Part shown: positions 1-56,520 of the stretch, piece by piece | Layout: each line of letters opens with the position of its first letter | How positions within the stretch are numbered: position 1 is the first letter of the stretch | Assembly (NCBI GenBank): GCA_024275165.1 | Contig: JAJRZQ010000023.1 | Location: 1 to 56,520 of the forward strand | DNA from: a bacterium | GTDB taxonomy: Bacteria > SAR324 > XYD2-FULL-50-16 | Length of the DNA stretch: 56,520 bases | Direction of reading: 5' to 3' | The notes under the pieces: model-generated | Told to the model about the DNA's origin: nothing | The model's input: only the letters and a program-made list of their open reading frames with translations | The model's database searches: none | Position numbers and translations under genes: made by a program

Positions 1-24
1 TATCTTCAATTGTAAATGAACCGC

Positions 25-49
25 CCAACCCTTCAAGGTTGGCTTTTTT
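25..49 (+). terminator. Rho-independent terminator of an upstream gene outside the window
   Basis: A 6-bp stem, CCAACC at 25-30 and GGTTGG at 37-42, encloses a 6-nt loop and is followed by C and a run of six T (44-49). The arrangement reads as an intrinsic terminator on the plus strand, so a plus-strand transcript must enter from the left of the window. No coding sequence belonging to it is visible here. Confidence 0.6.
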
Positions 50-97
50 AATTCGCTGTTTCCAGCAAACTCAGCCAGAATAACCGAACTAAAAATT

Positions 98-135
98 AAG
101 GCAAGGTAAAAATGATTTTTTTTACTTTTTGCCTT
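98..135 (-). terminator. Bidirectional hairpin terminator after tRNA-Phe
   Basis: Nested inverted repeats are present: AAGGCAA (98-104) pairs with TTGCCTT (129-135), and inside it GTAAAAA (106-112) pairs with TTTTTAC (119-125). On the minus strand the stem is followed by TTAATTTTT, which suits termination of the tRNA-Phe transcript 11 nt after its CCA end. T residues at 134-138 could also let it work on the plus strand. Confidence 0.55.
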
Positions 136-145
136 TTTCATGAGC

Positions 146-221
146 TGGTGGCGAGGCCAGGAATCGAACCAGGGACACGAGGATTTTCGGTCCTCTGCTC
201 TACCGACTGAGCTACCTCGCC
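146..221 (-). tRNA. tRNA-Phe (GAA)
   Basis: The minus strand folds as a complete cloverleaf. The 7-bp acceptor GGCGAGG pairs with CCTCGCC. The anticodon stem GAGGA/TCCTC encloses the loop CCGAAAA with anticodon GAA at positions 34-36. The T arm contains GGTTCGATTCC. The 3' CCA is encoded (146-148). It lies 44 bp behind the gshA stop codon on the same strand, so it could be transcribed with that gene or from its own promoter in the gap. Confidence 0.95.
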
Positions 222-265
222 AATCACTAATGAAGAAGTCAATTAATCAGGAAATCGAACCGGCG

Positions 266-1579
266 TCAAGCAAAAATTAAGTCTTGCTCTTGCAAAAGCC
301 CATAAACACCCTTGTCCTCAGCAGAAAGAAAGGCTTGGATCAAACGGTCGCTGATCGCCTCCCTTTGCAAAAAAACCCGGTACAAGGGTTCCAAATAATG
401 CGCCTCACCCAAGGCCTCTAAACCGATACGAGCGAGGTCCAGCACCTGGCCGACCAAGGCAATCCGTTTTGGATACTTTTTTAAGCAATCAAAGCCCTCT
501 AGGTAGGCTTTCTCATGGAGTTTTAAAAAGACGGGCAACCCCTCCGCCTCAATGATCCGCAAACCTTGCTCCCGCGAGGCGGGGTGATAGAGCAGCCCCT
601 TCCAAAAAGCGGCCTGCGCTATGAGCATGGGCATCGGCCCGGCATCGCAGGTGCGGGTTTCAATGGCATTGCGCAACCGAGCCACGGGGAAAAGACTTCC
701 GAGCTGCACCGCCCAATCCCGGGGAGTAAACCGTTCTTGTCGCAAGCCCCGGGATAAAAACTCGCGAAAATCAAACCCGCTTGCGTCCACCGTTTGCTGA
801 GGACGCTCCAAGACCATCATGGGAACCGACAAGGCATATTCAATATAACGACGATAGCCAAAATCGGGCTGAAAAACAAATTCTAAAAACCCACTTCGCG
901 CAGGGTCCAAGGCTCGCCAACTCCAATTGCGCAGACTCTTAAAACCGGCGATCCCCCCTCGCCGCAAGGGGCTCGAAGAAAACAAGATACTGGCAATAGA
1001 GCTAAAAGCCACGGCAATGCGCATCTTATCGACCATATCCCGCTCACTGGCGTAATCGAGGTTCGCCTGTGCCGTGCAGGTCAAACGCATCATATGCGCC
1101 GCCCCCGAGCCCAAAGGAGGCAAATAATTCGCCATAATTTCATAACGCTTCTTAGGCACCAAGGGAATCTCGTCCGGCTTGGAAAGGGGGTCATAGCCCA
1201 TTGAAACCCAATAGATATCCCGATCCGTGCTCAAAATAGCCAGTTGGGAGCGGTAGGCCTTTAATTGCCGCTCCACCTCGCCCAGGGTTGCCAGGGGGGC
1301 CAGACTCAATTCCAACTGCCCACCGGGCTCAATGGTGATGCTACTGCCTTGCTGGGTTAAGCCGACTAGGTTCTCCCCTTCATAATAGGGTTCCCAGTCA
1401 AAGCGGTCGGCAAAGCCCTGCAAAATTGGACGCAGGTGATCAACATAACCGATTCGTTGATGCCGGTGCTTATCAAACCCCATGACCTCTTGCTCAAGCC
1501 CGATCTTCCACTGGGCTGGAGGTTTTTCCGCCTCTTTAAAATAGGGTAAAAAATATTCGTTGACGATCTGATCCAGCAT
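266..1579 (-). CDS. gshA: Glutamate-cysteine ligase, plant/alphaproteobacterial (GCS2-like) type
   Basis: Predicted to ligate L-glutamate and L-cysteine with ATP to give gamma-glutamylcysteine, the first step of glutathione synthesis, in the cytoplasm. The 437-residue length fits the plant-type family. Visible family features are the early ligase motif GLEQEVMGF (about 27-35), the strongly conserved GGQLELSLAPL (about 86-96), and the stretch around RLTCTAQANLDY followed by a run of small residues ending in SSSPLRRGG. The start at 1579 is ATG; an alternative overlapping start is not needed. It is on the same strand as the endonuclease Q gene 94 bp upstream and the tRNA downstream. No glutathione synthetase (gshB) is visible in the window. 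Family assignment is confident; substrate is inferred from the family. Confidence 0.87.
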   Translation of the reverse strand: MLDQIVNEYFLPYFKEAEKPPAQWKIGLEQEVMGFDKHRHQRIGYVDHLRPILQGFADRFDWEPYYEGENLVGLTQQGSSITIEPGGQLELSLAPLATLGEVERQLKAYRSQLAILSTDRDIYWVSMGYDPLSKPDEIPLVPKKRYEIMANYLPPLGSGAAHMMRLTCTAQANLDYASERDMVDKMRIAVAFSSIASILFSSSPLRRGGIAGFKSLRNWSWRALDPARSGFLEFVFQPDFGYRRYIEYALSVPMMVLERPQQTVDASGFDFREFLSRGLRQERFTPRDWAVQLGSLFPVARLRNAIETRTCDAGPMPMLIAQAAFWKGLLYHPASREQGLRIIEAEGLPVFLKLHEKAYLEGFDCLKKYPKRIALVGQVLDLARIGLEALGEAHYLEPLYRVFLQREAISDRLIQAFLSAEDKGVYGLLQEQDLIFA

Positions 1580-1673
1580 AGATGCTCCAAAGAAGGCAGG
1601 CCCAATTATTTTCTAAGTTTTGGGTATCAAGTTCCCCGCGACTTGCCAACGGGGACTTCACCACACCAGCCCA

Positions 1674-2957
1674 TTATTTAGCGAGCAGGGAAAGCTCTTT
1701 TCTCGCTCCCGCTTCTTTTTCCAACTCCCCGGGTTGAAACAACAAGATACGCCCATACTCCCCATCATAACCCCCCTGGCGGATCACCCTGCCCTGGCGC
1801 AGCCGGGTGAGGGCTTCGACCAACAAAAAAGAGGCCTCATGGAGTTCTTGCGGGTCTAAATCCCTTAAAATATTGAACTCCGAGCCGAATCGGCGGGTTA
1901 GATAAAAATACAAAGCCTGAACTCTCTTGCTCCCGACCCCCACCCCGAAAAGTTCGGCCAGGATTTCGCCTAAAGGAATGAGGGACTCGTAGCTTTCCCC
2001 CTGGGCATAAACCGGCTCTGTTCGATCCGCCAACTCCCGCACCCGACCCAGCACCCCTTGGGTCAACGGCTTATGGCATAGGGGGCAAAGACCACCCACC
2101 TCTTCCGCTTCACAAGGGCTCAAGGCCACCTTGCATTTGCGATGGCCCGCAAGGTGATATTTCCCCTCGTCAGGATAAAACTCCAGGGTTCCCTCAAACC
2201 CTTTGACCGGGTTTTTCAAGGCTTCGCGGAGGGAAAAAAAATCCAAGGGACAAGAAAAAAGATTGGCCTCACGCCCTAATTTTTCTGGAGAGTGGCAATC
2301 TGAATTGGAAATCAAGCTGTAGGAATCCAAAGCGGAAAGGGTGCGGATCATCGCCGGGTCCGAACTCAACCCCGTCTCGAGCGCGAAAATGTGAGGGCTC
2401 AGATCCTCAAAACAATCCTCTAAACGATCAAACCCCGACTTAGCGCCAAACAAAGAAAACCAGGGCGTCCAGATATGAGCGGGCACCAAAAAGGCATCCG
2501 GTGCCGTTTCCAAAAGAATCTCTAAAAGGTTTTTCGCGTCCAACCCCAAAATGGGGCGACCATCGGAATGGAGATTGCCACCCAATTGCCTCAAACGCGC
2601 ATTAAAGGCCTCCAGGCTCGCAAAATCGGGGAAAAAAACCAGATTATGAATCTTTCTGGTTTTGCCGTCTTTTTTATAGATGCTGCTGATCTCGCCGCTG
2701 AGAATAAAACGGGTCGAACTCCCCTCAACCGAGCCCACCCGCGACTTCACCCCTTTTTTGAGTCGAAATAGACCGGCCTCCGCGTTCTGTAGGTTTTCTC
2801 GTAAACGCTCCAGCCACCCAGGGTGGGTGCAGTCCCCCGTCCCCACCAAGGCAATCCCCTTTAAGGAGGCCCAACCAGCCAGACCCAAAAGGTCGCTGCG
2901 CGGACTGGTCGCCCTGGAATGCGGCGAATGAATGTGCAGGTCGGCAATGTAACTCAT
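1674..2957 (-). CDS. Endonuclease Q family protein (PHP domain plus zinc finger)
   Basis: The N-terminus carries a PHP-type metal site: DLHIHSPHSRATS (residues 6-18), GTGDCTHPGW (about 39-48) and later SNSDCH. This pattern and the following YKKDGKTRKIHNLVF segment match endonuclease Q, which in archaea and some Bacillota cuts DNA 5' of deaminated bases (uracil, hypoxanthine) and abasic sites. A four-cysteine zinc finger, with CPLCHKPL as its second half, sits near residue 290, followed by a helical tail. The length of 427 fits the family. Older annotation often calls such proteins helicase-associated or PHP hydrolases. The DNA repair role is inferred from the family. The gene starts 60 bp from the divergent plus-strand leader of the K+ channel unit. 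Confidence 0.8.
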   Translation of the reverse strand: MSYIADLHIHSPHSRATSPRSDLLGLAGWASLKGIALVGTGDCTHPGWLERLRENLQNAEAGLFRLKKGVKSRVGSVEGSSTRFILSGEISSIYKKDGKTRKIHNLVFFPDFASLEAFNARLRQLGGNLHSDGRPILGLDAKNLLEILLETAPDAFLVPAHIWTPWFSLFGAKSGFDRLEDCFEDLSPHIFALETGLSSDPAMIRTLSALDSYSLISNSDCHSPEKLGREANLFSCPLDFFSLREALKNPVKGFEGTLEFYPDEGKYHLAGHRKCKVALSPCEAEEVGGLCPLCHKPLTQGVLGRVRELADRTEPVYAQGESYESLIPLGEILAELFGVGVGSKRVQALYFYLTRRFGSEFNILRDLDPQELHEASFLLVEALTRLRQGRVIRQGGYDGEYGRILLFQPGELEKEAGARKELSLLAK

Positions 2958-3046
2958 ATCCTCACTTCTAAGGGTCGTGGCGGGTTTGGTCTAGAGTTTA
3001 TTTCTCTTTTTACCCCTTGAAAAAACGGTTTTTTAACATTGAGGTC

Positions 3047-3074
3047 TTGCCCCTTTGGGCTGTTTTGCTATCCT
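3047..3074 (+). promoter_or_regulatory. Possible sigma70-type promoter for the channel unit
   Basis: TTGCCC (3047-3052) and TATCCT (3069-3074) are separated by 16 bp; each matches the sigma70 consensus at 4 of 6 positions. The predicted start near 3081 would leave a short leader before the ATG at 3104. It lies between the divergent endonuclease Q gene and the small membrane-protein ORF. This is a consensus match read by eye only. Confidence 0.3.
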
Positions 3075-3103
3075 CTGAGCTAAACACCCCAGCTAATCCA
3101 CTT

Positions 3104-3256
3104 ATGCATGATTACCTAGATACCACGCTCAATGCCTTGCTCGGGCTTTCTTTTGTCTTCTTTCCCATTATCTATATCCTGAGCCTCACGCGAAAGGGCA
3201 AAAAACAACAAGACGAAAAAAAGACCAAGACGATCACCGACAAGCAGACCAAATAA
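3104..3256 (+). CDS. Small single-span membrane protein (hypothetical, 50 aa)
   Basis: This is not a family I recognise. From the ATG at 3104 the product has 50 residues: a short acidic start, one hydrophobic segment (about residues 11-28, ending FFPIIYILSLT), then a tail dominated by Lys, Gln, Asp and Thr. The shape is that of a one-pass membrane protein with a charged cytoplasmic tail, somewhat like the small subunits of oxidases. An upstream TTG at 3017 would lengthen it to 79 residues, but no ribosome binding site supports that start. It ends 15 bp before the K+ channel gene, so an accessory role to the channel is possible but only inferred from position. Confidence 0.4.
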   Translation: MHDYLDTTLNALLGLSFVFFPIIYILSLTRKGKKQQDEKKTKTITDKQTK

Positions 3257-3271
3257 CCCCGTTCAAACACC

Positions 3272-4069
3272 ATGAAACGGGCTATCCATAAAGTGGTTTT
3301 TAAGGCTGACAGCGTTGCGGGCCGAGCCTTTGACCTCGGCGTGATGAGCATGATCCTGCTCAGTGTTTTGGTGGTCATGCTCGATAGCATTGCCTCCTTG
3401 CAAGCCCCCTGGGGAAGGGTTTTTTTCTGGACTGAATGGGGCTTTACCCTGTTTTTTACCCTCGAATACCTCTTGAGGCTTTATTCAGCCAAAAAACCCC
3501 TCCAATATGCCTTTAGCTTTTTTGGCGTCATTGATCTTTTAGCCATTCTGCCTAGTTATCTCAGCTTATTGGCGCCGGGGAGCCAGTACCTCTTAGTCGT
3601 ACGCACTCTACGGACCTTGCGCATTTTTCGGGTTTTAAAACTCACCTTTTATGTCAAGGAAGCGCAGAGTCTTAGCGCTGCCGTGGGCCGCAGCCTGGGT
3701 AAAATTATTATTTTTTTAAGCTTTATCGTGATTTTAGTCATCATCTTAGGCAGCTTGATGTACCTTGTTGAGGGCAGTGAAAACGGGTTTACCTCCATCC
3801 CCCGCAGTATGTATTGGGCTATTGTTACCCTGACCACGGTGGGTTATGGAGACATCAGCCCTAAAACCAATCTGGGACAATTTTTGGCCAGCTTGGTGAT
3901 GTTGATGGGTTACGCCATCTTGGCCGTGCCCACGGGAATTGTCACCGCAGAGCTTTCAAAGGGTACCCAAGCATCCACAAACCAACCTTGTACCGCCTGC
4001 GGAAAAAAGGACTTGGAAGCTGACTCAAAATATTGTAGATATTGTGGAACTCTATTATCGAACTCTTAA
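3272..4069 (+). CDS. Voltage-gated potassium channel with C-terminal zinc ribbon
   Basis: A six-helix ion channel of 265 residues. S1-S3 fall at roughly 21-40, 50-70 and 82-98. S4 (about 105-124, core RTLRTLRIFRVLK) has Arg every third position, the voltage-sensor signature. S5 is near 140-165. The selectivity filter TVGYGD is at 189-194, and S6 runs about 203-225. After S6 the protein adds a short zinc ribbon with CxxC pairs at 240/243 and 255/258 (CTACG, CRYCG). Family knowledge makes it a K+-selective tetrameric inner-membrane channel. The metal-binding tail is seen directly; its role, perhaps sensing or tetramer assembly, is open. The stop codon at 4067-4069 is followed at once by a structured repeat. 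Confidence 0.85.
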   Translation: MKRAIHKVVFKADSVAGRAFDLGVMSMILLSVLVVMLDSIASLQAPWGRVFFWTEWGFTLFFTLEYLLRLYSAKKPLQYAFSFFGVIDLLAILPSYLSLLAPGSQYLLVVRTLRTLRIFRVLKLTFYVKEAQSLSAAVGRSLGKIIIFLSFIVILVIILGSLMYLVEGSENGFTSIPRSMYWAIVTLTTVGYGDISPKTNLGQFLASLVMLMGYAILAVPTGIVTAELSKGTQASTNQPCTACGKKDLEADSKYCRYCGTLLSNS

Positions 4070-4290
4070 GGACCCTCTGAAAAACTTCTTGCCTACCGCT
4101 TGTTCAAGCGGTAGGCTTCGTGCCCTTCGGGCTGATTATAGCCCTGGGGGGGCGTCAAGTTTTTCAGTCTTTTCGGTTGGGAATAAAATCCACAACCTCA
4201 ACGCGAATCAAGAAATTATACTTTTTGATTTGGCAAGGCATCCCTGCCTTGCTGGGAAACTCCGCGTTTTTCAGAGTTTCCTTAATTTTT
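4070..4290 (+). repeat. Structured dispersed repeat, copy A
   Basis: About 220 bp, closely matching 22392-22616 in reverse orientation. It is a chain of inverted repeats. An outer stem, CTGAAAAACTT (4077-4087) with AAGTTTTTCAG (4157-4167), encloses a perfect 12-bp stem (4091-4102 with 4105-4116) and GCCCTTCGGGC (4122-4132). Next come GGTTG/CAACC, AATCAA/TTGATT, GCAAGGCA/TGCCTTGC, and a final GGAAACTC/GAGTTTCC pair. In copy B the last base pair of the outer stem is changed on both sides, so pairing is kept. It begins at the base after the K+ channel stop codon. Reading frames across it differ between copies, so it is probably non-coding. Confidence 0.85.
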
Positions 4291-4364
4291 TAAAGCTTTC
4301 TATAGCAACAAATAGAATTACCTCCCGCTTTGCCTTTTAACTCAGTCAAAACCTGGTCCTAGCC

Positions 4365-6383
4365 ATGAAACGCCAACCCGATAAATTGCAAAAAAATGTG
4401 GATGACTTCTTAAAGTTACAAAAACGCAAGCGAATTATCAGCCCCATGCGGGACCAAACGATTCTCAAACTCATCGAAAACACGCCTCCCATCGACCAAG
4501 CGGAGGCGAATGCGATTCTGACAACCTTAACTCAAGACCCCTTTGCCGATGTCGATTTAGCTCAGGCCATTCATCGCATCTACCTAGAAGCAATCAACGA
4601 GCTCAATCAATTCAACAACGCGCGCCGCCTCTTTGCCTTAGAAACCATCAATTTTCTAGGGAACCCGCAGGCCTTGAAAATCACCGCGGAGACCACCCTT
4701 TTTTCTGAAGAAGACCAACTCGCTGAACTGGCATGGAGCTTTTTAAAAGCCTTTAAGGGCACCGATGAGGTAATCGCCAAACTTTTAGATTCCCCCGACC
4801 TCTTTGATCCCAAAAGCGCGGACTCACAAAAATACAGCCTCAACAACTTTCGCTTTGATTTAGCGGCAAAGCTGTCCAAACTCTTAACCCCCTCTTACCT
4901 GCAATCGAAAGCCGAAGAATTGGAGGTGGACCCGGAACTGACCTTAGACCTCTTACGCAGCATCTTGCAAAATCGACCGGGCTATGAAATCAAGGAAAAC
5001 CATATCACGGGGAGCCAGTTCAACATCGCGATTGCCGAGGTGATCTCTTACACTCAAGCGCACCGCATGATGCCGGTCTACGCCAAAAAACGCTATGACT
5101 TCCTCCGCTTTTTCTTACAAGACTTAACGATCAAAGGTAAATTTGAGGGGATCAAGCCCCAAGACATGGCCAAGGTAGTGGTTTGCTTTCTTTATTCCAA
5201 CGACCAACTCAAACCACCCAAAAAACTGATCACGGGCTTGACCGATGCCATTACCTTCGACACCGAAAGCACCCAAATCGAACTGAACCGCTACACGGTT
5301 CAATTAGCGCCTTCAACCATTGACGCTTTGTTAAAGGACATTCGTGATTTTCTCTCCAAACTGCTTTCGACCCCAAGTAGGGACCTGCAAAAGGTGTTTG
5401 CGGAAATCGCCAAAAAAGAGCAACAGGGTAAAAAGGACAACAGTATCTTAGGCCGCTTCTTCCGTGCCATGAACGAACTCAAGGGCATTGGGATCATGGC
5501 GATCAACTCGGTGACGGAGTTTATCGGCGAAGTCGTTGAGGAATATAAAGAAAAACAAGCCAGCGGTGAAATCAAAGGCCTTGAGGAAATCTTCAATGAA
5601 GCCGCAACCAGCATGAACAATATCGAAGAGTTTCAACTCATCGCAAAAAGCCCCGCCAGCTTAAACCGCTTAAAGGAATATCGTTTAGTGCAAACCAATG
5701 TCGTAGGCGTACGCGGCGAATGCAGTGAGGCAGGAAAGCGGGCTCTAGCGAGCAACCTCCAAATGTTTGAGTCCAAGCCGATTTTATACATCATGAAAAA
5801 GGCTTTTTTAAGTCTTTTTGACTACCTCAAGCAATCGGGCGACTCGGCGGTTGTCATCAACGAATTCAAGCACCCGCAGGCCCCCAAACACCCGGTACAG
5901 GAATATTACACCGCCTTTTTGCTCCCGCAAACAGGCAATCAAGAACCTCTGCTGTTCTGCCTGGGAATCGGCTATTTCGAGCAGGAACTCACCAATATGG
6001 CGCCAACGGGCGACTCCATCGCAGATCAATATATGGACCCTTACGCCTTTTTGATGACCACCCGCAACGAAGAAACGGTAATGAATGCCCGCAGCCGCAA
6101 GCTGATCGCTCAAGGGGATAAGATCAAACCAGAGGAATACAAGGCCTTGAACCTAAGGGTAGAAACCTATGCCAGGCAATGCTACGCCGCTCTTTTGGAT
6201 GTCTTGCACCTAATTCCCTTCAACCAATGGGAATCGACAGATACCCAAACCTTTCTTCGCTTCCTCTACGAAACCCTAGGCATTGAACCGGCGATTGTAC
6301 CCAGCAGCGCGAACCAAAGCTCCAGCGCAGATGAGGAACAAGTCGATATCAACGATCTTGATTTTTCCACCGATGATTTTTAA
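4365..6383 (+). CDS. Conserved-looking protein of unknown function (672 aa)
   Basis: I do not recognise the family. The product is soluble, with no signal peptide or membrane span. The first roughly 370 residues look helical and repeat-like, rich in Leu, Ala, Asp and Glu, as in HEAT/ARM-type scaffolds. A basic, Lys/Gln-rich stretch near 345-360 follows. Residues from about 430 to 600 look like a compact alpha/beta domain with segments such as VVGVRGECSEAGKRALASN, FLLPQTGNQEPLLFCLGIGYFE and DPYAFLMTTRN. The C-terminal 30 residues are acidic and disordered (SSADEEQVDINDLDF). The ATG at 4365 lacks a strong ribosome binding site; an ATG at 4447 would shorten the protein by about 27 residues. It stands alone between the repeat and the convergent lipoprotein gene. 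Confidence 0.75.
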   Translation: MKRQPDKLQKNVDDFLKLQKRKRIISPMRDQTILKLIENTPPIDQAEANAILTTLTQDPFADVDLAQAIHRIYLEAINELNQFNNARRLFALETINFLGNPQALKITAETTLFSEEDQLAELAWSFLKAFKGTDEVIAKLLDSPDLFDPKSADSQKYSLNNFRFDLAAKLSKLLTPSYLQSKAEELEVDPELTLDLLRSILQNRPGYEIKENHITGSQFNIAIAEVISYTQAHRMMPVYAKKRYDFLRFFLQDLTIKGKFEGIKPQDMAKVVVCFLYSNDQLKPPKKLITGLTDAITFDTESTQIELNRYTVQLAPSTIDALLKDIRDFLSKLLSTPSRDLQKVFAEIAKKEQQGKKDNSILGRFFRAMNELKGIGIMAINSVTEFIGEVVEEYKEKQASGEIKGLEEIFNEAATSMNNIEEFQLIAKSPASLNRLKEYRLVQTNVVGVRGECSEAGKRALASNLQMFESKPILYIMKKAFLSLFDYLKQSGDSAVVINEFKHPQAPKHPVQEYYTAFLLPQTGNQEPLLFCLGIGYFEQELTNMAPTGDSIADQYMDPYAFLMTTRNEETVMNARSRKLIAQGDKIKPEEYKALNLRVETYARQCYAALLDVLHLIPFNQWESTDTQTFLRFLYETLGIEPAIVPSSANQSSSADEEQVDINDLDFSTDDF

Positions 6384-6446
6384 AAAAGCCTCTGAGTTTC
6401 TCCAGCGCTTCAAGGGCCACCCTGGCCTTGCGCAGGGTTGGCGATC

Positions 6447-8300
6447 CTAAAACCTGCATTGGCCTAAGCTCCGAGGCTTACATTTTACGCCTTCCTTCCA
6501 TAAAGCCCCCGATAAATCGGCTTGGTTAAGCTTCACTTGAGAGAGGTCGCTGCCCAGCAAATCGGCTCCCCTTAAATCGGCGTGGCTTAAATTACTCAAG
6601 AGAAAACGGGTTTTCCGCAAGCGCGCGCCCGCAAGATTGATCCGGGCCAAATCCGCCTGTACCAAACCTCCTTCAAAAAAAATCCACCTCGCGTCCGCCC
6701 CCACCAAACTTGTTGGGGTTTTGTTTTCCCGCCGCATCACCACTCGGTTGAGGTGGGCGCGACGCAAATCGGCTCCCGCAAAATTAACCCCCTTTAAAAC
6801 CAAGCTCTGCAGGTTGGAACGCCGGAGGTCTGCCTGGGAAAAATTCGCCAAGGTGAGATCGGCTCCCTGCATATGGGCTTCTTTCAAGACGGCCCGAGGC
6901 AATTGAGCCTGAACCAATTTTGCGTCTTCTAAAAGAGCAAACTTGAGATTTGCCCCTGCTAGGTTCGCGCCACTTAAATCCGCGCCGCGCAAATTGGTTT
7001 TTTCCAAATCCGCCTCAGCCAATTGCGCAAAGCGCAAGTCCGCGCCCGCAAGGTCGAGTCGATCCAGCTTCAACCCCTTTAAGGGGGCCCCCATGAGATT
7101 GCAGCGGGGGCAATCCAACTTGGCTTGCACCCTTTTTAGGTGCTGGGCGTTAAACCTTGCGCACAACCCGATGGAGGGGGTTGAACAAAGGGTTCCCTCT
7201 GTCCAGGTGGCCCCGGAAAAATCAGCTAAAGCTAATTTCGCCCCGACGAGGCTTGCCCCTTTTAAATTGGCTTTTCTTAAATTGGCCCCCCTTAAATCCG
7301 CCCCGGAAAGGTCTACCCCCGGCCAATCCGCGCCTGGGGCTTGGAGGGCCATTAATAGGCAACCGGGGCAACCCTTTTGGGTCAAGATCACTTGCCTGTT
7401 CAGCTCAATCAATTCAGCCAAGGCCTTGTGTTTAAACAACCCCTGGGGATAACGCCGCAAAAAGGCGCGATAGGCCCTTCTCGTTCCTTTTTGCCGCGCC
7501 CGCTCAAAATAAATCTTCTCTCTCAACTCCTTGGCGGCAATTTGGTGTTTCCCCGCTGGAAAGGCTTTCTCATAGGCCCTTAACTTGGCTAAATCCCTCG
7601 ACTGCTGGGCCGCCCTAAAAAGCAACTCTTCACGAACGGCCATGGAGGCCCCCCTGAGTTGGCCTAAGGGCCAGGCCAGCTCAAAGGCTTCATAGGCCTC
7701 TGGAGTATTTTTTTCTTTTGCTGTCGCAAAATCAAATTGCTCCGCTAAAAAACGGGCTGTGCGGGCAAAGCGCCCCTGAGGGTAAAGCCGGATCAACTCT
7801 TGCAACTGAGAAGAACTTTTTACCCGCTTTGCCTGCCGAAACAGAGCCTGTTCATGCGCCTTTTTTGCTTGACTGCTCCGCCGATGTCGGGGGAACCTTT
7901 GCAGGTAAGCTTGCCAGCCCCTCACGCTGTCTTCTCGCTTTGCTTGGGCAAACAGCAAGGCCTCAAGCTTAGCGCGATAAACTTGCCTCTTCTCCCCTTG
8001 GGGAAAATATTCCAAGTAAGTCGTCAGGTAAAGAATGGTCGGATTTTTTTCAATCGCCTCTAACAAAAGTTGAGACAAAACCCTTTTGGCTTCGGCGGTA
8101 AATTCGCTGTGGGGGTATTCTTGCAAAAATACTTGGAGCGACTCCGGGCTGCGGCTCGCCTTGGCTTTTTCAAAAGCCGACTGGGCGCAACCGACTAAGA
8201 AAAAAACCAGGAGAAGAAAGAAAATTGAATAAAAGCGTTTCACGCGTTGTTTTGCTCGATAAGATAAACTCAGTATGAGCCCTTTTTTTTTTAGAATCAA
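6447..8300 (-). CDS. Pentapeptide-repeat lipoprotein with helical N-terminal repeats
   Basis: A hydrophobic segment ends in the lipobox LVGC (Cys at about residue 38), so this should be a lipid-anchored envelope protein. Residues about 45-320 form degenerate helical repeats with a recurring LQxxLxxYPxxxF pattern, resembling TPR/Sel1-like solenoids. From about 330 to the end run A(D/N)LxxA pentapeptide repeats, predicted to stack into a right-handed beta helix. The repeats come in blocks introduced by CPGC and CPRC and closed by GTLCSTPSIGLC and GVKCKPRSLGQC. The listed start is TTG (8300); a GTG at 8243 would give a tighter signal peptide beginning MKRFYSIFF. It is transcribed away from the FG-GAP gene. 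Binding partner unknown. Confidence 0.78.
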   Translation of the reverse strand: MILKKKGLILSLSYRAKQRVKRFYSIFFLLLVFFLVGCAQSAFEKAKASRSPESLQVFLQEYPHSEFTAEAKRVLSQLLLEAIEKNPTILYLTTYLEYFPQGEKRQVYRAKLEALLFAQAKREDSVRGWQAYLQRFPRHRRSSQAKKAHEQALFRQAKRVKSSSQLQELIRLYPQGRFARTARFLAEQFDFATAKEKNTPEAYEAFELAWPLGQLRGASMAVREELLFRAAQQSRDLAKLRAYEKAFPAGKHQIAAKELREKIYFERARQKGTRRAYRAFLRRYPQGLFKHKALAELIELNRQVILTQKGCPGCLLMALQAPGADWPGVDLSGADLRGANLRKANLKGASLVGAKLALADFSGATWTEGTLCSTPSIGLCARFNAQHLKRVQAKLDCPRCNLMGAPLKGLKLDRLDLAGADLRFAQLAEADLEKTNLRGADLSGANLAGANLKFALLEDAKLVQAQLPRAVLKEAHMQGADLTLANFSQADLRRSNLQSLVLKGVNFAGADLRRAHLNRVVMRRENKTPTSLVGADARWIFFEGGLVQADLARINLAGARLRKTRFLLSNLSHADLRGADLLGSDLSQVKLNQADLSGALWKEGVKCKPRSLGQCRF

Positions 8301-8463
8301 CCCCCCTTCCAGGCTTTCTTATTAAATTGAAACCGAATATAACTCAAACTGATATCGCTTCTTATCCCCATAAAAAATAACTCTTTTGGAGATTTTTTCC
8401 CTCTTGGCCGAAGCTGCTCACACTTTTTGCATTGCCCTTAAAAGAATCCAAGCCAATTCCAAC

Positions 8464-11274
8464 ATGAAGTACCCTATTTTCTTATTCCTCTTCACCTTTT
8501 TCTTCCTCTCCCCCCCCCTAGAGGCAAAAACGGTGCGGTACAAATGGGAACAACAATATTACGGCCTGCTCAAGGGCCAGCAAAGCCTGCTGTTTTCCAG
8601 AGAAATGCGCAATTCCAAGCTCGCCTTCGCGGATATTGATGGGGATGGAGACCAAGATGTCTTTATGGGGAAAGCGAACGGTGAAATCGCCTTTTTTGAA
8701 AATCAAGGAACGGAAAAAAAACCCAATTTTGTTTTGCTCACCCAACAGTACAAAGCAATTTTTGAACTGCGAAAAAAGGGCAAAAAAATCAAGGTCTGGA
8801 ATCAAATTGATGTGGGGGAAAACAGCGCGCCCTTTTTGGTGGATATCGACAATGACGGGGATTATGACCTCTTTATCGGCAGCAATGATGGCCGCATCTG
8901 GCAATTTGAAAACCAGGGCAACAACCTGATTCCCGTCTTTAAGCTCATTACCCCTAAGTTTGAAAATATCTTAGTGGGGAAAAACAGCGCCCCGGTGTTT
9001 TATGATGTCAACCTGCAACGAAAATTTGATCTTTTAATCGGCACCGTCGATGGCAAGGTCTGGCTGTTTTATAATGAAGGAACGCGTTTTAAGCCGGATT
9101 TTAAATCCAAAGAGCCGACCAAGGTCGTTGATTTTGGCCTAGAAACCCACGCGAGCCCGAGCCTATTTGATTGGGACAACGACCAAGACCTCGATATGTT
9201 GGTGGGGCAAAAAAACGGAACCTTGAGCCTCTACATCAATGAAGGGGACCGCTTCTTCCCCAATTGGAAGTTAAAAGAAGATAAATTTCAGCAAATTGAT
9301 ATCGGCGGGGAATCAGCTCCCGTTTTCGTTGATCTCGACCACGACCAAGACCCGGATATGGTGATCGGCAGCGCCAACCCAACGGTGAGCTATTACGAAA
9401 ACCGTATCCAGGGGGGGAACCATGTTTTATGGAACATTACCACCAACCTCTTCCACTTCAATAAGCTGGTCATCACCGGGAACCGAGCGAGCATCGCTGC
9501 CGGCGATTTGGATGGGGATAAGGATTTGGACCTCATCGTGGGAGAAAAAACCGGCAATCTCAACTACTTTGAAAATAAAACCAAAACCAATGTACCTGAC
9601 TGGGAGTTGATCACCGAAGACCTGATCTTCATGACGGGCATGGAAAACTCCGCCCCCACCCTAGGCGATCTGGATCAAGATGGGGACTTAGACCTGCTGA
9701 TCGGCGATAAACAGGGGAGGATCGCCTTTGTGGAAAACACGGGAAATAAAAACAGCCCCAAATGGCAATTGCGAGACAAAACCTATTTTCGGATTGATGT
9801 GGGTTCCAATGCGGTCCCTCGCTTACTGGATATAGATAAAGATGGAGACCTAGACCTCTTAATCGGCAATTTTACGGGTCGGGTGATTTTGTATTTAAAC
9901 AAAGGCACCCCCAAAGAGCCCCTATTTGCTTTGGAGGCAACCCGTTTTGCCTCTGCCAAGGCGGAAAGGAACGCGGTCCCCTCCTTTTTCGACTGGAACC
10001 AAGACCAATTGCCCGACCTGATCTTAGGCGATGCCCAGGGAAAACTCCAGCTCTACCTCAATCCCGGCCCAGACGCCAAAGACACCGTCAATTGGCCCCT
10101 GGATACCGAACCCTTATCGACCTTTGATGTTTCCGCCCTCAGCCACCCTATTTTTGACGATTTTGACGGGGATGGGGCTCCCGACCTCTTAATCGGCAAT
10201 GAGGAGGGAGATTTTCTCTTATACCTCAACAAGGGCACCGAAACCGAAGACCAAGCCTTGCAAGTGGTGGTGGACAACTCCATTGACCAAAAGGCAGGCA
10301 GTTTGGTGGTCGAAAATGTAGAAGGCCCGATTGAACTGGATATCACCGAAGAAGTGACCAGCGAGTTGGAGGATGAAGGCAGCTTAGAGCCGCTTGATCT
10401 GTCTTTGAGCACCCTTGGAAGAGAAGAACAACAATTCATCGACCCCAAATGGGTGCGCGTCGCTACCCCCTTGCTCAGCAATCGGCATATTCGCCGCTCT
10501 AGCCCTACCTTTGGAGACCTAGATCAAGATGGAGACTTCGACCTCATTGTCGGCACCTCTACGGGGAAACTCTTCTATTTTGAAAATGAAGGCTCTGATA
10601 AGGAATGGGACTTCAAAGAAAAAAGCAATGACTTTTTAAAAATCAGAGGCGTGATCAACACCGCCCCCCTCTTAATCGATCTCGATCAGGATGGGGACTT
10701 AGACCTCTTGGTCGGCACCGGTTCCGGGCAACTTTTACTCTATGTCAATCAAGGTTCGAGCGAAAAGGCCAACTTTGTTTTAGACAAAGCCGCCTTCCAC
10801 CGCATCTGGTTGGGGAAAAATTCTCGTCCTGGAGTTTTGGATTTGAACAATGACAACATCTTAGATATTCTGGTAGGCAATCTCTGGGGGAAACTGATCT
10901 ACATTCAAAACGAAGCGGACCGCTTTGCGGTGATCCGCCGGGACTACCAAGCCATGGATGTCGGTATCGGCTCTACCCCAAACCTGGCCGATATCAATAA
11001 TGACAATCAATTGGAATTGATGGTTGGCTCGGACGCGGGCCCCATTCACTTTTACCGCAACAGTGGCCCCGGCTATAGCGGCCAGTGGGAACTCCTGCCC
11101 CATTGGGGGGGAGAGCAGAATTTTGCCAAAGGCACCTCTCCCACCGCGGTGGATCTTGATAATGACGGAGATTTAGACCTCGTAACGGGAAGCGATGTGG
11201 GCGTAATCTTTTTATATCGCAATGACGCGATCATCCATGAGCTGGATGAGCAAAATAACCTGGAGGAACCATGA
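8464..11274 (+). CDS. Secreted FG-GAP/VCBS repeat protein
   Basis: The ATG at 8464 gives a clean signal peptide (MKYPIFLFLFTFFFLSPPLEA); an upstream in-frame ATG at 8386 would bury it behind 26 residues, so I prefer 8464. The 936-residue product is built from about a dozen or more units of the type DxDxDGDxDLLIGxxxGxxxxxENxG, the Ca2+-binding FG-GAP/VCBS pattern of beta-propellers. An acidic linker (about residues 620-665) splits the repeats into two sets, which suggests two propellers. Such proteins are usually extracellular or periplasmic binding or adhesion platforms; enzymatic motifs are not visible. The stop overlaps the start of the next gene by ATGA, so the two products are probably made in a fixed ratio. 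A divergent promoter region lies at 8301-8463. Confidence 0.83.
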   Translation: MKYPIFLFLFTFFFLSPPLEAKTVRYKWEQQYYGLLKGQQSLLFSREMRNSKLAFADIDGDGDQDVFMGKANGEIAFFENQGTEKKPNFVLLTQQYKAIFELRKKGKKIKVWNQIDVGENSAPFLVDIDNDGDYDLFIGSNDGRIWQFENQGNNLIPVFKLITPKFENILVGKNSAPVFYDVNLQRKFDLLIGTVDGKVWLFYNEGTRFKPDFKSKEPTKVVDFGLETHASPSLFDWDNDQDLDMLVGQKNGTLSLYINEGDRFFPNWKLKEDKFQQIDIGGESAPVFVDLDHDQDPDMVIGSANPTVSYYENRIQGGNHVLWNITTNLFHFNKLVITGNRASIAAGDLDGDKDLDLIVGEKTGNLNYFENKTKTNVPDWELITEDLIFMTGMENSAPTLGDLDQDGDLDLLIGDKQGRIAFVENTGNKNSPKWQLRDKTYFRIDVGSNAVPRLLDIDKDGDLDLLIGNFTGRVILYLNKGTPKEPLFALEATRFASAKAERNAVPSFFDWNQDQLPDLILGDAQGKLQLYLNPGPDAKDTVNWPLDTEPLSTFDVSALSHPIFDDFDGDGAPDLLIGNEEGDFLLYLNKGTETEDQALQVVVDNSIDQKAGSLVVENVEGPIELDITEEVTSELEDEGSLEPLDLSLSTLGREEQQFIDPKWVRVATPLLSNRHIRRSSPTFGDLDQDGDFDLIVGTSTGKLFYFENEGSDKEWDFKEKSNDFLKIRGVINTAPLLIDLDQDGDLDLLVGTGSGQLLLYVNQGSSEKANFVLDKAAFHRIWLGKNSRPGVLDLNNDNILDILVGNLWGKLIYIQNEADRFAVIRRDYQAMDVGIGSTPNLADINNDNQLELMVGSDAGPIHFYRNSGPGYSGQWELLPHWGGEQNFAKGTSPTAVDLDNDGDLDLVTGSDVGVIFLYRNDAIIHELDEQNNLEEP

Positions 11275-12485
11275 CCCGCATTCTTTTGTTATTGCTCTCG
11301 CTATTTTGGGCCAGCCCCCTCTGGGCAGAGGGCTTGTCCATCAAAAAAATCGTCTTGGCGACCGATCTGCTGAAAATCAAAGAAACCCAAATCGTAGAGG
11401 TCTGGGTTCGCAATACCGGCAAGCGCGACCTCCCCTTAACCCTGCAACTCGTCGTCACCCTGCCGAACCGGAACATTGTCACCTTTGGCAACAAACCCTT
11501 TTTAGCCAAAGCCAACTCAGATACCTCCGTCATCTTCTCTTACCCCATTGGGGCTAAAGGCTTTGGCGATTACACCATGGGGGCCAAGGTGTTAAACCGC
11601 CGCGGTAAAACCCTAACCAGCGCGGAAAAAAAACAAACCCAATACTTCTACGCTTTAGACCCCGCCATTCGCAAAACAGCGCCCAAACGGCGACGAGGCC
11701 GGATGAGCAAAGAAGAAATCGCCAAAGAACAGCAAGCGAAACTCAAAAAAGAAATCGCCAAAACCCACAGCATGACCTTTGATCCCCCCGACCTGAAATG
11801 GGCCAGGGTGGAACTGATCGATACCTCTGTGCTGCGTGGCGAAACCGCGCATTTAAGGTTATATCTCTTGAACGATGGGGGCGACCTGGCCCGCAATGTG
11901 GGGTATTCCCTGCGTTGGTTCTTCTCCCAACGCCCCAGAAGAAAAATCCCCTTTTTCAACGGGAAAATTGATTTGATCGCCCCTGGGGAAATGAAGGTCA
12001 TTGAGCTTCCCGTCACCATTCCAGACCGAGAACAGCCGGGCAACTATTCGGTAGAGGCTCTCATTGACGAAAAAGAGCAAATCGCTGAAACCGATGAAAC
12101 CAATAATACCCAACGCAGTGAGCAAGAACTGATCTTTGGGGATATCGCCTTGGTTTTCCCCGGGAACAACCACAGCTTCGCAGAAGAAGGATTATACCAA
12201 TTTGAGTGGAGATCCCGCAAATACAACCAATTCAAGGTACAAATCTCAGCCGACCCGACCTTTACCAACGAAAGCGATTACTTTGAAATGCCGAAAGACG
12301 AAAAATGGACCCCGGCCATGCAACTCAACCCCATGCGCGGAGAAATGCCCATTTTGGCCCTTTCCTTAATGGATCAGCACGAGACCGATCACCTCTTTTG
12401 GCGGATTGTGGCCAAAAACCCGAAAGGCACCACCACGGAGTCGCAGGCAAGACGATTTTATATTACTTTGAAACCAAAGAATTAA
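11271..12485 (+). CDS. Secreted CARDB-like beta-sandwich protein
   Basis: It begins with a signal peptide (MTRILLLLLSLFWASPLWA). Residues about 22-125 and 175-285 are two immunoglobulin-like domains of CARDB type: the second contains VLRGETAHLRLYLLNDGGD and ends IDEKEQIAETDETNNTQ, a typical CARDB closing motif. The C-terminal 110 residues (VFPGNN onward, with FEWRSRKYNQFKVQISADP) resemble a fibronectin-III-like module. A basic linker (about 138-160, KRRRGRMSKEEIAKEQQ) separates the first two domains. The ATGA overlap with the FG-GAP gene indicates translational coupling and suggests that the two proteins act together in the periplasm or at the surface. The 3' end overlaps convergent mltA by 23 bp. 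Confidence 0.72.
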   Translation: MTRILLLLLSLFWASPLWAEGLSIKKIVLATDLLKIKETQIVEVWVRNTGKRDLPLTLQLVVTLPNRNIVTFGNKPFLAKANSDTSVIFSYPIGAKGFGDYTMGAKVLNRRGKTLTSAEKKQTQYFYALDPAIRKTAPKRRRGRMSKEEIAKEQQAKLKKEIAKTHSMTFDPPDLKWARVELIDTSVLRGETAHLRLYLLNDGGDLARNVGYSLRWFFSQRPRRKIPFFNGKIDLIAPGEMKVIELPVTIPDREQPGNYSVEALIDEKEQIAETDETNNTQRSEQELIFGDIALVFPGNNHSFAEEGLYQFEWRSRKYNQFKVQISADPTFTNESDYFEMPKDEKWTPAMQLNPMRGEMPILALSLMDQHETDHLFWRIVAKNPKGTTTESQARRFYITLKPKN

Positions 12486-13746
12486 GCTCTTTATAAATCA
12501 CTTCTTTTTTGGCGATCAAAAAGAAAAGCTGCCGAAAACTCCGCATGGCCCCGGCGGAATTTTCCGCCAACTCCCCATTGCCCCAAAACAGGTCAACCCG
12601 ACCGGGCCCCCGGATCACCCCGCCCGTATCTTGCGCCAAGGCAAAGCCCGCTAGGGGCGACTCGCCGGCCTTCTTCCAATCCCCATCAAAGGTCGGCACG
12701 CTGGTGCGGATATAGGTCAAGGCCCCGCGAGGAAAAATATTCACATCCACCGCAACCGAGCGCAAGGGGGTTAAGGGCACATTGATCACCCCTCGGGGGC
12801 CGCCTTTTTCTTCATGCATGTTAAAAAAGGTGTAGCTCTCATTATGATACAGCACCTTATTTTTAATCGCGCGATGTTGGTTGAGATAATGGCGAATGCT
12901 CCCCATACTGATTTCGTCTAAGGTCATTTTACCCGCATCCAGCAAATACTTGCCAATGCTGGAATAGGGCCTGCCGTTCGCCCCGGCGTAACTGAGCTTG
13001 ACCCGTTTGCCCTCGGGGGTGACCACGATACCCGAACCTTGCACCTGGAGAAAAAAAAGATCCAAGGGATCTCTAAACCAAACCAGTTCCAGCTTTTTCC
13101 CCCTCAGGGCATGCTGACTCATGATTTCTTTCCGGTTGAAATAGGGCACCGGAGTTTTGTTCTTATCCAGACGATAAACCAGGGTCCGATTTTTTAAGGA
13201 ATCTCGAAAATCAGACAGGTCCAACACCTTCAAATCCGGGGGGACCCGATAAGCGGGATAACGGAAAACACGGGTCCGCTTTAGGCTCCCTTGATAAATG
13301 GGCTCATAATAGCCGGTAAACAGCACCCCCCGGTTATCATTGGCGGCGCTGGCAAAAAGGTGGAAGTTTTCTTCCAAAACCCGCACAAACTGCTCCTGGC
13401 TTTGGTAATTTTCTAAGGCCCGTAGAAAAATCCGCATGCTCGCCGCGATTTCTCGCGCCCGATATTTAACTTTACCATAATAAAAAGAGGTCTTGGCGGG
13501 GATTTTTGTATAGTAAGCCAGCGATTGCTTCACACTGGCAATCAGGCTTTCTTTAGGGAGGTAATCCCCGGTCACCACTTCAGAGATTGAAAAGCTTGAA
13601 TAGATTAGGTTTTTGTTGCTTAAGGGGCTTTTTCTGGCAGAGGCGTCTTCTACCAACGGCAGCCTACGGGCGCAACCATGCAGCAAAAAACAACAGACTA
13701 AAGCAAGCTGGAGGAGTTTAAACCAAGCACGCTGAGATCGATGCAT
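12463..13746 (-). CDS. mltA: Membrane-bound lytic murein transglycosylase A
   Basis: Cleaves the MurNAc-GlcNAc bond of peptidoglycan with formation of 1,6-anhydro ends. The ATG at 13746 is chosen because it starts a lipoprotein signal (MHRSQRAW..., lipobox LLHGC); upstream in-frame codons would only add an unrelated N-terminus. MltA family features follow: FTGYYEPIYQGS (about residues 140-150), WFRDPLDLFFLQVQGSG, LSYAGANGRPYSSIGK, and the C-terminal 3D domain with AQDTGGVIRGPGRVDLFWGNG, which carries the catalytic Asp of the family. The 427-residue length is slightly above the E. coli enzyme. It is convergent with the CARDB-like gene and sits upstream of no other gene on its strand within 160 bp. 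Confidence 0.9.
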   Translation of the reverse strand: MHRSQRAWFKLLQLALVCCFLLHGCARRLPLVEDASARKSPLSNKNLIYSSFSISEVVTGDYLPKESLIASVKQSLAYYTKIPAKTSFYYGKVKYRAREIAASMRIFLRALENYQSQEQFVRVLEENFHLFASAANDNRGVLFTGYYEPIYQGSLKRTRVFRYPAYRVPPDLKVLDLSDFRDSLKNRTLVYRLDKNKTPVPYFNRKEIMSQHALRGKKLELVWFRDPLDLFFLQVQGSGIVVTPEGKRVKLSYAGANGRPYSSIGKYLLDAGKMTLDEISMGSIRHYLNQHRAIKNKVLYHNESYTFFNMHEEKGGPRGVINVPLTPLRSVAVDVNIFPRGALTYIRTSVPTFDGDWKKAGESPLAGFALAQDTGGVIRGPGRVDLFWGNGELAENSAGAMRSFRQLFFLIAKKEVIYKELNSLVSK

Positions 13747-13915
13747 AAAGCTACCAGGATGAAACCAAACGCAACAAAACGAGCCGCGAACCGAGAAAAT
13801 TCGGAACGCTTTCCCACCTGGGCTTGGCTTAGGGCAGGGGGGGGTCATCCCTCGCTATGGGCGCTCAAAGATTAAAAATAAGGATAACCGGATTGAAGCG
13901 AATTTTAAAGCGAAA

Positions 13916-14899
13916 TCACCGATCCCGACTCACCACAAAATCAGCGAGTTCTTGAATCCCTTGGGAAAAAAGATTGACTTTTTGCCCTTGCAGATCTTGT
14001 TTTGCCGATTCCACAAAAGCCTCAGCCCGCTTTCTGGCGTATTCAATCGAAGCGTATTGATCCATCAAGCGCGCGACCTGAACCACATGCGTATCGGTAA
14101 TGTCATCCTCATCGAGGATCTCCAACAATTGCCGGCGATCCCTTCCATTTGCCTGTTCTAAAAGGTGGCTTAAGGGCAGGGTGATTTTTCGTTCTTTGAG
14201 GTCGGTACCCTGGCTTTTACCCAAGGCGTTATTTTCCAACTGGTAATCTAAGGCGTCATCAATCAATTGAAAGGCCATCCCGATATTGTTCCCGCAAGAA
14301 TACAAAGCCCGGGCCTGTTCGGGCCTTGCCCCGGCGAGCAGGCCGCCGATCTCCATCGCGGAACCCATCAGGCTGCCCGTTTTATGCTCTACGATCTCTA
14401 AATACTCTTCTTCGGTTGCGGTTTCATTGACACGAACCAATTGTAGGATTTCGCCTCGCGCCATCATGGTGGTACAGCGCGCTAAAGACTCCACTAGGGC
14501 CATGTTGCCCAAGCTGGATAAATCCTTAAAGGAAACGGTAAACAGGTAATCCCCCACCAACACGCTGGCCTCGTTTCCCCAAATACTACGCGCTGATTGC
14601 TTGGAACGGCGTAGGTCCGCGTTGTCTACCACATCGTCGTGCAATAAGGTGGCGGTATGAATGTATTCGATCAGGTTCGCGGCCAAATAGGCCTGTTCCG
14701 TGATGGGGCCGAACATTCCCACGGCAAATAAAAGCATTGCCGGTCGAACCCGTTTCCCACCGGACTTCAAAATATGTTGCCCCACCTGAGTCAACAACGG
14801 AATATCCGTTTCTAGGTTGGCCATCACCAAGTCTTCGACCCGCATCAGGTGATCCTCAATGGGGCTTAAAATCTGTTTTAATCGTTCTTTGCTATCCAT
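13916..14899 (-). CDS. ispB: Trans-polyprenyl diphosphate synthase (octaprenyl/solanesyl type)
   Basis: Class I trans-prenyltransferase of 327 residues that chains isopentenyl diphosphate onto an allylic primer. Seen directly: GGKRVRPAMLL, the first aspartate-rich motif LLHDDVVDNADLRR (DDxxD), and the second motif QLIDDALDYQ. The lack of bulky residues just before the first DDxxD, and the overall similarity to IspB, favour a long-chain product for quinone side chains, but product length cannot be fixed from sequence alone. The quinone would serve the Alternative Complex III encoded further along. The next gene on the same strand (TPR lipoprotein) ends 48 bp upstream, so the two may be co-transcribed. 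Confidence 0.85.
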   Translation of the reverse strand: MDSKERLKQILSPIEDHLMRVEDLVMANLETDIPLLTQVGQHILKSGGKRVRPAMLLFAVGMFGPITEQAYLAANLIEYIHTATLLHDDVVDNADLRRSKQSARSIWGNEASVLVGDYLFTVSFKDLSSLGNMALVESLARCTTMMARGEILQLVRVNETATEEEYLEIVEHKTGSLMGSAMEIGGLLAGARPEQARALYSCGNNIGMAFQLIDDALDYQLENNALGKSQGTDLKERKITLPLSHLLEQANGRDRRQLLEILDEDDITDTHVVQVARLMDQYASIEYARKRAEAFVESAKQDLQGQKVNLFSQGIQELADFVVSRDR

Positions 14900-14947
14900 A
14901 GCCTAATATCAATAAAAGTCACAAACTACCTCAGACGCTAAGAAAGA

Positions 14948-15430
14948 TCAACGCCGCGGCGCCCTTTCCGCTCCATTCGGAGGCAGCCCCGGCCCAGAGA
15001 GAACCTGAGGCTTAGGTTGAACCACCTTTTTTTGCGCCTGCGCCTTGATCCGGTTTAAAGTTTGATATTTCTCATAAGCCATATAGGCCTCGTCGGGTTG
15101 ATCCAGCTTGTTATACACTAAAGAAAGGTTATACCAAGCTTCGGCAAGCTTCGGATTTAAGTCCAAGGCCCTTTGATAAGCGTCTTGTGCCTGCTCGTAG
15201 AGCAATAGGTTAAAATAGGCGAGCCCTAGATTATAATGATAGGCCTCTTGCCCCTCCTCTAAAGCGATTGCGGACTGGTACTCATGGATCGCCTGCTTAT
15301 AAAGCCGTTGGCTTAAAAAATCGTTCCCTCGATTAAAATGCTGCAAGGCCCCTAAGTGAATCTCTGCCAGAGGGGAGCAAGCCGCGAAGAAAAAAGCAAA
15401 GAGCAAGCATAAAAAAGGAAAGCTTTTCAT
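14948..15430 (-). CDS. TPR-repeat lipoprotein
   Basis: The ATG at 15430 starts a lipoprotein signal (MKSFPFLCLLFAFFFAACS, lipobox FAAC). The mature part (about 140 residues) has three to four tetratricopeptide repeats: a first unit ending SAIALEEGQ, then YHYNLGLAYFNLLLYEQA, then AWYNLSLVYNKLDQPDEAY. The C-terminus is a proline-rich basic tail. TPR lipoproteins of this size often act as scaffolds in envelope assembly or cell-wall machines; no specific partner can be named. It lies between ispB and the bacteriohemerythrin gene on the same strand. The earlier in-frame ATG at 15484 was rejected because it would put 18 unrelated residues before the signal. Confidence 0.7.
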   Translation of the reverse strand: MKSFPFLCLLFAFFFAACSPLAEIHLGALQHFNRGNDFLSQRLYKQAIHEYQSAIALEEGQEAYHYNLGLAYFNLLLYEQAQDAYQRALDLNPKLAEAWYNLSLVYNKLDQPDEAYMAYEKYQTLNRIKAQAQKKVVQPKPQVLSGPGLPPNGAERAPRR

Positions 15431-15513
15431 AATCCATAAGTCCAAAGATTGCGTCAATTCGCAGCATAATCGAAGGCGCGGCAAAAGGCAATTTTTGTCA
15501 CCAACACAGTGGC

Positions 15514-15560
15514 TCCCCTGCCTTGCCGGGAAACTCCGCGTTTTTCAGAGTTTCCTTAAG
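15514..15560. repeat. Partial copy C of the structured repeat
   Basis: Only the right end of the repeat seen at 4070-4290 is present: CCCTGCCTTGC followed by the GGAAACTC...GAGTTTCC hairpin and TTAA. The TTA of that end (15556-15558) is the stop codon of the bacteriohemerythrin gene on the opposite strand. The left part of the element is missing. Confidence 0.7.
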
Positions 15561-15945
15561 TCACCCCCTTGGAACGCAAAAAATCCACATAACCCCGATC
15601 CACCTCATTGATATGGACATTCAGCCAATTGACCAAGTAAAGCCGTACCTCCTTGATCAAAGCTTGGGTATCCCCCGCGACCAGGCAAGCTTGCTCGAAC
15701 TTGCGCAATTGCAGCAAAAAATTTTCATGCTCGCGATAATGCCCGGCCAAATTGGGGAATTGATGCCGTTCTAAAAGTTGCATCTCTTGGTCAAAATGAA
15801 TCCTCGCATAAGCTTCCAAGGCGGCGAAGGTTTTTTTCAAAACCTGCTCCTTCCCCTCTTCTAAGGCGTTAATCGCCCGCAATATATTGCGATGCTGCCC
15901 ATCGATGCTGTTGATCCCAATATTCCAACTTGAGTCCCATTCCAT
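15556..15945 (-). CDS. Bacteriohemerythrin
   Basis: A 129-residue single-domain O2-binding protein with a non-haem di-iron site. All seven expected ligands are visible in order: His18 (DGQH), His50 and Glu54 (HFDQE), His69 and His73 (HYREH), His111 and Asp116 (HINEVD). The opening WDSSWNIGINSIDGQH is typical of bacteriohemerythrins. It is probably a soluble cytoplasmic oxygen carrier or buffer; many such proteins occur in microaerophiles and motile bacteria with chemotaxis. Its stop codon is supplied by the partial structured repeat. Upstream lies a 380-bp non-coding region that should contain its promoter. Confidence 0.92.
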   Translation of the reverse strand: MEWDSSWNIGINSIDGQHRNILRAINALEEGKEQVLKKTFAALEAYARIHFDQEMQLLERHQFPNLAGHYREHENFLLQLRKFEQACLVAGDTQALIKEVRLYLVNWLNVHINEVDRGYVDFLRSKGVT

Positions 15946-16325
15946 TGCGTCCCCTGCTTGCGCTCAAAAAACCTCTAAAAAAGTCAGGGCCCGGGATGAC
16001 CCGCCCAATCCGACCGCATCGCAAACTGATGTGTTTTTTTTAACAGGAGAGATTCACTGAACCGACCTACTCCCTCAAAATGGATGCGCGCCAAGCCATA
16101 AAAAACACTTTCCCGCTACCTGAGAAGCGGTCGAATGGACCGTTTAATATATATAGGATGCTATATTTGCCTCCCTTTGGGCAAGGGGAGAGAACAGCCC
16201 AGAGTCTAAAGGACTCCCCGCAAAAGAGATTGCCAAAGAATTCTCGGTTTCCCCAGGCCCATGCTTGCCAGCTTAGAACGGGCAAGCTACACTGAAATGT
16301 TTTTAAAAAAGCTTTTGAAACCGCT
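15946..16325. other. Intergenic region between bacteriohemerythrin and purC
   Basis: 380 bp without a credible gene, between two divergent transcripts, so it should hold both promoters. Visible elements are a T-run after GATGTG (about 16030-16040), an A+T-rich stretch with TTTAATATATATAGG (about 16141-16155) preceded by the small inverted repeat CGGTC/GACCG, and a 7-bp inverted repeat GCTTGCC/GGCAAGC about 60 bp before the purC ATG. I see no recognisable riboswitch or RNA gene. Confidence 0.5.
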
Positions 16326-17204
16326 ATGAAACCGCAAACTCTACTTTGTCCCGACCTGCCCCTCTACCGCAAAGGCAAGGTACGGGAAGTATACGACTTC
16401 GGCGCGCAACTCTTGATGGTCGCCACCGATCAAATCAGCGCCTTTGATGTGGTCCTGCCCAGCCTGATCCCCGGCAAGGGGCAGGTCTTAACCGAGGTGA
16501 GCAATTTCTGGTTTGACCACTTTAAAGAAGTCCCCAATCACCTTATTGCCACCGAAGTGGAAGACTTCCCCCAAGAATGCCAAAAATACAAAGATATTTT
16601 AAAGGGCCGGGCCGTGTTGGTGAAAAAAACCGAATTGGTCGAGATGGAGGCCATTGTCCGCGGTTACCTCTCTGGTTCCGGTTTTAAGGATTACCAAAAA
16701 ACAGGCCGCGTCTGCGGAATTCAGCTTCCCCCCGGGTTGGCCCATTGCGCCAAACTGGAAGAGCCCCTTTTTACCCCCTCCACCAAAGCCTTTGAAGGCC
16801 ATGATATGAATATCAGCGAACAGGAGATCAAAAAAAAGCTCGGCCCCAAGCTCGTTGATGAAATCAAAGAAAAAGCTTTGGATCTCTACCAACGCGCTGC
16901 CGCCTACGCCTTAAAACGAGGCATCCTCATCGCCGACACCAAATTCGAGTTCGGGGTCTTAAAGGGTCAGGTCATCCTCATCGACGAAATCCTAACCCCC
17001 GATTCCAGTCGCTTCTGGCCTGCCGACGACTACCAACCGGGAAAAGAGCAAAACTCCTTTGACAAGCAGATCATCCGCAACTACTTAAACACCTTGGATT
17101 GGGATAAAACCTACCCCGGCCCCGAGTTGCCCCAAACAGTAATCTCTGAGTCCCTGGCGCGGTATAAAGAAGTCTTTACCCGCCTGACAGGCAACGAATC
17201 ATGA
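16326..17204 (+). CDS. purC: Phosphoribosylaminoimidazole-succinocarboxamide synthase (SAICAR synthase)
   Basis: Purine biosynthesis enzyme joining CAIR and L-aspartate with ATP. The protein opens with LYRKGKVREVYDFG, the ATP-grasp-like glycine-rich start, then ATDQISAFDVVLPSLIPGKG. Later come the family signatures VRGYLSGSGFKDYQ and LIADTKFEFG, and DEILTPDSSRFW near residue 225. At 292 residues it is of the longer type also seen in yeast and many proteobacteria. Its stop overlaps the pyrE start (ATGA), placing purine and pyrimidine genes in one transcript with ftsH and psd. Confidence 0.95.
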   Translation: MKPQTLLCPDLPLYRKGKVREVYDFGAQLLMVATDQISAFDVVLPSLIPGKGQVLTEVSNFWFDHFKEVPNHLIATEVEDFPQECQKYKDILKGRAVLVKKTELVEMEAIVRGYLSGSGFKDYQKTGRVCGIQLPPGLAHCAKLEEPLFTPSTKAFEGHDMNISEQEIKKKLGPKLVDEIKEKALDLYQRAAAYALKRGILIADTKFEFGVLKGQVILIDEILTPDSSRFWPADDYQPGKEQNSFDKQIIRNYLNTLDWDKTYPGPELPQTVISESLARYKEVFTRLTGNES

Positions 17205-17821
17205 AAAACGCCCTCATCGACCAACTCTTTGCCTTGGGCGCGGTTCAATTCGGCTCCTTTACCTTAAAGTCAGGGTTGCTTTCACCGGTCTATATCGACT
17301 TGCGGCTCTTGGTATCGAGTCCTAAACTCTTGCGGGATATTGCCGGGGCCTTGGTTCAACAGGCCGCGGGGCTGGGCTTTCAGCGGGTGGCGGCCATCCC
17401 CTATACGGCCCTGCCCATCGGTACGGCCTTCAGCCTCGCCAGCGGAATCCCCATGATCTATCCTCGAAAAGAGACTAAGGGTTATGGCACCAAAAAAAGA
17501 ATCGAAGGAATCTATCACCGGGGAGAAACCGTCTTGGTCTTAGACGACTTGATCACCCGGGGGCACTCGAAATTTGAAGTCATTGCCCCTTTAGAGGCCG
17601 TGGGCTTGCGGGTCAAAGACATCGTGGTTTTAATCGACCGCGAGCAGGGAGGCAAAGAACTCTTAGCCCAGCAGGGCTACCGCCTCCATGCCATCTTGAG
17701 CATTTACGCGATTTTAGAGCGCCTCTACGGCCAAGGTAAAATTGACTCCACCCTTTATCACCAATCACTTTCTTTCTTAAAAGAAAGCGGAACCCCTTCA
17801 CACAAGGCTCAGTTTGAATAA
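17201..17821 (+). CDS. pyrE: Orotate phosphoribosyltransferase
   Basis: Converts orotate and PRPP to orotidine 5'-monophosphate in pyrimidine synthesis. The 206-residue product has the OPRTase start FGSFTLKSGLLSPVYIDLR, the KETKGYGTKKRIEG loop with catalytic Lys residues, and the PRPP-binding motif VLVLDDLITRGHSK (about 112-125). Both gene junctions overlap: ATGA with purC upstream, and 8 bp with the TTG start of ftsH downstream. No further pyrimidine genes are seen in the window. Confidence 0.94.
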   Translation: MKNALIDQLFALGAVQFGSFTLKSGLLSPVYIDLRLLVSSPKLLRDIAGALVQQAAGLGFQRVAAIPYTALPIGTAFSLASGIPMIYPRKETKGYGTKKRIEGIYHRGETVLVLDDLITRGHSKFEVIAPLEAVGLRVKDIVVLIDREQGGKELLAQQGYRLHAILSIYAILERLYGQGKIDSTLYHQSLSFLKESGTPSHKAQFE

Positions 17822-19622
17822 CCGCTCCCTTTTAACCGGCCTCGCGTTGCTTGTCCTGTTCTTTACCATTTTAAACAACTTCAGCTTTGAACGCCAAGCG
17901 GTCACTGAAATCTCTTACAGCAATTTTCTCCAATTTGTGGAGCGCGGCCAAGTCGCCTCGGTAACCCTACAGGGGGAGCATATCAAAGGGGCCACGGTAG
18001 ACAACAAACAATTTCATGCCCTAGGCGGTTATGACCCCACCTTGTTGGATCGGCTGCGGAAACAAAATGTGCAGATCAAGGTCAGCCCTGAAGCCGAAAC
18101 CCCCTGGTACTGGGTCCTCTTATTGCAATGGGGCCCCTTTTTATTGCTGGTCGGGGTATGGATCTTTATGATGCGGCGCATGCCCGGCGGAGGCGGCGGA
18201 CGCATCATGTCGATTGGAAAATCCAAGGCACGCCGCTTTGAAGAAGGGAGCAACGACATCAACTTTGCCAGTGTGGCCGGAGTGGAAGAAGCCAAAGAAG
18301 AACTGGTTGAAATCGTAGAATATCTAAAAGACCCCAATAAATTCCAACGCTTAGGTGGAAAAATCCCCAAGGGGGTTTTGATGATCGGCCCTCCCGGTAC
18401 GGGAAAAACCCTTCTGGCCAAAGCCGTAGCGGGAGAGGCACAGGTTCCCTTTTTCAACATCTCCGGTTCGGATTTTGTGGAAATGTTTGTCGGAGTGGGG
18501 GCCAGTCGGGTGCGCGACCTCTTTAAAGAGGCGGTGGAAAACGCCCCCTGCATTATCTTCATTGATGAAATCGACGCTGTCGGACGCCACCGAGGCGCGG
18601 GCATGGGGAGCGGACACGACGAAAGAGAGCAGACCCTCAACGCCTTACTGGTGGAAATGGACGGCTTTGACGGCACCGAAGGAGTGATCACCATTGCCGC
18701 CACCAACCGAGTCGATATCTTAGACCCTGCCTTGACCCGTCCGGGCCGCTTTGACCGACAAGTCCATGTCAGCTTGCCCGATTTGCGAGGACGCGAGCAG
18801 ATCTTGCAAGTCCACTCCAAGAAGGTGCGCCTCAAACCAGAAACAAACCTCAGTACCATTGCCAAGGGCACACCGGGGTTCTCCGGCGCGGATTTAGCCA
18901 ACCTGATCAATGAATCGGCCTTGCACGCCGCTGGCCTCAACAAAGAATTGGTCGAATTAGAAGACCTAGAATGGGCAAGAGACAAGGTGATGATGGGCAC
19001 GGAACGAAAATCAATGATCATGACCGACAAAGAAAAACTCGCCACGGCCTATCACGAAGCGGGTCACGCCTTGGCAGCCGCTTACTCCAAACAGGCAGAC
19101 CCGGTGCATAAAATCACCATCATCCCCCGAGGCCAAGCCTTAGGCCTGACCAGTTTTCTGCCCGAACAAGATCGCTTGAGCCTCAACAAAGAAGGGCTCC
19201 AGGCCAAAATCGTGGTCTCCATGGGAGGCCGCGCGGCAGAAGAGATCATACTGAAGCAATTTTCCAACGGGGCCGAGGGCGACCTGCGCCAAGCGACCAA
19301 CATCGCCTACCAGATGATCACCCAATGGGGCATGAGCGAACGGCTCGGTGCCTTGACCGTGCCCCAGGGGGACTCCGGGAATTATCTCGCCATGGATTAT
19401 GTTGCCGAAGACACGGTGAGTGAAGAGATGCAAGAAGAGGTGGACCAAGAAGCAAAAGAAATGCTGCAAACCTGCTATGACCGAGCCTTAACTATTTTAA
19501 CAGAGCACAAGGATCAACTGGTTCAACTAGCAAAGCTGCTCATGGAAAAAGAAACGGTAACGAGTGGCGAGTTTTTAAAACTTATCGGACGCGACCCCTC
19601 GGAGCCGCAACCTGCCAACTAG
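17814..19622 (+). CDS. ftsH: ATP-dependent zinc metalloprotease FtsH
   Basis: Membrane-anchored AAA+ protease that degrades unfolded and regulatory proteins such as LpxC and sigma32 in other bacteria. Two transmembrane segments (about 5-22 and 98-120) flank a periplasmic loop. Then come Walker A GPPGTGKT (192-199), Walker B FIDE (249-252), the second region of homology ending RPGRFDRQ, and the zinc site HEAGH (414-418). At 602 residues it is normal length. The start is TTG at 17814, with AAGG 6-7 nt upstream, overlapping the pyrE end by 8 bp; no better in-frame start exists before the first helix. psd follows after 8 bp. Confidence 0.96.
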
Positions 19623-19630
19623 GCCAAAAG

Positions 19631-20470
19631 ATGCGATATCTTTTATTCAAACTCCTCCCTAAAAACCTCTTGAGTCGGTTTATGGGTAAGCTTGCCGACA
19701 TCAAGGCCCCAACCCCCCTCTTGATGGGCGTGATTCAAACCTATGCCAAGCACTACCAAATCGACTTGAGCGAGATGAAAACCCCTTGGGCGGAAATCGC
19801 CTGTTTCAACGATTTTTTCACCCGTGAGCTAAAAGAGGAAACCAGGCCCATTGACCAGGGCAAAGACACCCTCATCAGCCCCGTGGATGGCACCCTCGCC
19901 GAGTGGGGGCCCATCGAAAACCACCTGCTGGTACAGACCAAGGGAATCTATTACAGCTTGGTCGACCTCGTTGGGGCAAAAGAAGCCCAGCGATTTACAA
20001 AAGGCACCTTTTTAACTCTCTACCTTTCCCCGGCGGACTACCACCGCATTCATACCCCCTTTGCCGGTCAGGTCAACCGCTTCAGTTACTTTTCCGGCAA
20101 CCTCTGGCCGGTCAATCGCTTTGGAGTCGAAGAGGTAGGGGGGCTCTTTGCCCTCAATGAACGCATCTACACCCCCATTGAAACGGCGCATGGCCCCATC
20201 GGCATGGTCAAGGTGGGGGCCACGGTAGTGGGGAAAATTCGCACCACCTATTCCCCCGTGACCAGCAACCAGGGCCAAGGCACGACACTCGATCTACCCG
20301 TTGAACCCGCGGTAGGCTATGAAAAAGGGCAAGAGATTGGCCGTTTCCAGTTGGGCAGCACGGTCATTCTGCTGTTGCCCCCAAACGGCTTTACCCCTCA
20401 CCCGGACTTGGAAAAAGGGATCAAACTCAAAATGGGGCAGGCTTTGGGGGAGTTGGGAGCCTTAGACTAA
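19631..20470 (+). CDS. psd: Phosphatidylserine decarboxylase proenzyme
   Basis: Makes phosphatidylethanolamine from phosphatidylserine at the inner membrane. The proenzyme cleaves itself at the LGST motif (241-244, here FQLGSTVILLLPP), turning Ser243 into the pyruvoyl cofactor. Other conserved parts are FNDFFTRELK (about 59-68), SPVDG with the self-cleavage Asp86, and LSPADYHRIHTP (132-143) with the conserved Asp and His. The 279 residues match the proteobacterial Psd-I type. It is the last gene of the purC-pyrE-ftsH run and its end overlaps convergent cheB by 9 bp. Phosphatidylserine synthase is not in the window. Confidence 0.95.
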   Translation: MRYLLFKLLPKNLLSRFMGKLADIKAPTPLLMGVIQTYAKHYQIDLSEMKTPWAEIACFNDFFTRELKEETRPIDQGKDTLISPVDGTLAEWGPIENHLLVQTKGIYYSLVDLVGAKEAQRFTKGTFLTLYLSPADYHRIHTPFAGQVNRFSYFSGNLWPVNRFGVEEVGGLFALNERIYTPIETAHGPIGMVKVGATVVGKIRTTYSPVTSNQGQGTTLDLPVEPAVGYEKGQEIGRFQLGSTVILLLPPNGFTPHPDLEKGIKLKMGQALGELGALD

Positions 20471-21511
20471 CTTGACAATCGCCTGAGCCATCGCCCCTAA
20501 GGAAACGGCTCGTTCCGCCCCTCCATTGGCCAAGGCCTCTCTAGGCATGCCAAAGACAACCGAGCTTTGCTCGTCTTGGGCTAGGGTTCTGGCCCCGGCT
20601 TGACGCATATTCAACAATCCCTTGGCCCCGTCTGCCCCCATTCCGGTTAAGATCACCCCAATGGCGTTTTCCCTGAGCGTTTCTGCCGCGGAGTTGAAGA
20701 TAACCTCGACCGAAGGCATATGCCGATTAACGGGCTTCCCCTTTTTTACCTCCACAAAATAACGATTCCCATTTTTTTTCAGATACATCTGTTTATCACC
20801 GGGAGCGAGCAAAGCCAAACCAGGGCGAACCTCATCACCATGCAGCGCCTCTTTCACCTCTAAATGGGGGCAAAGTTGGTCGAGGCGCTCCGCAAAAGAA
20901 CGGGTAAAACCCGGTGGCATATGCTGCACCATCACAATTCCCGGCATCCCCGCGGGTAGACGCACCAAAACCTCTTTAATCGCTTCGGTGCCCCCGGTAG
21001 AAGCCCCGATCACGATCACCTTTTTGCTCAAAAGATGGACCGGGGTCAAGGGCTGAGAGACCACCTCAACAGGCGCGACAGCAAGCGTAGAATTTATTGC
21101 AGCCACCTTACGGGGCCGAGGTTTCTTCCCCTTGACACTCTGAATCAGGCGAGCAAGCTCTACAAAATTGAAATCAAACCCTGTTTTTGGTTTAGACAAA
21201 ATCGCCATGGCCCCCGCCTCTAAGGCTTGCAGGCCCAAGTTCACCTCATTTTCTACAAAACTACTGATCACGATAATCGGCAAGGGCCAATACTGCATCA
21301 ACACCCCGATAAACTCCAAGCCGCTCATCCGAGGCATTTCCATGTCCAAGGTAATCACATCGGGTTCCAAGTCCACAATCAAATCCCTCGCCTCATAAGC
21401 GTCCTTGGCCGCGGCAAGCACCTCAATATCCGGCTGAGCCGCCAAGCCCCGCGAAAGCAAATTTCTGACCAGCGCCGAATCATCCACCACCAGCACGCGG
21501 GTTGGGCTCAT
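20462..21511 (-). CDS. cheB: Chemotaxis response regulator protein-glutamate methylesterase
   Basis: Removes methyl groups from chemoreceptor glutamates when phosphorylated by CheA. The receiver domain carries VVDDS at 8-12 and the phospho-acceptor Asp56 (VITLDMEMP). A linker (about 125-160) joins it to the methylesterase domain with the catalytic Ser in GASTGGTEAI, His in VQHMPPGFTRSF and Asp in ILTGMGADGAKG. Length 349 is standard. It starts 2 bp after the cheD stop codon and closes the chemotaxis cluster, meeting psd tail to tail with a 9-bp overlap. Confidence 0.95.
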   Translation of the reverse strand: MSPTRVLVVDDSALVRNLLSRGLAAQPDIEVLAAAKDAYEARDLIVDLEPDVITLDMEMPRMSGLEFIGVLMQYWPLPIIVISSFVENEVNLGLQALEAGAMAILSKPKTGFDFNFVELARLIQSVKGKKPRPRKVAAINSTLAVAPVEVVSQPLTPVHLLSKKVIVIGASTGGTEAIKEVLVRLPAGMPGIVMVQHMPPGFTRSFAERLDQLCPHLEVKEALHGDEVRPGLALLAPGDKQMYLKKNGNRYFVEVKKGKPVNRHMPSVEVIFNSAAETLRENAIGVILTGMGADGAKGLLNMRQAGARTLAQDEQSSVVFGMPREALANGGAERAVSLGAMAQAIVKLV

Positions 21512-21513
21512 CT

Positions 21514-22017
21514 CTATTCCCCGAGTTGTCTTTCTGAATTAAAATCAAAGGACTTTAAATACTCCATGGAAATCTCTCCCGTTTGGGTATTAAAGTGAAT
21601 TTTTCTTCCCAAATGACCCCCTACTTCTTTTTTAAGGACGACCAACTCCAAACGATGGAGTACCTTTAAGGTGATTTCCGTATTGAGTTCGCCAATCGCG
21701 AACTGGCTCGGGCCCGCGCCCGGGATCAGGTGATTGGCTCCGCCAAAGACAAAGGTGCGAATATCTTCTCTGTGGCACTTCTATTCGAGCATCATGTCAT
21801 ACAGAACAAAGGTCGCCACATTGGCAAAACGACTGGAAGGGGACTCATCATCCCGATTTTTCGGCAAAATCACATGGTTCATTCCCCCAATTTTCTTTTT
21901 CTCATCCCATAAGCACACGGCAACGCAACTCCCCAGTAAGGTGGTAATCGAGGTGCCGTTGCCGGAAACAAAAATCTCGCCAGGTTGAAGGTGAAAATTA
22001 TTTTCAAGTCCCTCCAT
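21514..22017 (-). pseudogene. cheD: cheD (receptor glutamine deamidase) with in-frame TAG
   Basis: The reading frame starts ATG at 22017 (ATGA overlap with the cheY stop) and should run to TAG at 21514-21516, giving 167 codons, the usual CheD size. A TAG at 21781-21783 interrupts it at codon 79. Before it are TTLLGSCVAVCLWD with the catalytic Cys and GGMNHVILP with the catalytic His. After it, in the same frame, are REDIRTFVFGGANHL, IGELNTEITLKVL and KKEVGGHLGRKIHFN, all expected CheD features. The alignment is collinear with no indel, so one base change separates it from an intact gene. It may be a fresh pseudogene, an assembly error or a read-through site. Confidence 0.85.
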
Positions 22018-22382
22018 CAAGCCTCTAAAAGCTTGTCGATTTCCGCCAATAAAACCCCGGCCCGAAAAGGCTTCGACAAGTAGCAATCCGCCCCCGCGGC
22101 AAGCCCCGCCTCTTGATCGTTCACCCCCCCCTTGGCAGAAAGCATCAACACCTTGACCCCCTTATGGGCGGATTTAAGCCGTTTGCAGACCTCCAATCCA
22201 TTCAGCCCCGGCATCATGACATCAAGCACCACCAAATCGGGTAAAAACTGCGCTGTTTTGGCTAAAGCCTCTTCTCCATTGGAGGCGGAATCAACCTGAT
22301 AGCCCTTAAACTCTAAACGAAACTCGACCAACTCGCGGAGACTCTGCTCATCATCAACCACTAAAATACGCCTGGACATCAT
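22017..22382 (-). CDS. CheY-like single-domain response regulator
   Basis: A 121-residue stand-alone receiver domain. Conserved acidic pair VVDDE at 8-12, phospho-acceptor Asp54 in VVLDVMMPG, switch Ser in MLSAKG, and the invariant Lys in YLSKPF are all visible. It may relay the signal from the cluster's CheA or from the PAS kinase encoded two genes upstream; sequence alone does not show whether it binds the flagellar motor. Its start may be the first or second Met (22382 or 22379). Its stop overlaps cheD by ATGA. The structured repeat B separates it from cheR, so translation or transcript stability of the downstream half may be set there. Confidence 0.88.
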   Translation of the reverse strand: MMSRRILVVDDEQSLRELVEFRLEFKGYQVDSASNGEEALAKTAQFLPDLVVLDVMMPGLNGLEVCKRLKSAHKGVKVLMLSAKGGVNDQEAGLAAGADCYLSKPFRAGVLLAEIDKLLEA

Positions 22383-22391
22383 ACTTCCTTT

Positions 22392-22616
22392 TTAAATTAA
22401 GGAAACTCTGAAAAATACAGAGTTTCCCAGCAAGGCAGGGATGCCTTGCCAAATCAAAAAGTGGTACTTCTTGATTCGCGTTGAGGTTGTGGATTTCATT
22501 CCCAACCGAAAAGACTGAAAAACTCGATGCGCCCCAGGGGCCATAATCAGCCCGAAGGGCACGAACCTACCGCTTGAACAAGCGGTAGGCAAGGAGTTTT
22601 TCAGAGGTTTCTTCAA
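22392..22616 (-). repeat. Structured dispersed repeat, copy B
   Basis: A second full copy of the element at 4070-4290, in reverse orientation, filling the gap between the cheR stop codon (22617-22619) and cheY. The outer stem here is CTGAAAAACTC (22515-22525) with GAGTTTTTCAG (22594-22604); copy A has T-A where this copy has C-G. The terminal hairpin is a perfect 10-bp GGAAACTCTG/CAGAGTTTCC in this copy. The repeat reads in the direction of the che transcript, so it would be present in the mRNA between two cistrons. An ORF of 74 codons across it is not conserved in frame in copy A. Confidence 0.85.
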
Positions 22617-23438
22617 TTACCGTGCTTTTTTTTGATACACCGCGGGCTGCACATAGTTGTAATTATGTTTAAGACCGCTTAAACTCTCTGCGTTGCCGAT
22701 CAGCAGATAGCCGCCCGGCTTTAGGTTTCTTTCCATCCGGTTCACGAGGTCTTCTCTGGTTTCAAGATCAAAGTAGATCATCACATTCCGGCAAAAAATC
22801 ACATCAAACTGAACCGACAAGGGAAAGGGCTCCATTAAATTAAGCCGCTTAAAGTGAACCCATTGCTTCAACTCGTCTTTCACCAAATAATAGTCCTTCC
22901 ATTCCTTTTGCCCTTGAAGAAAATATTTCTTCAACAAGGCTTGCGGAATCGGGGCCACCATATCCGCGGCGTAAACCCCTTGCTCCCCTTCATCTAAGAC
23001 CTTCGTCGAGATATCGGTAGCTAAGATCTTTACATCGCAAACCGTGCTTCTCAGCGCCTCGGCGAGGGTCATGGCAATGGTATAGGGTTCCTCGCCGCTG
23101 CTGCTCGCGGCGCACCAAATCCGAATCTCCCTCTGCTTGATTAAAAGAGGATATACCTTTTTCGCCATGAAGTCGAAATGAACAGATTCCCGAAAAAAAT
23201 CGGTCTTGTTGGTGCTCACGGCATTGAGCATGAGATTAAATTCATCAATGTTTTCAGGCTTGATAATAAATTCACGGTAGACTCGAAAACTAGAGATCTC
23301 CAAGGCGCTCATTCGCTTGCGCAACCTAGAAATCAAAAGCTGTTTTTTTGCCGTGGTGAGATGAATTCCACAGGTGCTGTGAATAAGCTTTTGGTATAAC
23401 CCAAATTCAGCGTCTGTCATTTCTTCAAAGCCGGTCAT
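22617..23438 (-). CDS. cheR: Chemotaxis protein methyltransferase
   Basis: SAM-dependent O-methyltransferase that methylates receptor glutamates. The N-terminal helical domain (to about 75) contains TGIHLTTAKKQLLISRLRKRM. The SAM-binding domain shows IWCAASSSGEEPYTIAM, the hallmark of CheR, then ILATDIS, and FDVIFCRNVMIYFD. I use the ATG at 23438, which overlaps the kinase stop as TGATG and has GGAGG 10 nt upstream; an ATG at 23456 would add six residues. The stop codon is directly followed by structured repeat B. Length 273 is typical. Confidence 0.94.
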   Translation of the reverse strand: MTGFEEMTDAEFGLYQKLIHSTCGIHLTTAKKQLLISRLRKRMSALEISSFRVYREFIIKPENIDEFNLMLNAVSTNKTDFFRESVHFDFMAKKVYPLLIKQREIRIWCAASSSGEEPYTIAMTLAEALRSTVCDVKILATDISTKVLDEGEQGVYAADMVAPIPQALLKKYFLQGQKEWKDYYLVKDELKQWVHFKRLNLMEPFPLSVQFDVIFCRNVMIYFDLETREDLVNRMERNLKPGGYLLIGNAESLSGLKHNYNYVQPAVYQKKAR

Positions 23439-25309
23439 CAAGTCGTTTCCTCCCAAGGCAATTGAATAAAAAAGCGGCCGCCGGGGCCGGGACGAGCCCA
23501 GATTTCCCCCCCATGCGCAAAAATAATTTTTTTACAAATCGCCAACCCCAACCCGGTGCCTTGAATTTCATGATCTTCTGGAAGGTATTGATAAAAGGAC
23601 TCAAAAACCTCTTGCACTTGGTCGGGGGGGACTCCCGGCCCTTGGTCGATCATCCCAATTTGCAAATGCTTTTTTTGTTTTACTACTTCCATTTTGATCT
23701 GCCCAGCTTGAGGAGAAAATTTGACGGCATTGCCCAATAGATTCACCAAAACCTGCACCAAGCGTGGGCCATCCACCCACAGCGAGGCCTCACTGGGCTG
23801 ATAAATCAGCTCAATTTGCTTTTCCTTTAGGCCCCCCGAAACAGCCTGAATCGCTTGCTGGACCAAAGCGTCTAAACAATGAGTCGCGAAGTTCATCCGC
23901 AAGCGCCCTGAGATTAAGGCCGAATGGTCTAATAAGTCATTGATCAACAGCAGCAGCCGTTCTGATTCAGCTAAGATAATCCCCCCAAACTTTTTGACCT
24001 GCTCAGGCGGTAGGCCTAAATCGACCAAGGCTTCAGCGTAGCCTAAGACATTGGATAGGGGGGTGCGTAGCTCATGGCTCACCGTGGCTAAAAACTCGTC
24101 TTTCAAATGGTCTAAGCTTTTGAGTTTTTTATAGGCCTTTTCCAAGCTGGCATGGGCATTTTCCAGTTCGCGAACCCGTTCCTTCACCTTCTTTTCCAGG
24201 TCTTCATTCGCCTCTTGTAGGGCATAAGCCATAAACTTTTCTTGGGTTACATCGGCTAAGGAAACTAAAATTTGTCGTATTTGCCCCATCTGGTTGATCA
24301 GCGGGCTAACTCGAACCTGCTCCCAGCAGGGTAATTCTTGCTTATGGCGCAAGACCTCCCCTTGCCAATTCATCGCCCCGAGCGCGCCTGCTTCCAGTTT
24401 TTCTTGTACCGACCCCAAACCGGGAACCAATTGGTCCAACTTTTTAAATTCCAATACCTCTTCTTCGGTTTGAAACCCATATTGGCGTAAAAACGCAGGG
24501 TTTGCATATTCCGGTTTGCCTTTCGGGCTGCAGAGCATCATGGCGAGGGGGCTTTGCCGTACGACCTCGCTCAAAAGCCGAATCCGCTCTTCTTGCCTTT
24601 TTTGTAAAGTCAGATCCCGCGCCGTCACCAAGATACTCGTCGCCCTGCCCAGCCCATCAATCAAAAAAGCGGCATCGAGCAAAACAGGAATCACCTCCCC
24701 CTGCTTGGATTGAAAAAAACTCTCCCTGGCCGGCTCATTAAAACGCCTTGAACTCCACCAGAAAGCCAATTGTTCTAAGGCCCAGGGGGGTAGCAGGATT
24801 TCGATTCCCTGGTGGTACAATTCCGCAAAAGATCGACTGAGCAGCATGGAAGCGGCAAAATTAACCTTAAAGATTCTTCCATGCAAATCAAACAGAATAA
24901 TCGCCTCTTGAATCGAGTTGATCAAACGATCTTGCTGGTCACGGTAGCGATGGATTTCTTGAAAAAAATGGTCTCGACTTTGAATTAAATCAGCCAGCAT
25001 CCCTTGGGGTAAGTTTTCGGATTCTACCAAGGGGGTATTGCCGCTCAAGTTTTCCAAATAGCTTTGATTTTCTTCAAACAGCTTCTGCAAGGGGCTCAAA
25101 ACCTGGGCAGAAAAAAGGCCATACAACCCGCCCCCCAGCAGCAGCGAAAAAAAAACCAAGGCACCGCCCAAAACCCAAAAAAAAGCCGGGCCCGGGCGCA
25201 GCCACCGCAACCCCAACCAAGCAAAAATAAAAGTTAAAACTAAAGAAGCAAAAAACAAAGGCAGGGCGCCCCGAGGCATGCCCTGGAAAAAGGGCCGAGG
25301 CTTGTTCAT
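23438..25309 (-). CDS. Membrane-bound PAS-domain sensor histidine kinase
   Basis: Two transmembrane helices at the N-terminus (about 14-34 and 42-68) place the sensor in the inner membrane with almost no periplasmic loop, so sensing is likely in the membrane or cytoplasm. Two PAS domains follow (about 135-245 and 255-370), then a coiled coil (about 370-400). The HisKA domain has ATVSHELRTPLSNVLGY with the phospho-accepting His, and the ATPase domain has the N box INDLLDHSA/LVNLLGNAVKFS region, DQGPGVP and GTGLGLAI. At 623 residues it ends without a receiver domain. Both ends overlap neighbours by ATGA-type junctions with cheW and cheR, so it belongs to the che operon; its partner could be the downstream CheY-like protein. 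Confidence 0.9.
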   Translation of the reverse strand: MNKPRPFFQGMPRGALPLFFASLVLTFIFAWLGLRWLRPGPAFFWVLGGALVFFSLLLGGGLYGLFSAQVLSPLQKLFEENQSYLENLSGNTPLVESENLPQGMLADLIQSRDHFFQEIHRYRDQQDRLINSIQEAIILFDLHGRIFKVNFAASMLLSRSFAELYHQGIEILLPPWALEQLAFWWSSRRFNEPARESFFQSKQGEVIPVLLDAAFLIDGLGRATSILVTARDLTLQKRQEERIRLLSEVVRQSPLAMMLCSPKGKPEYANPAFLRQYGFQTEEEVLEFKKLDQLVPGLGSVQEKLEAGALGAMNWQGEVLRHKQELPCWEQVRVSPLINQMGQIRQILVSLADVTQEKFMAYALQEANEDLEKKVKERVRELENAHASLEKAYKKLKSLDHLKDEFLATVSHELRTPLSNVLGYAEALVDLGLPPEQVKKFGGIILAESERLLLLINDLLDHSALISGRLRMNFATHCLDALVQQAIQAVSGGLKEKQIELIYQPSEASLWVDGPRLVQVLVNLLGNAVKFSPQAGQIKMEVVKQKKHLQIGMIDQGPGVPPDQVQEVFESFYQYLPEDHEIQGTGLGLAICKKIIFAHGGEIWARPGPGGRFFIQLPWEETT

Positions 25310-25791
25310 GCAGAATGAGGTTCGCTGAGGCTTAAGAGTTCTTCATTACTCAACATCTCATCGAGGTTCAAGACGAGAATCACTCTCTCTGCCAATTTGG
25401 CGACCCCCAATAAAAACCGATTGTTGATATGCTGCCCTAAATCGGGTCGCTCCTCAAATTGCTCTGGGCTTAAAGTGGTTACCCCGATCAATTGATCGGC
25501 GATCATCCCCGTTACATGGTCGTGCAAATTAACCAAAATAATGCAGGTCTCCGCGGTGTCTTCTTGGCTCGGCATATTAAATTTAGTCCGCAAGTCAATC
25601 ACCGGATGGATATGCCCTCGCAAATTCAACACCCCCCGCATGAAGGAAGGGGTTTGGGGAATGGACTCAATGGCCATCATCTTCACCACCTCCCTCGATT
25701 CCAAAATAGGAATCCCGTATTCTTGATCGCCCAATCTGATGGTGAGCAATTTCCCCTCAGACTCGGCAAAAAGACGGCTAGCAGATTTCAT
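25306..25791 (-). CDS. cheW: CheW-type coupling protein
   Basis: 161 residues forming a CheW domain, which links chemoreceptors to CheA. Typical segments are LLTIRLGDQEYGIPILESREV near the start, MRGVLNLRGHIHPVIDLRTKF (about 48-68) and TGMIADQLIGVTTLSPEQFE (about 93-112). The fit to the CheW double beta-barrel is good along the full length. It starts 7 bp after the cheA stop codon and overlaps the PAS kinase start by ATGA. No chemoreceptor gene is present in the window. Confidence 0.92.
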   Translation of the reverse strand: MKSASRLFAESEGKLLTIRLGDQEYGIPILESREVVKMMAIESIPQTPSFMRGVLNLRGHIHPVIDLRTKFNMPSQEDTAETCIILVNLHDHVTGMIADQLIGVTTLSPEQFEERPDLGQHINNRFLLGVAKLAERVILVLNLDEMLSNEELLSLSEPHSA

Positions 25792-25798
25792 ATGATTC

Positions 25799-27985
25799 CT
25801 ATTCGCTTTGTTTTTTCTTGCTAAAAAGCTCGTTGATCAAACTAACGGGGTCTAAGATTAAACCCACGCGGCCATCCCCTAAAATGGTACCCCCCGTAAT
25901 GCCCCTTACCTTCGCGAAACGGTCGCCCAACTTTTGAATGACAATTTGCTGGCGGTGCAGCAGTTCATCCACCAAAATTCCATAGCGTTTCAGCCCCACA
26001 TTGCAAACAATAATCACCCCCTTGACCGGGTCTGTAACTTTAGGGGTCAAGTGGTACATTTCAAAAAGCCGCACAATGGGAATCGTCTCTCCCTGCAAGA
26101 GGAAAAATTCATTTTCTTGGGCGTTGTACCCTTTTAAATCCGCCTGGTCCGGGGTGATGGTTTGGTTCACATCCAAAATGGGTAGAATAAAGCGGCTCCC
26201 TCCGACAGCGACGACCAAGCCCTCAATGATACTGGTGGTGAGCGGCATTTTAAGCCGGAATGTCGTCCCCACGCCCTTGGCGGATTCAATGGCAATCTTC
26301 CCTCGAAGCTGTTCCACCGATTTTTTGACCACATCCATCCCCACACCCCGACCCGAAATATCGGTGACCACCTGGGCAGTGGAAAACCCGGGCAGAAAAA
26401 TAAAATTATAGACCTCTTTATCGGTATATTCTCGGTCACGCCGGGCCAACCCTCGTTCTACCGCCTTATTCATTAACTTTTCCACATCCAGGCCCCGGCC
26501 ATCATCTTGGATGACCAGATCAATCGCGTCGCCTAGGTGCTGAGCGGTGATGGTCACATTGCCTTGGGGGTCTTTGTTCCCTCGTTCTTCTGCCGGTTCT
26601 ATCCCGTGGTCGATGGAATTGCGCACCAGATGCATGAGCGGGGCATAGATGTTGTCAATAATGGATTTATCCACCAGGGTATCGGAGCCCTTTAAAACCA
26701 GATTGATATTCTTGCCCGACTTGTGACTGAGGTCGCGAACCTGCCGGCTCAATTTGGAAAAAACCGAACCAATGGGAAACATGCGAATCCCCAAAACCTT
26801 GTTGCGCAAGGACTCGGTAATTTTTTCCAAGTGATCGAGTTGCGCCAGTACGCTGCGGTCTGCCTCCTCTAAAATAACCGGGTTTTGGCTTAACAAGGAG
26901 AGGGCGACCACCATCTCGCCTACCAGATTGCTCAATTCATCAAGCTTTGTGGCTGAGACCTTTAAGGTCTCGTCAATTTTTTTGCCCCCCGGGGCAGCCT
27001 GTTGACTCTTGTGCGAGCGCTTGGGAATGATTTTTTCCGGCGGGCTGGAGTCGCCTTTGCTTTCTTTTGACGGCAAGGTTGGCTCTGGCTCCCGAGGCGC
27101 TGTTTCTCGCGCCTCCTCTTTCACCGGTGTTCCCTCCGGTGCCCCGCCTTGGGGATGGTCGATACAGTACTGCAGGGCTTGATAAAAGTCCCCTAAATTT
27201 ACCGGGGCCACTAGGCTGCCCTCGATTAAATTCTTGAGTTGATCCACCAAGTTTTTTAAACAATCAATCGAGATGAACAGCAACTCAAATACGGAAGGCG
27301 TCAAGCTGCGTTTTCCGTCTCGAATCTCTCCTAGAATATCCTCGGTGCGGTGGGCCACCTTGCCAATGACCGGCATCCCTAAAAAGCCGGAAGTCCCCTT
27401 GATGGTATGCATAATGCGAAACACCGCGTCAATCTCACTCTTTTGGCTTGGGTCTTCTTCTAAGGACAAAACCGTTTCTTCCACGGCTTCCAGCCCATCT
27501 TTTACCTCGTTAATAAAATCTCCCGCAGAGCCATCTTCTAAAACCTCCGCAGTCGGCAAATCCTGCAATACCTCCTCGGGGTAATCGGCATGCCCTTCCG
27601 AAACGGCGTTCATACCCTCTAACATGTGCTGGAACCTGCCTAAAATACCGGAAAACTCCTCCCTTTTGTCTTCCCCGCGACCTAGGGCATCTAAAGCGTC
27701 ATCTAAAAATTCATAGAGGTTCAAAACATAAGTCATCCCCGTGTAGGAGCCGATGCTTTCCGTGGCGAGTTGACCTAAAAGGTCATTGATAAATTCCAAC
27801 CCCTGAACGAAGTTTTCCAACCCGTGATGTTGACAAACCTCCAACAGCCCATCCATGGGCAACATGATCTCGGTCAAATCGGGGAGGCTAAACCCGTTTA
27901 GGTTTTTTTCCAAAAGCGAGGCTCGCAACTGCTCGCGAAAGGGAGCCAACTCCTCCAAAATAAGCTCGAACTGACGGACTTCCAT
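25799..27985 (-). CDS. cheA: Chemotaxis histidine kinase CheA
   Basis: 728 residues. The N-terminal 140 residues are an extra helical region that resembles a degenerate Hpt domain without the phospho-His. A true Hpt domain follows, with His193 in RIMHTIKGTSGFLG. A Pro/Glu/Lys-rich linker (about 280-335) leads to the dimerisation domain, the ATPase core (HLVRNSIDHGIE for the N box, IQDDGRGLD and GFSTA, GRGVGMDVV for the G boxes) and a C-terminal CheW-like domain. It starts only 9 bp after the cysE stop codon, so the chemotaxis genes share a transcript with cysE and lpxK unless an internal promoter exists. Confidence 0.95.
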   Translation of the reverse strand: MEVRQFELILEELAPFREQLRASLLEKNLNGFSLPDLTEIMLPMDGLLEVCQHHGLENFVQGLEFINDLLGQLATESIGSYTGMTYVLNLYEFLDDALDALGRGEDKREEFSGILGRFQHMLEGMNAVSEGHADYPEEVLQDLPTAEVLEDGSAGDFINEVKDGLEAVEETVLSLEEDPSQKSEIDAVFRIMHTIKGTSGFLGMPVIGKVAHRTEDILGEIRDGKRSLTPSVFELLFISIDCLKNLVDQLKNLIEGSLVAPVNLGDFYQALQYCIDHPQGGAPEGTPVKEEARETAPREPEPTLPSKESKGDSSPPEKIIPKRSHKSQQAAPGGKKIDETLKVSATKLDELSNLVGEMVVALSLLSQNPVILEEADRSVLAQLDHLEKITESLRNKVLGIRMFPIGSVFSKLSRQVRDLSHKSGKNINLVLKGSDTLVDKSIIDNIYAPLMHLVRNSIDHGIEPAEERGNKDPQGNVTITAQHLGDAIDLVIQDDGRGLDVEKLMNKAVERGLARRDREYTDKEVYNFIFLPGFSTAQVVTDISGRGVGMDVVKKSVEQLRGKIAIESAKGVGTTFRLKMPLTTSIIEGLVVAVGGSRFILPILDVNQTITPDQADLKGYNAQENEFFLLQGETIPIVRLFEMYHLTPKVTDPVKGVIIVCNVGLKRYGILVDELLHRQQIVIQKLGDRFAKVRGITGGTILGDGRVGLILDPVSLINELFSKKKQSE

Positions 27986-27994
27986 AGCTGTCTC

Positions 27995-28933
27995 CTAAAT
28001 ACCGCTACCTTTAAACAATTCCGAGTCCAAAACTTCTCCTTTTTGAAAACGGCGATACTCCTGCTTGGTCACATCGAAGGTAATGACGGTGTAAGGCTCT
28101 ACGGATTCGGTAATCCACACATTTCCCCCAATCACCGACCCCTTTCCGATAAGGGTACTGCCGCCTAAAATATTACAGCCCGCGTATAAAATCACCTCGT
28201 CTTCAATCGTGGGGTGCCGTTTTAATCCCTTGATCAACAGTCCATCCTCATTCTTGCGAAAGGACAAGGCCCCTAAGGTCACCCCTTGATACACCTTGAC
28301 CCGGTTGCCGATCTCACAGGTTTCCCCGACCACCACCCCGGTTCCGTGATCAATAAAAAAGCTTTCCCCGATCTTTGCCCCAGGGTGCAGGTCGATCCCG
28401 GTGCGAGAATGGGCATATTCACTGAGCATACGAGGGATGAGAGGAATCTCTTTCAAATAAAGCTCATGGGCAACCCGATGCAGGGCCACGGCAAGAACAC
28501 TGGGGTAAGAGACAATCACCTCTTCATGACTGCGCGCTGCCGGGTCCCCCATAAAGGCGGCATGCACATCAAGCTTCAGCATCCTGCGAATCTGCGGCAG
28601 ACTTTCCAAAAACCCCATCACCGCGTCTTTAGCCTGCTCCACATGCCGACTATGGGGCTCGTTGGGGTAGCCAAAGCAGATGCTTTTGGTCACTTGCGCC
28701 AATAACCTTTGGTGAACCTGATCGAGCATGTACCCGCTCCAATTCTTCAGATTCCCCGCATGCACCCGTTCGCCCGTGAAAAACCCGGGAAACAGCAGGT
28801 GCAAGAGTTTTTGCCCCACATCAATGATCTCCACATTCGAAGGCAGATTGATCCCATCAACATGGTTGATTCCGCCTTCTGAGTCGTAGGTTTCTAATAA
28901 TTCCTGATGGATCTGACTCAGCCGTTTGATCAT
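27995..28933 (-). CDS. cysE: Serine O-acetyltransferase
   Basis: Acetylates L-serine with acetyl-CoA, the first step of cysteine synthesis. The C-terminal left-handed beta helix contains the family signature GIDLHPGAKIG, then FFIDHGTGVVVGETCEIG (catalytic Asp/His region) and VYQGVTLGALSF. The 312-residue protein has a long helical N-terminal domain like the EpsC-type enzymes. I choose the ATG at 28933, which overlaps the lpxK stop as ATGA; upstream codons to 29008 belong to the end of lpxK in another frame. A C-terminal tail (VTKQEYRRFQKGEVLDSE) carries no obvious feedback motif. Confidence 0.9.
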   Translation of the reverse strand: MIKRLSQIHQELLETYDSEGGINHVDGINLPSNVEIIDVGQKLLHLLFPGFFTGERVHAGNLKNWSGYMLDQVHQRLLAQVTKSICFGYPNEPHSRHVEQAKDAVMGFLESLPQIRRMLKLDVHAAFMGDPAARSHEEVIVSYPSVLAVALHRVAHELYLKEIPLIPRMLSEYAHSRTGIDLHPGAKIGESFFIDHGTGVVVGETCEIGNRVKVYQGVTLGALSFRKNEDGLLIKGLKRHPTIEDEVILYAGCNILGGSTLIGKGSVIGGNVWITESVEPYTVITFDVTKQEYRRFQKGEVLDSELFKGSGI

Positions 28934-29967
28934 TGCTTTAATCCTCGCAATCGCTCTTGTAAAAAACGCTCCAGCGCCTTTTCTGGTTCCATCCGCATCT
29001 TCAACCAATAAATGGGAGGAAGCTCCTCTTGATAGGGCTCCAGCTTAACCCAGTCTTTTTCCGTGGTGACCAGTAATCCTCTCCCCTGGGTGAGCCGCTC
29101 TCTTTCTGCTTTACTATACCCTTGGTGATCACTGAATACAAGATGCGCGGCAAGCTTTGCGCCCAGTGTTTTTAAAGTTAAGGCAAAAGCTTGGGGATTG
29201 CCCAGGCCGGAGATGGCCGTTATTTCTTTCCCCGCTAAAAAAGAGGGGCTTTACTCCGGGCCTCCCCCCAATACCAGGGCCTCGGGGATAAAGGGGCAGA
29301 GAAAAAGAGGTACCGCCTCCCCCACGATGGCTTTTAATTGCTCCACCAAGGCAGTGGGGTCGCAAAGATTGGATTTCGTTACCAGCAGAGCGCTCGCCCG
29401 CCTCAAGGCGCTTACCCCCTCCCTTAAAGGCCCTAAAGGCAGGGTGAGGCCATTGCCTAAGCCGCGAGTCGCATCGACTAAAACCAAATCCAGTTCCCGT
29501 TGCAGAGCTAGGTGCTGCATTCCGTCATCTAAAATCAAGAGGTTCGCTTGTTGTTGCGCCACCTCTGCCGCCTCCACTCGCTTGGGAGAAATATAAATGC
29601 TCAACTTTGGATGCCGCAAATGCAACATCCAGGGTTCATCCCCTACTTCTTCCATACCGAGTTTATCGCCACCGGGCTCTAAAATCCGCAAACCCTGCCC
29701 TTGAGACTTATAACCTCTTGTCAAAACAGCGGGATGAAGCCCTTGGGCTACCGCAAAATCCACCAACCAACTCGCCATCGGGCTTTTACCCGTCCCCCCT
29801 ACGGTGAGATTTCCCAATGAAACCACAGGAACCCGCATGCTTTGAGAGGGCAACCAGCCCGCTCCATAAAGCTTTACCCGCAGCGCCGCCAAGAGGGAAA
29901 AAGGATAGGCCAAGACCCAAGCCCAGGGGCGCAACAAAAGAGGAAGAGGGCGGTAAAACCAATTCAT
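28930..29967 (-). pseudogene. lpxK: lpxK (tetraacyldisaccharide 4'-kinase) with in-frame TAA
   Basis: LpxK phosphorylates the lipid A disaccharide at the inner membrane. The frame from ATG 29967 starts with a hydrophobic anchor and contains VSLGNLTVGGTGKSPM (P-loop) and LILDDGMQH. A TAA at 29251-29253 (codon 239) interrupts it. The same frame continues for 106 more codons with expected C-terminal LpxK motifs: ITAISGLGNPQAF, LVFSDHQGYS and LLVTTEKDWVKL. It then stops with TGA at 28930-28932, overlapping the cysE ATG. Full length with the stop replaced would be 345, the normal size. LpxK is usually essential where lipid A is made, so a true null would be surprising. Confidence 0.85.
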
Positions 29968-29989
29968 AGTCCGTTCAATCTCGTAACTT

Positions 29990-31033
29990 TTACAAAAAAG
30001 TTTGGTTTTTGCTCAGGCGCAGAATCTCTCTTGCCGCGACCTCTAAGTCCGTGCAGTCCACCTGGGCAAAAACCCGACTCAGTTCAACCCCGTGGTCGTA
30101 TTTTGGATCGTAGTATTCGGTTAAGATGCGGGCAAAACAACGAGAATAATCCCCTTGATCAAAAAAATCCAGCAGTTCCTCCACCCCCTTTTTGCCAAAA
30201 TGCGCCTTGAGTCGCTCAATCATGGAACGCAAACGAGCCTGGTAGGGCTGTTGCGCCGTAACATATTCCTCAATGGTGCGTTGCACCCGCGTCGCTAAAG
30301 GGGCCTGGACCTGAATCATGGGAGCCGCTTGCATGATTTTCCACAATTTGGGCGGCAAATTGATCGGGCCGATTTTTCGACTCTCCCCTTCGATAAAAAC
30401 AGGGGCGCTCAAATCCAAGGCCCTTAAGGCTTGCACCAAGCGGGCCTCGAAATTTTTCTGGGTCGAGGGCCTGAGCCCCAACCCCCCAAAAAGACTGCCT
30501 CGATGCTGGGCCAAGCCCTCTAAATCAAGATGATTGGGCAATTGGCGCAAGAGTAAGGTTTTGCCGATTCCAGTCTGCCCAAAAAGCAGGATCGGCTGCC
30601 GCATCTCCAGTTCATCGAGTTGACCCAAAACCCAATTACGGTACGCCTTGTAGCCCCCCTCAATCTGCCGGACTCCCAAGCCCAAGGAATGGGCAAAGCG
30701 GGTCATCACCAGACTGCGCATTCCCCCACGGGCGCACATCACCGCCACAGGCCCTTTTGCAACGATTTCTATTAGGGCCTTTTTCAAGGCTTCAACCTTT
30801 TTTTCCAAAAAAAGATAACCCTGATCCACCGCTTTGGCAGGGCCTTCTTGTTTGTATAAAATTCCGATCAGGTGTCGCTCTTCATCGTTGAGCAAAGGCA
30901 GGTTGAGCGCATCGGGAACCGCTCCTTGAGCAAACTCGCCGGGAGCCCGAACATCTAAGATAAACCAATCCCCTGCCATTGCCTCGGCAATGGCGAGGGT
31001 TTCGGTTTCGCCTTGGTGTAGATCCTCTCTCAT
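29990..31033 (-). CDS. mnmH: tRNA 2-selenouridine synthase (SelU/MnmH)
   Basis: Replaces sulfur by selenium, via a geranylated intermediate, in the 2-thiouridine at the wobble position of some tRNAs, using selenophosphate. The N-terminal rhodanese domain contains LDVRAPGEFAQGAVP (26-40), LYKQEGPAKA and the catalytic Cys100 in CARGGMRS, followed by IEGGYKAYRNWVL. The C-terminal half has a P-loop GQTGIGKT (about 149-156). The ATG at 31033 is used; an upstream start at 31114 would add 27 hydrophobic residues overlapping the act terminator. It is the first gene after that terminator on the minus strand and probably leads the transcript that goes on to lpxK, cysE and the che genes. selD is not in the window. 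Confidence 0.88.
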   Translation of the reverse strand: MREDLHQGETETLAIAEAMAGDWFILDVRAPGEFAQGAVPDALNLPLLNDEERHLIGILYKQEGPAKAVDQGYLFLEKKVEALKKALIEIVAKGPVAVMCARGGMRSLVMTRFAHSLGLGVRQIEGGYKAYRNWVLGQLDELEMRQPILLFGQTGIGKTLLLRQLPNHLDLEGLAQHRGSLFGGLGLRPSTQKNFEARLVQALRALDLSAPVFIEGESRKIGPINLPPKLWKIMQAAPMIQVQAPLATRVQRTIEEYVTAQQPYQARLRSMIERLKAHFGKKGVEELLDFFDQGDYSRCFARILTEYYDPKYDHGVELSRVFAQVDCTDLEVAAREILRLSKNQTFL

Positions 31034-31075
31034 GCTGTTGAGATCAGGGTGAAGGGGCAGGAGAAAAAAGGCAAT

Positions 31076-31112
31076 AAAAAACCCCGCCGACCCTATGGGC
31101 CGACAGGGTTTC
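31076..31112 (-). terminator. Intrinsic terminator of the act operon
   Basis: On the minus strand, AAACCC...GGGTTT arms enclose an inner imperfect stem (TCGGCCC with GGGTCGG, using G-T pairs) and an ATA loop; the stem is followed by six T residues. It starts 19 nt after the actF stop codon and just before mnmH, so it separates the respiratory operon from the mnmH-lpxK-cysE-che genes. Confidence 0.7.
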
Positions 31113-31131
31113 AACTACACTCGACTCCAGC

Positions 31132-32475
31132 CTAATGGTGCAGACTGGGGTCTTTAAAAAAGTGCCGATCCGAAATCGGCATATTGGGCACCCGAGCCAT
31201 GAACCAGAAAAAGCAAAGGAAGAAAGTGCCGCCGATCCCTAAGGTCAAGGCAAAATCATAGATGCTGTACTGAAAACCGGGTAAACCAACCGGACCCGCG
31301 ACAGCGTGAGCGCCATGCGCGCCCGCGCCCTCGGCAGCCAAGCGAGCCGCCACTTGATTCTCTTGCATGGAAGGAACAATCAAAAAATACTTTTCCAACC
31401 ACATCCCAATGAGAATTTCAATCGCGAAAATCCGCGAAGCCCAGACACTGTTGCATACGGTGCGAGGAGCCAACCCAAAGAAGGGAATAATGAACATCAT
31501 GGCGGTCAAGAGCCAGAACATCCAACCCCAAGAATGAGACTGAATCCGCAAAATCAAATAGGGGGCCTCTTCGGGCATGTTGCCGTACCAGATCACGATG
31601 ACCTGCGCAAAACACATATAAGTCCACAAGAGGCAAAAGGCAAAAATGAACTTCCCCGTATCGTGAAAGCGGACAATGCTGATATACTCCTCAAGTTTGA
31701 ATTTGCTGCGAATCACCCCGGAGGCGAGGTTGATAAAACACATGGCCCCAATCAAGCTGGCGGCCAGATACTGCACCCCAAACATGGTGGAAAACCATTC
31801 TTGGTCAATGCTCATCACCCAATCCCAGGCGATCATGCTGATCAGCATGACCATGGCAAAAGCCAACCAGGGAGCGAACATATGAGCGGAGCGGAACGAC
31901 TTTTCCTGTTCCTCTTCTTGAGAGCCATAATTTTTCACCAAGCGGTCGGCAAAGGGATTGGAAAACCCGTTTAACTGCTTGGCAAGGCCGATGTCGGGGC
32001 GCAAGACGGCTTTGAGATAATACCAAGCCATGCCCATGACCACCACAAACAAGATCAGATTCCGTTTGACGAAAAAACTCAAATCGAGCCATGCCGCCTT
32101 GGAATGGATCACCTTATCGTGATCCACCCATTCCCAATAATGCTCTGCCCCAAACAGGGCCACCACCAGCAAAAGCAAGGCCACGGGAGCAAAAGAAAAG
32201 GCCGCTTCCGCAATCCTTTTCATGGGACGAGACCATTTTGCGTCAGTCACCGTCCAGATAATGGAAAAAATCAGACCGCCAAAGGCAATGCTGCCAAAAA
32301 ACACCGTGTTGACCAGCAAAGCTTGCCAAGCCAACTCAGGATGACCGCTGAACAAGCCCACGATGAAGCCAATCACTCCAACGGCCACGAAGAGATAGAG
32401 CATCCCCTTCAAGCCGCCACTGGGCTTGATCTGGACCCGCTCTAAAATTTCCTTCATTTCTTCGTTTCGGTTCAT
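31132..32475 (-). CDS. actF: Alternative Complex III subunit ActF
   Basis: A 447-residue polytopic membrane protein of the NrfD/PsrC-like type that is the second large quinol-binding membrane subunit of Alternative Complex III. About ten hydrophobic helices are visible, beginning near residue 24 (MLYLFVAVGVIGFIVGLFSG) and ending near 435. The sequence RSAHMFAPWLAFAMVMLISMIAWDWVMSIDQEWFSTMFGVQY is typical of ActF (about 190-230; only key parts quoted). It follows actE with an ATGA overlap and is the last gene before a terminator. No oxidase genes follow it, unlike in many organisms with this complex. Confidence 0.88.
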   Translation of the reverse strand: MNRNEEMKEILERVQIKPSGGLKGMLYLFVAVGVIGFIVGLFSGHPELAWQALLVNTVFFGSIAFGGLIFSIIWTVTDAKWSRPMKRIAEAAFSFAPVALLLLVVALFGAEHYWEWVDHDKVIHSKAAWLDLSFFVKRNLILFVVVMGMAWYYLKAVLRPDIGLAKQLNGFSNPFADRLVKNYGSQEEEQEKSFRSAHMFAPWLAFAMVMLISMIAWDWVMSIDQEWFSTMFGVQYLAASLIGAMCFINLASGVIRSKFKLEEYISIVRFHDTGKFIFAFCLLWTYMCFAQVIVIWYGNMPEEAPYLILRIQSHSWGWMFWLLTAMMFIIPFFGLAPRTVCNSVWASRIFAIEILIGMWLEKYFLIVPSMQENQVAARLAAEGAGAHGAHAVAGPVGLPGFQYSIYDFALTLGIGGTFFLCFFWFMARVPNMPISDRHFFKDPSLHH

Positions 32476-33032
32476 TTCTGCTTCTCCATTTTGCGGATGT
32501 AATTGACGATATCCCAGCGTTCTTTCGCGGTAGTGGCATAACCTAAAGGTGGCATCACCGCGCCGGAAGCGTATTTGATCTTATGGAAGATGTAACCATC
32601 GGTAAAACCGGGGGTCATGATCATCATCGCCGGAGCAATCATCCCTTTTTCATTCACCTTCGACTTTGCCGTGCCCATGTCGTTCATGGTTTTCCCATCA
32701 AAATGGCAGACAGCGCAGTAGGTTTTATATTTCAACTCCCCATTGGCCAAGCTCTCCGGTGTAGGGGGGTTGGGGTTTTGGGTCGCCGTGGCGGCGTTCA
32801 TCTCTTTTGCGAACCAATCCGGACTCGTCTGCTTGCTTCGCGGCTCATAGACCCTGCCATCGGTACTGACCGAATGGATGGGGAATTTGAGCATGCTCCC
32901 CAATTGCTGGGGTTTAATGTTTCTTTGGTCGTACATGTCGATGACAAAAACGAGAATCGACGATTTACCAAAGATAGAGGGGCTGACCAATAACAAGAGC
33001 AGGCCCGCGATAATAATGACTTTACGCTTCAC
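32472..33032 (-). CDS. actE: Alternative Complex III mono-haem cytochrome c subunit ActE
   Basis: 186 residues with an N-terminal hydrophobic signal/anchor and one haem-binding motif CAVCH (about residue 110). An axial Met could be one of the Met residues in SGAVMPPLGY. The segment DMYDQRNIKPQ shortly after the signal is characteristic of ActE. The protein should be exported and feed electrons from the complex to a terminal oxidase or soluble cytochrome. It overlaps actD by 11 bp and actF by ATGA. Confidence 0.87.
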   Translation of the reverse strand: MKRKVIIIAGLLLLLVSPSIFGKSSILVFVIDMYDQRNIKPQQLGSMLKFPIHSVSTDGRVYEPRSKQTSPDWFAKEMNAATATQNPNPPTPESLANGELKYKTYCAVCHFDGKTMNDMGTAKSKVNEKGMIAPAMMIMTPGFTDGYIFHKIKYASGAVMPPLGYATTAKERWDIVNYIRKMEKQK

Positions 33033-33552
33033 GATGCACCTCCTCTGCTTGATAGCGGTTCATGATGGCTTCGACCTTTTCATAGTCGTGCTCGCTGCAA
33101 GGAACAACCACCCCAAAACGGTCGCGCATGAAACGATCATACCCCTTGTACCTCTTCGAGGTGGGACGCGGCGTCCCAAAGGTATCTTTTAAGATTAAAC
33201 CCACGGTGCCAAAAAGGGTTATCCAAATGGCACAGATTACAGAAAGCTCAAAAAAGATGGGCCCCATACTGGGAACCGAAATCACAGGCTTGCCCGAGAC
33301 CGGCAAAACCCAATCCAAGGTCATAAACACCATAATCACCACCGCCAAGGTGGAACCACAGAACATACCAAAAAGGGTAAACCAGGGAATGCTGCTTTGG
33401 GGGTTGCCCAAAGCGTGATCAATTTCGTGCCGAGGGCAGGGGGTATGGGTCGTCAATTGACGATACCCCTCCTTTCTCAGCTCTTTAATGCTGTTACAGG
33501 TATCATCCAGGTACTCGAAAGTAGCCCAGACTCCGGAGAATTCCTTGCTCAT
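33022..33552 (-). CDS. actD: Alternative Complex III subunit ActD (DUF3341)
   Basis: 176 residues of the DUF3341 family: a soluble N-terminal part with TFEYLDDTCNSIKELRKEGY and THTPCPRHEIDHAL, followed by two transmembrane helices (about 58-78 and 98-122), and a C-terminal soluble part rich in charged residues (RFGVVVPCSEHDYEKVEAIM). This is the expected two-helix architecture of ActD, which sits in the membrane next to ActC/ActF. Start overlaps actC stop by ATGA. Confidence 0.87.
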   Translation of the reverse strand: MSKEFSGVWATFEYLDDTCNSIKELRKEGYRQLTTHTPCPRHEIDHALGNPQSSIPWFTLFGMFCGSTLAVVIMVFMTLDWVLPVSGKPVISVPSMGPIFFELSVICAIWITLFGTVGLILKDTFGTPRPTSKRYKGYDRFMRDRFGVVVPCSEHDYEKVEAIMNRYQAEEVHREA

Positions 33553-34868
33553 TTCGCGCTCCTCAGAGGGGGGTTAAGCGCCTCTTTCAACTCGGCAACC
33601 GCCAAGGAAGGCATGATTTTTACAAAAAGGAAGAACCACATTAAAAACCAACCGAACGAGCCGATGGTAATGTAGATTTCCACCCATTGAAATTTGTAGT
33701 TCGCCCAGGCATAGGGGTCAAAGTCGTGGGCTAACGAGGTGACCACGATATTGAAGCGTTCCAGCCACATCCCGATGTTCACCAAAATAGAGATCACAAA
33801 TAAAGCGGGAATATTGGTCCGAATCTTCTTCGACCAAAGCGGAATCGGGCTGATGACATTGCAAAAAATCATCCCCCAGAAAAAGAGCTTCAATTCACCA
33901 AAGGGCCGATACCAAAAGAGGGCTTTTTCGTATTTCGCGCCCGAGTAATAGGCGATGAAAAACTCAGAAGCGTAAGCATAGCTTACCACAATCCCGGTGA
34001 AAATGATCATCTTGGCCATGCCTTCTAAATCCTTGATCTTGATGATCTCGTCAAAACCTCGGAAAATAAAACGCATGGGAATCATAATGGTCAATACCAT
34101 GGCGCAACCACTGAAAATCGCTCCCGCCACAAAGTAGGGCGGGAAGATGGTGGTGTGCCAACCGGGAATCGAGCCCATGGCAAAATCCCAAGATACGATG
34201 GAGTGAACCGAAAAAACCAGGGGCGTACAAATGGCGGCAAACAAGAGGTAAGCCCTCATATAGTGCAGCCATTGGTGGTTGGTTCCCCTAAAACCCAAAG
34301 AGGGAAGGGCGTAAATCAACCTTTTTAGGCCCTTGGAATCGTCGCGTACGCTGGCAAAGTCGGGAATCAAGCCCAGCAGGAAAAAGGCGATGGAGACCGA
34401 CATATAGGTATTGACCGCGAATACATCCCACAAAAGGGGGGATTTGAAATTCACCCATAAGAGCCTTTGGTTCGGGTAGGGAATCAACCAATAGAAGTTC
34501 CAAACCCGACCAATGTGAATCAAGGGGAACAGGCCCGCCGTCATGACCGAGAAAACGGTCATCGCTTCCGAAGCCCGATAAATCGAGGTTCTAAAGGGGG
34601 CCCGTACCAGGTAGAGTACCGCTGAAATCAGGGTTCCGGCGTGGGCGATCCCAACCCAAAATACAAAGTTGGTGATGTAAACCCCCCAACCAATCGGGTT
34701 GTTGATCCCGCTGCCTTCCAGACCATGACGGATCTGGTAGGCGAAAGCGAAAATCCCCATTCCCAAGGCGGTGATGATCACCAAAAAACTAGCGAGCCAA
34801 GCCTTTCCAGGCGGCTCTAGCGACTTTAAAATGTCGTCGTTAATGCTGGCGTAAGTAATATTGCTCAC
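33549..34868 (-). CDS. actC: Alternative Complex III NrfD-like membrane subunit ActC
   Basis: 439-residue NrfD/PsrC-family protein with about ten transmembrane helices; it is the main quinol-binding membrane subunit of the complex. Recognisable stretches are NPIGWGVYITNFVFWVGIAH (about 57-76), the downstream YLVRAPFRTSIYRASEAMT, and IVSWDFAMGSIPGWHTTIFPP (about 223-243). It is preceded by actB (8-bp gap) and overlaps actD by ATGA, the canonical gene order actABCDEF. Confidence 0.92.
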   Translation of the reverse strand: MSNITYASINDDILKSLEPPGKAWLASFLVIITALGMGIFAFAYQIRHGLEGSGINNPIGWGVYITNFVFWVGIAHAGTLISAVLYLVRAPFRTSIYRASEAMTVFSVMTAGLFPLIHIGRVWNFYWLIPYPNQRLLWVNFKSPLLWDVFAVNTYMSVSIAFFLLGLIPDFASVRDDSKGLKRLIYALPSLGFRGTNHQWLHYMRAYLLFAAICTPLVFSVHSIVSWDFAMGSIPGWHTTIFPPYFVAGAIFSGCAMVLTIMIPMRFIFRGFDEIIKIKDLEGMAKMIIFTGIVVSYAYASEFFIAYYSGAKYEKALFWYRPFGELKLFFWGMIFCNVISPIPLWSKKIRTNIPALFVISILVNIGMWLERFNIVVTSLAHDFDPYAWANYKFQWVEIYITIGSFGWFLMWFFLFVKIMPSLAVAELKEALNPPLRSAK

Positions 34869-34876
34869 GGCTGCTC

Positions 34877-37800
34877 CTATGCTTTGCGATTATCATGCGT
34901 CACCTTTTTCAAGTAGGTGATGGCAGGTTTGAAATTCATTTCCTCCAACTGCTTGTAACCGCGCTGGGTGGAAGTTTTAAGCTTGTAAACCGCACTGTTC
35001 GGGTCCTTCATGTTGCCAAAGACAATCGCCTCGGCAGGACAGGTTTGCTGGCAAGCGGTTTCGAATGCGCCATCAAAAACCTCGTTCCCCGCGTCTTTAG
35101 CCAAGTCTTTCGCTTCACGAATTCGAGCGATACAGAAATTGCATTTTTCCATCACCCCGCGGGTACGCACGGTAACCCCAGGGTTGAGTTGCAGATGCAA
35201 GGGAGCGGGAAACTCAAAGGTTCTCCAGTTGAAACGACGCTGCTTATAGATGCAGTTATTCAAACAATAACGAGTCCCCACGCAGCGATTGTAAATCATG
35301 GCGTTGATCCCTTCATCGTTATGATAGGTCGCATAAACGGGGCAAACGGGTTCGCAACCGGCATTGCCGCATTGCTGACACATCTCTGGGGTGTAGTAGG
35401 TTTCCTGTTCCCCTGTTTCGTGATTGTGCTCTATATAGCGCTCAATACGGATCCAGTTCATTTCCCGACCACTCCACATTCTTTCTTTTCCCACAGAAGG
35501 AATGTTGTTTTCCGCATTACAAGCGACCACACAAGCGGAGCAACCCGTACAGCGATCCAGGTCGATCCCCATTTCCCACTTGTACTTTTCATAGTACACC
35601 GGTTTATCTCTCCCACTCCAATCCACTGATTTGGCGACATCCTTCACCCTTTCTTCATAGAAATCGGTGTTGGATGGGAGGTCGGTAATATATTGGCGTT
35701 CGCGCAAGTGATGTTCTTTATGGGGATGCGCGAGGCTTGCTCCTTCTTCTTCTTCTCCCCGTATCGCCTTGACGGAGGTCATCCGCACAAAACCGCGGTC
35801 TTTTTGACTGCGGTCTCCACCGGGAACCGCGTCCGCCAAACCTTCGATATCGTCTAAGGCCTGACCTTCAGGGCTGACCATCCAAGCTCTCTTCCCTGTC
35901 GCCTTTAATTGAACCGAGGTTTCGTTGTAAGCGAGGTCGCCGCTTTGATCATTGGCGTAAGCCATCAAATCGGTGACCTTTTCCCCCACCTGCATCCCTT
36001 TAATCTGAATCGAGGATTGCATCTCTACATGGGGCAAGAGAATACTTTTGTCCTTGGTGACCACATAGGTGGGGAACGCCACGGATCGACCCCGCCCTAA
36101 GGGCATGGAAATCGCGTTGCGGTTGACCCCATACCAAATCCAAACCCCAACGGTCTGGGTTCCATGCTCGGTCGTCACTTCCACTTCATCGCTCTGCTTT
36201 AAGCCGAGTTTGGCGGCGGTATCTGGATGAATCTCCACCCAAGAATCCCATACCAACTGGGTCACCGGGTGAGCGACCTCCAAGAACCAGGCACGGTTCC
36301 CCGTGCTGCCGCTGGCATTGTGCAAGGAACTGGCGGCTGGAAGCAAGGTCAGGCCCGTGATCTTTTTCTCTTTGGGTTTGACGCTTGTCGCTTGGCTAGA
36401 GAGGCCGGCCCCTTGAGCCTTGAAGGCGGTAAAAACACCGCCCGCCTGTAGGGCCTGCTTCCAGAAGCCCTCAAAACTGCCGGTGGAACCGGTTTTACTT
36501 TTAACCCCTTCCCAGGCCTTCATTAAATAGGTGCGAAATTCACCCTTGTTGCCTTGGAGAGTCAAGAGCAGGTCGCCCAGGCCTTGGGTATCGTACCCGG
36601 GAACCTTGGCCATAACCGGCTGCTGTAGACTATAAAGCCCCTGGCGAGGAGTGGCGTCACCCCAAGACTCAAGGTAATGACTCACCGGCAGGTGCAAAGC
36701 AGCCAAGGCACTGGTTTCGTCATGCTCGGTCGAAAGACTGACCACAAAACCGGCCTTCTTGATCGCCTCGACGATTCCAGAAGACTTGGGCAAGGAATAA
36801 GCGAGGTTGGCATTTTCTAAAATAAGCACCTTAGGCCCTGCTTGAATCGCCTTTAATATCTCAGCTACAGAATCTCCGGCCACATCGTAGTTTGCGCCAA
36901 ACTGAACGGTTTTGCCGACATTGCCGGCCACAAGGTTCAACAGGCTGACCGCGACCTGCAAGGCCGTGGCGTCCGACCCGCAGGCGGTGGTACCGCCGGC
37001 AATGGCCAGGCTGGCTCCATTTTGCTTAAAGGCCTTGGCCAGGGCCTGAATCTTCTCTACGGGCACTCCGGTTTGAGCGGAAACGCGATCCACCGAATAA
37101 GCGGCAAGGTAGTCCCGCAAGCGGTCTTTATCCCCGCTGCCCATGGAGGCCCCACCCAAAAGCAGGCCCGCGACGGCCAACGCCACTTGCGCCTCCGTGC
37201 CGGGATTGGTGTCGATCCATTGATCGGCGTTGGTGCCCGTTAAAGACATATGGGAAGAAACATGGATATATTTCCCCTTCTCTCCCCCCTTAAAGGCATG
37301 CATTTTTGTATAGCCACGAGTGAAGGCCACAGGGCTGAGCCAAGTCTCCATGAAGTCGGAGCCAAAACTAACCAAGACTTTCGCGTCCTCAATCGCGTAA
37401 TGGGGGATTTCCGCCTTGCCGAAAACCAGTCGATTGCCCGCGATAATGCTCTGACCCGGGTTGGGGTCATAGGCGAAGACCTTGCCGCCAACCGATTGGA
37501 TGAATTCCCTTTTTAGTTTTTCCAAGGTGCCGCTGCGCTTTTGCCCTACATAAACAACGCTGCCCCCGGCAGACTGAAGCTTTTCTCGCAGAAGCTTAAC
37601 GCCTTCGCTCCAGCTTAGGGCGGATTGGCTGCCCCCCTGCTGAGTCATCGGCCCCTTTGCCCGAGCGGGCGAATACAACCCTTGCATACTGCCTTGACCA
37701 ATGGCGCAAAGGCGACCTTCGTTCAAGGGGTTTTTCAGGTTGCCCTCCGCCTTAATCGCGCGGGCCTCACGAGTACGAATCACCATGCCGCACTGGGCCG

Positions 37801-37978
37801 AGCATTCGTTGCAGGTTGTGGCAAATTGAATGGTCACCCCCGGGACATAGTCGTCAGGAGGAACCAACATGGGAATAATGGTTTCTACAGGATTGGGTTC
37901 GCACCCTGCTACAGCAGCGGCTGCGCCCCCCGCTGCGGCGAGCTTGAAAAAGTCTCTTCGTTTAATGCCTTTGTTCAT
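34877..37978 (-). CDS. actB: Alternative Complex III iron-sulfur/molybdopterin-like subunit ActB
   Basis: 1033 residues. The N-terminus has a twin-arginine signal (KRRDFFKLAAAGG) with a following Cys (AGC) that may be lipid-modified. A molybdopterin-oxidoreductase-like domain follows, with a CxxCxxxC cluster site at about 56-63 (CNECSAQC) and LNEGRLCAIG. Known ActB proteins lack the molybdenum cofactor. The C-terminal 260 residues are ferredoxin-like with four cysteine groups: CTGCSACVVAC, CQQCGNAGCEPVCP, CVGTRYCLNNC and CNFC together with CQQTCP. This matches the three [4Fe-4S] and one [3Fe-4S] clusters known for the family. It should face the periplasm and pass electrons from quinol to the cytochromes. 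Confidence 0.92.
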   Translation of the reverse strand: MNKGIKRRDFFKLAAAGGAAAAVAGCEPNPVETIIPMLVPPDDYVPGVTIQFATTCNECSAQCGMVIRTREARAIKAEGNLKNPLNEGRLCAIGQGSMQGLYSPARAKGPMTQQGGSQSALSWSEGVKLLREKLQSAGGSVVYVGQKRSGTLEKLKREFIQSVGGKVFAYDPNPGQSIIAGNRLVFGKAEIPHYAIEDAKVLVSFGSDFMETWLSPVAFTRGYTKMHAFKGGEKGKYIHVSSHMSLTGTNADQWIDTNPGTEAQVALAVAGLLLGGASMGSGDKDRLRDYLAAYSVDRVSAQTGVPVEKIQALAKAFKQNGASLAIAGGTTACGSDATALQVAVSLLNLVAGNVGKTVQFGANYDVAGDSVAEILKAIQAGPKVLILENANLAYSLPKSSGIVEAIKKAGFVVSLSTEHDETSALAALHLPVSHYLESWGDATPRQGLYSLQQPVMAKVPGYDTQGLGDLLLTLQGNKGEFRTYLMKAWEGVKSKTGSTGSFEGFWKQALQAGGVFTAFKAQGAGLSSQATSVKPKEKKITGLTLLPAASSLHNASGSTGNRAWFLEVAHPVTQLVWDSWVEIHPDTAAKLGLKQSDEVEVTTEHGTQTVGVWIWYGVNRNAISMPLGRGRSVAFPTYVVTKDKSILLPHVEMQSSIQIKGMQVGEKVTDLMAYANDQSGDLAYNETSVQLKATGKRAWMVSPEGQALDDIEGLADAVPGGDRSQKDRGFVRMTSVKAIRGEEEEGASLAHPHKEHHLRERQYITDLPSNTDFYEERVKDVAKSVDWSGRDKPVYYEKYKWEMGIDLDRCTGCSACVVACNAENNIPSVGKERMWSGREMNWIRIERYIEHNHETGEQETYYTPEMCQQCGNAGCEPVCPVYATYHNDEGINAMIYNRCVGTRYCLNNCIYKQRRFNWRTFEFPAPLHLQLNPGVTVRTRGVMEKCNFCIARIREAKDLAKDAGNEVFDGAFETACQQTCPAEAIVFGNMKDPNSAVYKLKTSTQRGYKQLEEMNFKPAITYLKKVTHDNRKA

Positions 37979-37990
37979 CCCTTCTCCTAG

Positions 37991-38614
37991 TTATTTGTGG
38001 CAAATAAAGCAGTCTCTAGACCCCGAAATCACACCGTCAGGCTGTTGCGCCACAGCCTCGCTGACTGCGGGTGCGCCCCGGGTAGGCCGTGCGGGCCCGG
38101 CTATCTTTCCATTCGCCGTAGGGTGCTGAGTCATGTGGCATTTCACACACCAGCCCATGGCCAACGGCTGCTTCATATTATCCATTGTCCATTCTTCGAT
38201 TTTCGTCACATCGCCATGGCATTGGGTACAATCAAAACCAATTTGAATATGTCGTTTATGCGAGAAGTTCACAAAATCAGGAACATCGTGAATTTTTTTC
38301 CATTCAATGGGCCGTTGTTCCTCCCAATATTTCAGTACCTTTTTAATCTCTTTTTGCTGCCAGGGCTCGGTTCCCTTGACCATGCTATGGCAACCTACAC
38401 AGGTCCGCACGGGAGGAATCCCCGAAACCAGCGAACGACGAGCATAGATATGACAAAATTCACAAGGCACCTTGTTTGTGCCCGCATGCGTCTTATGGCT
38501 GAATTTGATCGGTTGGGTAAACTCGCCTGCAGCCAGTCCCCCCGGCAACAACAACAAAGCTGCCCCAATCATCAAGGCCAACCGCTTAGCAAAAAAGTTT
38601 AAGCGTTCTTTCAT
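37991..38614 (-). CDS. actA: Alternative Complex III penta-haem cytochrome c subunit ActA
   Basis: 207 residues from the ATG at 38614, which starts a basic N-region and a hydrophobic signal/anchor (LALMIGAALLLLPGGLAAG). Exactly five CxxCH sites are present: CEFCH, CVGCH, CTQCH, CVKCH and CFICH, the number known for ActA. His residues spaced between them (KFSHKTH, NFSHKRH) would be axial ligands. First gene of the operon; a 405-bp non-coding region lies upstream. An alternative start at 38680 adds 22 residues before the signal and was rejected. Confidence 0.92.
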   Translation of the reverse strand: MKERLNFFAKRLALMIGAALLLLPGGLAAGEFTQPIKFSHKTHAGTNKVPCEFCHIYARRSLVSGIPPVRTCVGCHSMVKGTEPWQQKEIKKVLKYWEEQRPIEWKKIHDVPDFVNFSHKRHIQIGFDCTQCHGDVTKIEEWTMDNMKQPLAMGWCVKCHMTQHPTANGKIAGPARPTRGAPAVSEAVAQQPDGVISGSRDCFICHK

Positions 38615-39019
38615 AATTGTAATTCCAATTTTAAAGTGTTCCTCTATGAAAATCCGTTCCCACGCTAAATAGCCCCACAAACCTCAGCTAGAGGAAAATG
38701 AAATGGAGTTAATCATAATCCGGCATTTTAATCAACCGACAAAAATCCCTGCTTATTGAAGTATGCTCCCCCTAACTAGCCCCCTCACTTGCCTACGCAT
38801 GATTCAAAGGGGTTTTTTCACCCTTGGTGAATAAAAAAAGAGTCTCCTCTACCCTCTTGTGGAGTTCGGTTTCCCTGAAAAAAATTCCTCTCTCCCCCTG
38901 TTTATCCAGGGTAAAATGAAACTTGATTGTGACCTATACCAAAAAAATTCTCGCTATGCTAGTCTCTTTTTATACCAAAAGCTATCTTGTGTTTTTTGAA
39001 TATATTTTTTACATGATAT
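38615..39019. other. Divergent intergenic region upstream of the act operon
   Basis: 405 bp with no credible gene between actA (minus) and the EcsC-like gene (plus). It contains an 8-bp inverted repeat TTCCTCTA (38639-38646) / TAGAGGAA (38689-38696), a CCCTG/CAGGG hairpin near 38898-38911, and a 10-bp direct repeat TATACCAAAA at 38935-38944 and 38971-38980 (36 bp apart). These could be regulator sites for the respiratory operon or for the plus-strand gene. I see no known RNA motif. Confidence 0.45.
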
Positions 39020-39679
39020 ATGAATATGCGGAATATTCCACCCCTCACTCCGGAACAAACAGATCAACTCAAACAAAGCCTAGCTCTGTTGGCAAAACTG
39101 TTGAACTTAGGCATTCAGGGGCGCCCCCCCTTGGAAAGCGCCAAACAGCTTGCCGCATCCTACCAAAAAAACCCCCGCTACCCCAGCCCCAGATCCCAAG
39201 CTCAGGCCTTAGCTCGTTGGGAACAAAGAAAAAATTTTACCACCGGATTTTTTACCAGTCTAGGCGGGCTCTTCAGTTTGCCGATCGCCATACCGGCCTC
39301 CATGGCGGCGAATCTGCTTTTGCAAGTCCGCCTGTCCGCGGCCATCGCCCACCTTGCGGGCTTTGACATCGACGAACCACCGGTTCGCACCGCCATTGCC
39401 GTCTCTTTGCTGGGCAGCAAAGCCAAGCAATTATTCAACACAGACCTAAAGGATCTCGAAGGGGCTTTGCGCTTGCAGGGGAGCAAGCTGCCCAAAGGGC
39501 TCTTGGTGCAAATCAATCGACGAGTGGCTCAATCTTTGGTCAGCCTAGCCAGCCAAAAAGGCTTTACCCGTCTCTCTAAAGCGGTCCCTCTGATTGGCGG
39601 GGTCACGGGGGGGCTTTTGGATTTTTTCTCCGCTAAAGATACCGCCGAATTCGCCCTTGAGCTTTTTCAACCGAAATAA
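39020..39679 (+). CDS. EcsC-family protein
   Basis: 219 residues that fit the EcsC protein family by pattern: a hydrophobic glycine-rich segment (TGFFTSLGGLFSLPIAIPASMAANLL, key part around residues 76-101), an internal RLSAAIAHLAGFDIDEPPVRTA, and a C-terminal KAVPLIGGVTGGLLDF followed by AEFALELF. The name derives from the Bacillus ecs locus, but the biochemical role of the family is not established. Two weakly hydrophobic segments suggest membrane association. The start may be the first or third codon (both ATG). The glycosyltransferase gene begins 1 bp after its stop, so they form an operon. Confidence 0.7.
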   Translation: MNMRNIPPLTPEQTDQLKQSLALLAKLLNLGIQGRPPLESAKQLAASYQKNPRYPSPRSQAQALARWEQRKNFTTGFFTSLGGLFSLPIAIPASMAANLLLQVRLSAAIAHLAGFDIDEPPVRTAIAVSLLGSKAKQLFNTDLKDLEGALRLQGSKLPKGLLVQINRRVAQSLVSLASQKGFTRLSKAVPLIGGVTGGLLDFFSAKDTAEFALELFQPK

Positions 39680-39680
39680 G

Positions 39681-40751
39681 ATGAGCGAAAAAATTCTCTT
39701 CATCCAACTCAAGCAGATCGGCGACTGCTTGATGACCACCCCGGCGATCGAGGCCCTCAAAACAGCCCGCCCTGAGGCGGAGATTCATTACTTAACGGAA
39801 ACACCCTCTGACCAACTCTTCACCTATAATAAATCCCTTGCCAAAATTTGGCTTTTTCCCAAGCAAGACCGCTTTATTCAAGGCTTGCAACTCCTCCACA
39901 AGCTACGAAAAGAAAAATTTGATCTTGTGATCGACTTCTTCGGCCTGCCCAAAACAGCGCTGCTCAGCTATTTAACCGGGGCTCCTCTGCGCATTGGCTT
40001 TGCCTATCGGGGGAGGTCTCTCTTTTACAGCCACCCTGTTTCCCCTCGCGACCAGCACCCCTATGCCCCCTTTAAAAAGCTGGAACTGCTTGAACCCTTA
40101 GGCATTCACGCTCAACAGGCTCCCTTAAAATTCCCCACAGGGCCTAAAGAGGAGCAAAAAGCCAGGGAAATCCTAGAAACCCTGCAAACGGATTGGACCC
40201 GCCCCCTGATTAGCCTCAGCCCCGTATCCAGACAAAAATACAAGGTCTGGCCCGCCGCTGACTTTGCTTGGCTGGCAGACCGCCTAATCCAGGAATATAA
40301 AGCGCAAATTCTTTTTTTATGGGGGCCTGGCGAAAAGCACTTTATTCAGGCCCTGCGCCGAGAAATGAAAGAAAAAGACCTTGGTGACTACCCCATACCC
40401 AGCTTGGGCGAAACCAAAGCCTTGTTGGAAAAAATGGATTTACACCTGGGCAACGACAACGGGCCCATGCACTTTGCCATTGCCGCGGGCACCCCGAGCT
40501 TGGCCATCTTTGGCCGCCCTAGGGCGGAAAACTGGACCCCGCCCAACCAAAACCGGCACCTAGCCATCGAACATGATCCAGGCTGCAAAAAAGCCTGCCA
40601 CTACCCTCATTGCCAACTCGAATGCTTGCGGGACTTAAAGAAAGAAAGGGTATGGGCGTTGCTGCAAAAACAGCTGGAAAACCAGCCCAAAAGATATTCA
40701 GAAACCTCTAAAAAATTCAGAGGCCAAGGCGGAGAGGCCGCGCCAAATTAA
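39681..40751 (+). CDS. Glycosyltransferase family 9 (heptosyltransferase-like)
   Basis: 356 residues from ATG 39681. The N-terminal Rossmann-like domain begins ILFIQLKQIGDCLMTTPAIEAL, a GT9 opening. The C-terminal domain has the donor-site motif MDLHLGNDNGPMHFAIAAGTPSLAIFG (key part around residues 251-275), and LISLSPVSRQKYKVWPAADFAWLA precedes it. These are the features of ADP-heptose:LPS heptosyltransferases (WaaC/WaaF/RfaQ type), which act on the cytoplasmic face of the inner membrane in core LPS synthesis. A Cys-rich segment (CKKACHYPHCQLEC) lies near the C-terminus. The exact sugar and acceptor cannot be read from sequence. Confidence 0.85.
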   Translation: MSEKILFIQLKQIGDCLMTTPAIEALKTARPEAEIHYLTETPSDQLFTYNKSLAKIWLFPKQDRFIQGLQLLHKLRKEKFDLVIDFFGLPKTALLSYLTGAPLRIGFAYRGRSLFYSHPVSPRDQHPYAPFKKLELLEPLGIHAQQAPLKFPTGPKEEQKAREILETLQTDWTRPLISLSPVSRQKYKVWPAADFAWLADRLIQEYKAQILFLWGPGEKHFIQALRREMKEKDLGDYPIPSLGETKALLEKMDLHLGNDNGPMHFAIAAGTPSLAIFGRPRAENWTPPNQNRHLAIEHDPGCKKACHYPHCQLECLRDLKKERVWALLQKQLENQPKRYSETSKKFRGQGGEAAPN

Positions 40752-40842
40752 AAGGCGAGGTCAATGGATTTGTTCAGGGAGAAAAAATTCACTTCAAAAC
40801 CGAACCCGACAGCTCCAGGAGGGCTCAAGAGCCCAAAAGCGA

Positions 40843-41826
40843 TTAAAAAACAAAACCCGTACGCACCTGGAACAGGCTATTGGTATCTTCAAAGGCCTCA
40901 GCAGCCTTGTAATTGACAAAGTAAAACCCCAGCATCATCCCCTCTTTAGGAATCCACATCACCCCGCTTTCACTCACCGTTTCCTTATATTCTGAGGGGC
41001 TGGGCGGGTTGGGGGTAATGGAGACGCTTTTTTTGGTCAACTCCTGAAGGCGGCCCGAAAAAAGCAACCCCCGAATCAACAACTCGACCTCCGCGTATTT
41101 GCTCCTCTCTGCCGAGTGCCAAGCCGCGCCTTTGGTGGTCGTGGCTACGGCTTCGATGGTCGGGCTTTTGCGTGAGCCCGTTTCAAAACGAAATTGAGTT
41201 TCCCCCGGGGTGCCGAGAACCAACCCAATGCCGCCAAAAGTCTCTTTATAAACCAGATCCACAAAAAGAGGGCTCCTCTGGCGGACCTTACTCCCCCCCA
41301 AGCCCAGATAGATGCTTTCGGCAAAACGAAAGGACACGCTTCCGTCAATCGTGCTTTGGGTCCGCTGTAATTTCGGGTTGGCCACATCAAAAAAATCAGT
41401 TTGACGAATTTCCCTCACCCCGACCCCGACCGAGGCCCAATCCTGATCCCCCATCGCCAACCGCAATTGATTGGTCGAACCCTGCAAGGGCACGGTGCCG
41501 GGGCTGGCGCTGACATTGGTCTTTTGGGTGAAATTCGCGGCACTCGCTTCCAAAACCGCATTCCAGACAGGCACGGTAAAACCGACATCGCTCTTTACAG
41601 AGGAATACTCAAAAACATCAATATTCTGCGCCCTGCGTTGACCCGTCCCCTCTTGATACCCGCCAAATACCGCCATCTGCGTTCTCCAGCCTGCCGCTGC
41701 CGGGGCTGCCGTAGGGAAACTGAGGTCTAAGCTGGGGCTGGCAATCTGCGCCCGCAACGGTGTCGCGAAGAGCGACAAAAAACCAAAAAGCCCCAGCAGA
41801 TACCCAAATCTACTTTGTTTGAACAT
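40843..41826 (-). CDS. Outer-membrane-like protein, paralogue 1
   Basis: 327 residues from ATG 41826, which starts a signal peptide (MFKQSRFGYLLGLFGFLSLF, cleavage after RAQ or nearby). The mature protein is rich in alternating hydrophobic/polar strands (for example ASVGVGVREIRQTD and GSVSFRFAESIYLGLGG) and ends in Phe (QVRTGFVF), as outer-membrane beta-barrels often do. It shares its mature N-terminus with the upstream neighbour (PSLDLSFPT versus PSLDQLRPT), with a similar strand layout afterwards. No family recognised. The two genes are 20 bp apart and probably co-transcribed. Confidence 0.65.
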   Translation of the reverse strand: MFKQSRFGYLLGLFGFLSLFATPLRAQIASPSLDLSFPTAAPAAAGWRTQMAVFGGYQEGTGQRRAQNIDVFEYSSVKSDVGFTVPVWNAVLEASAANFTQKTNVSASPGTVPLQGSTNQLRLAMGDQDWASVGVGVREIRQTDFFDVANPKLQRTQSTIDGSVSFRFAESIYLGLGGSKVRQRSPLFVDLVYKETFGGIGLVLGTPGETQFRFETGSRKSPTIEAVATTTKGAAWHSAERSKYAEVELLIRGLLFSGRLQELTKKSVSITPNPPSPSEYKETVSESGVMWIPKEGMMLGFYFVNYKAAEAFEDTNSLFQVRTGFVF

Positions 41827-41846
41827 GATTTTCTCCCTGCAAACAA

Positions 41847-42767
41847 CTAAATAAAATGAAAACCAAAATTTAAACTCCAAGCGCGTTGAACTTGATCTTT
41901 TGTTTCGCGCAATTCTTTTCCATCCATACGGTACAGGCTCATGGAGAAACTAGAGCCCCTCAACCCCAAGCCATAGCGAGCCTCTTTTTGCACCCGCTCG
42001 GTGCCCCAATTTAAAATCTTGGTTTCCGTCACGGTCTGATCTTGATAAGTCAAGATGAGAAAACCGAATTTCGCCTCGACGGAGTAAGTCTGCGTCTTTT
42101 TCGGGGCCACCAAGTCGGCGGGAACAACCCCATTGGAGTCTCCCTTGTCGATGATCAAATCATACTCCACCCGAAATTGATTGCTCTCAGGAGTTCCATA
42201 TTGGTAAGCCGCTCCACTAAAAACCCGATTCCATCTTTTATCCTCATAACCGCTGACCATTTCGCTCACCTTCTCTAGCCCTCCACCGAGAAAAAAGCCC
42301 TCCCCCAAGCGGACATTAAAACTACCGCCAAAGGCCTTGCGCTGTCTTAAAATATTGCCTTTTAAGGTTTCATTGTGGCCGCCGATGCCGACCGAAACAC
42401 GCCCGTCACCTCGAATGGCCAAGCCAAAACGGCTCTCACTGATCGTCTCTTTACCATAGGTATCGCTCGAAGGGTCCCAAAGATCCAAAATTCGGTTTTG
42501 GGTTCCTGAAACCTCGAGACTGGCCCGGGCCGTCTGCCAAGCGACCAAAGCGTCCAAACCCTGGCTGTGCCCGTTCACCTTGGTGGTGGAATTATAAGAC
42601 CATCCATATTGGGAACCCGCCCCCACGGTTGAGCCAAAGCGCCAAGAACTCGCCGCCGAGACCAAGGTCGGGCGCAGTTGGTCTAAACTAGGAGTGACCA
42701 CCTGAGCCGAGGCAGAGGCCCCCCCGAAGTAAATCAAGAGACTCAATAAAAATAAAATCGCTTTCAT
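41847..42767 (-). CDS. Outer-membrane-like protein, paralogue 2
   Basis: 306 residues with a clear signal peptide (MKAILFLLSLLIYFGGASAS, cleavage near SAQ). The mature part opens VVTPSLDQLRPTLVSAASSW, close to the downstream paralogue, and continues as alternating beta-strand-like segments (RFGLAIRGDGRVSVGIGG, GGSFNVRLGEGFFLGGG), ending SLNFGFHFI, a barrel-like terminus. I do not recognise a family, and no catalytic motif is visible. Its start is divergent from the nitrilase-type gene 203 bp away. Confidence 0.65.
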   Translation of the reverse strand: MKAILFLLSLLIYFGGASASAQVVTPSLDQLRPTLVSAASSWRFGSTVGAGSQYGWSYNSTTKVNGHSQGLDALVAWQTARASLEVSGTQNRILDLWDPSSDTYGKETISESRFGLAIRGDGRVSVGIGGHNETLKGNILRQRKAFGGSFNVRLGEGFFLGGGLEKVSEMVSGYEDKRWNRVFSGAAYQYGTPESNQFRVEYDLIIDKGDSNGVVPADLVAPKKTQTYSVEAKFGFLILTYQDQTVTETKILNWGTERVQKEARYGLGLRGSSFSMSLYRMDGKELRETKDQVQRAWSLNFGFHFI

Positions 42768-42970
42768 AATCTATTCGACAAAATCGTTTCTTTCCCTTGC
42801 AGCCTTGTCGCAGTCGGGTTATCCTCACCCTGCTAGGCCTTTGGGTTTCACTTGTTTTTATTCGATTTCTTTGCCAAAAAAAGTATTACAGCAAAGCCAT
42901 AAATAAAAGATGCAAGTTGCATGCTTTCTCAATTGGCCCTTGCAATATATTCATTCAATTCTGAACAGAG

Positions 42971-43681
42971 ATGCAGGCTGCCATCATTCAATTCAAACCC
43001 CAAAAAGGCGCTGTTACGGATAATTATAACCAGCTGCGCCCCCTCTGTGAAGACTCCATTGCAAAAGGGGCCAAACTGCTGCATCTGCCGGAAATGTGCC
43101 TCACGGGCTACCTGTGGCCCAACCGCAAGAAGATTGAACCTCTTTTGGAAAATAAAAAAGGGGAAACTTTCCAACGCTTTTCCCGGCTTTGCCGTGAGCG
43201 ACAAATCTATCTTGCCTATGGCTACCCGGAGGTGAGCCAAACCGGCCACTATTACAACAGTCAAAATTTAATCGGCCCCGAGGGGCAGCTTTTAGCCCAC
43301 TACCGCAAACGGCATCTCTTCCCCGCGGATATGACCTGGGCCGAGCCCGGCAACCTCCCCTTCCAAAGCGTCCCTACCCCCTTGGGCCGATTGGGCTTAG
43401 GGGTTTGCATGGATTTAAACTTCGATGATTTTATCCTGTTTCATGTACAGGCCCAGACCAACCTCCTTTTATTGGCGATGAATTGGCTCGATGAAGGGGG
43501 ACCGGTCATGGAATATTGGCGCTACCGACTCTACCCCTTTGCGCAAACCTGCCTGATTGCCAACAGCCACGGCCAAGACCAACACATTCTGTTTTGCGGC
43601 AGGTCCGCCGTGATCAACCACAACAAAATCCTGGCCCACTTGCCTGCCGAAGGCAACCAAACCCTGCTCCTTGAAATTTAA
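42971..43681 (+). CDS. Carbon-nitrogen (nitrilase-superfamily) hydrolase
   Basis: 236 residues with the Glu-Lys-Cys catalytic set of the superfamily: Glu41 in LPEMCLTGY, Lys113 in HYRKRHLF, and Cys146 in GLGVCMDLNF. Such enzymes hydrolyse amide or nitrile bonds of small molecules, and substrate cannot be predicted here. It is shorter than most members (usually 260-300 residues), and the C-terminal strand-rich end is compact (LLLEI). It stands alone between the outer-membrane-like gene and pckA, on the plus strand. Confidence 0.85.
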   Translation: MQAAIIQFKPQKGAVTDNYNQLRPLCEDSIAKGAKLLHLPEMCLTGYLWPNRKKIEPLLENKKGETFQRFSRLCRERQIYLAYGYPEVSQTGHYYNSQNLIGPEGQLLAHYRKRHLFPADMTWAEPGNLPFQSVPTPLGRLGLGVCMDLNFDDFILFHVQAQTNLLLLAMNWLDEGGPVMEYWRYRLYPFAQTCLIANSHGQDQHILFCGRSAVINHNKILAHLPAEGNQTLLLEI

Positions 43682-43726
43682 ATACGAAATAAATTCAATT
43701 TATTTGGGTTTTTTTTTGAGCCATCG

Positions 43727-43755
43727 TAGTCAAGTTACATTTTTTTACATATACT
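43727..43755 (+). promoter_or_regulatory. Possible sigma70 promoter of pckA
   Basis: TAGTCA (43727-43732; 4 of 6 consensus matches) and TATACT (43750-43755; 5 of 6) are 17 bp apart, about 50 bp before the pckA ATG. Read by eye only. Confidence 0.35.
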
Positions 43756-43804
43756 CTTTGCATGGGACTAAAACCCTAAATCTCGATTGAAAGAAAAAGG
43801 AAAT

Positions 43805-45385
43805 ATGGACAATACCTTTGGGCTGGAGAAACTAGGTCTAACCGGACTAGGAAAAATTTTCCGTAATTTGAGCGTCCAAAAGCTGGTTGAGCACGAACTG
43901 GCCACAGGGCATGGCAAACTGGGTCCGAATGGATCGTTAATCGTGGATACGGGCAAGTTTACGGGCCGTAGCCCCAAGGATAAATTCTTCGTTGAAGAAG
44001 AAACCACCCAAGACAACATCTGGTGGGGCAAGGTCAACCAAAAAATCAGTAAAGACATCTTCGAGACCTTGAAGAACCGGGTGAAAGAAGCCTTAAGCAA
44101 TCAAGACCTCTATATGTTTGACGGCTACTGCGGCGCCGACAAAAAATACCAAATGCCGATTCGGATCGTCACCCACAAGCCCTGGCATGCCCATTTCGTC
44201 CGCAACATGTTCATCCGCCCCAAAGAGCAGGAATTAGAAGACTTCACCCCTGAATTCACCATCTTAAACGCTTCGTTTTACACCGAGCAAGAATTCAAGG
44301 CCCTTGGGCTCAACTCGGAAGTCTTTATCATCTTCAACCTCAAAGAGAAATTCGCTATCATCGGCGGTACCGAGTACGGCGGGGAGATGAAAAAAGGCAT
44401 CTTCAGCGTCATGAACTACTTTTTACCCCTGCAAAGCGTGATGAGCATGCATTGTTCTGCCAATGTAGGTAAAAAGGGAGATGTGGCCCTCTTTTTCGGT
44501 CTTTCCGGCACGGGCAAAACAACCCTCTCTACCGACCCCAACCGCCAGCTCATCGGCGATGATGAACACGGCTGGAGCGATGATGGAATCTTTAACCTCG
44601 AGGGGGGTTGCTATGCCAAGGTCATCAAACTCGACCCGGAAAAAGAACCGGATATCTACAATGCCATTCGCTTTGAGTCGATTTTAGAAAATGTGGTCTA
44701 CGATGAAGAGAGCCGCGTGGTCGATTACGACGACAAATCCAAAACGGAAAACACCCGTGTCAGCTACCCCCTGCACCTGATCAAAAACATCAAGCCTTCG
44801 GGCTGCGCGAGCCACCCGAAAAACATCATCTTTTTAACCTGTGACGCTTTCGGGGTTTTGCCCCCCGTCTCTCGGCTCACCCCAGAACAAGCCAGCTACC
44901 ACTTCTTGAGCGGCTATACCGCCAAGGTCGCGGGGACCGAACGCGGCGTAACCGAACCAGAAGCCACCTTTTCCACCTGCTTTGGGGCTCCCTTTATGAC
45001 CTTGCGCCCCAAAGTCTACGCCGACTTGTTGGCCAGCAAAATGAAAGAACATAAGGTACACGCCTACCTCATCAATACCGGCTGGGTCGGCGGCCCCTAC
45101 GGGGTGGGAGAGCGCATGAGCCTGCCCAACACCCGAGCGATGATCACCGCCATCTTAGACGGCACCATCAGCGAGAGCGAATGGCACAAAGACAGGGTTT
45201 TTGGCTTTGAGTTTCCCCTGCACATTGAATCCCTCCCCGGGGTGACCATCAACCCCCGCAACACCTGGGACGACCAGCACGCCTATGACCAGGCAAGATT
45301 GAAACTGGCCAAGATGTTTATCGAAAACTTCCAACAGTTCGCCGATGAATGCGGCCACCTGCTTGCGGTAGAGCCCAAGGTTTAA
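43805..45385 (+). CDS. pckA: Phosphoenolpyruvate carboxykinase (ATP)
   Basis: Converts oxaloacetate and ATP to PEP, CO2 and ADP for gluconeogenesis. The 526-residue product has the substrate-binding GRSPKDKF (54-61), NYFLPLQSVMSMHCSAN around 204-220, the kinase P-loop GLSGTGKTT (232-240) and the metal-binding DDEHGW (252-257), as in the E. coli enzyme. I choose the ATG at 43805 because AAGGA sits about 5 nt upstream; a TTG at 43787 would add six residues. Its stop codon overlaps the start of the NTP pyrophosphatase gene (TAATG). Confidence 0.96.
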   Translation: MDNTFGLEKLGLTGLGKIFRNLSVQKLVEHELATGHGKLGPNGSLIVDTGKFTGRSPKDKFFVEEETTQDNIWWGKVNQKISKDIFETLKNRVKEALSNQDLYMFDGYCGADKKYQMPIRIVTHKPWHAHFVRNMFIRPKEQELEDFTPEFTILNASFYTEQEFKALGLNSEVFIIFNLKEKFAIIGGTEYGGEMKKGIFSVMNYFLPLQSVMSMHCSANVGKKGDVALFFGLSGTGKTTLSTDPNRQLIGDDEHGWSDDGIFNLEGGCYAKVIKLDPEKEPDIYNAIRFESILENVVYDEESRVVDYDDKSKTENTRVSYPLHLIKNIKPSGCASHPKNIIFLTCDAFGVLPPVSRLTPEQASYHFLSGYTAKVAGTERGVTEPEATFSTCFGAPFMTLRPKVYADLLASKMKEHKVHAYLINTGWVGGPYGVGERMSLPNTRAMITAILDGTISESEWHKDRVFGFEFPLHIESLPGVTINPRNTWDDQHAYDQARLKLAKMFIENFQQFADECGHLLAVEPKV

Positions 45386-45996
45386 TGCGGATTCAAAGCC
45401 TGCTGATCATCACCGGCAACCCCGGCAAGGCTGAGGAACTGCAAGCCCTCTTGGGCTTGCCCGACCTCGAGATATCCCACCAAAAAATAGATCTCACCGA
45501 GATCCAATCGGCAAAACTCGAAGAGATCGGCCGGTTCAAGACCCGTTTGGCTTTACTGCATCCTGATTTAGAACCAGGTTGGGACGCTGTTTTAACCGAT
45601 GATGTGGGGTTTTATCTCAAGGCGTTGAACGGGTTACCGGGCCCCTTCATCAAATTCTTCCTCCAATCCTTGGGGGCACAGGGCCTCTATGACCTCACCC
45701 GCCACCGGGGACCGGCGGCCCGCGCGGTCTGCTGTTTGAATTTAGGCTTAAAGAGGACTCAAGAAATCATCCAATTTCAGGGGGAAGTACAGGGCCAAGT
45801 CATTGCCCCTATTGGCCATGAGGGTTTTGGCTGGGACTCACTCTTTCGCCCCGAGGGGGAAAGCCGCACCTACGCCCAGATGACTTTGGAAGAAAAAAAT
45901 CAAATCAGCCACCGCGCCTTGGCAACGGGAAAACTCAAAAAATGGATTCAAGGGGGGCCTTCAGAATCCAATAACCCCACCGCCTGCCGTATATAA
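45385..45996 (+). CDS. rdgB: Non-canonical purine NTP pyrophosphatase (RdgB/HAM1 family)
   Basis: Hydrolyses dITP, XTP and related deaminated purine nucleotides and so guards the nucleotide pool. The 203-residue protein starts IITGNPGKAEELQ (the TGNxxK motif) and has LTDDVGFYLKALNGLPGPFIKFF, matching the DDxG...ALNGxPG pattern of the family, then GHEGFGWDSLF and SHRALA near the end. ATG at 45385 overlaps the pckA stop by one base. Its 3' end overlaps the convergent DUF1801 gene by 49 bp. Confidence 0.85.
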   Translation: MRIQSLLIITGNPGKAEELQALLGLPDLEISHQKIDLTEIQSAKLEEIGRFKTRLALLHPDLEPGWDAVLTDDVGFYLKALNGLPGPFIKFFLQSLGAQGLYDLTRHRGPAARAVCCLNLGLKRTQEIIQFQGEVQGQVIAPIGHEGFGWDSLFRPEGESRTYAQMTLEEKNQISHRALATGKLKKWIQGGPSESNNPTACRI

Positions 45997-46322
45997 GCGG
46001 CAATCGGCTGTTCCTGGACCTCCAACAGGGCAACAAACTTCAGGTGCCGTCGAAACTTCCCCTTTCCCCGCAAAAGCCCGGCAGCATCCCGCAACAAAAA
46101 TCCCTGGCCGAACTCCAAGGAAACATGATTTTTATAGGCAAAAAGCCCACAGAAATCCTCTGACAAAGAAAACATGACCCCGCCGTAAATCATCCGCTCC
46201 GACGCTTCCGGGGCGCAGGCTAAAACGATTTCCCGCAAAGCTTGCAAAATCTCGTATTTTTTCCCCTCTAAACTGCGCAACTCCTCTAAAAACGCCAGCA
46301 CGGCAGGATTCGCGGACTTCAT
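45948..46322 (-). CDS. DUF1801-family protein
   Basis: 124 residues resembling the DUF1801 (YdhG-like) family: an N-terminal helical region FLEELRSLEGKKYEILQALR, the central ERMIYGGVMFSL and LFAYKNHVSLEFGQG, and a C-terminal helix ending AAYIRQAVGLL. Function in the family is not settled. It is coupled to coaD by ATGA (coaD stop / this start) and overlaps rdgB tail to tail by 49 bp. Confidence 0.7.
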   Translation of the reverse strand: MKSANPAVLAFLEELRSLEGKKYEILQALREIVLACAPEASERMIYGGVMFSLSEDFCGLFAYKNHVSLEFGQGFLLRDAAGLLRGKGKFRRHLKFVALLEVQEQPIAAYIRQAVGLLDSEGPP

Positions 46323-46834
46323 TTCAACTTATCCTCAAAAGACACGGGGCCATAGGCGGTTAAAATCTTCCCCACCGTGGCGGGGATAACATAGGCGGAA
46401 ATATCCTCTCCAATGCGGGCCAATTCCCGCACTAAACTGGAGGAAATGCGGCTGTATTTGGGATCTGCGAAAAAGGCGACCACCTCGACCTCCTCGGTAA
46501 TCCCCCGGTAACCGGCAGACAAACTCATTTCGTGGTCTAAATCCCCCCCGTGACGAACCCCCCGTACAATGAAGCGAGCCTCTTTCTCCAAGGCATAGCG
46601 AGCAATGCTGCCGGAAAAATAAGCAACCTCTACATTGTTGAGCTTGTAATATTTTACATAGTCCTGCATAATTTCGATTTGGCTCTGCAAAGATAGTCTG
46701 GTCTCTTTTTCAGGGGAGAGGGCAGCAACCCAATAAAGCTTAACAAAACAGGCCGCAGCGCGCCGTAGGATATTACCATGACCTAAAGTCGGTGGTTGCG
46801 CGCTAATCGGATAAATGGCAAGAGCATTTTGCAT
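46319..46834 (-). CDS. coaD: Phosphopantetheine adenylyltransferase
   Basis: Transfers AMP to 4'-phosphopantetheine, the penultimate step of coenzyme A synthesis. From ATG 46834 the 171-residue protein begins with the nucleotidyltransferase motif TLGHGNILRRA (TxGH), continues with FIVRGVRHGGDLDHEMSL, and ends with SRISSSLVRELARIGEDIS, the ISSTxVR-type signature. The usual Pro-Ile-Thr before TxGH is replaced by QPPT, a minor change. Upstream in-frame codons to 46885 are rejected as they would add a non-homologous leader. DUF1801 follows with an ATGA overlap. Confidence 0.9.
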   Translation of the reverse strand: MQNALAIYPISAQPPTLGHGNILRRAAACFVKLYWVAALSPEKETRLSLQSQIEIMQDYVKYYKLNNVEVAYFSGSIARYALEKEARFIVRGVRHGGDLDHEMSLSAGYRGITEEVEVVAFFADPKYSRISSSLVRELARIGEDISAYVIPATVGKILTAYGPVSFEDKLK

Positions 46835-46883
46835 GATCCTTTGGGTAGTACAACCGTGATTTGGTGGGGAGAAAAAACACCGC

Positions 46884-46905
46884 AAAAAGCCCCTTTAGGC
46901 TTTTT
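46884..46905 (-). terminator. Intrinsic terminator with the stop codon in its loop
   Basis: A perfect 8-bp stem AAAAAGCC (46884-46891) / GGCTTTTT (46898-46905) with a 6-nt loop. It is followed by T residues on both strands, so it can end the minus-strand transcript of the small Cys-rich gene. That gene's stop codon (46895-46897) lies inside the loop. Confidence 0.65.
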
Positions 46906-47071
46906 TGGGTTTGGGGGTATAAAATCGACAATCTTGCCCGGAGGCGGAAAAAACCTCTCTCGCTGGGATCATCGGTGATTTAAACCCCCACTGCTTGCAC
47001 CCGTATGGATGACTCTTCTCCCAGGTGACATAAAAAAATATGCAGCGGTGGCAGTTTGGCCTCTCGCTCAT
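46895..47071 (-). CDS. Small cysteine-rich conserved protein
   Basis: 58 residues from ATG 47071: four Cys, one CxxC (CHRC), then FFYVTWEKSHPYGCKQWGFK and a later SGQDCRFYT. The Cys spacing, the Tyr/Trp content and the GxKxxGFK core match a family of short proteins found in many proteobacteria and Clostridia, sometimes mislabelled as DNA glycosylase in databases. It may bind a metal through the four Cys. The in-frame codons upstream to 47146 would give an unrelated hydrophobic leader and were not used. Its stop is in the loop of a terminator hairpin. Confidence 0.6.
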   Translation of the reverse strand: MSERPNCHRCIFFYVTWEKSHPYGCKQWGFKSPMIPAREVFSASGQDCRFYTPKPKKA

Positions 47072-47162
47072 AACAAGCTCCGTTTCAGTTCTAGATATAA
47101 CAGCAGAAACTTCAGGCTGTAAAGCTGCAAAGAGCAAAAGAAACACTAGAATATAAAGGCCT

Positions 47163-48137
47163 ATGTCTCTTTTTGAATCCTTTAAGCTCGGTAGTATCCG
47201 CGCGAAAAACCGTATTCTCGTCCCCCCTTACAACGATGGCATGGCCCAACGAGATGGCAAGGTCTCCCATGGCATTTTTGAACATGTGATGCGTTTGGTT
47301 CGCCAAGGAGCCGGTATCATCATCGTCAATTCCGCTTATGTGACCCAGCAGGGGCGCAGTCAAGCCCTGCAATTGGGCATTGCGGAAGAAGAACATCTAG
47401 CGGGGTTAAAAAACCTCGTCAAGCACATCAAAAGCGAAGGCGCGGTCGCGGGGATTCGCCTCTCCCACGCCGGGGCGAAAACCAACGAAAAAATCTGCGG
47501 GGAGCAACCCATCGGCCCCTCTTCCATTAACTTCGGCAAGGATTACGACCTTTCCAGGCCCTTTGATGAAGACGATGTAGAAGAACTCTGCCTCTTTTAC
47601 GCCCACGCCATTGAACGCGCTGAAGAGGCGGGGTTCGATTTCGTGGAACTCAACGGCGCCCAACAGCAGCTTTTGGACCAATGCCTTCACCCCCGCTACA
47701 ACGGACGAGAAGACGAATACGGCGGCAAGCTGGAAAACCGCCTACGCCTCGCCACCCGCATTATCCAAGCGATGAAAAAGCGGGTCGAAAATCGGCTCAT
47801 GGTAGGCTATTTCTTTTCCATCCATGATAAACTAGAAGATGGATTTAGCGCCAAACACCTTAAAACCATGATTAAAGAACTGGAAAAGGCAGGGGTCGAT
47901 ATCTTCCACCCCGTGACCATTCATGTGATGAACAAGTTCTTTGAATCTGAAGAAACCCTGTTGGAATGGGTCTCTAAATACACAGATCGACATATCATCG
48001 TTGAAGGCAACATCAAGTCCACTCAGGTCTTAAAAGAGGTCTTAGCCATTGATAAAGCGGGGATGTACGGCATTGACAAGGCCCTGTTTACTCGGCCCAA
48101 CTGGTACCAATTTCTCCAGAAAAAAATCGCCGGATAG
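47163..48137 (+). CDS. Old-yellow-enzyme-family flavin oxidoreductase, single domain
   Basis: 324 residues forming a single OYE-like barrel without the C-terminal FeS/NAD(P) domains of larger members. It begins with FKLGSIRAKNRILVPPYND, then has GIRLSHAGAKTN and later HPRYNGREDEYGGKLENRLR, the conserved PRxNxRxDEYGG motif. The active-site stretch that usually reads HxAHGYL is replaced by ELNGAQQQLL, so the usual catalytic role on enones may not hold. It would bind FMN and take NAD(P)H as donor if active. The next gene starts 2 bp after its stop codon. Confidence 0.8.
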   Translation: MSLFESFKLGSIRAKNRILVPPYNDGMAQRDGKVSHGIFEHVMRLVRQGAGIIIVNSAYVTQQGRSQALQLGIAEEEHLAGLKNLVKHIKSEGAVAGIRLSHAGAKTNEKICGEQPIGPSSINFGKDYDLSRPFDEDDVEELCLFYAHAIERAEEAGFDFVELNGAQQQLLDQCLHPRYNGREDEYGGKLENRLRLATRIIQAMKKRVENRLMVGYFFSIHDKLEDGFSAKHLKTMIKELEKAGVDIFHPVTIHVMNKFFESEETLLEWVSKYTDRHIIVEGNIKSTQVLKEVLAIDKAGMYGIDKALFTRPNWYQFLQKKIAG

Positions 48138-48139
48138 GT

Positions 48140-50206
48140 TTGGAAACCAATTATTGCCTTTTTTATAAGGGGTCTCAAATCCTCTTCGGTTTGCTGTTAT
48201 GCCGACAAAAAAACAAATGGATTGTACAGCCCTTAGCGGGACGGCAATTTCACGCCCCTACAAACCAACTCCCTCTTTGTTGGCAAGACAAGGCCTTTAA
48301 CGATGTGACCGAGGGCTTAAAGGCCTTGGAACAGCGAGCCGCTCAAGTTGCCACGCAGGCAAAAGCCCTTGATTTAGAAACCATCCATCAACTCTTAGAA
48401 CCCGGTCAGCCCTACGGGCTAACTGAACTGGCCGAACTGTTTTTAGACCAACCCGAACAGGGTTGGAGCCGCGCAGCCTTGCTCCTCGCCTTAAAAAACA
48501 ACCCCCTTAAATTCCAAAGCAAAAAAGACCAATTCGTGGCCCGCAGCCCCGAAGAGATCGAACGGCTCTGTCTGGAAGAAAAAAAGAAACAAGAAGCAGT
48601 GGAAAAAGAAGCCCGGGAGCAGGCCTGGTGCCAAAGCTTAGCCCAGGGAATCGCGCCCGAAATTTTACCAGAGCAGAGTGAGCTTTGGAAGCAATTTAAA
48701 AAAACCCTGCTCCATTTTTCCCTTCACTTTGAAAAAGCGGCAGCAAAAGATCACCTTGCCCCCCTCTTAGGGTTGGACCTCACTCAGCCCCGAATAGCCG
48801 AAAATCAGCTCTTGCGCATTCTCAACCTCACGGGGGAGAAAAAAAGCTGGGGCCGCTTACTGCTGGAACGAAATGAACTGTGCCGGCCCTGGAGCCCTGA
48901 TATTTTACAAGAAGCCCAAGCCCTAGCGGCCTCCAACCCCGCAGAAAACATCTGGGGTTTGGAAATGACCGACCTCCGCCACTTGCCCGCCTTGACCATC
49001 GACAACGCGACCACCAAAGACTACGATGACGCCTTGAGCGCGCAGCTTGAGGGGGAAAACCTACGCCTCTGGGTGCATATTGCCTGCGTAGGAGGGAAAA
49101 TAGGGCCTCAAAGCCCCTTGTTTAAATTGGCTCAGACACGCATCTCCAGCCTTTACACCCCCTTGGCGGTTTACCCCATGCTGCCTGAAGTCTTAAACGA
49201 AGAAACCTTTTCTCTCCTGCAAGGCGCCCCCAAAGGGGCTTTAACCTTAGAGTGCCTGCTTTCCCCCTCTGGTGAAGTCCTCCAAAGCCAACTCTACCCC
49301 ACTGTGATCCAGGTAGAGCAGAATTTAAGTTATGAGACAATGGATCAACGCATCGCCCAGGGAGAGGCCCCCTGGGCGGAATTGAGCCGCTTCACCCAGG
49401 CTCTGGCCCAAAAGCGCAAGCAGGCGGGCGCCTTGGAACTGAGTCGCAGAGAAGTCCAACTCGACCTCAGCGACCCCAAGCAAGTGCGTATCGCCCAGTA
49501 TCGAATCGACAGCCCCGCAAGCTTGATGGTGCAGGAAACCGCGATCTTAGCCAATGCCCAGGTGGCTGACTACTGCCTGCGCAAAGGCATCCCCAGTTTA
49601 TATCGCAACCAGCCCCCCTATGAACTCTTACGCGATCCAAGCCCCACCAAACCATTACAACTCAAAGACCTGCGGATTCAACCCGCTAAGCTAGGGCCCA
49701 CTGCCGAGGGGCATGCCGCCTTGGGGCTGTCTGCCTATTTGCAAGTCACCAGCCCGATCCGCCGTTTCTTAGACCTCTTAACCCAATGCCAGATCTTAGC
49801 GGAAATGGCAGGCCAACCCCTTGGGTTTCATCAAGAAGATTTACTCGGCTGGGCCTTGGAAATCGAAGCCCGATCTAAAGCCCTGGCCCAAACAGAGCGG
49901 CGGCTTTTAGACCACTGGAAAATTAAATATTTGGCTCAGAACTCCGCCGAGCTTTATACCGGGGCGGTACAGCGCCGCTTGCGCAATGGTCGCTGGCTCG
50001 TGCGTCTCGTGGAATTAGAGCTCCCCATTGAAATGGATTTACTCAAAGAAAAAGAAGAGGTTAAAATCCGTCTGCGGCAGGTTCGCCCAGAAGAAGACTA
50101 TATTGACGCCGTAGAAGCAGACCCCCTAGCCCCCCAAAGCGAGCAGCAACACCGCAACCACCGTGGGCAAAGCTTGGAGGATCAAGATGGCGACCAAGGG
50201 ACTTAA
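48140..50206 (+). CDS. RNase II/RNase R-type exoribonuclease
   Basis: 688 residues with the RNB catalytic domain: TIDNATTKDYDDALSAQ is the metal-binding Asp cluster, and LQVTSPIRRFLDLL is the RNase II/R signature near the C-terminus. The N-terminal 180 residues hold a helical winged region rather than an obvious pair of cold-shock domains, and the C-terminus has an S1-like OB fold (ELYTGAVQRRLRNGRWLVRL). Predicted 3'-5' exoribonuclease. The start is TTG at 48140, 2 bp after the upstream stop. The 3' end overlaps convergent yggT by 81 bp. It resembles the RNase-R-like proteins of cyanobacteria and delta-proteobacteria more than E. coli rnr. Confidence 0.82.
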   Translation: METNYCLFYKGSQILFGLLLCRQKNKWIVQPLAGRQFHAPTNQLPLCWQDKAFNDVTEGLKALEQRAAQVATQAKALDLETIHQLLEPGQPYGLTELAELFLDQPEQGWSRAALLLALKNNPLKFQSKKDQFVARSPEEIERLCLEEKKKQEAVEKEAREQAWCQSLAQGIAPEILPEQSELWKQFKKTLLHFSLHFEKAAAKDHLAPLLGLDLTQPRIAENQLLRILNLTGEKKSWGRLLLERNELCRPWSPDILQEAQALAASNPAENIWGLEMTDLRHLPALTIDNATTKDYDDALSAQLEGENLRLWVHIACVGGKIGPQSPLFKLAQTRISSLYTPLAVYPMLPEVLNEETFSLLQGAPKGALTLECLLSPSGEVLQSQLYPTVIQVEQNLSYETMDQRIAQGEAPWAELSRFTQALAQKRKQAGALELSRREVQLDLSDPKQVRIAQYRIDSPASLMVQETAILANAQVADYCLRKGIPSLYRNQPPYELLRDPSPTKPLQLKDLRIQPAKLGPTAEGHAALGLSAYLQVTSPIRRFLDLLTQCQILAEMAGQPLGFHQEDLLGWALEIEARSKALAQTERRLLDHWKIKYLAQNSAELYTGAVQRRLRNGRWLVRLVELELPIEMDLLKEKEEVKIRLRQVRPEEDYIDAVEADPLAPQSEQQHRNHRGQSLEDQDGDQGT

Positions 50207-50395
50207 GTCCAACCCTCCAAAATTAGGCAAAACCCGTTGAATCGGCAGTAAAATCGGATCTGTCACTCGAATCAAAAGCCGCATCGCCGGATTATAGGAA
50301 TTCAGCTGAAACCAACTGAGTACAGCGCGCATCAGGATGGCAAAACTCAAAATACCGCAAACGCTGGCGACTAAATCCGCTAAAGCTTGACTCAT
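50126..50395 (-). CDS. YggT family membrane protein
   Basis: 89 residues with two hydrophobic helices (about 5-26 and 63-86) joined by the family core VLSWFQLNSYNPAMRLLIRVTDPILLPIQRVLP, which I split as RLLIRVTDPILLPIQRVLP. This is the YggT pattern of inner membrane proteins often found near pyrroline-carboxylate reductase or cell-division genes. Its role is unsettled. Its 3' end overlaps the RNase gene by 81 bp in convergent orientation. Confidence 0.85.
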   Translation of the reverse strand: MSQALADLVASVCGILSFAILMRAVLSWFQLNSYNPAMRLLIRVTDPILLPIQRVLPNFGGLDLSPLVAILILQALPTVVAVLLLALGG

Positions 50396-50541
50396 TTTAT
50401 CCTAAAAGTCATAAAGTTACCTACAAAAATCTTATCTTATTAATTTTAGCAGAGCAAACCGATCTAGGCAAAAGGAAAGCGTTATTTTCCCTGTAAATAC
50501 CACCTTTTCAGCCCCCGCAAAAACTGCTACCTTTAAATTTT

Positions 50542-50931
50542 ATGAGGAATGAAATGGATTGGTCAAAAACAGAACTCAAAGCCCTACTTTTTTGCGGCAT
50601 TATTGCCCAAGTGATTGATTTTGGAATTGATCAGGTTGAAGAAAAGGTTTGCTACAACTTTTTAGAGCAACATTGGCAGCCCCAATGGGGCGACCCAACA
50701 GAATTTTATCAAGCACGCTTTCAAGAAGTCCAAGCCTTCATCGCCCCCCGAGCGGAACTCACCACCAAACTGACGCGTTACGCAAAAAAACTGCGCTCCC
50801 AACTAACCCCGGCTAAACAGGCCCGTTTACTCGAATTAATGGAAGCGGTAGTGCGATCCAATCAAGTCGAAACCCCCCAGGAAAAACAACTTTTAACTCT
50901 TTTTCGCGCCCAATTCGCTGACAAAGGTTAA
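50542..50931 (+). CDS. Small helical protein, possible TerB-like fold
   Basis: 129 residues, mostly helical, no signal peptide. The segment LTPAKQARLLELMEAVVRSN followed by VETPQEKQLLTLFRAQF recalls the TerB/TerB-like repeat, where an acidic DGxxxxxE motif is expected; here it is degenerate. I therefore make no functional claim. It sits alone, just before the selC gene, in sequence with ordinary composition for the chromosome, so it marks the last core gene before the island. Confidence 0.5.
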   Translation: MRNEMDWSKTELKALLFCGIIAQVIDFGIDQVEEKVCYNFLEQHWQPQWGDPTEFYQARFQEVQAFIAPRAELTTKLTRYAKKLRSQLTPAKQARLLELMEAVVRSNQVETPQEKQLLTLFRAQFADKG

Positions 50932-51007
50932 GGCGCCGCAAACCTGACCTCCCCTACGACAGCTAAATTATGCCCCAAGAACATACTTATTGATTTATTT
51001 TGCTCTC

Positions 51008-51105
51008 GGAGGCGGATGGGTATCTGGTGTGCCCCCCGGTCTTCAAAACCGTGTGAAGGGCCTGGAAAGGCCCTTGGTAGGTTCGATTCCTACGCGCCTC
51101 CGCCA
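51008..51105 (+). tRNA. selC: tRNA-Sec (selC, UCA anticodon)
   Basis: A 98-nt tRNA with 3' CCA (51103-51105). Acceptor GGAGGCG pairs with CGCCTCC; the eighth pair expected for tRNA-Sec would be G-G here. The anticodon stem CGGT/ACCG encloses CTTCAAA with anticodon TCA, reading UGA. The variable arm is long and perfect: AAGGGCC/GGCCCTT with loop TGGAAA. The T arm GTAGGTTCGATTCCTAC is standard. These features identify selenocysteine tRNA. An organism with it should also have SelA, SelB and SelD, none of which is in the window; mnmH here also uses selenophosphate. Confidence 0.95.
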
Positions 51106-51408
51106 CGCTGCCCGCGCAGGGCAGATGCTTGCAGCCAAAGGCTGCGCCGCAGAGCCCTTGCATCGCAAGGGCGACTTTGCAGGAATTTTGTTTTGTTGTT
51201 AATTTTGTCATCATATTCCTGTATACCATCTTGTATACCGTTCAAAAACTGCGGTTCAAACTAATTTCTCTTTTTAGCATTAACAATTTGAGACAGCAAA
51301 ATTTGATTAATTTCAATTTTTTTCTCAAGTTGCTTGGCGGTTAAGCTTCTTTTTCGCAAAATGTAAGACAAAAATGAACGAAGAATAAATTTTCCAATTA
51401 TTCACCAA
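51106..51408. other. selC-adjacent boundary region: three GC-rich hairpins then A+T-rich DNA
   Basis: 303 bp without a gene. Just behind selC lie three perfect hairpins: CTGCCC/GGGCAG (51108-51113, 51119-51124), GCAGCC/GGCTGC (51131-51136, 51140-51145) and GCCCTTGC/GCAAGGGC (51154-51161, 51165-51172). From about 51180 the sequence turns A+T-rich. A direct repeat TGTATACC occurs at 51220-51227 and 51232-51239, with a 4-nt gap. The change in composition marks the probable left edge of an accessory island. Confidence 0.6.
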
Positions 51409-51771
51409 TCAGCCATTCGTCAACTCTTGTAAATCTTTAACCTTAATTACCCACCTACCATTTTGTTTAAAAAAACCTGGATAACGCATAGGATCATTGT
51501 AAAATGTCTTTTCAGTAATCCCCATATACTCAATAGCAACCTTCAGAGTCAAAACCTGATTGGGGGGCAAATCTTCCAAGGGGGTTAAGGCTTTTACCCC
51601 TGCCGCCTTGGGTGCATTTTCTAGCTTAAAACAACGCTCATCTATATTTTCAACTTGTTTTGACACTTGTCCCAACTGCGTTGCTAAATCTTGCAGCAGA
51701 AATAGCTGATCAAAATTACGATGATGTCCCAGAGCCCATTGAATGCAAGGAACTACCGGTTGAATGGACAA
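51409..51771 (-). CDS. Excisionase-like helix-turn-helix protein, probably truncated at its start
   Basis: The C-terminal 50 residues fit the helix-turn-helix (excisionase/MerR-like) pattern: LTLKVAIEYMGITEKTFYND, then YPGFFKQNGRWVIKVKDLQEL. The preceding part (QLGQVSKQVENIDERCFKLE) looks like a coiled segment. The first roughly 18 codons (51717-51771) run antisense to well-conserved ATPase sequence, so they are unlikely to be native; the true 5' end seems lost at the junction near 51715, or the gene starts at an internal GTG. It may be the directionality factor or a regulator of the island; no integrase is visible. Confidence 0.5.
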   Translation of the reverse strand: MSIQPVVPCIQWALGHHRNFDQLFLLQDLATQLGQVSKQVENIDERCFKLENAPKAAGVKALTPLEDLPPNQVLTLKVAIEYMGITEKTFYNDPMRYPGFFKQNGRWVIKVKDLQELTNG

Positions 51772-53075
51772 ATAAGATAGAGTCTGAAATTGAGTCTAGC
51801 GGTACTTTGATAGTGTGGTCTAAGCTCACTAGACTTCGTTGGAAGCGTCACAAAGCATTTTTTTCAAATACTGCCTTTATTGTAGGAAGAATTTATCGTT
51901 ATTTTATCTCAGATATGAAATGCGATATTCGAATGGCGGCGTACCAAGATGGGCACGCAGTTTTCGAAGAGTTTATTCTTCCGAATGATCCACTATACTT
52001 AATCAAAGGAACTAATTGCCCAAAGCCTTTTGATCAAAACACAGCATTTGAGCCATATGGAGGAGAAGATGGGAATTTTCCAATTAAAGTTAAGTATGAT
52101 GGAAAACACTACACGGTGAACCTAAAATTTTCTGTTGCCAAAGCAGATTTTAGGCGAACCGCAGCTGAATCTGGTACTAAAGCAGGTAATCTTCCAATTG
52201 GAAAACACTCTAAAAGAAACCAAGGGATATCTTTAATTAGGGCTAATAGAGAAATTGAATTAAGTAGTGCATTTGATATTCCATATGATCCAACAGACCG
52301 TTGGTGGGGAATTGAGGTGTCTTTCGAGCCAGAGTTAGACGCAGTATTTGGAGTAACTAACAATAAGCAAGCAACTACAGCATTTCAACAAATTAGTGCT
52401 GCTGACATAGCTATTGATGAAGAAATTAGTCGCAGTAAAGTCAAAACTTTTTTGGAAGATGAAAACGACATACGATTACCAATTTTGATTATTTCAGAAG
52501 AAATTTCCAATAAATTGTCTACGATACGCCAATTGATTGAAGGACAAACAAAGGGTGTAAAGCTTAAGAAAAAAAGTGGAGAAGAAACAAACTCCAGTAC
52601 TGAGGCAGCAAATAAAGTTACAAATAAAGATGGAAAAACAGGTGAGAGTGATGAATTAGAAATAAAACTTTCGGTAGAAGAAAAAACTAAACAGCTAGAG
52701 GAAGAACTTGTTAGAGAAGGCGTTTTTGTTAATGATGCCGATAAAGAGGCGATTGTTAAAGGCTGGCTAAGTGATGGCAAGTACATTTTTAGTTCTGCAA
52801 ATTTAAGAGGTAGCCGTTGTATTTTCGATGTTTCACAGCCTGCGGGTAAACTGAAGGTCACGATAAACTCAAATCACCCTGCATATGAACAATTTATTCA
52901 AGAAATCGAAAAAGAAGATGGCCATGCATTTGGAGCTTTAAAGTTACTTTTTGCAGCATGGGCTCGTTTAGAAGACATTGAAACTAAAGATGATGAGAAG
53001 CGAAGAAAATTCTTCGAAGACATCAGATTTGAATGGGGTGCAATTGCTAAAAAAATGCTAGATGAGTATGAGTAG
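51660..53075 (+). pseudogene. MORC/MutL-like GHKL ATPase, 5'-truncated
   Basis: From about 51717 the frame matches the part of a GHKL ATPase after its nucleotide-binding core: IPEPxxC...LPxEW-like start, then SGTLIVWSKLTRLRWKR and FIVGRIYRYF, and the S5-like segment RNQGISLIRANREIEL, which resembles the catalytic-lysine domain of MORC/MutL proteins. A Lys/Glu-rich linker (about 300-345) precedes a C-terminal domain (SANLRGSRCIFDVSQPAGKL). The N box and the glycine boxes that bind ATP are absent. The 5' portion (TTG at 51660) is antisense to the HTH gene. It is probably non-functional as an ATPase. The PLD gene overlaps its end by 14 bp, so the two were once a coupled pair. Confidence 0.65.
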
Positions 53076-54000
53076 ACTCTTTTCTGGAGATCGGCTTCAG
53101 CAAAAAATTGAAGTTGAGCTGAAGGACGCAAAAAAAATTATCTTCATTTCGGCTTATATTACTGAACCTGCTATTCGATGGCTCAGTGAAAAAATTCGTC
53201 CTGTTGCGGATGTTACCGTTATTGGAAGGCTTACCCCGCATGATATAAATTGTGGGTCATCAGATATAGCGGGCATGGAGCAAATTCTGTCCAATTCATG
53301 GGGGTTGAGATGCCTTAGCAACCTTCATGCTAAGATTTACTCTATTGATGACAGAGTGATTTTTGTGGGGAGTGCAAATCTTACTTCAAATGGATTAAAA
53401 CTATACGGCCAAGGTAATTTAGAAGCTTGTTCTGAAATTCCCCCAGATCAAGAAAACCTCGATTTTATTGATCAAATCAAAAGCAGCGCACTTTCGGTGG
53501 ATCAAAAAACTCTTTCCAAGATGAAAGATTTTCTTGATGCAAATCCTATCAGCTTGAATTCAGTAGATTGTCCGCATTGGCCAGCAGATGTGCTGCCTGA
53601 AAACAAAGATGTTTGGGTGACCGATTTTCTATGGACTGTACCAGATTCACTTACTGAAAATGAAGACGAATCTGTAGAGCATGATTTAGCAATGCTGCAA
53701 ATTTCAACGCCCATATCGCGTGAAAGTCTTAGCAATGCATTACGGCAGTCAAAGTGCTTTAAATGGCTTATCAGGAAGCTAGAAAATTCAAAAAGAGATT
53801 CAATTCGGTTTGGTGAGCTTACGCAAGCACTTCACAGCGATCTAAAGGATGACCCAAGTCCTTACCGTCGAAATGTCAAACAGTTGCTGGCTAATTTGCT
53901 AGCTTATTGCCAGGAATATGCTATTGATCAAATTACTATTGGTCGTCCCCAACACACTCAAGTCGTAAGCTTAAGATCAGCCAATGAAAAACCTATCTGA
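53062..54000 (+). CDS. Phospholipase-D-family nuclease (single HKD motif)
   Basis: 312 residues. The N-terminal domain carries one HxKx4D motif: His89, Lys91 and Asp96 in LHAKIYSIDDRVIFVGSANL, preceded by SAYITEPAIRWL. This is the pattern of PLD-type endonucleases that work as dimers (BfiI/Nuc type). The C-terminal 140 residues look helical, with LRQSKCFKWLIRKLEN, and may bind DNA or a partner. It overlaps the truncated ATPase by 14 bp (ATG at 53062, alternative ATG at 53068). PLD nucleases beside MORC-like ATPases and methyltransferases are known in restriction-like systems; that link here is inferred from position. Confidence 0.72.
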   Translation: MSMSRLFSGDRLQQKIEVELKDAKKIIFISAYITEPAIRWLSEKIRPVADVTVIGRLTPHDINCGSSDIAGMEQILSNSWGLRCLSNLHAKIYSIDDRVIFVGSANLTSNGLKLYGQGNLEACSEIPPDQENLDFIDQIKSSALSVDQKTLSKMKDFLDANPISLNSVDCPHWPADVLPENKDVWVTDFLWTVPDSLTENEDESVEHDLAMLQISTPISRESLSNALRQSKCFKWLIRKLENSKRDSIRFGELTQALHSDLKDDPSPYRRNVKQLLANLLAYCQEYAIDQITIGRPQHTQVVSLRSANEKPI

Positions 54001-54011
54001 AAAAGATAACG

Positions 54012-55895
54012 CTAAAAAAGTTCTCGGTTTAATAACGGCGGCGGCTCATATTCATCCCCATAATCAAAAAAGTCTACAGCTTGATCCCTCAGTTTAATTT
54101 TGATCCTCTGAATCAACAAGGGCTCTTCTTTGGAAAAATCATCATACCGCATTAAAGATACCTTCCCGGAAGTAAAATGGATCTTTACCAGGTGCATCGG
54201 GTCTAAATCACCATACAATTGACTTGCGCAGCCAATATAAACTCTGAGTTCAGGGGGAAGGTCAGAAACAAGTTCCTTAGGGATAACCCAAGAGTGTCCG
54301 TTGTTAAACTCACCAATTTGCAGTTGTTCGAAAGCTTTTACAGAACTCTCTTCAATCAACTCTGGATTACCAACGCTAAAAAGAAGCTTGGTAGCTTCTT
54401 CAATTGCATTTGTATACTTGCCAAAAAACACCTTAATATCTCGTTTAAGTTCTTCCGGCATATAGATGTATGGTCTGCGCCTTCCAAACAATCCTAAGGC
54501 GAAATAAAGCAATAAATCATTCCGCCGTGCTTCTTGAGCCAATTGATAGTTTTCTTTGCCGTAATACTCAATGAGCGCATCAAAAGCTTTTTTATGAGAG
54601 CCGAATATATGGCGAACTTGATCTGAGAATTCAAACTCATCATTTGCCGGAATTCTTCCAAAATCGAGAGTAGTTTCCCAAAAGTGGGTAAAAAGTTCTT
54701 TATGCTTTTCAATCGGCTCTTTGACTGACTGCTTTGAAACAACTTTTTGTGGCCTTTGAACCTGTTGTTTCCAGTGCCGCCTGACATGCTGCCGCTCTAA
54801 CAAATAGTGCTGTTCTTCAAGTTTATCCTTGAAGAGGATAAAAATCCCCTGGCCAACGGCAATTGCTTCTTCAGCAAGACTCTCTTCTAAATATTCTTTA
54901 AACTCATTTTGAGAATAATATCGCTGAAATGTATTTCGAGAAGTCAGCACGCCGTCCCCAAAAGGCTGGAATTGCCTGATAACACTGTCGCCAGCAATCA
55001 TCACAGATACGATTAGCATCTTTTCAGTTAAACCATAAGCTTGCTTTAAAGTATCTAATCGCTCGTCTTGTTCTTCAATGACATTCAACACAAAGCCAAG
55101 GTTAACGATATTTGCTGCCCTTTTTTGGCCTTCGGGGTAGTGCACAGGGTCCCATGCAGCAATATCAAGCCCATGCGATTCTAACTCCCGAACATCGTCT
55201 CTTTTCCCACAGCCGTAGTCTAAAATAGAGTAGGTTCCATCAAAGTAGTTATGTCTAGCTAGGATTTGCATAGGTGCCGAAAGCTTATTTCTGTCGATAG
55301 CAGTTTTGTGCCGTTCTACTTTTTGCGAAGCAGAGACGGTTGCCCTTAGCGCCTTTTTTTCAATTTGTTGGAGGCGGCCCGTTTCATCAAGACAATACCC
55401 TTTGCTCTTTATTAGCCTATTCCAATTATTTTTAAACCCAATTGATCGAGTATTTTCATAGAGGCCGATTGCTTCACCCTCTTTCGTAATTTCCTGAAAA
55501 AGATCAAAGAGCTTATATTCATCTGCTACCAAGGTCTCTTTTCTGTGTAAAATTGGTGGATTGTCGGACTTGGAATAATCCGCTTTTCTAAAATTCAGAT
55601 TGGTGACATCTATAGTAAAGCTTTGATGCAGACTCGGATAGGCATAAGTATCAAAGTCTGGGTAGTTGAGAATACTTATTTTATAGCTTCGCTTGTTTAG
55701 CTTTACTACATTCCAGCTTTTCTTTTTTAGCTTGTGAGTCCGCAACATAACTCGCAGGAAGGCATTTAGTTCTGGAGCGACAGCAGAGAACAATTTTTTA
55801 TGCATATACACAGCGTCAGGAAGGTGCTTCCCTTGCTTTAAATCCTGGACTAGTTTTCGATATTGCGAAAATTCAAGCATAAATTCCAGTTTCAA
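54012..55895 (-). CDS. Putative methyltransferase of the DNA-phosphorothioation-associated family
   Basis: 627 residues. The central part (about 193-370) closely resembles the family called DNA phosphorothioation-associated putative methyltransferase: VERHKTAIDRNKLSAPMQ, the SAM-binding motif SILDYGCGKRDDVRELES (223-240), then AAWDPVHYPEG, NIVNLGFVLNVIEE and FGDGVLTSRNTFQRYYSQNE. A roughly 190-residue N-terminal domain and a 230-residue C-terminal domain have no motif I can name. DndABCDE genes are absent here, so it may serve a different defence system; its substrate (DNA, protein or small molecule) is not established. Convergent to the PLD gene with an 11-bp gap. Confidence 0.75.
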   Translation of the reverse strand: MKLEFMLEFSQYRKLVQDLKQGKHLPDAVYMHKKLFSAVAPELNAFLRVMLRTHKLKKKSWNVVKLNKRSYKISILNYPDFDTYAYPSLHQSFTIDVTNLNFRKADYSKSDNPPILHRKETLVADEYKLFDLFQEITKEGEAIGLYENTRSIGFKNNWNRLIKSKGYCLDETGRLQQIEKKALRATVSASQKVERHKTAIDRNKLSAPMQILARHNYFDGTYSILDYGCGKRDDVRELESHGLDIAAWDPVHYPEGQKRAANIVNLGFVLNVIEEQDERLDTLKQAYGLTEKMLIVSVMIAGDSVIRQFQPFGDGVLTSRNTFQRYYSQNEFKEYLEESLAEEAIAVGQGIFILFKDKLEEQHYLLERQHVRRHWKQQVQRPQKVVSKQSVKEPIEKHKELFTHFWETTLDFGRIPANDEFEFSDQVRHIFGSHKKAFDALIEYYGKENYQLAQEARRNDLLLYFALGLFGRRRPYIYMPEELKRDIKVFFGKYTNAIEEATKLLFSVGNPELIEESSVKAFEQLQIGEFNNGHSWVIPKELVSDLPPELRVYIGCASQLYGDLDPMHLVKIHFTSGKVSLMRYDDFSKEEPLLIQRIKIKLRDQAVDFFDYGDEYEPPPLLNRELF

Positions 55896-56167
55896 ATCAT
55901 GACCGACACTTTCTTGAAATCCTTTCTATCATGAGGGGAAATATATGATAAGCGTAAATTCTTTAGAAATAGTGAAAAGGAAACAAATTAAAAATAGTAA
56001 CAAAATTAGGATACTGTAAAGTTTTTTGTGTAAATTCAGAATTCCTTGATTTGCTTGAAAAAGGGCAAATTCTCTTTCACCTTCCCCACAGGGCTTGAGC
56101 GCCAGCGCAGCTCCATCTTCAATAAAATAAAGTCTAAGAGCCGTAAGCACCCAGTAAACCCCATCTT

Positions 56168-56520
56168 TTTCTTGTCCTAATATGGCTCAGGTATGGGCTA
56201 GAAAACATGAAAAAGCGGCTGAATGCCTTGGAAGCGAAGGTAGCTAAGGAGGGAGGTATCCTCACTGAAGCCCAGTTGGTTGCCCTTGAGAAGAAACGGG
56301 ACGAGTCCACGGCCATTGGGGAAATCGAGACAGAACACCTCGGTTATCTTGGCAGTCAGGATACCTTCTATGTCGGTACTCTCAAAGGGGTTGGGCGGAT
56401 TTACCAGCAAACCTTTGTGGATACCTACTCCAAGGTGGCGATCTGTAAGCCGCGTACCATGAAGAATCAGCTCACTGCCGCTGATCTGCTCAATGACCGG
56501 GTGATCCCCTTCTTTGATCA
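56168..56520 (+). mobile_element. IS481/IS3-like transposase, 5'-truncated, runs off the window
   Basis: In one frame the sequence reads WLRYGLENMKKRLNALEAK, then EGGILTEAQLVALEKKRDES, then GEIETEHLGYLGSQDTFYVG and GVGRIYQQTFVDTYSKVAIC, ending at the window edge in NDRVIPFFDQ. These are typical of IS481-type integrase-core (DDE) transposases around the start of the catalytic domain. The frame is closed by TAA at 56144-56146, and the N-terminal HTH part expected upstream is missing. No terminal inverted repeat can be seen on the left. The GC content is back to the chromosomal level, unlike the preceding island genes. The window ends before the rest of the DDE domain. Confidence 0.7.

Follow-up and report, generated by a model that had tools for sequence, protein, structure and literature searches.

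Prokaryotic MITEs such as QMITE2 of Coxiella are short, bounded by terminal inverted repeats (TIRs), flanked by target-site duplications (TSDs), numerous and intergenic, and their transcripts have predicted stable folds (PMC10969869). BOX, RUP and SPRITE of Streptococcus pneumoniae are likewise intergenic and MITE-like, sometimes nested, and have stable predicted structures (PMC10969869). Two further systems are relevant for comparison, namely the IS5 family (IS5 group), in which the duplicated target is the tetramer YTAR (PMC10359306), and the REP/BIME repeats with their RAYT enzymes, which are also dispersed intergenic palindromes. The repeat described here shares the general features of QMITE2-type elements, but differs from them in sequence, host and inferred driver and in occurring as several nested size classes; it is unrelated in sequence to BOX, RUP and SPRITE, and we claim no membership of these families. 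It resembles the IS5 family in a 4-bp target duplication, of which about half of the exact cases are YTAR, and in that IS5-family relics in the same genome bear its ends (GGARNCTCTGAAAA), but it carries no transposase gene and its interior is unrelated. Unlike REP/BIME, it has target duplications and resides in a genome in which no Y1 transposase was found.

The window (the whole 56,520-nt stretch of DNA analysed) is one entire contig of a 2.69 Mb genome comprising 47 contigs. The repeat in it is real: the window contains two copies of ~211 bp, which share about 90% identity across 212 bp, and one truncated right end. The original prediction had placed the two copies at 4070-4290 and 22392-22616; both are present, with true limits of 4070-4281 and 22401-22611. 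It was based on two genuine copies out of about 70, and missed the third copy, the TIRs and the TSDs. The features in the window are as follows:

4066-4069, no strand: TTAA, TSD to the left of copy A (sequence and TSD statistics)
4070-4281, + strand: MITE copy A, full-length, 212 bp, with G at 4070 and C at 4281
4070-4085, + strand: left TIR of copy A, GGACCCTCTGAAAAAC (family consensus GGAAMCTCTGAAAAAC)
4091-4116, + strand: hairpin of copy A, GCCTACCGCTTGTTCAAGCGGTAGGC (self-inverse match, folding)
4253-4281, + strand: right terminal hairpin of copy A, GGGAAACTC-CGCGTTTTTCA-GAGTTTCC
4266-4281, - strand: right TIR of copy A, GGAAACTCTGAAAAAC as read on the - strand
4282-4285, no strand: TTAA, TSD to the right of copy A (sequence and TSD statistics)
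about 15526-15555, - strand: truncated MITE copy, right-end hairpin with the left part lost, flanking TTAA at 15556-15559
22401-22611, - strand: MITE copy B, full-length, 211 bp, flanks TGAA/TTAA matching at 3 of 4 positions

Copy B sits between two co-directional genes. The TTAA to the left of copy A contains the TAA stop codon of an upstream ion-channel-like gene. This gene (3272-4069, + strand) encodes a potassium-channel-like protein with a TVGYGD filter and a C-terminal zinc-ribbon-like motif.

The ~16-bp TIR (GGAAMCTCTGAAAAAC) is inverted at both ends and is common to all size forms of the element. Searching for this pattern at ≤2 mismatches gave 189 genomic matches, compared to 9 for a reversed control. 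When elements were delimited to start at GG and end at CC, identical 4-bp flanks were found for 35 of 70 TIR-bounded copies, against a mean of 8.0 (maximum 16) when left and right flanks were re-paired among copies in 2000 trials. Identity at flank lengths of 2, 3 and 5-8 bp was not above the corresponding re-pairing controls. Among full-length copies, 28 of 48 had exact 4-bp TSDs. The duplicated tetramers were mostly TTAA (14), TAAA (4), TTTA (4), TATA (3), TTAG (2) and CTAA (2), and YTAR accounted for 18 of the 35 exact TSDs vs 1.1% of genomic tetramers; the remaining half or so were A/T-rich tetramers outside strict YTAR (e.g., TAAA, TTTA, TATA and TGAA). As a test for an empty site, the flanks of one nested insertion (contig C46) were joined; the match grew by only ~4 columns (46.5 vs 41.7 bits), too weak a result to serve as proof. 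The element combines several features by which MITEs are recognized, namely TIRs, a TSD of fixed length, short length without a transposase gene and many dispersed copies. The repeat is a new MITE family, none having been found described in the host lineage.

Literature searches combining Lambdaproteobacteria with inverted repeat found no paper, and those combining SAR324 with insertion sequence found nothing relevant by title or abstract. The closest named relative found was a Candidatus Lambdaproteobacteria MAG, a placement that is tentative because it relies on one gene at 41% identity.

Element counts are based on pattern searches and on fetched stretches amounting to 884 kb after merging. 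In the genome, 69 sites matched a 20-base pattern taken from the element's right half, and the reversed control gave none. The fetched DNA contained 56 near-full-length copies and about a dozen ~150-bp forms lacking the first two hairpins (including GCCTACCGCTTGTTCAAGCGGTAGGC of copy A), in addition to forms of 44-57 bp and 27 bp. Mean divergence of copies from the consensus was 6.3%. BLASTn found no match to the element among 57 other sampled genomes, nor was there a match in plasmid and phage records, and viral contigs scanned with an exact pattern yielded none. On these searches, phage or plasmid cargo was rejected.

The gene context of the copies was evaluated using mechanically called open reading frames (ORFs), which made 89% of the fetched DNA coding. 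All 70 TIR-bounded copies scored as intergenic, a result that is approximate as short ORFs with more than half of their length in an element had been removed beforehand. Copies were found between convergent gene pairs more often than expected (21/68 vs 17.4%, p = 0.006), and between divergent pairs in 14/68 cases (28% expected, p = 0.18). Those between tandem genes showed no strand preference, with 15 oriented with transcription and 18 against it. This context fits insertion into A/T-rich intergenic DNA together with loss of harmful insertions, and not an orientation-dependent RNA signal.

Short intergenic palindromes, including about 16 solo 27-bp hairpins, could also be REP-like sequences that a RAYT (Y1/TnpA-REP) single-strand transposase has dispersed, with the 27-bp hairpin as the basic unit. 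However, the Y1_Tnp domain (PF01797) was not found in the genome, while five control genomes scored, and the repeat has clear 4-bp target duplications and a two-ended TIR architecture. IS200/IS605-type enzymes are not known to make target duplications. RAYT-driven spread was rejected given the missing domain, and we regard it as extremely improbable. The original prediction had found no fit to REP or to any RNA family it could name, which agrees with the empty Y1_Tnp and Rfam searches.

A further possibility is that the repeat functions as a structured RNA (a 3′ mRNA element, or an array of terminators or attenuators), that selection on base pairing maintains it, and that its origin as a mobile element is incidental. 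The chain of hairpins originally described is present, the stem sequences quoted for the two copies were correct, and the + strand folded as RNA is very stable (-102.8 kcal/mol, z = -9.3). Stem columns are also somewhat less variable than loops (0.051 vs 0.085), which may in part reflect subfamily markers; the enrichment between convergent genes would likewise suit such a role, as would a second, diverged subfamily (type B, below) in which the hairpin at this position differs in sequence. Nevertheless, an alignment of 55 full-length type-A copies (A2) did not bear out the compensatory T-A/C-G change on which selection had been argued. The cited pair (A2 columns 22/93) reads C-G in 27 copies, C-A (broken) in 24, T-A in 2 and T-G in 2; column 93 varies between A and G independently of column 22 (Fisher p = 1.0). 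Pair 11/102 of the same stem is broken in 27 of the 55 copies. Across a seven-helix structure, 93.7% of cells were paired vs 93.6% after shuffling, and four pairs had double changes vs 2.7 in shuffles. The covariation score showed no excess in the 55 copies (0.050 vs 0.049 shuffled, with 139/500 shuffles as high), and the RNAalifold covariation term was -1.07 kcal/mol. The original prediction had itself named a lack of excess covariation among aligned copies as a refutation, and this is the outcome seen here. In type B, pairing was just weakly above shuffles, 23/500 of which reached the observed number of paired cells and 55/500 the observed number of double changes.

None of 4227 Rfam families matched over the element at the gathering score (the best weak match, E = 0.11, was far below it), and a known RNA family was rejected; a terminator scan around copy A showed no excess (1 vs 0.8 in shuffles). 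The unbiased strand relative to genes leaves the proposed 3′ element, terminator or attenuator unsupported. Among the copies, no sign of selection on base pairing emerged and this option was rejected; the evidence for a selected RNA structure does not hold, and the RNA reading as a whole seems improbable to us. The internal hairpins are best regarded as structure that travels with the element. Two copies can hence mimic compensatory evolution that 55 copies fail to support, and what appeared to be a new structured RNA is replaced by a concrete family of mobile elements in a bacterial lineage, probably SAR324/Lambdaproteobacteria, that has been little studied.

The original prediction had also offered a non-autonomous mobile element as an option, and this one is supported by the TIRs, the 4-bp TSDs and the shared ends of IS5 relics. 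The host genome contains several decayed IS5-family genes. One relic (C29:167068) matches the NF033581 IS5 family transposase (E = 2e-27) and DUF772, with GGAGGCTCTGAAAAGTTCC located 86 bp upstream of its ATG. A second (C28, 61 kb) consists of an IS5 C-terminus followed by the right end GGAGCCTTTGAAAAATTCC. The third (L158:1391-1595; C29, about 104.75 kb) is a ~205-bp internal-deletion IS5, in which some 190 bp from the left end of the same IS5 are fused to a right end; its limits are GGAGCCTCTGAAAAAT and GGAATCTCTGAAAATA. Similarity of the MITE consensus to this derivative is confined to the two ends (16-18 bp, 94%), and 2-3 of the 16 TIR positions differ between the relics and the MITE. With ≤3 mismatches allowed, the reversed control gave TIR-like sites at a rate of 3.6e-5 per position, which would make a chance site at each of the three relics very unlikely. 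The L158 derivative is possibly an early-stage MITE.

Judging from these shared ends, the element probably owes its spread to an IS5-type transposase that has since decayed. Such an enzyme would have recognized the ends GGARNCTCTGAAAA and inserted the element into YTAR-like, T/A-rich tetramers with a 4-bp duplication, and we infer that this IS5 enzyme, rather than another, was responsible. No intact IS5_4-type transposase was found in the genome, and the IS5 copies with matching ends are all decayed. None of the IS5 loci retrieved from relatives showed convincing TIRs, so they provided no intact IS5 with matching ends. Because no intact enzyme copy was found, this assembly probably holds a stranded MITE family, whose element would now be immobile. 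An unrelated, decayed IS5-like relic (C46; L124:6767-7657) was rejected as a candidate, having different ends (GAGACCTCTGCAT). Another DDE transposase has left two near-identical relics (C29:120.5-121.6 kb and C14:144 kb).

The same MITE might instead have been mobilized by a transposase other than that of the IS5 relics, for example one absent from the assembly. The MITE interior has no detectable homology to the relics, the TIRs differ by 2-3 bp, the TSDs are broader than YTAR, and an unrelated bacterium (G094) has a MITE with similar ends and no IS5_4 transposase match. Against this, the motif terminates three independent IS5 relics of this genome, one of which is itself short, derived by deletion and matching at both ends. 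We consider another driver unlikely, and a MITE with ends GGARNCTCTGAAAA, moved by an IS5-type enzyme with 4-bp duplication at YTAR-like sites, quite likely. The G094 repeat (~151 bp; e.g., L199:256-406, L201:2101-2252 and L208:1912-2062) has ends GGACTCTCTGAAAAACTC ... GGAACCTCTGAAAAAGGC, very similar to those of the MITE, and a different interior with one long hairpin; some copies have 4-bp flank repeats. It apparently represents a separate MITE whose ends are alike, in a bacterium that shares only its domain with the host.

The shorter forms of the MITE (150, 44-57 and 27 bp) look like deletion products. The right terminal hairpin also occurs alone elsewhere, as 27-bp mini elements that read GGAACCTC-CGCGTTTTTCA-GAGTTTCC. 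The commonest left end of the MITE is GGAACCTC, and the inner arm of the right hairpin is mostly GGAAACTC (35/55 copies). Among about 16 solo minis, 11 have the left-end-type arm and 6 have exact 4-bp flanks (both judged by eye). These forms look like a left end joined to the right hairpin, as a deletion between these two 8-bp direct repeats would produce, and the 44-48-bp forms would fit deletion between two GTTTTTCAG repeats; deletion between internal direct repeats may thus account for the 27-57-bp forms in general. Alternatively, the minis may transpose independently. The size series (211, 150, 44-57 and 27 bp), the IS5 relics and the deletion derivative would together illustrate, within one genome, the ageing of a MITE family once its likely driver has died.

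Type B is an older, diverged subfamily of about 7 copies, the better matches being 75-81% identical to the query. It has the ends and an AATCAA...TTGATT hairpin in common with type A, and carries an unrelated 15-bp hairpin at the site of the type-A 7-bp hairpin. At one locus (L164; C16:187855-188190), a type-A and a type-B element adjoin at GGAAACTCTGA, an arrangement that resembles a recombination chimera or a nested insertion between subfamilies. A same-position hairpin of unrelated sequence could mean that the hairpin architecture itself is maintained, with the 27-bp hairpins and their 4-bp duplications being mobile themselves, a combination to which we give little credence. If they are true mobile units, the 27-bp hairpins would be among the smallest transposable elements known.

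Other features of the window include a 962-aa protein with FG-GAP/VCBS-like repeats, as judged by eye (8386-11274, + strand), which is adjoined by pentapeptide-repeat proteins (e.g., 6447-8300). A selenocysteine tRNA at 51008-51101 (+ strand; RF01852, 69.9 bits) suggests selenoprotein synthesis in the host.
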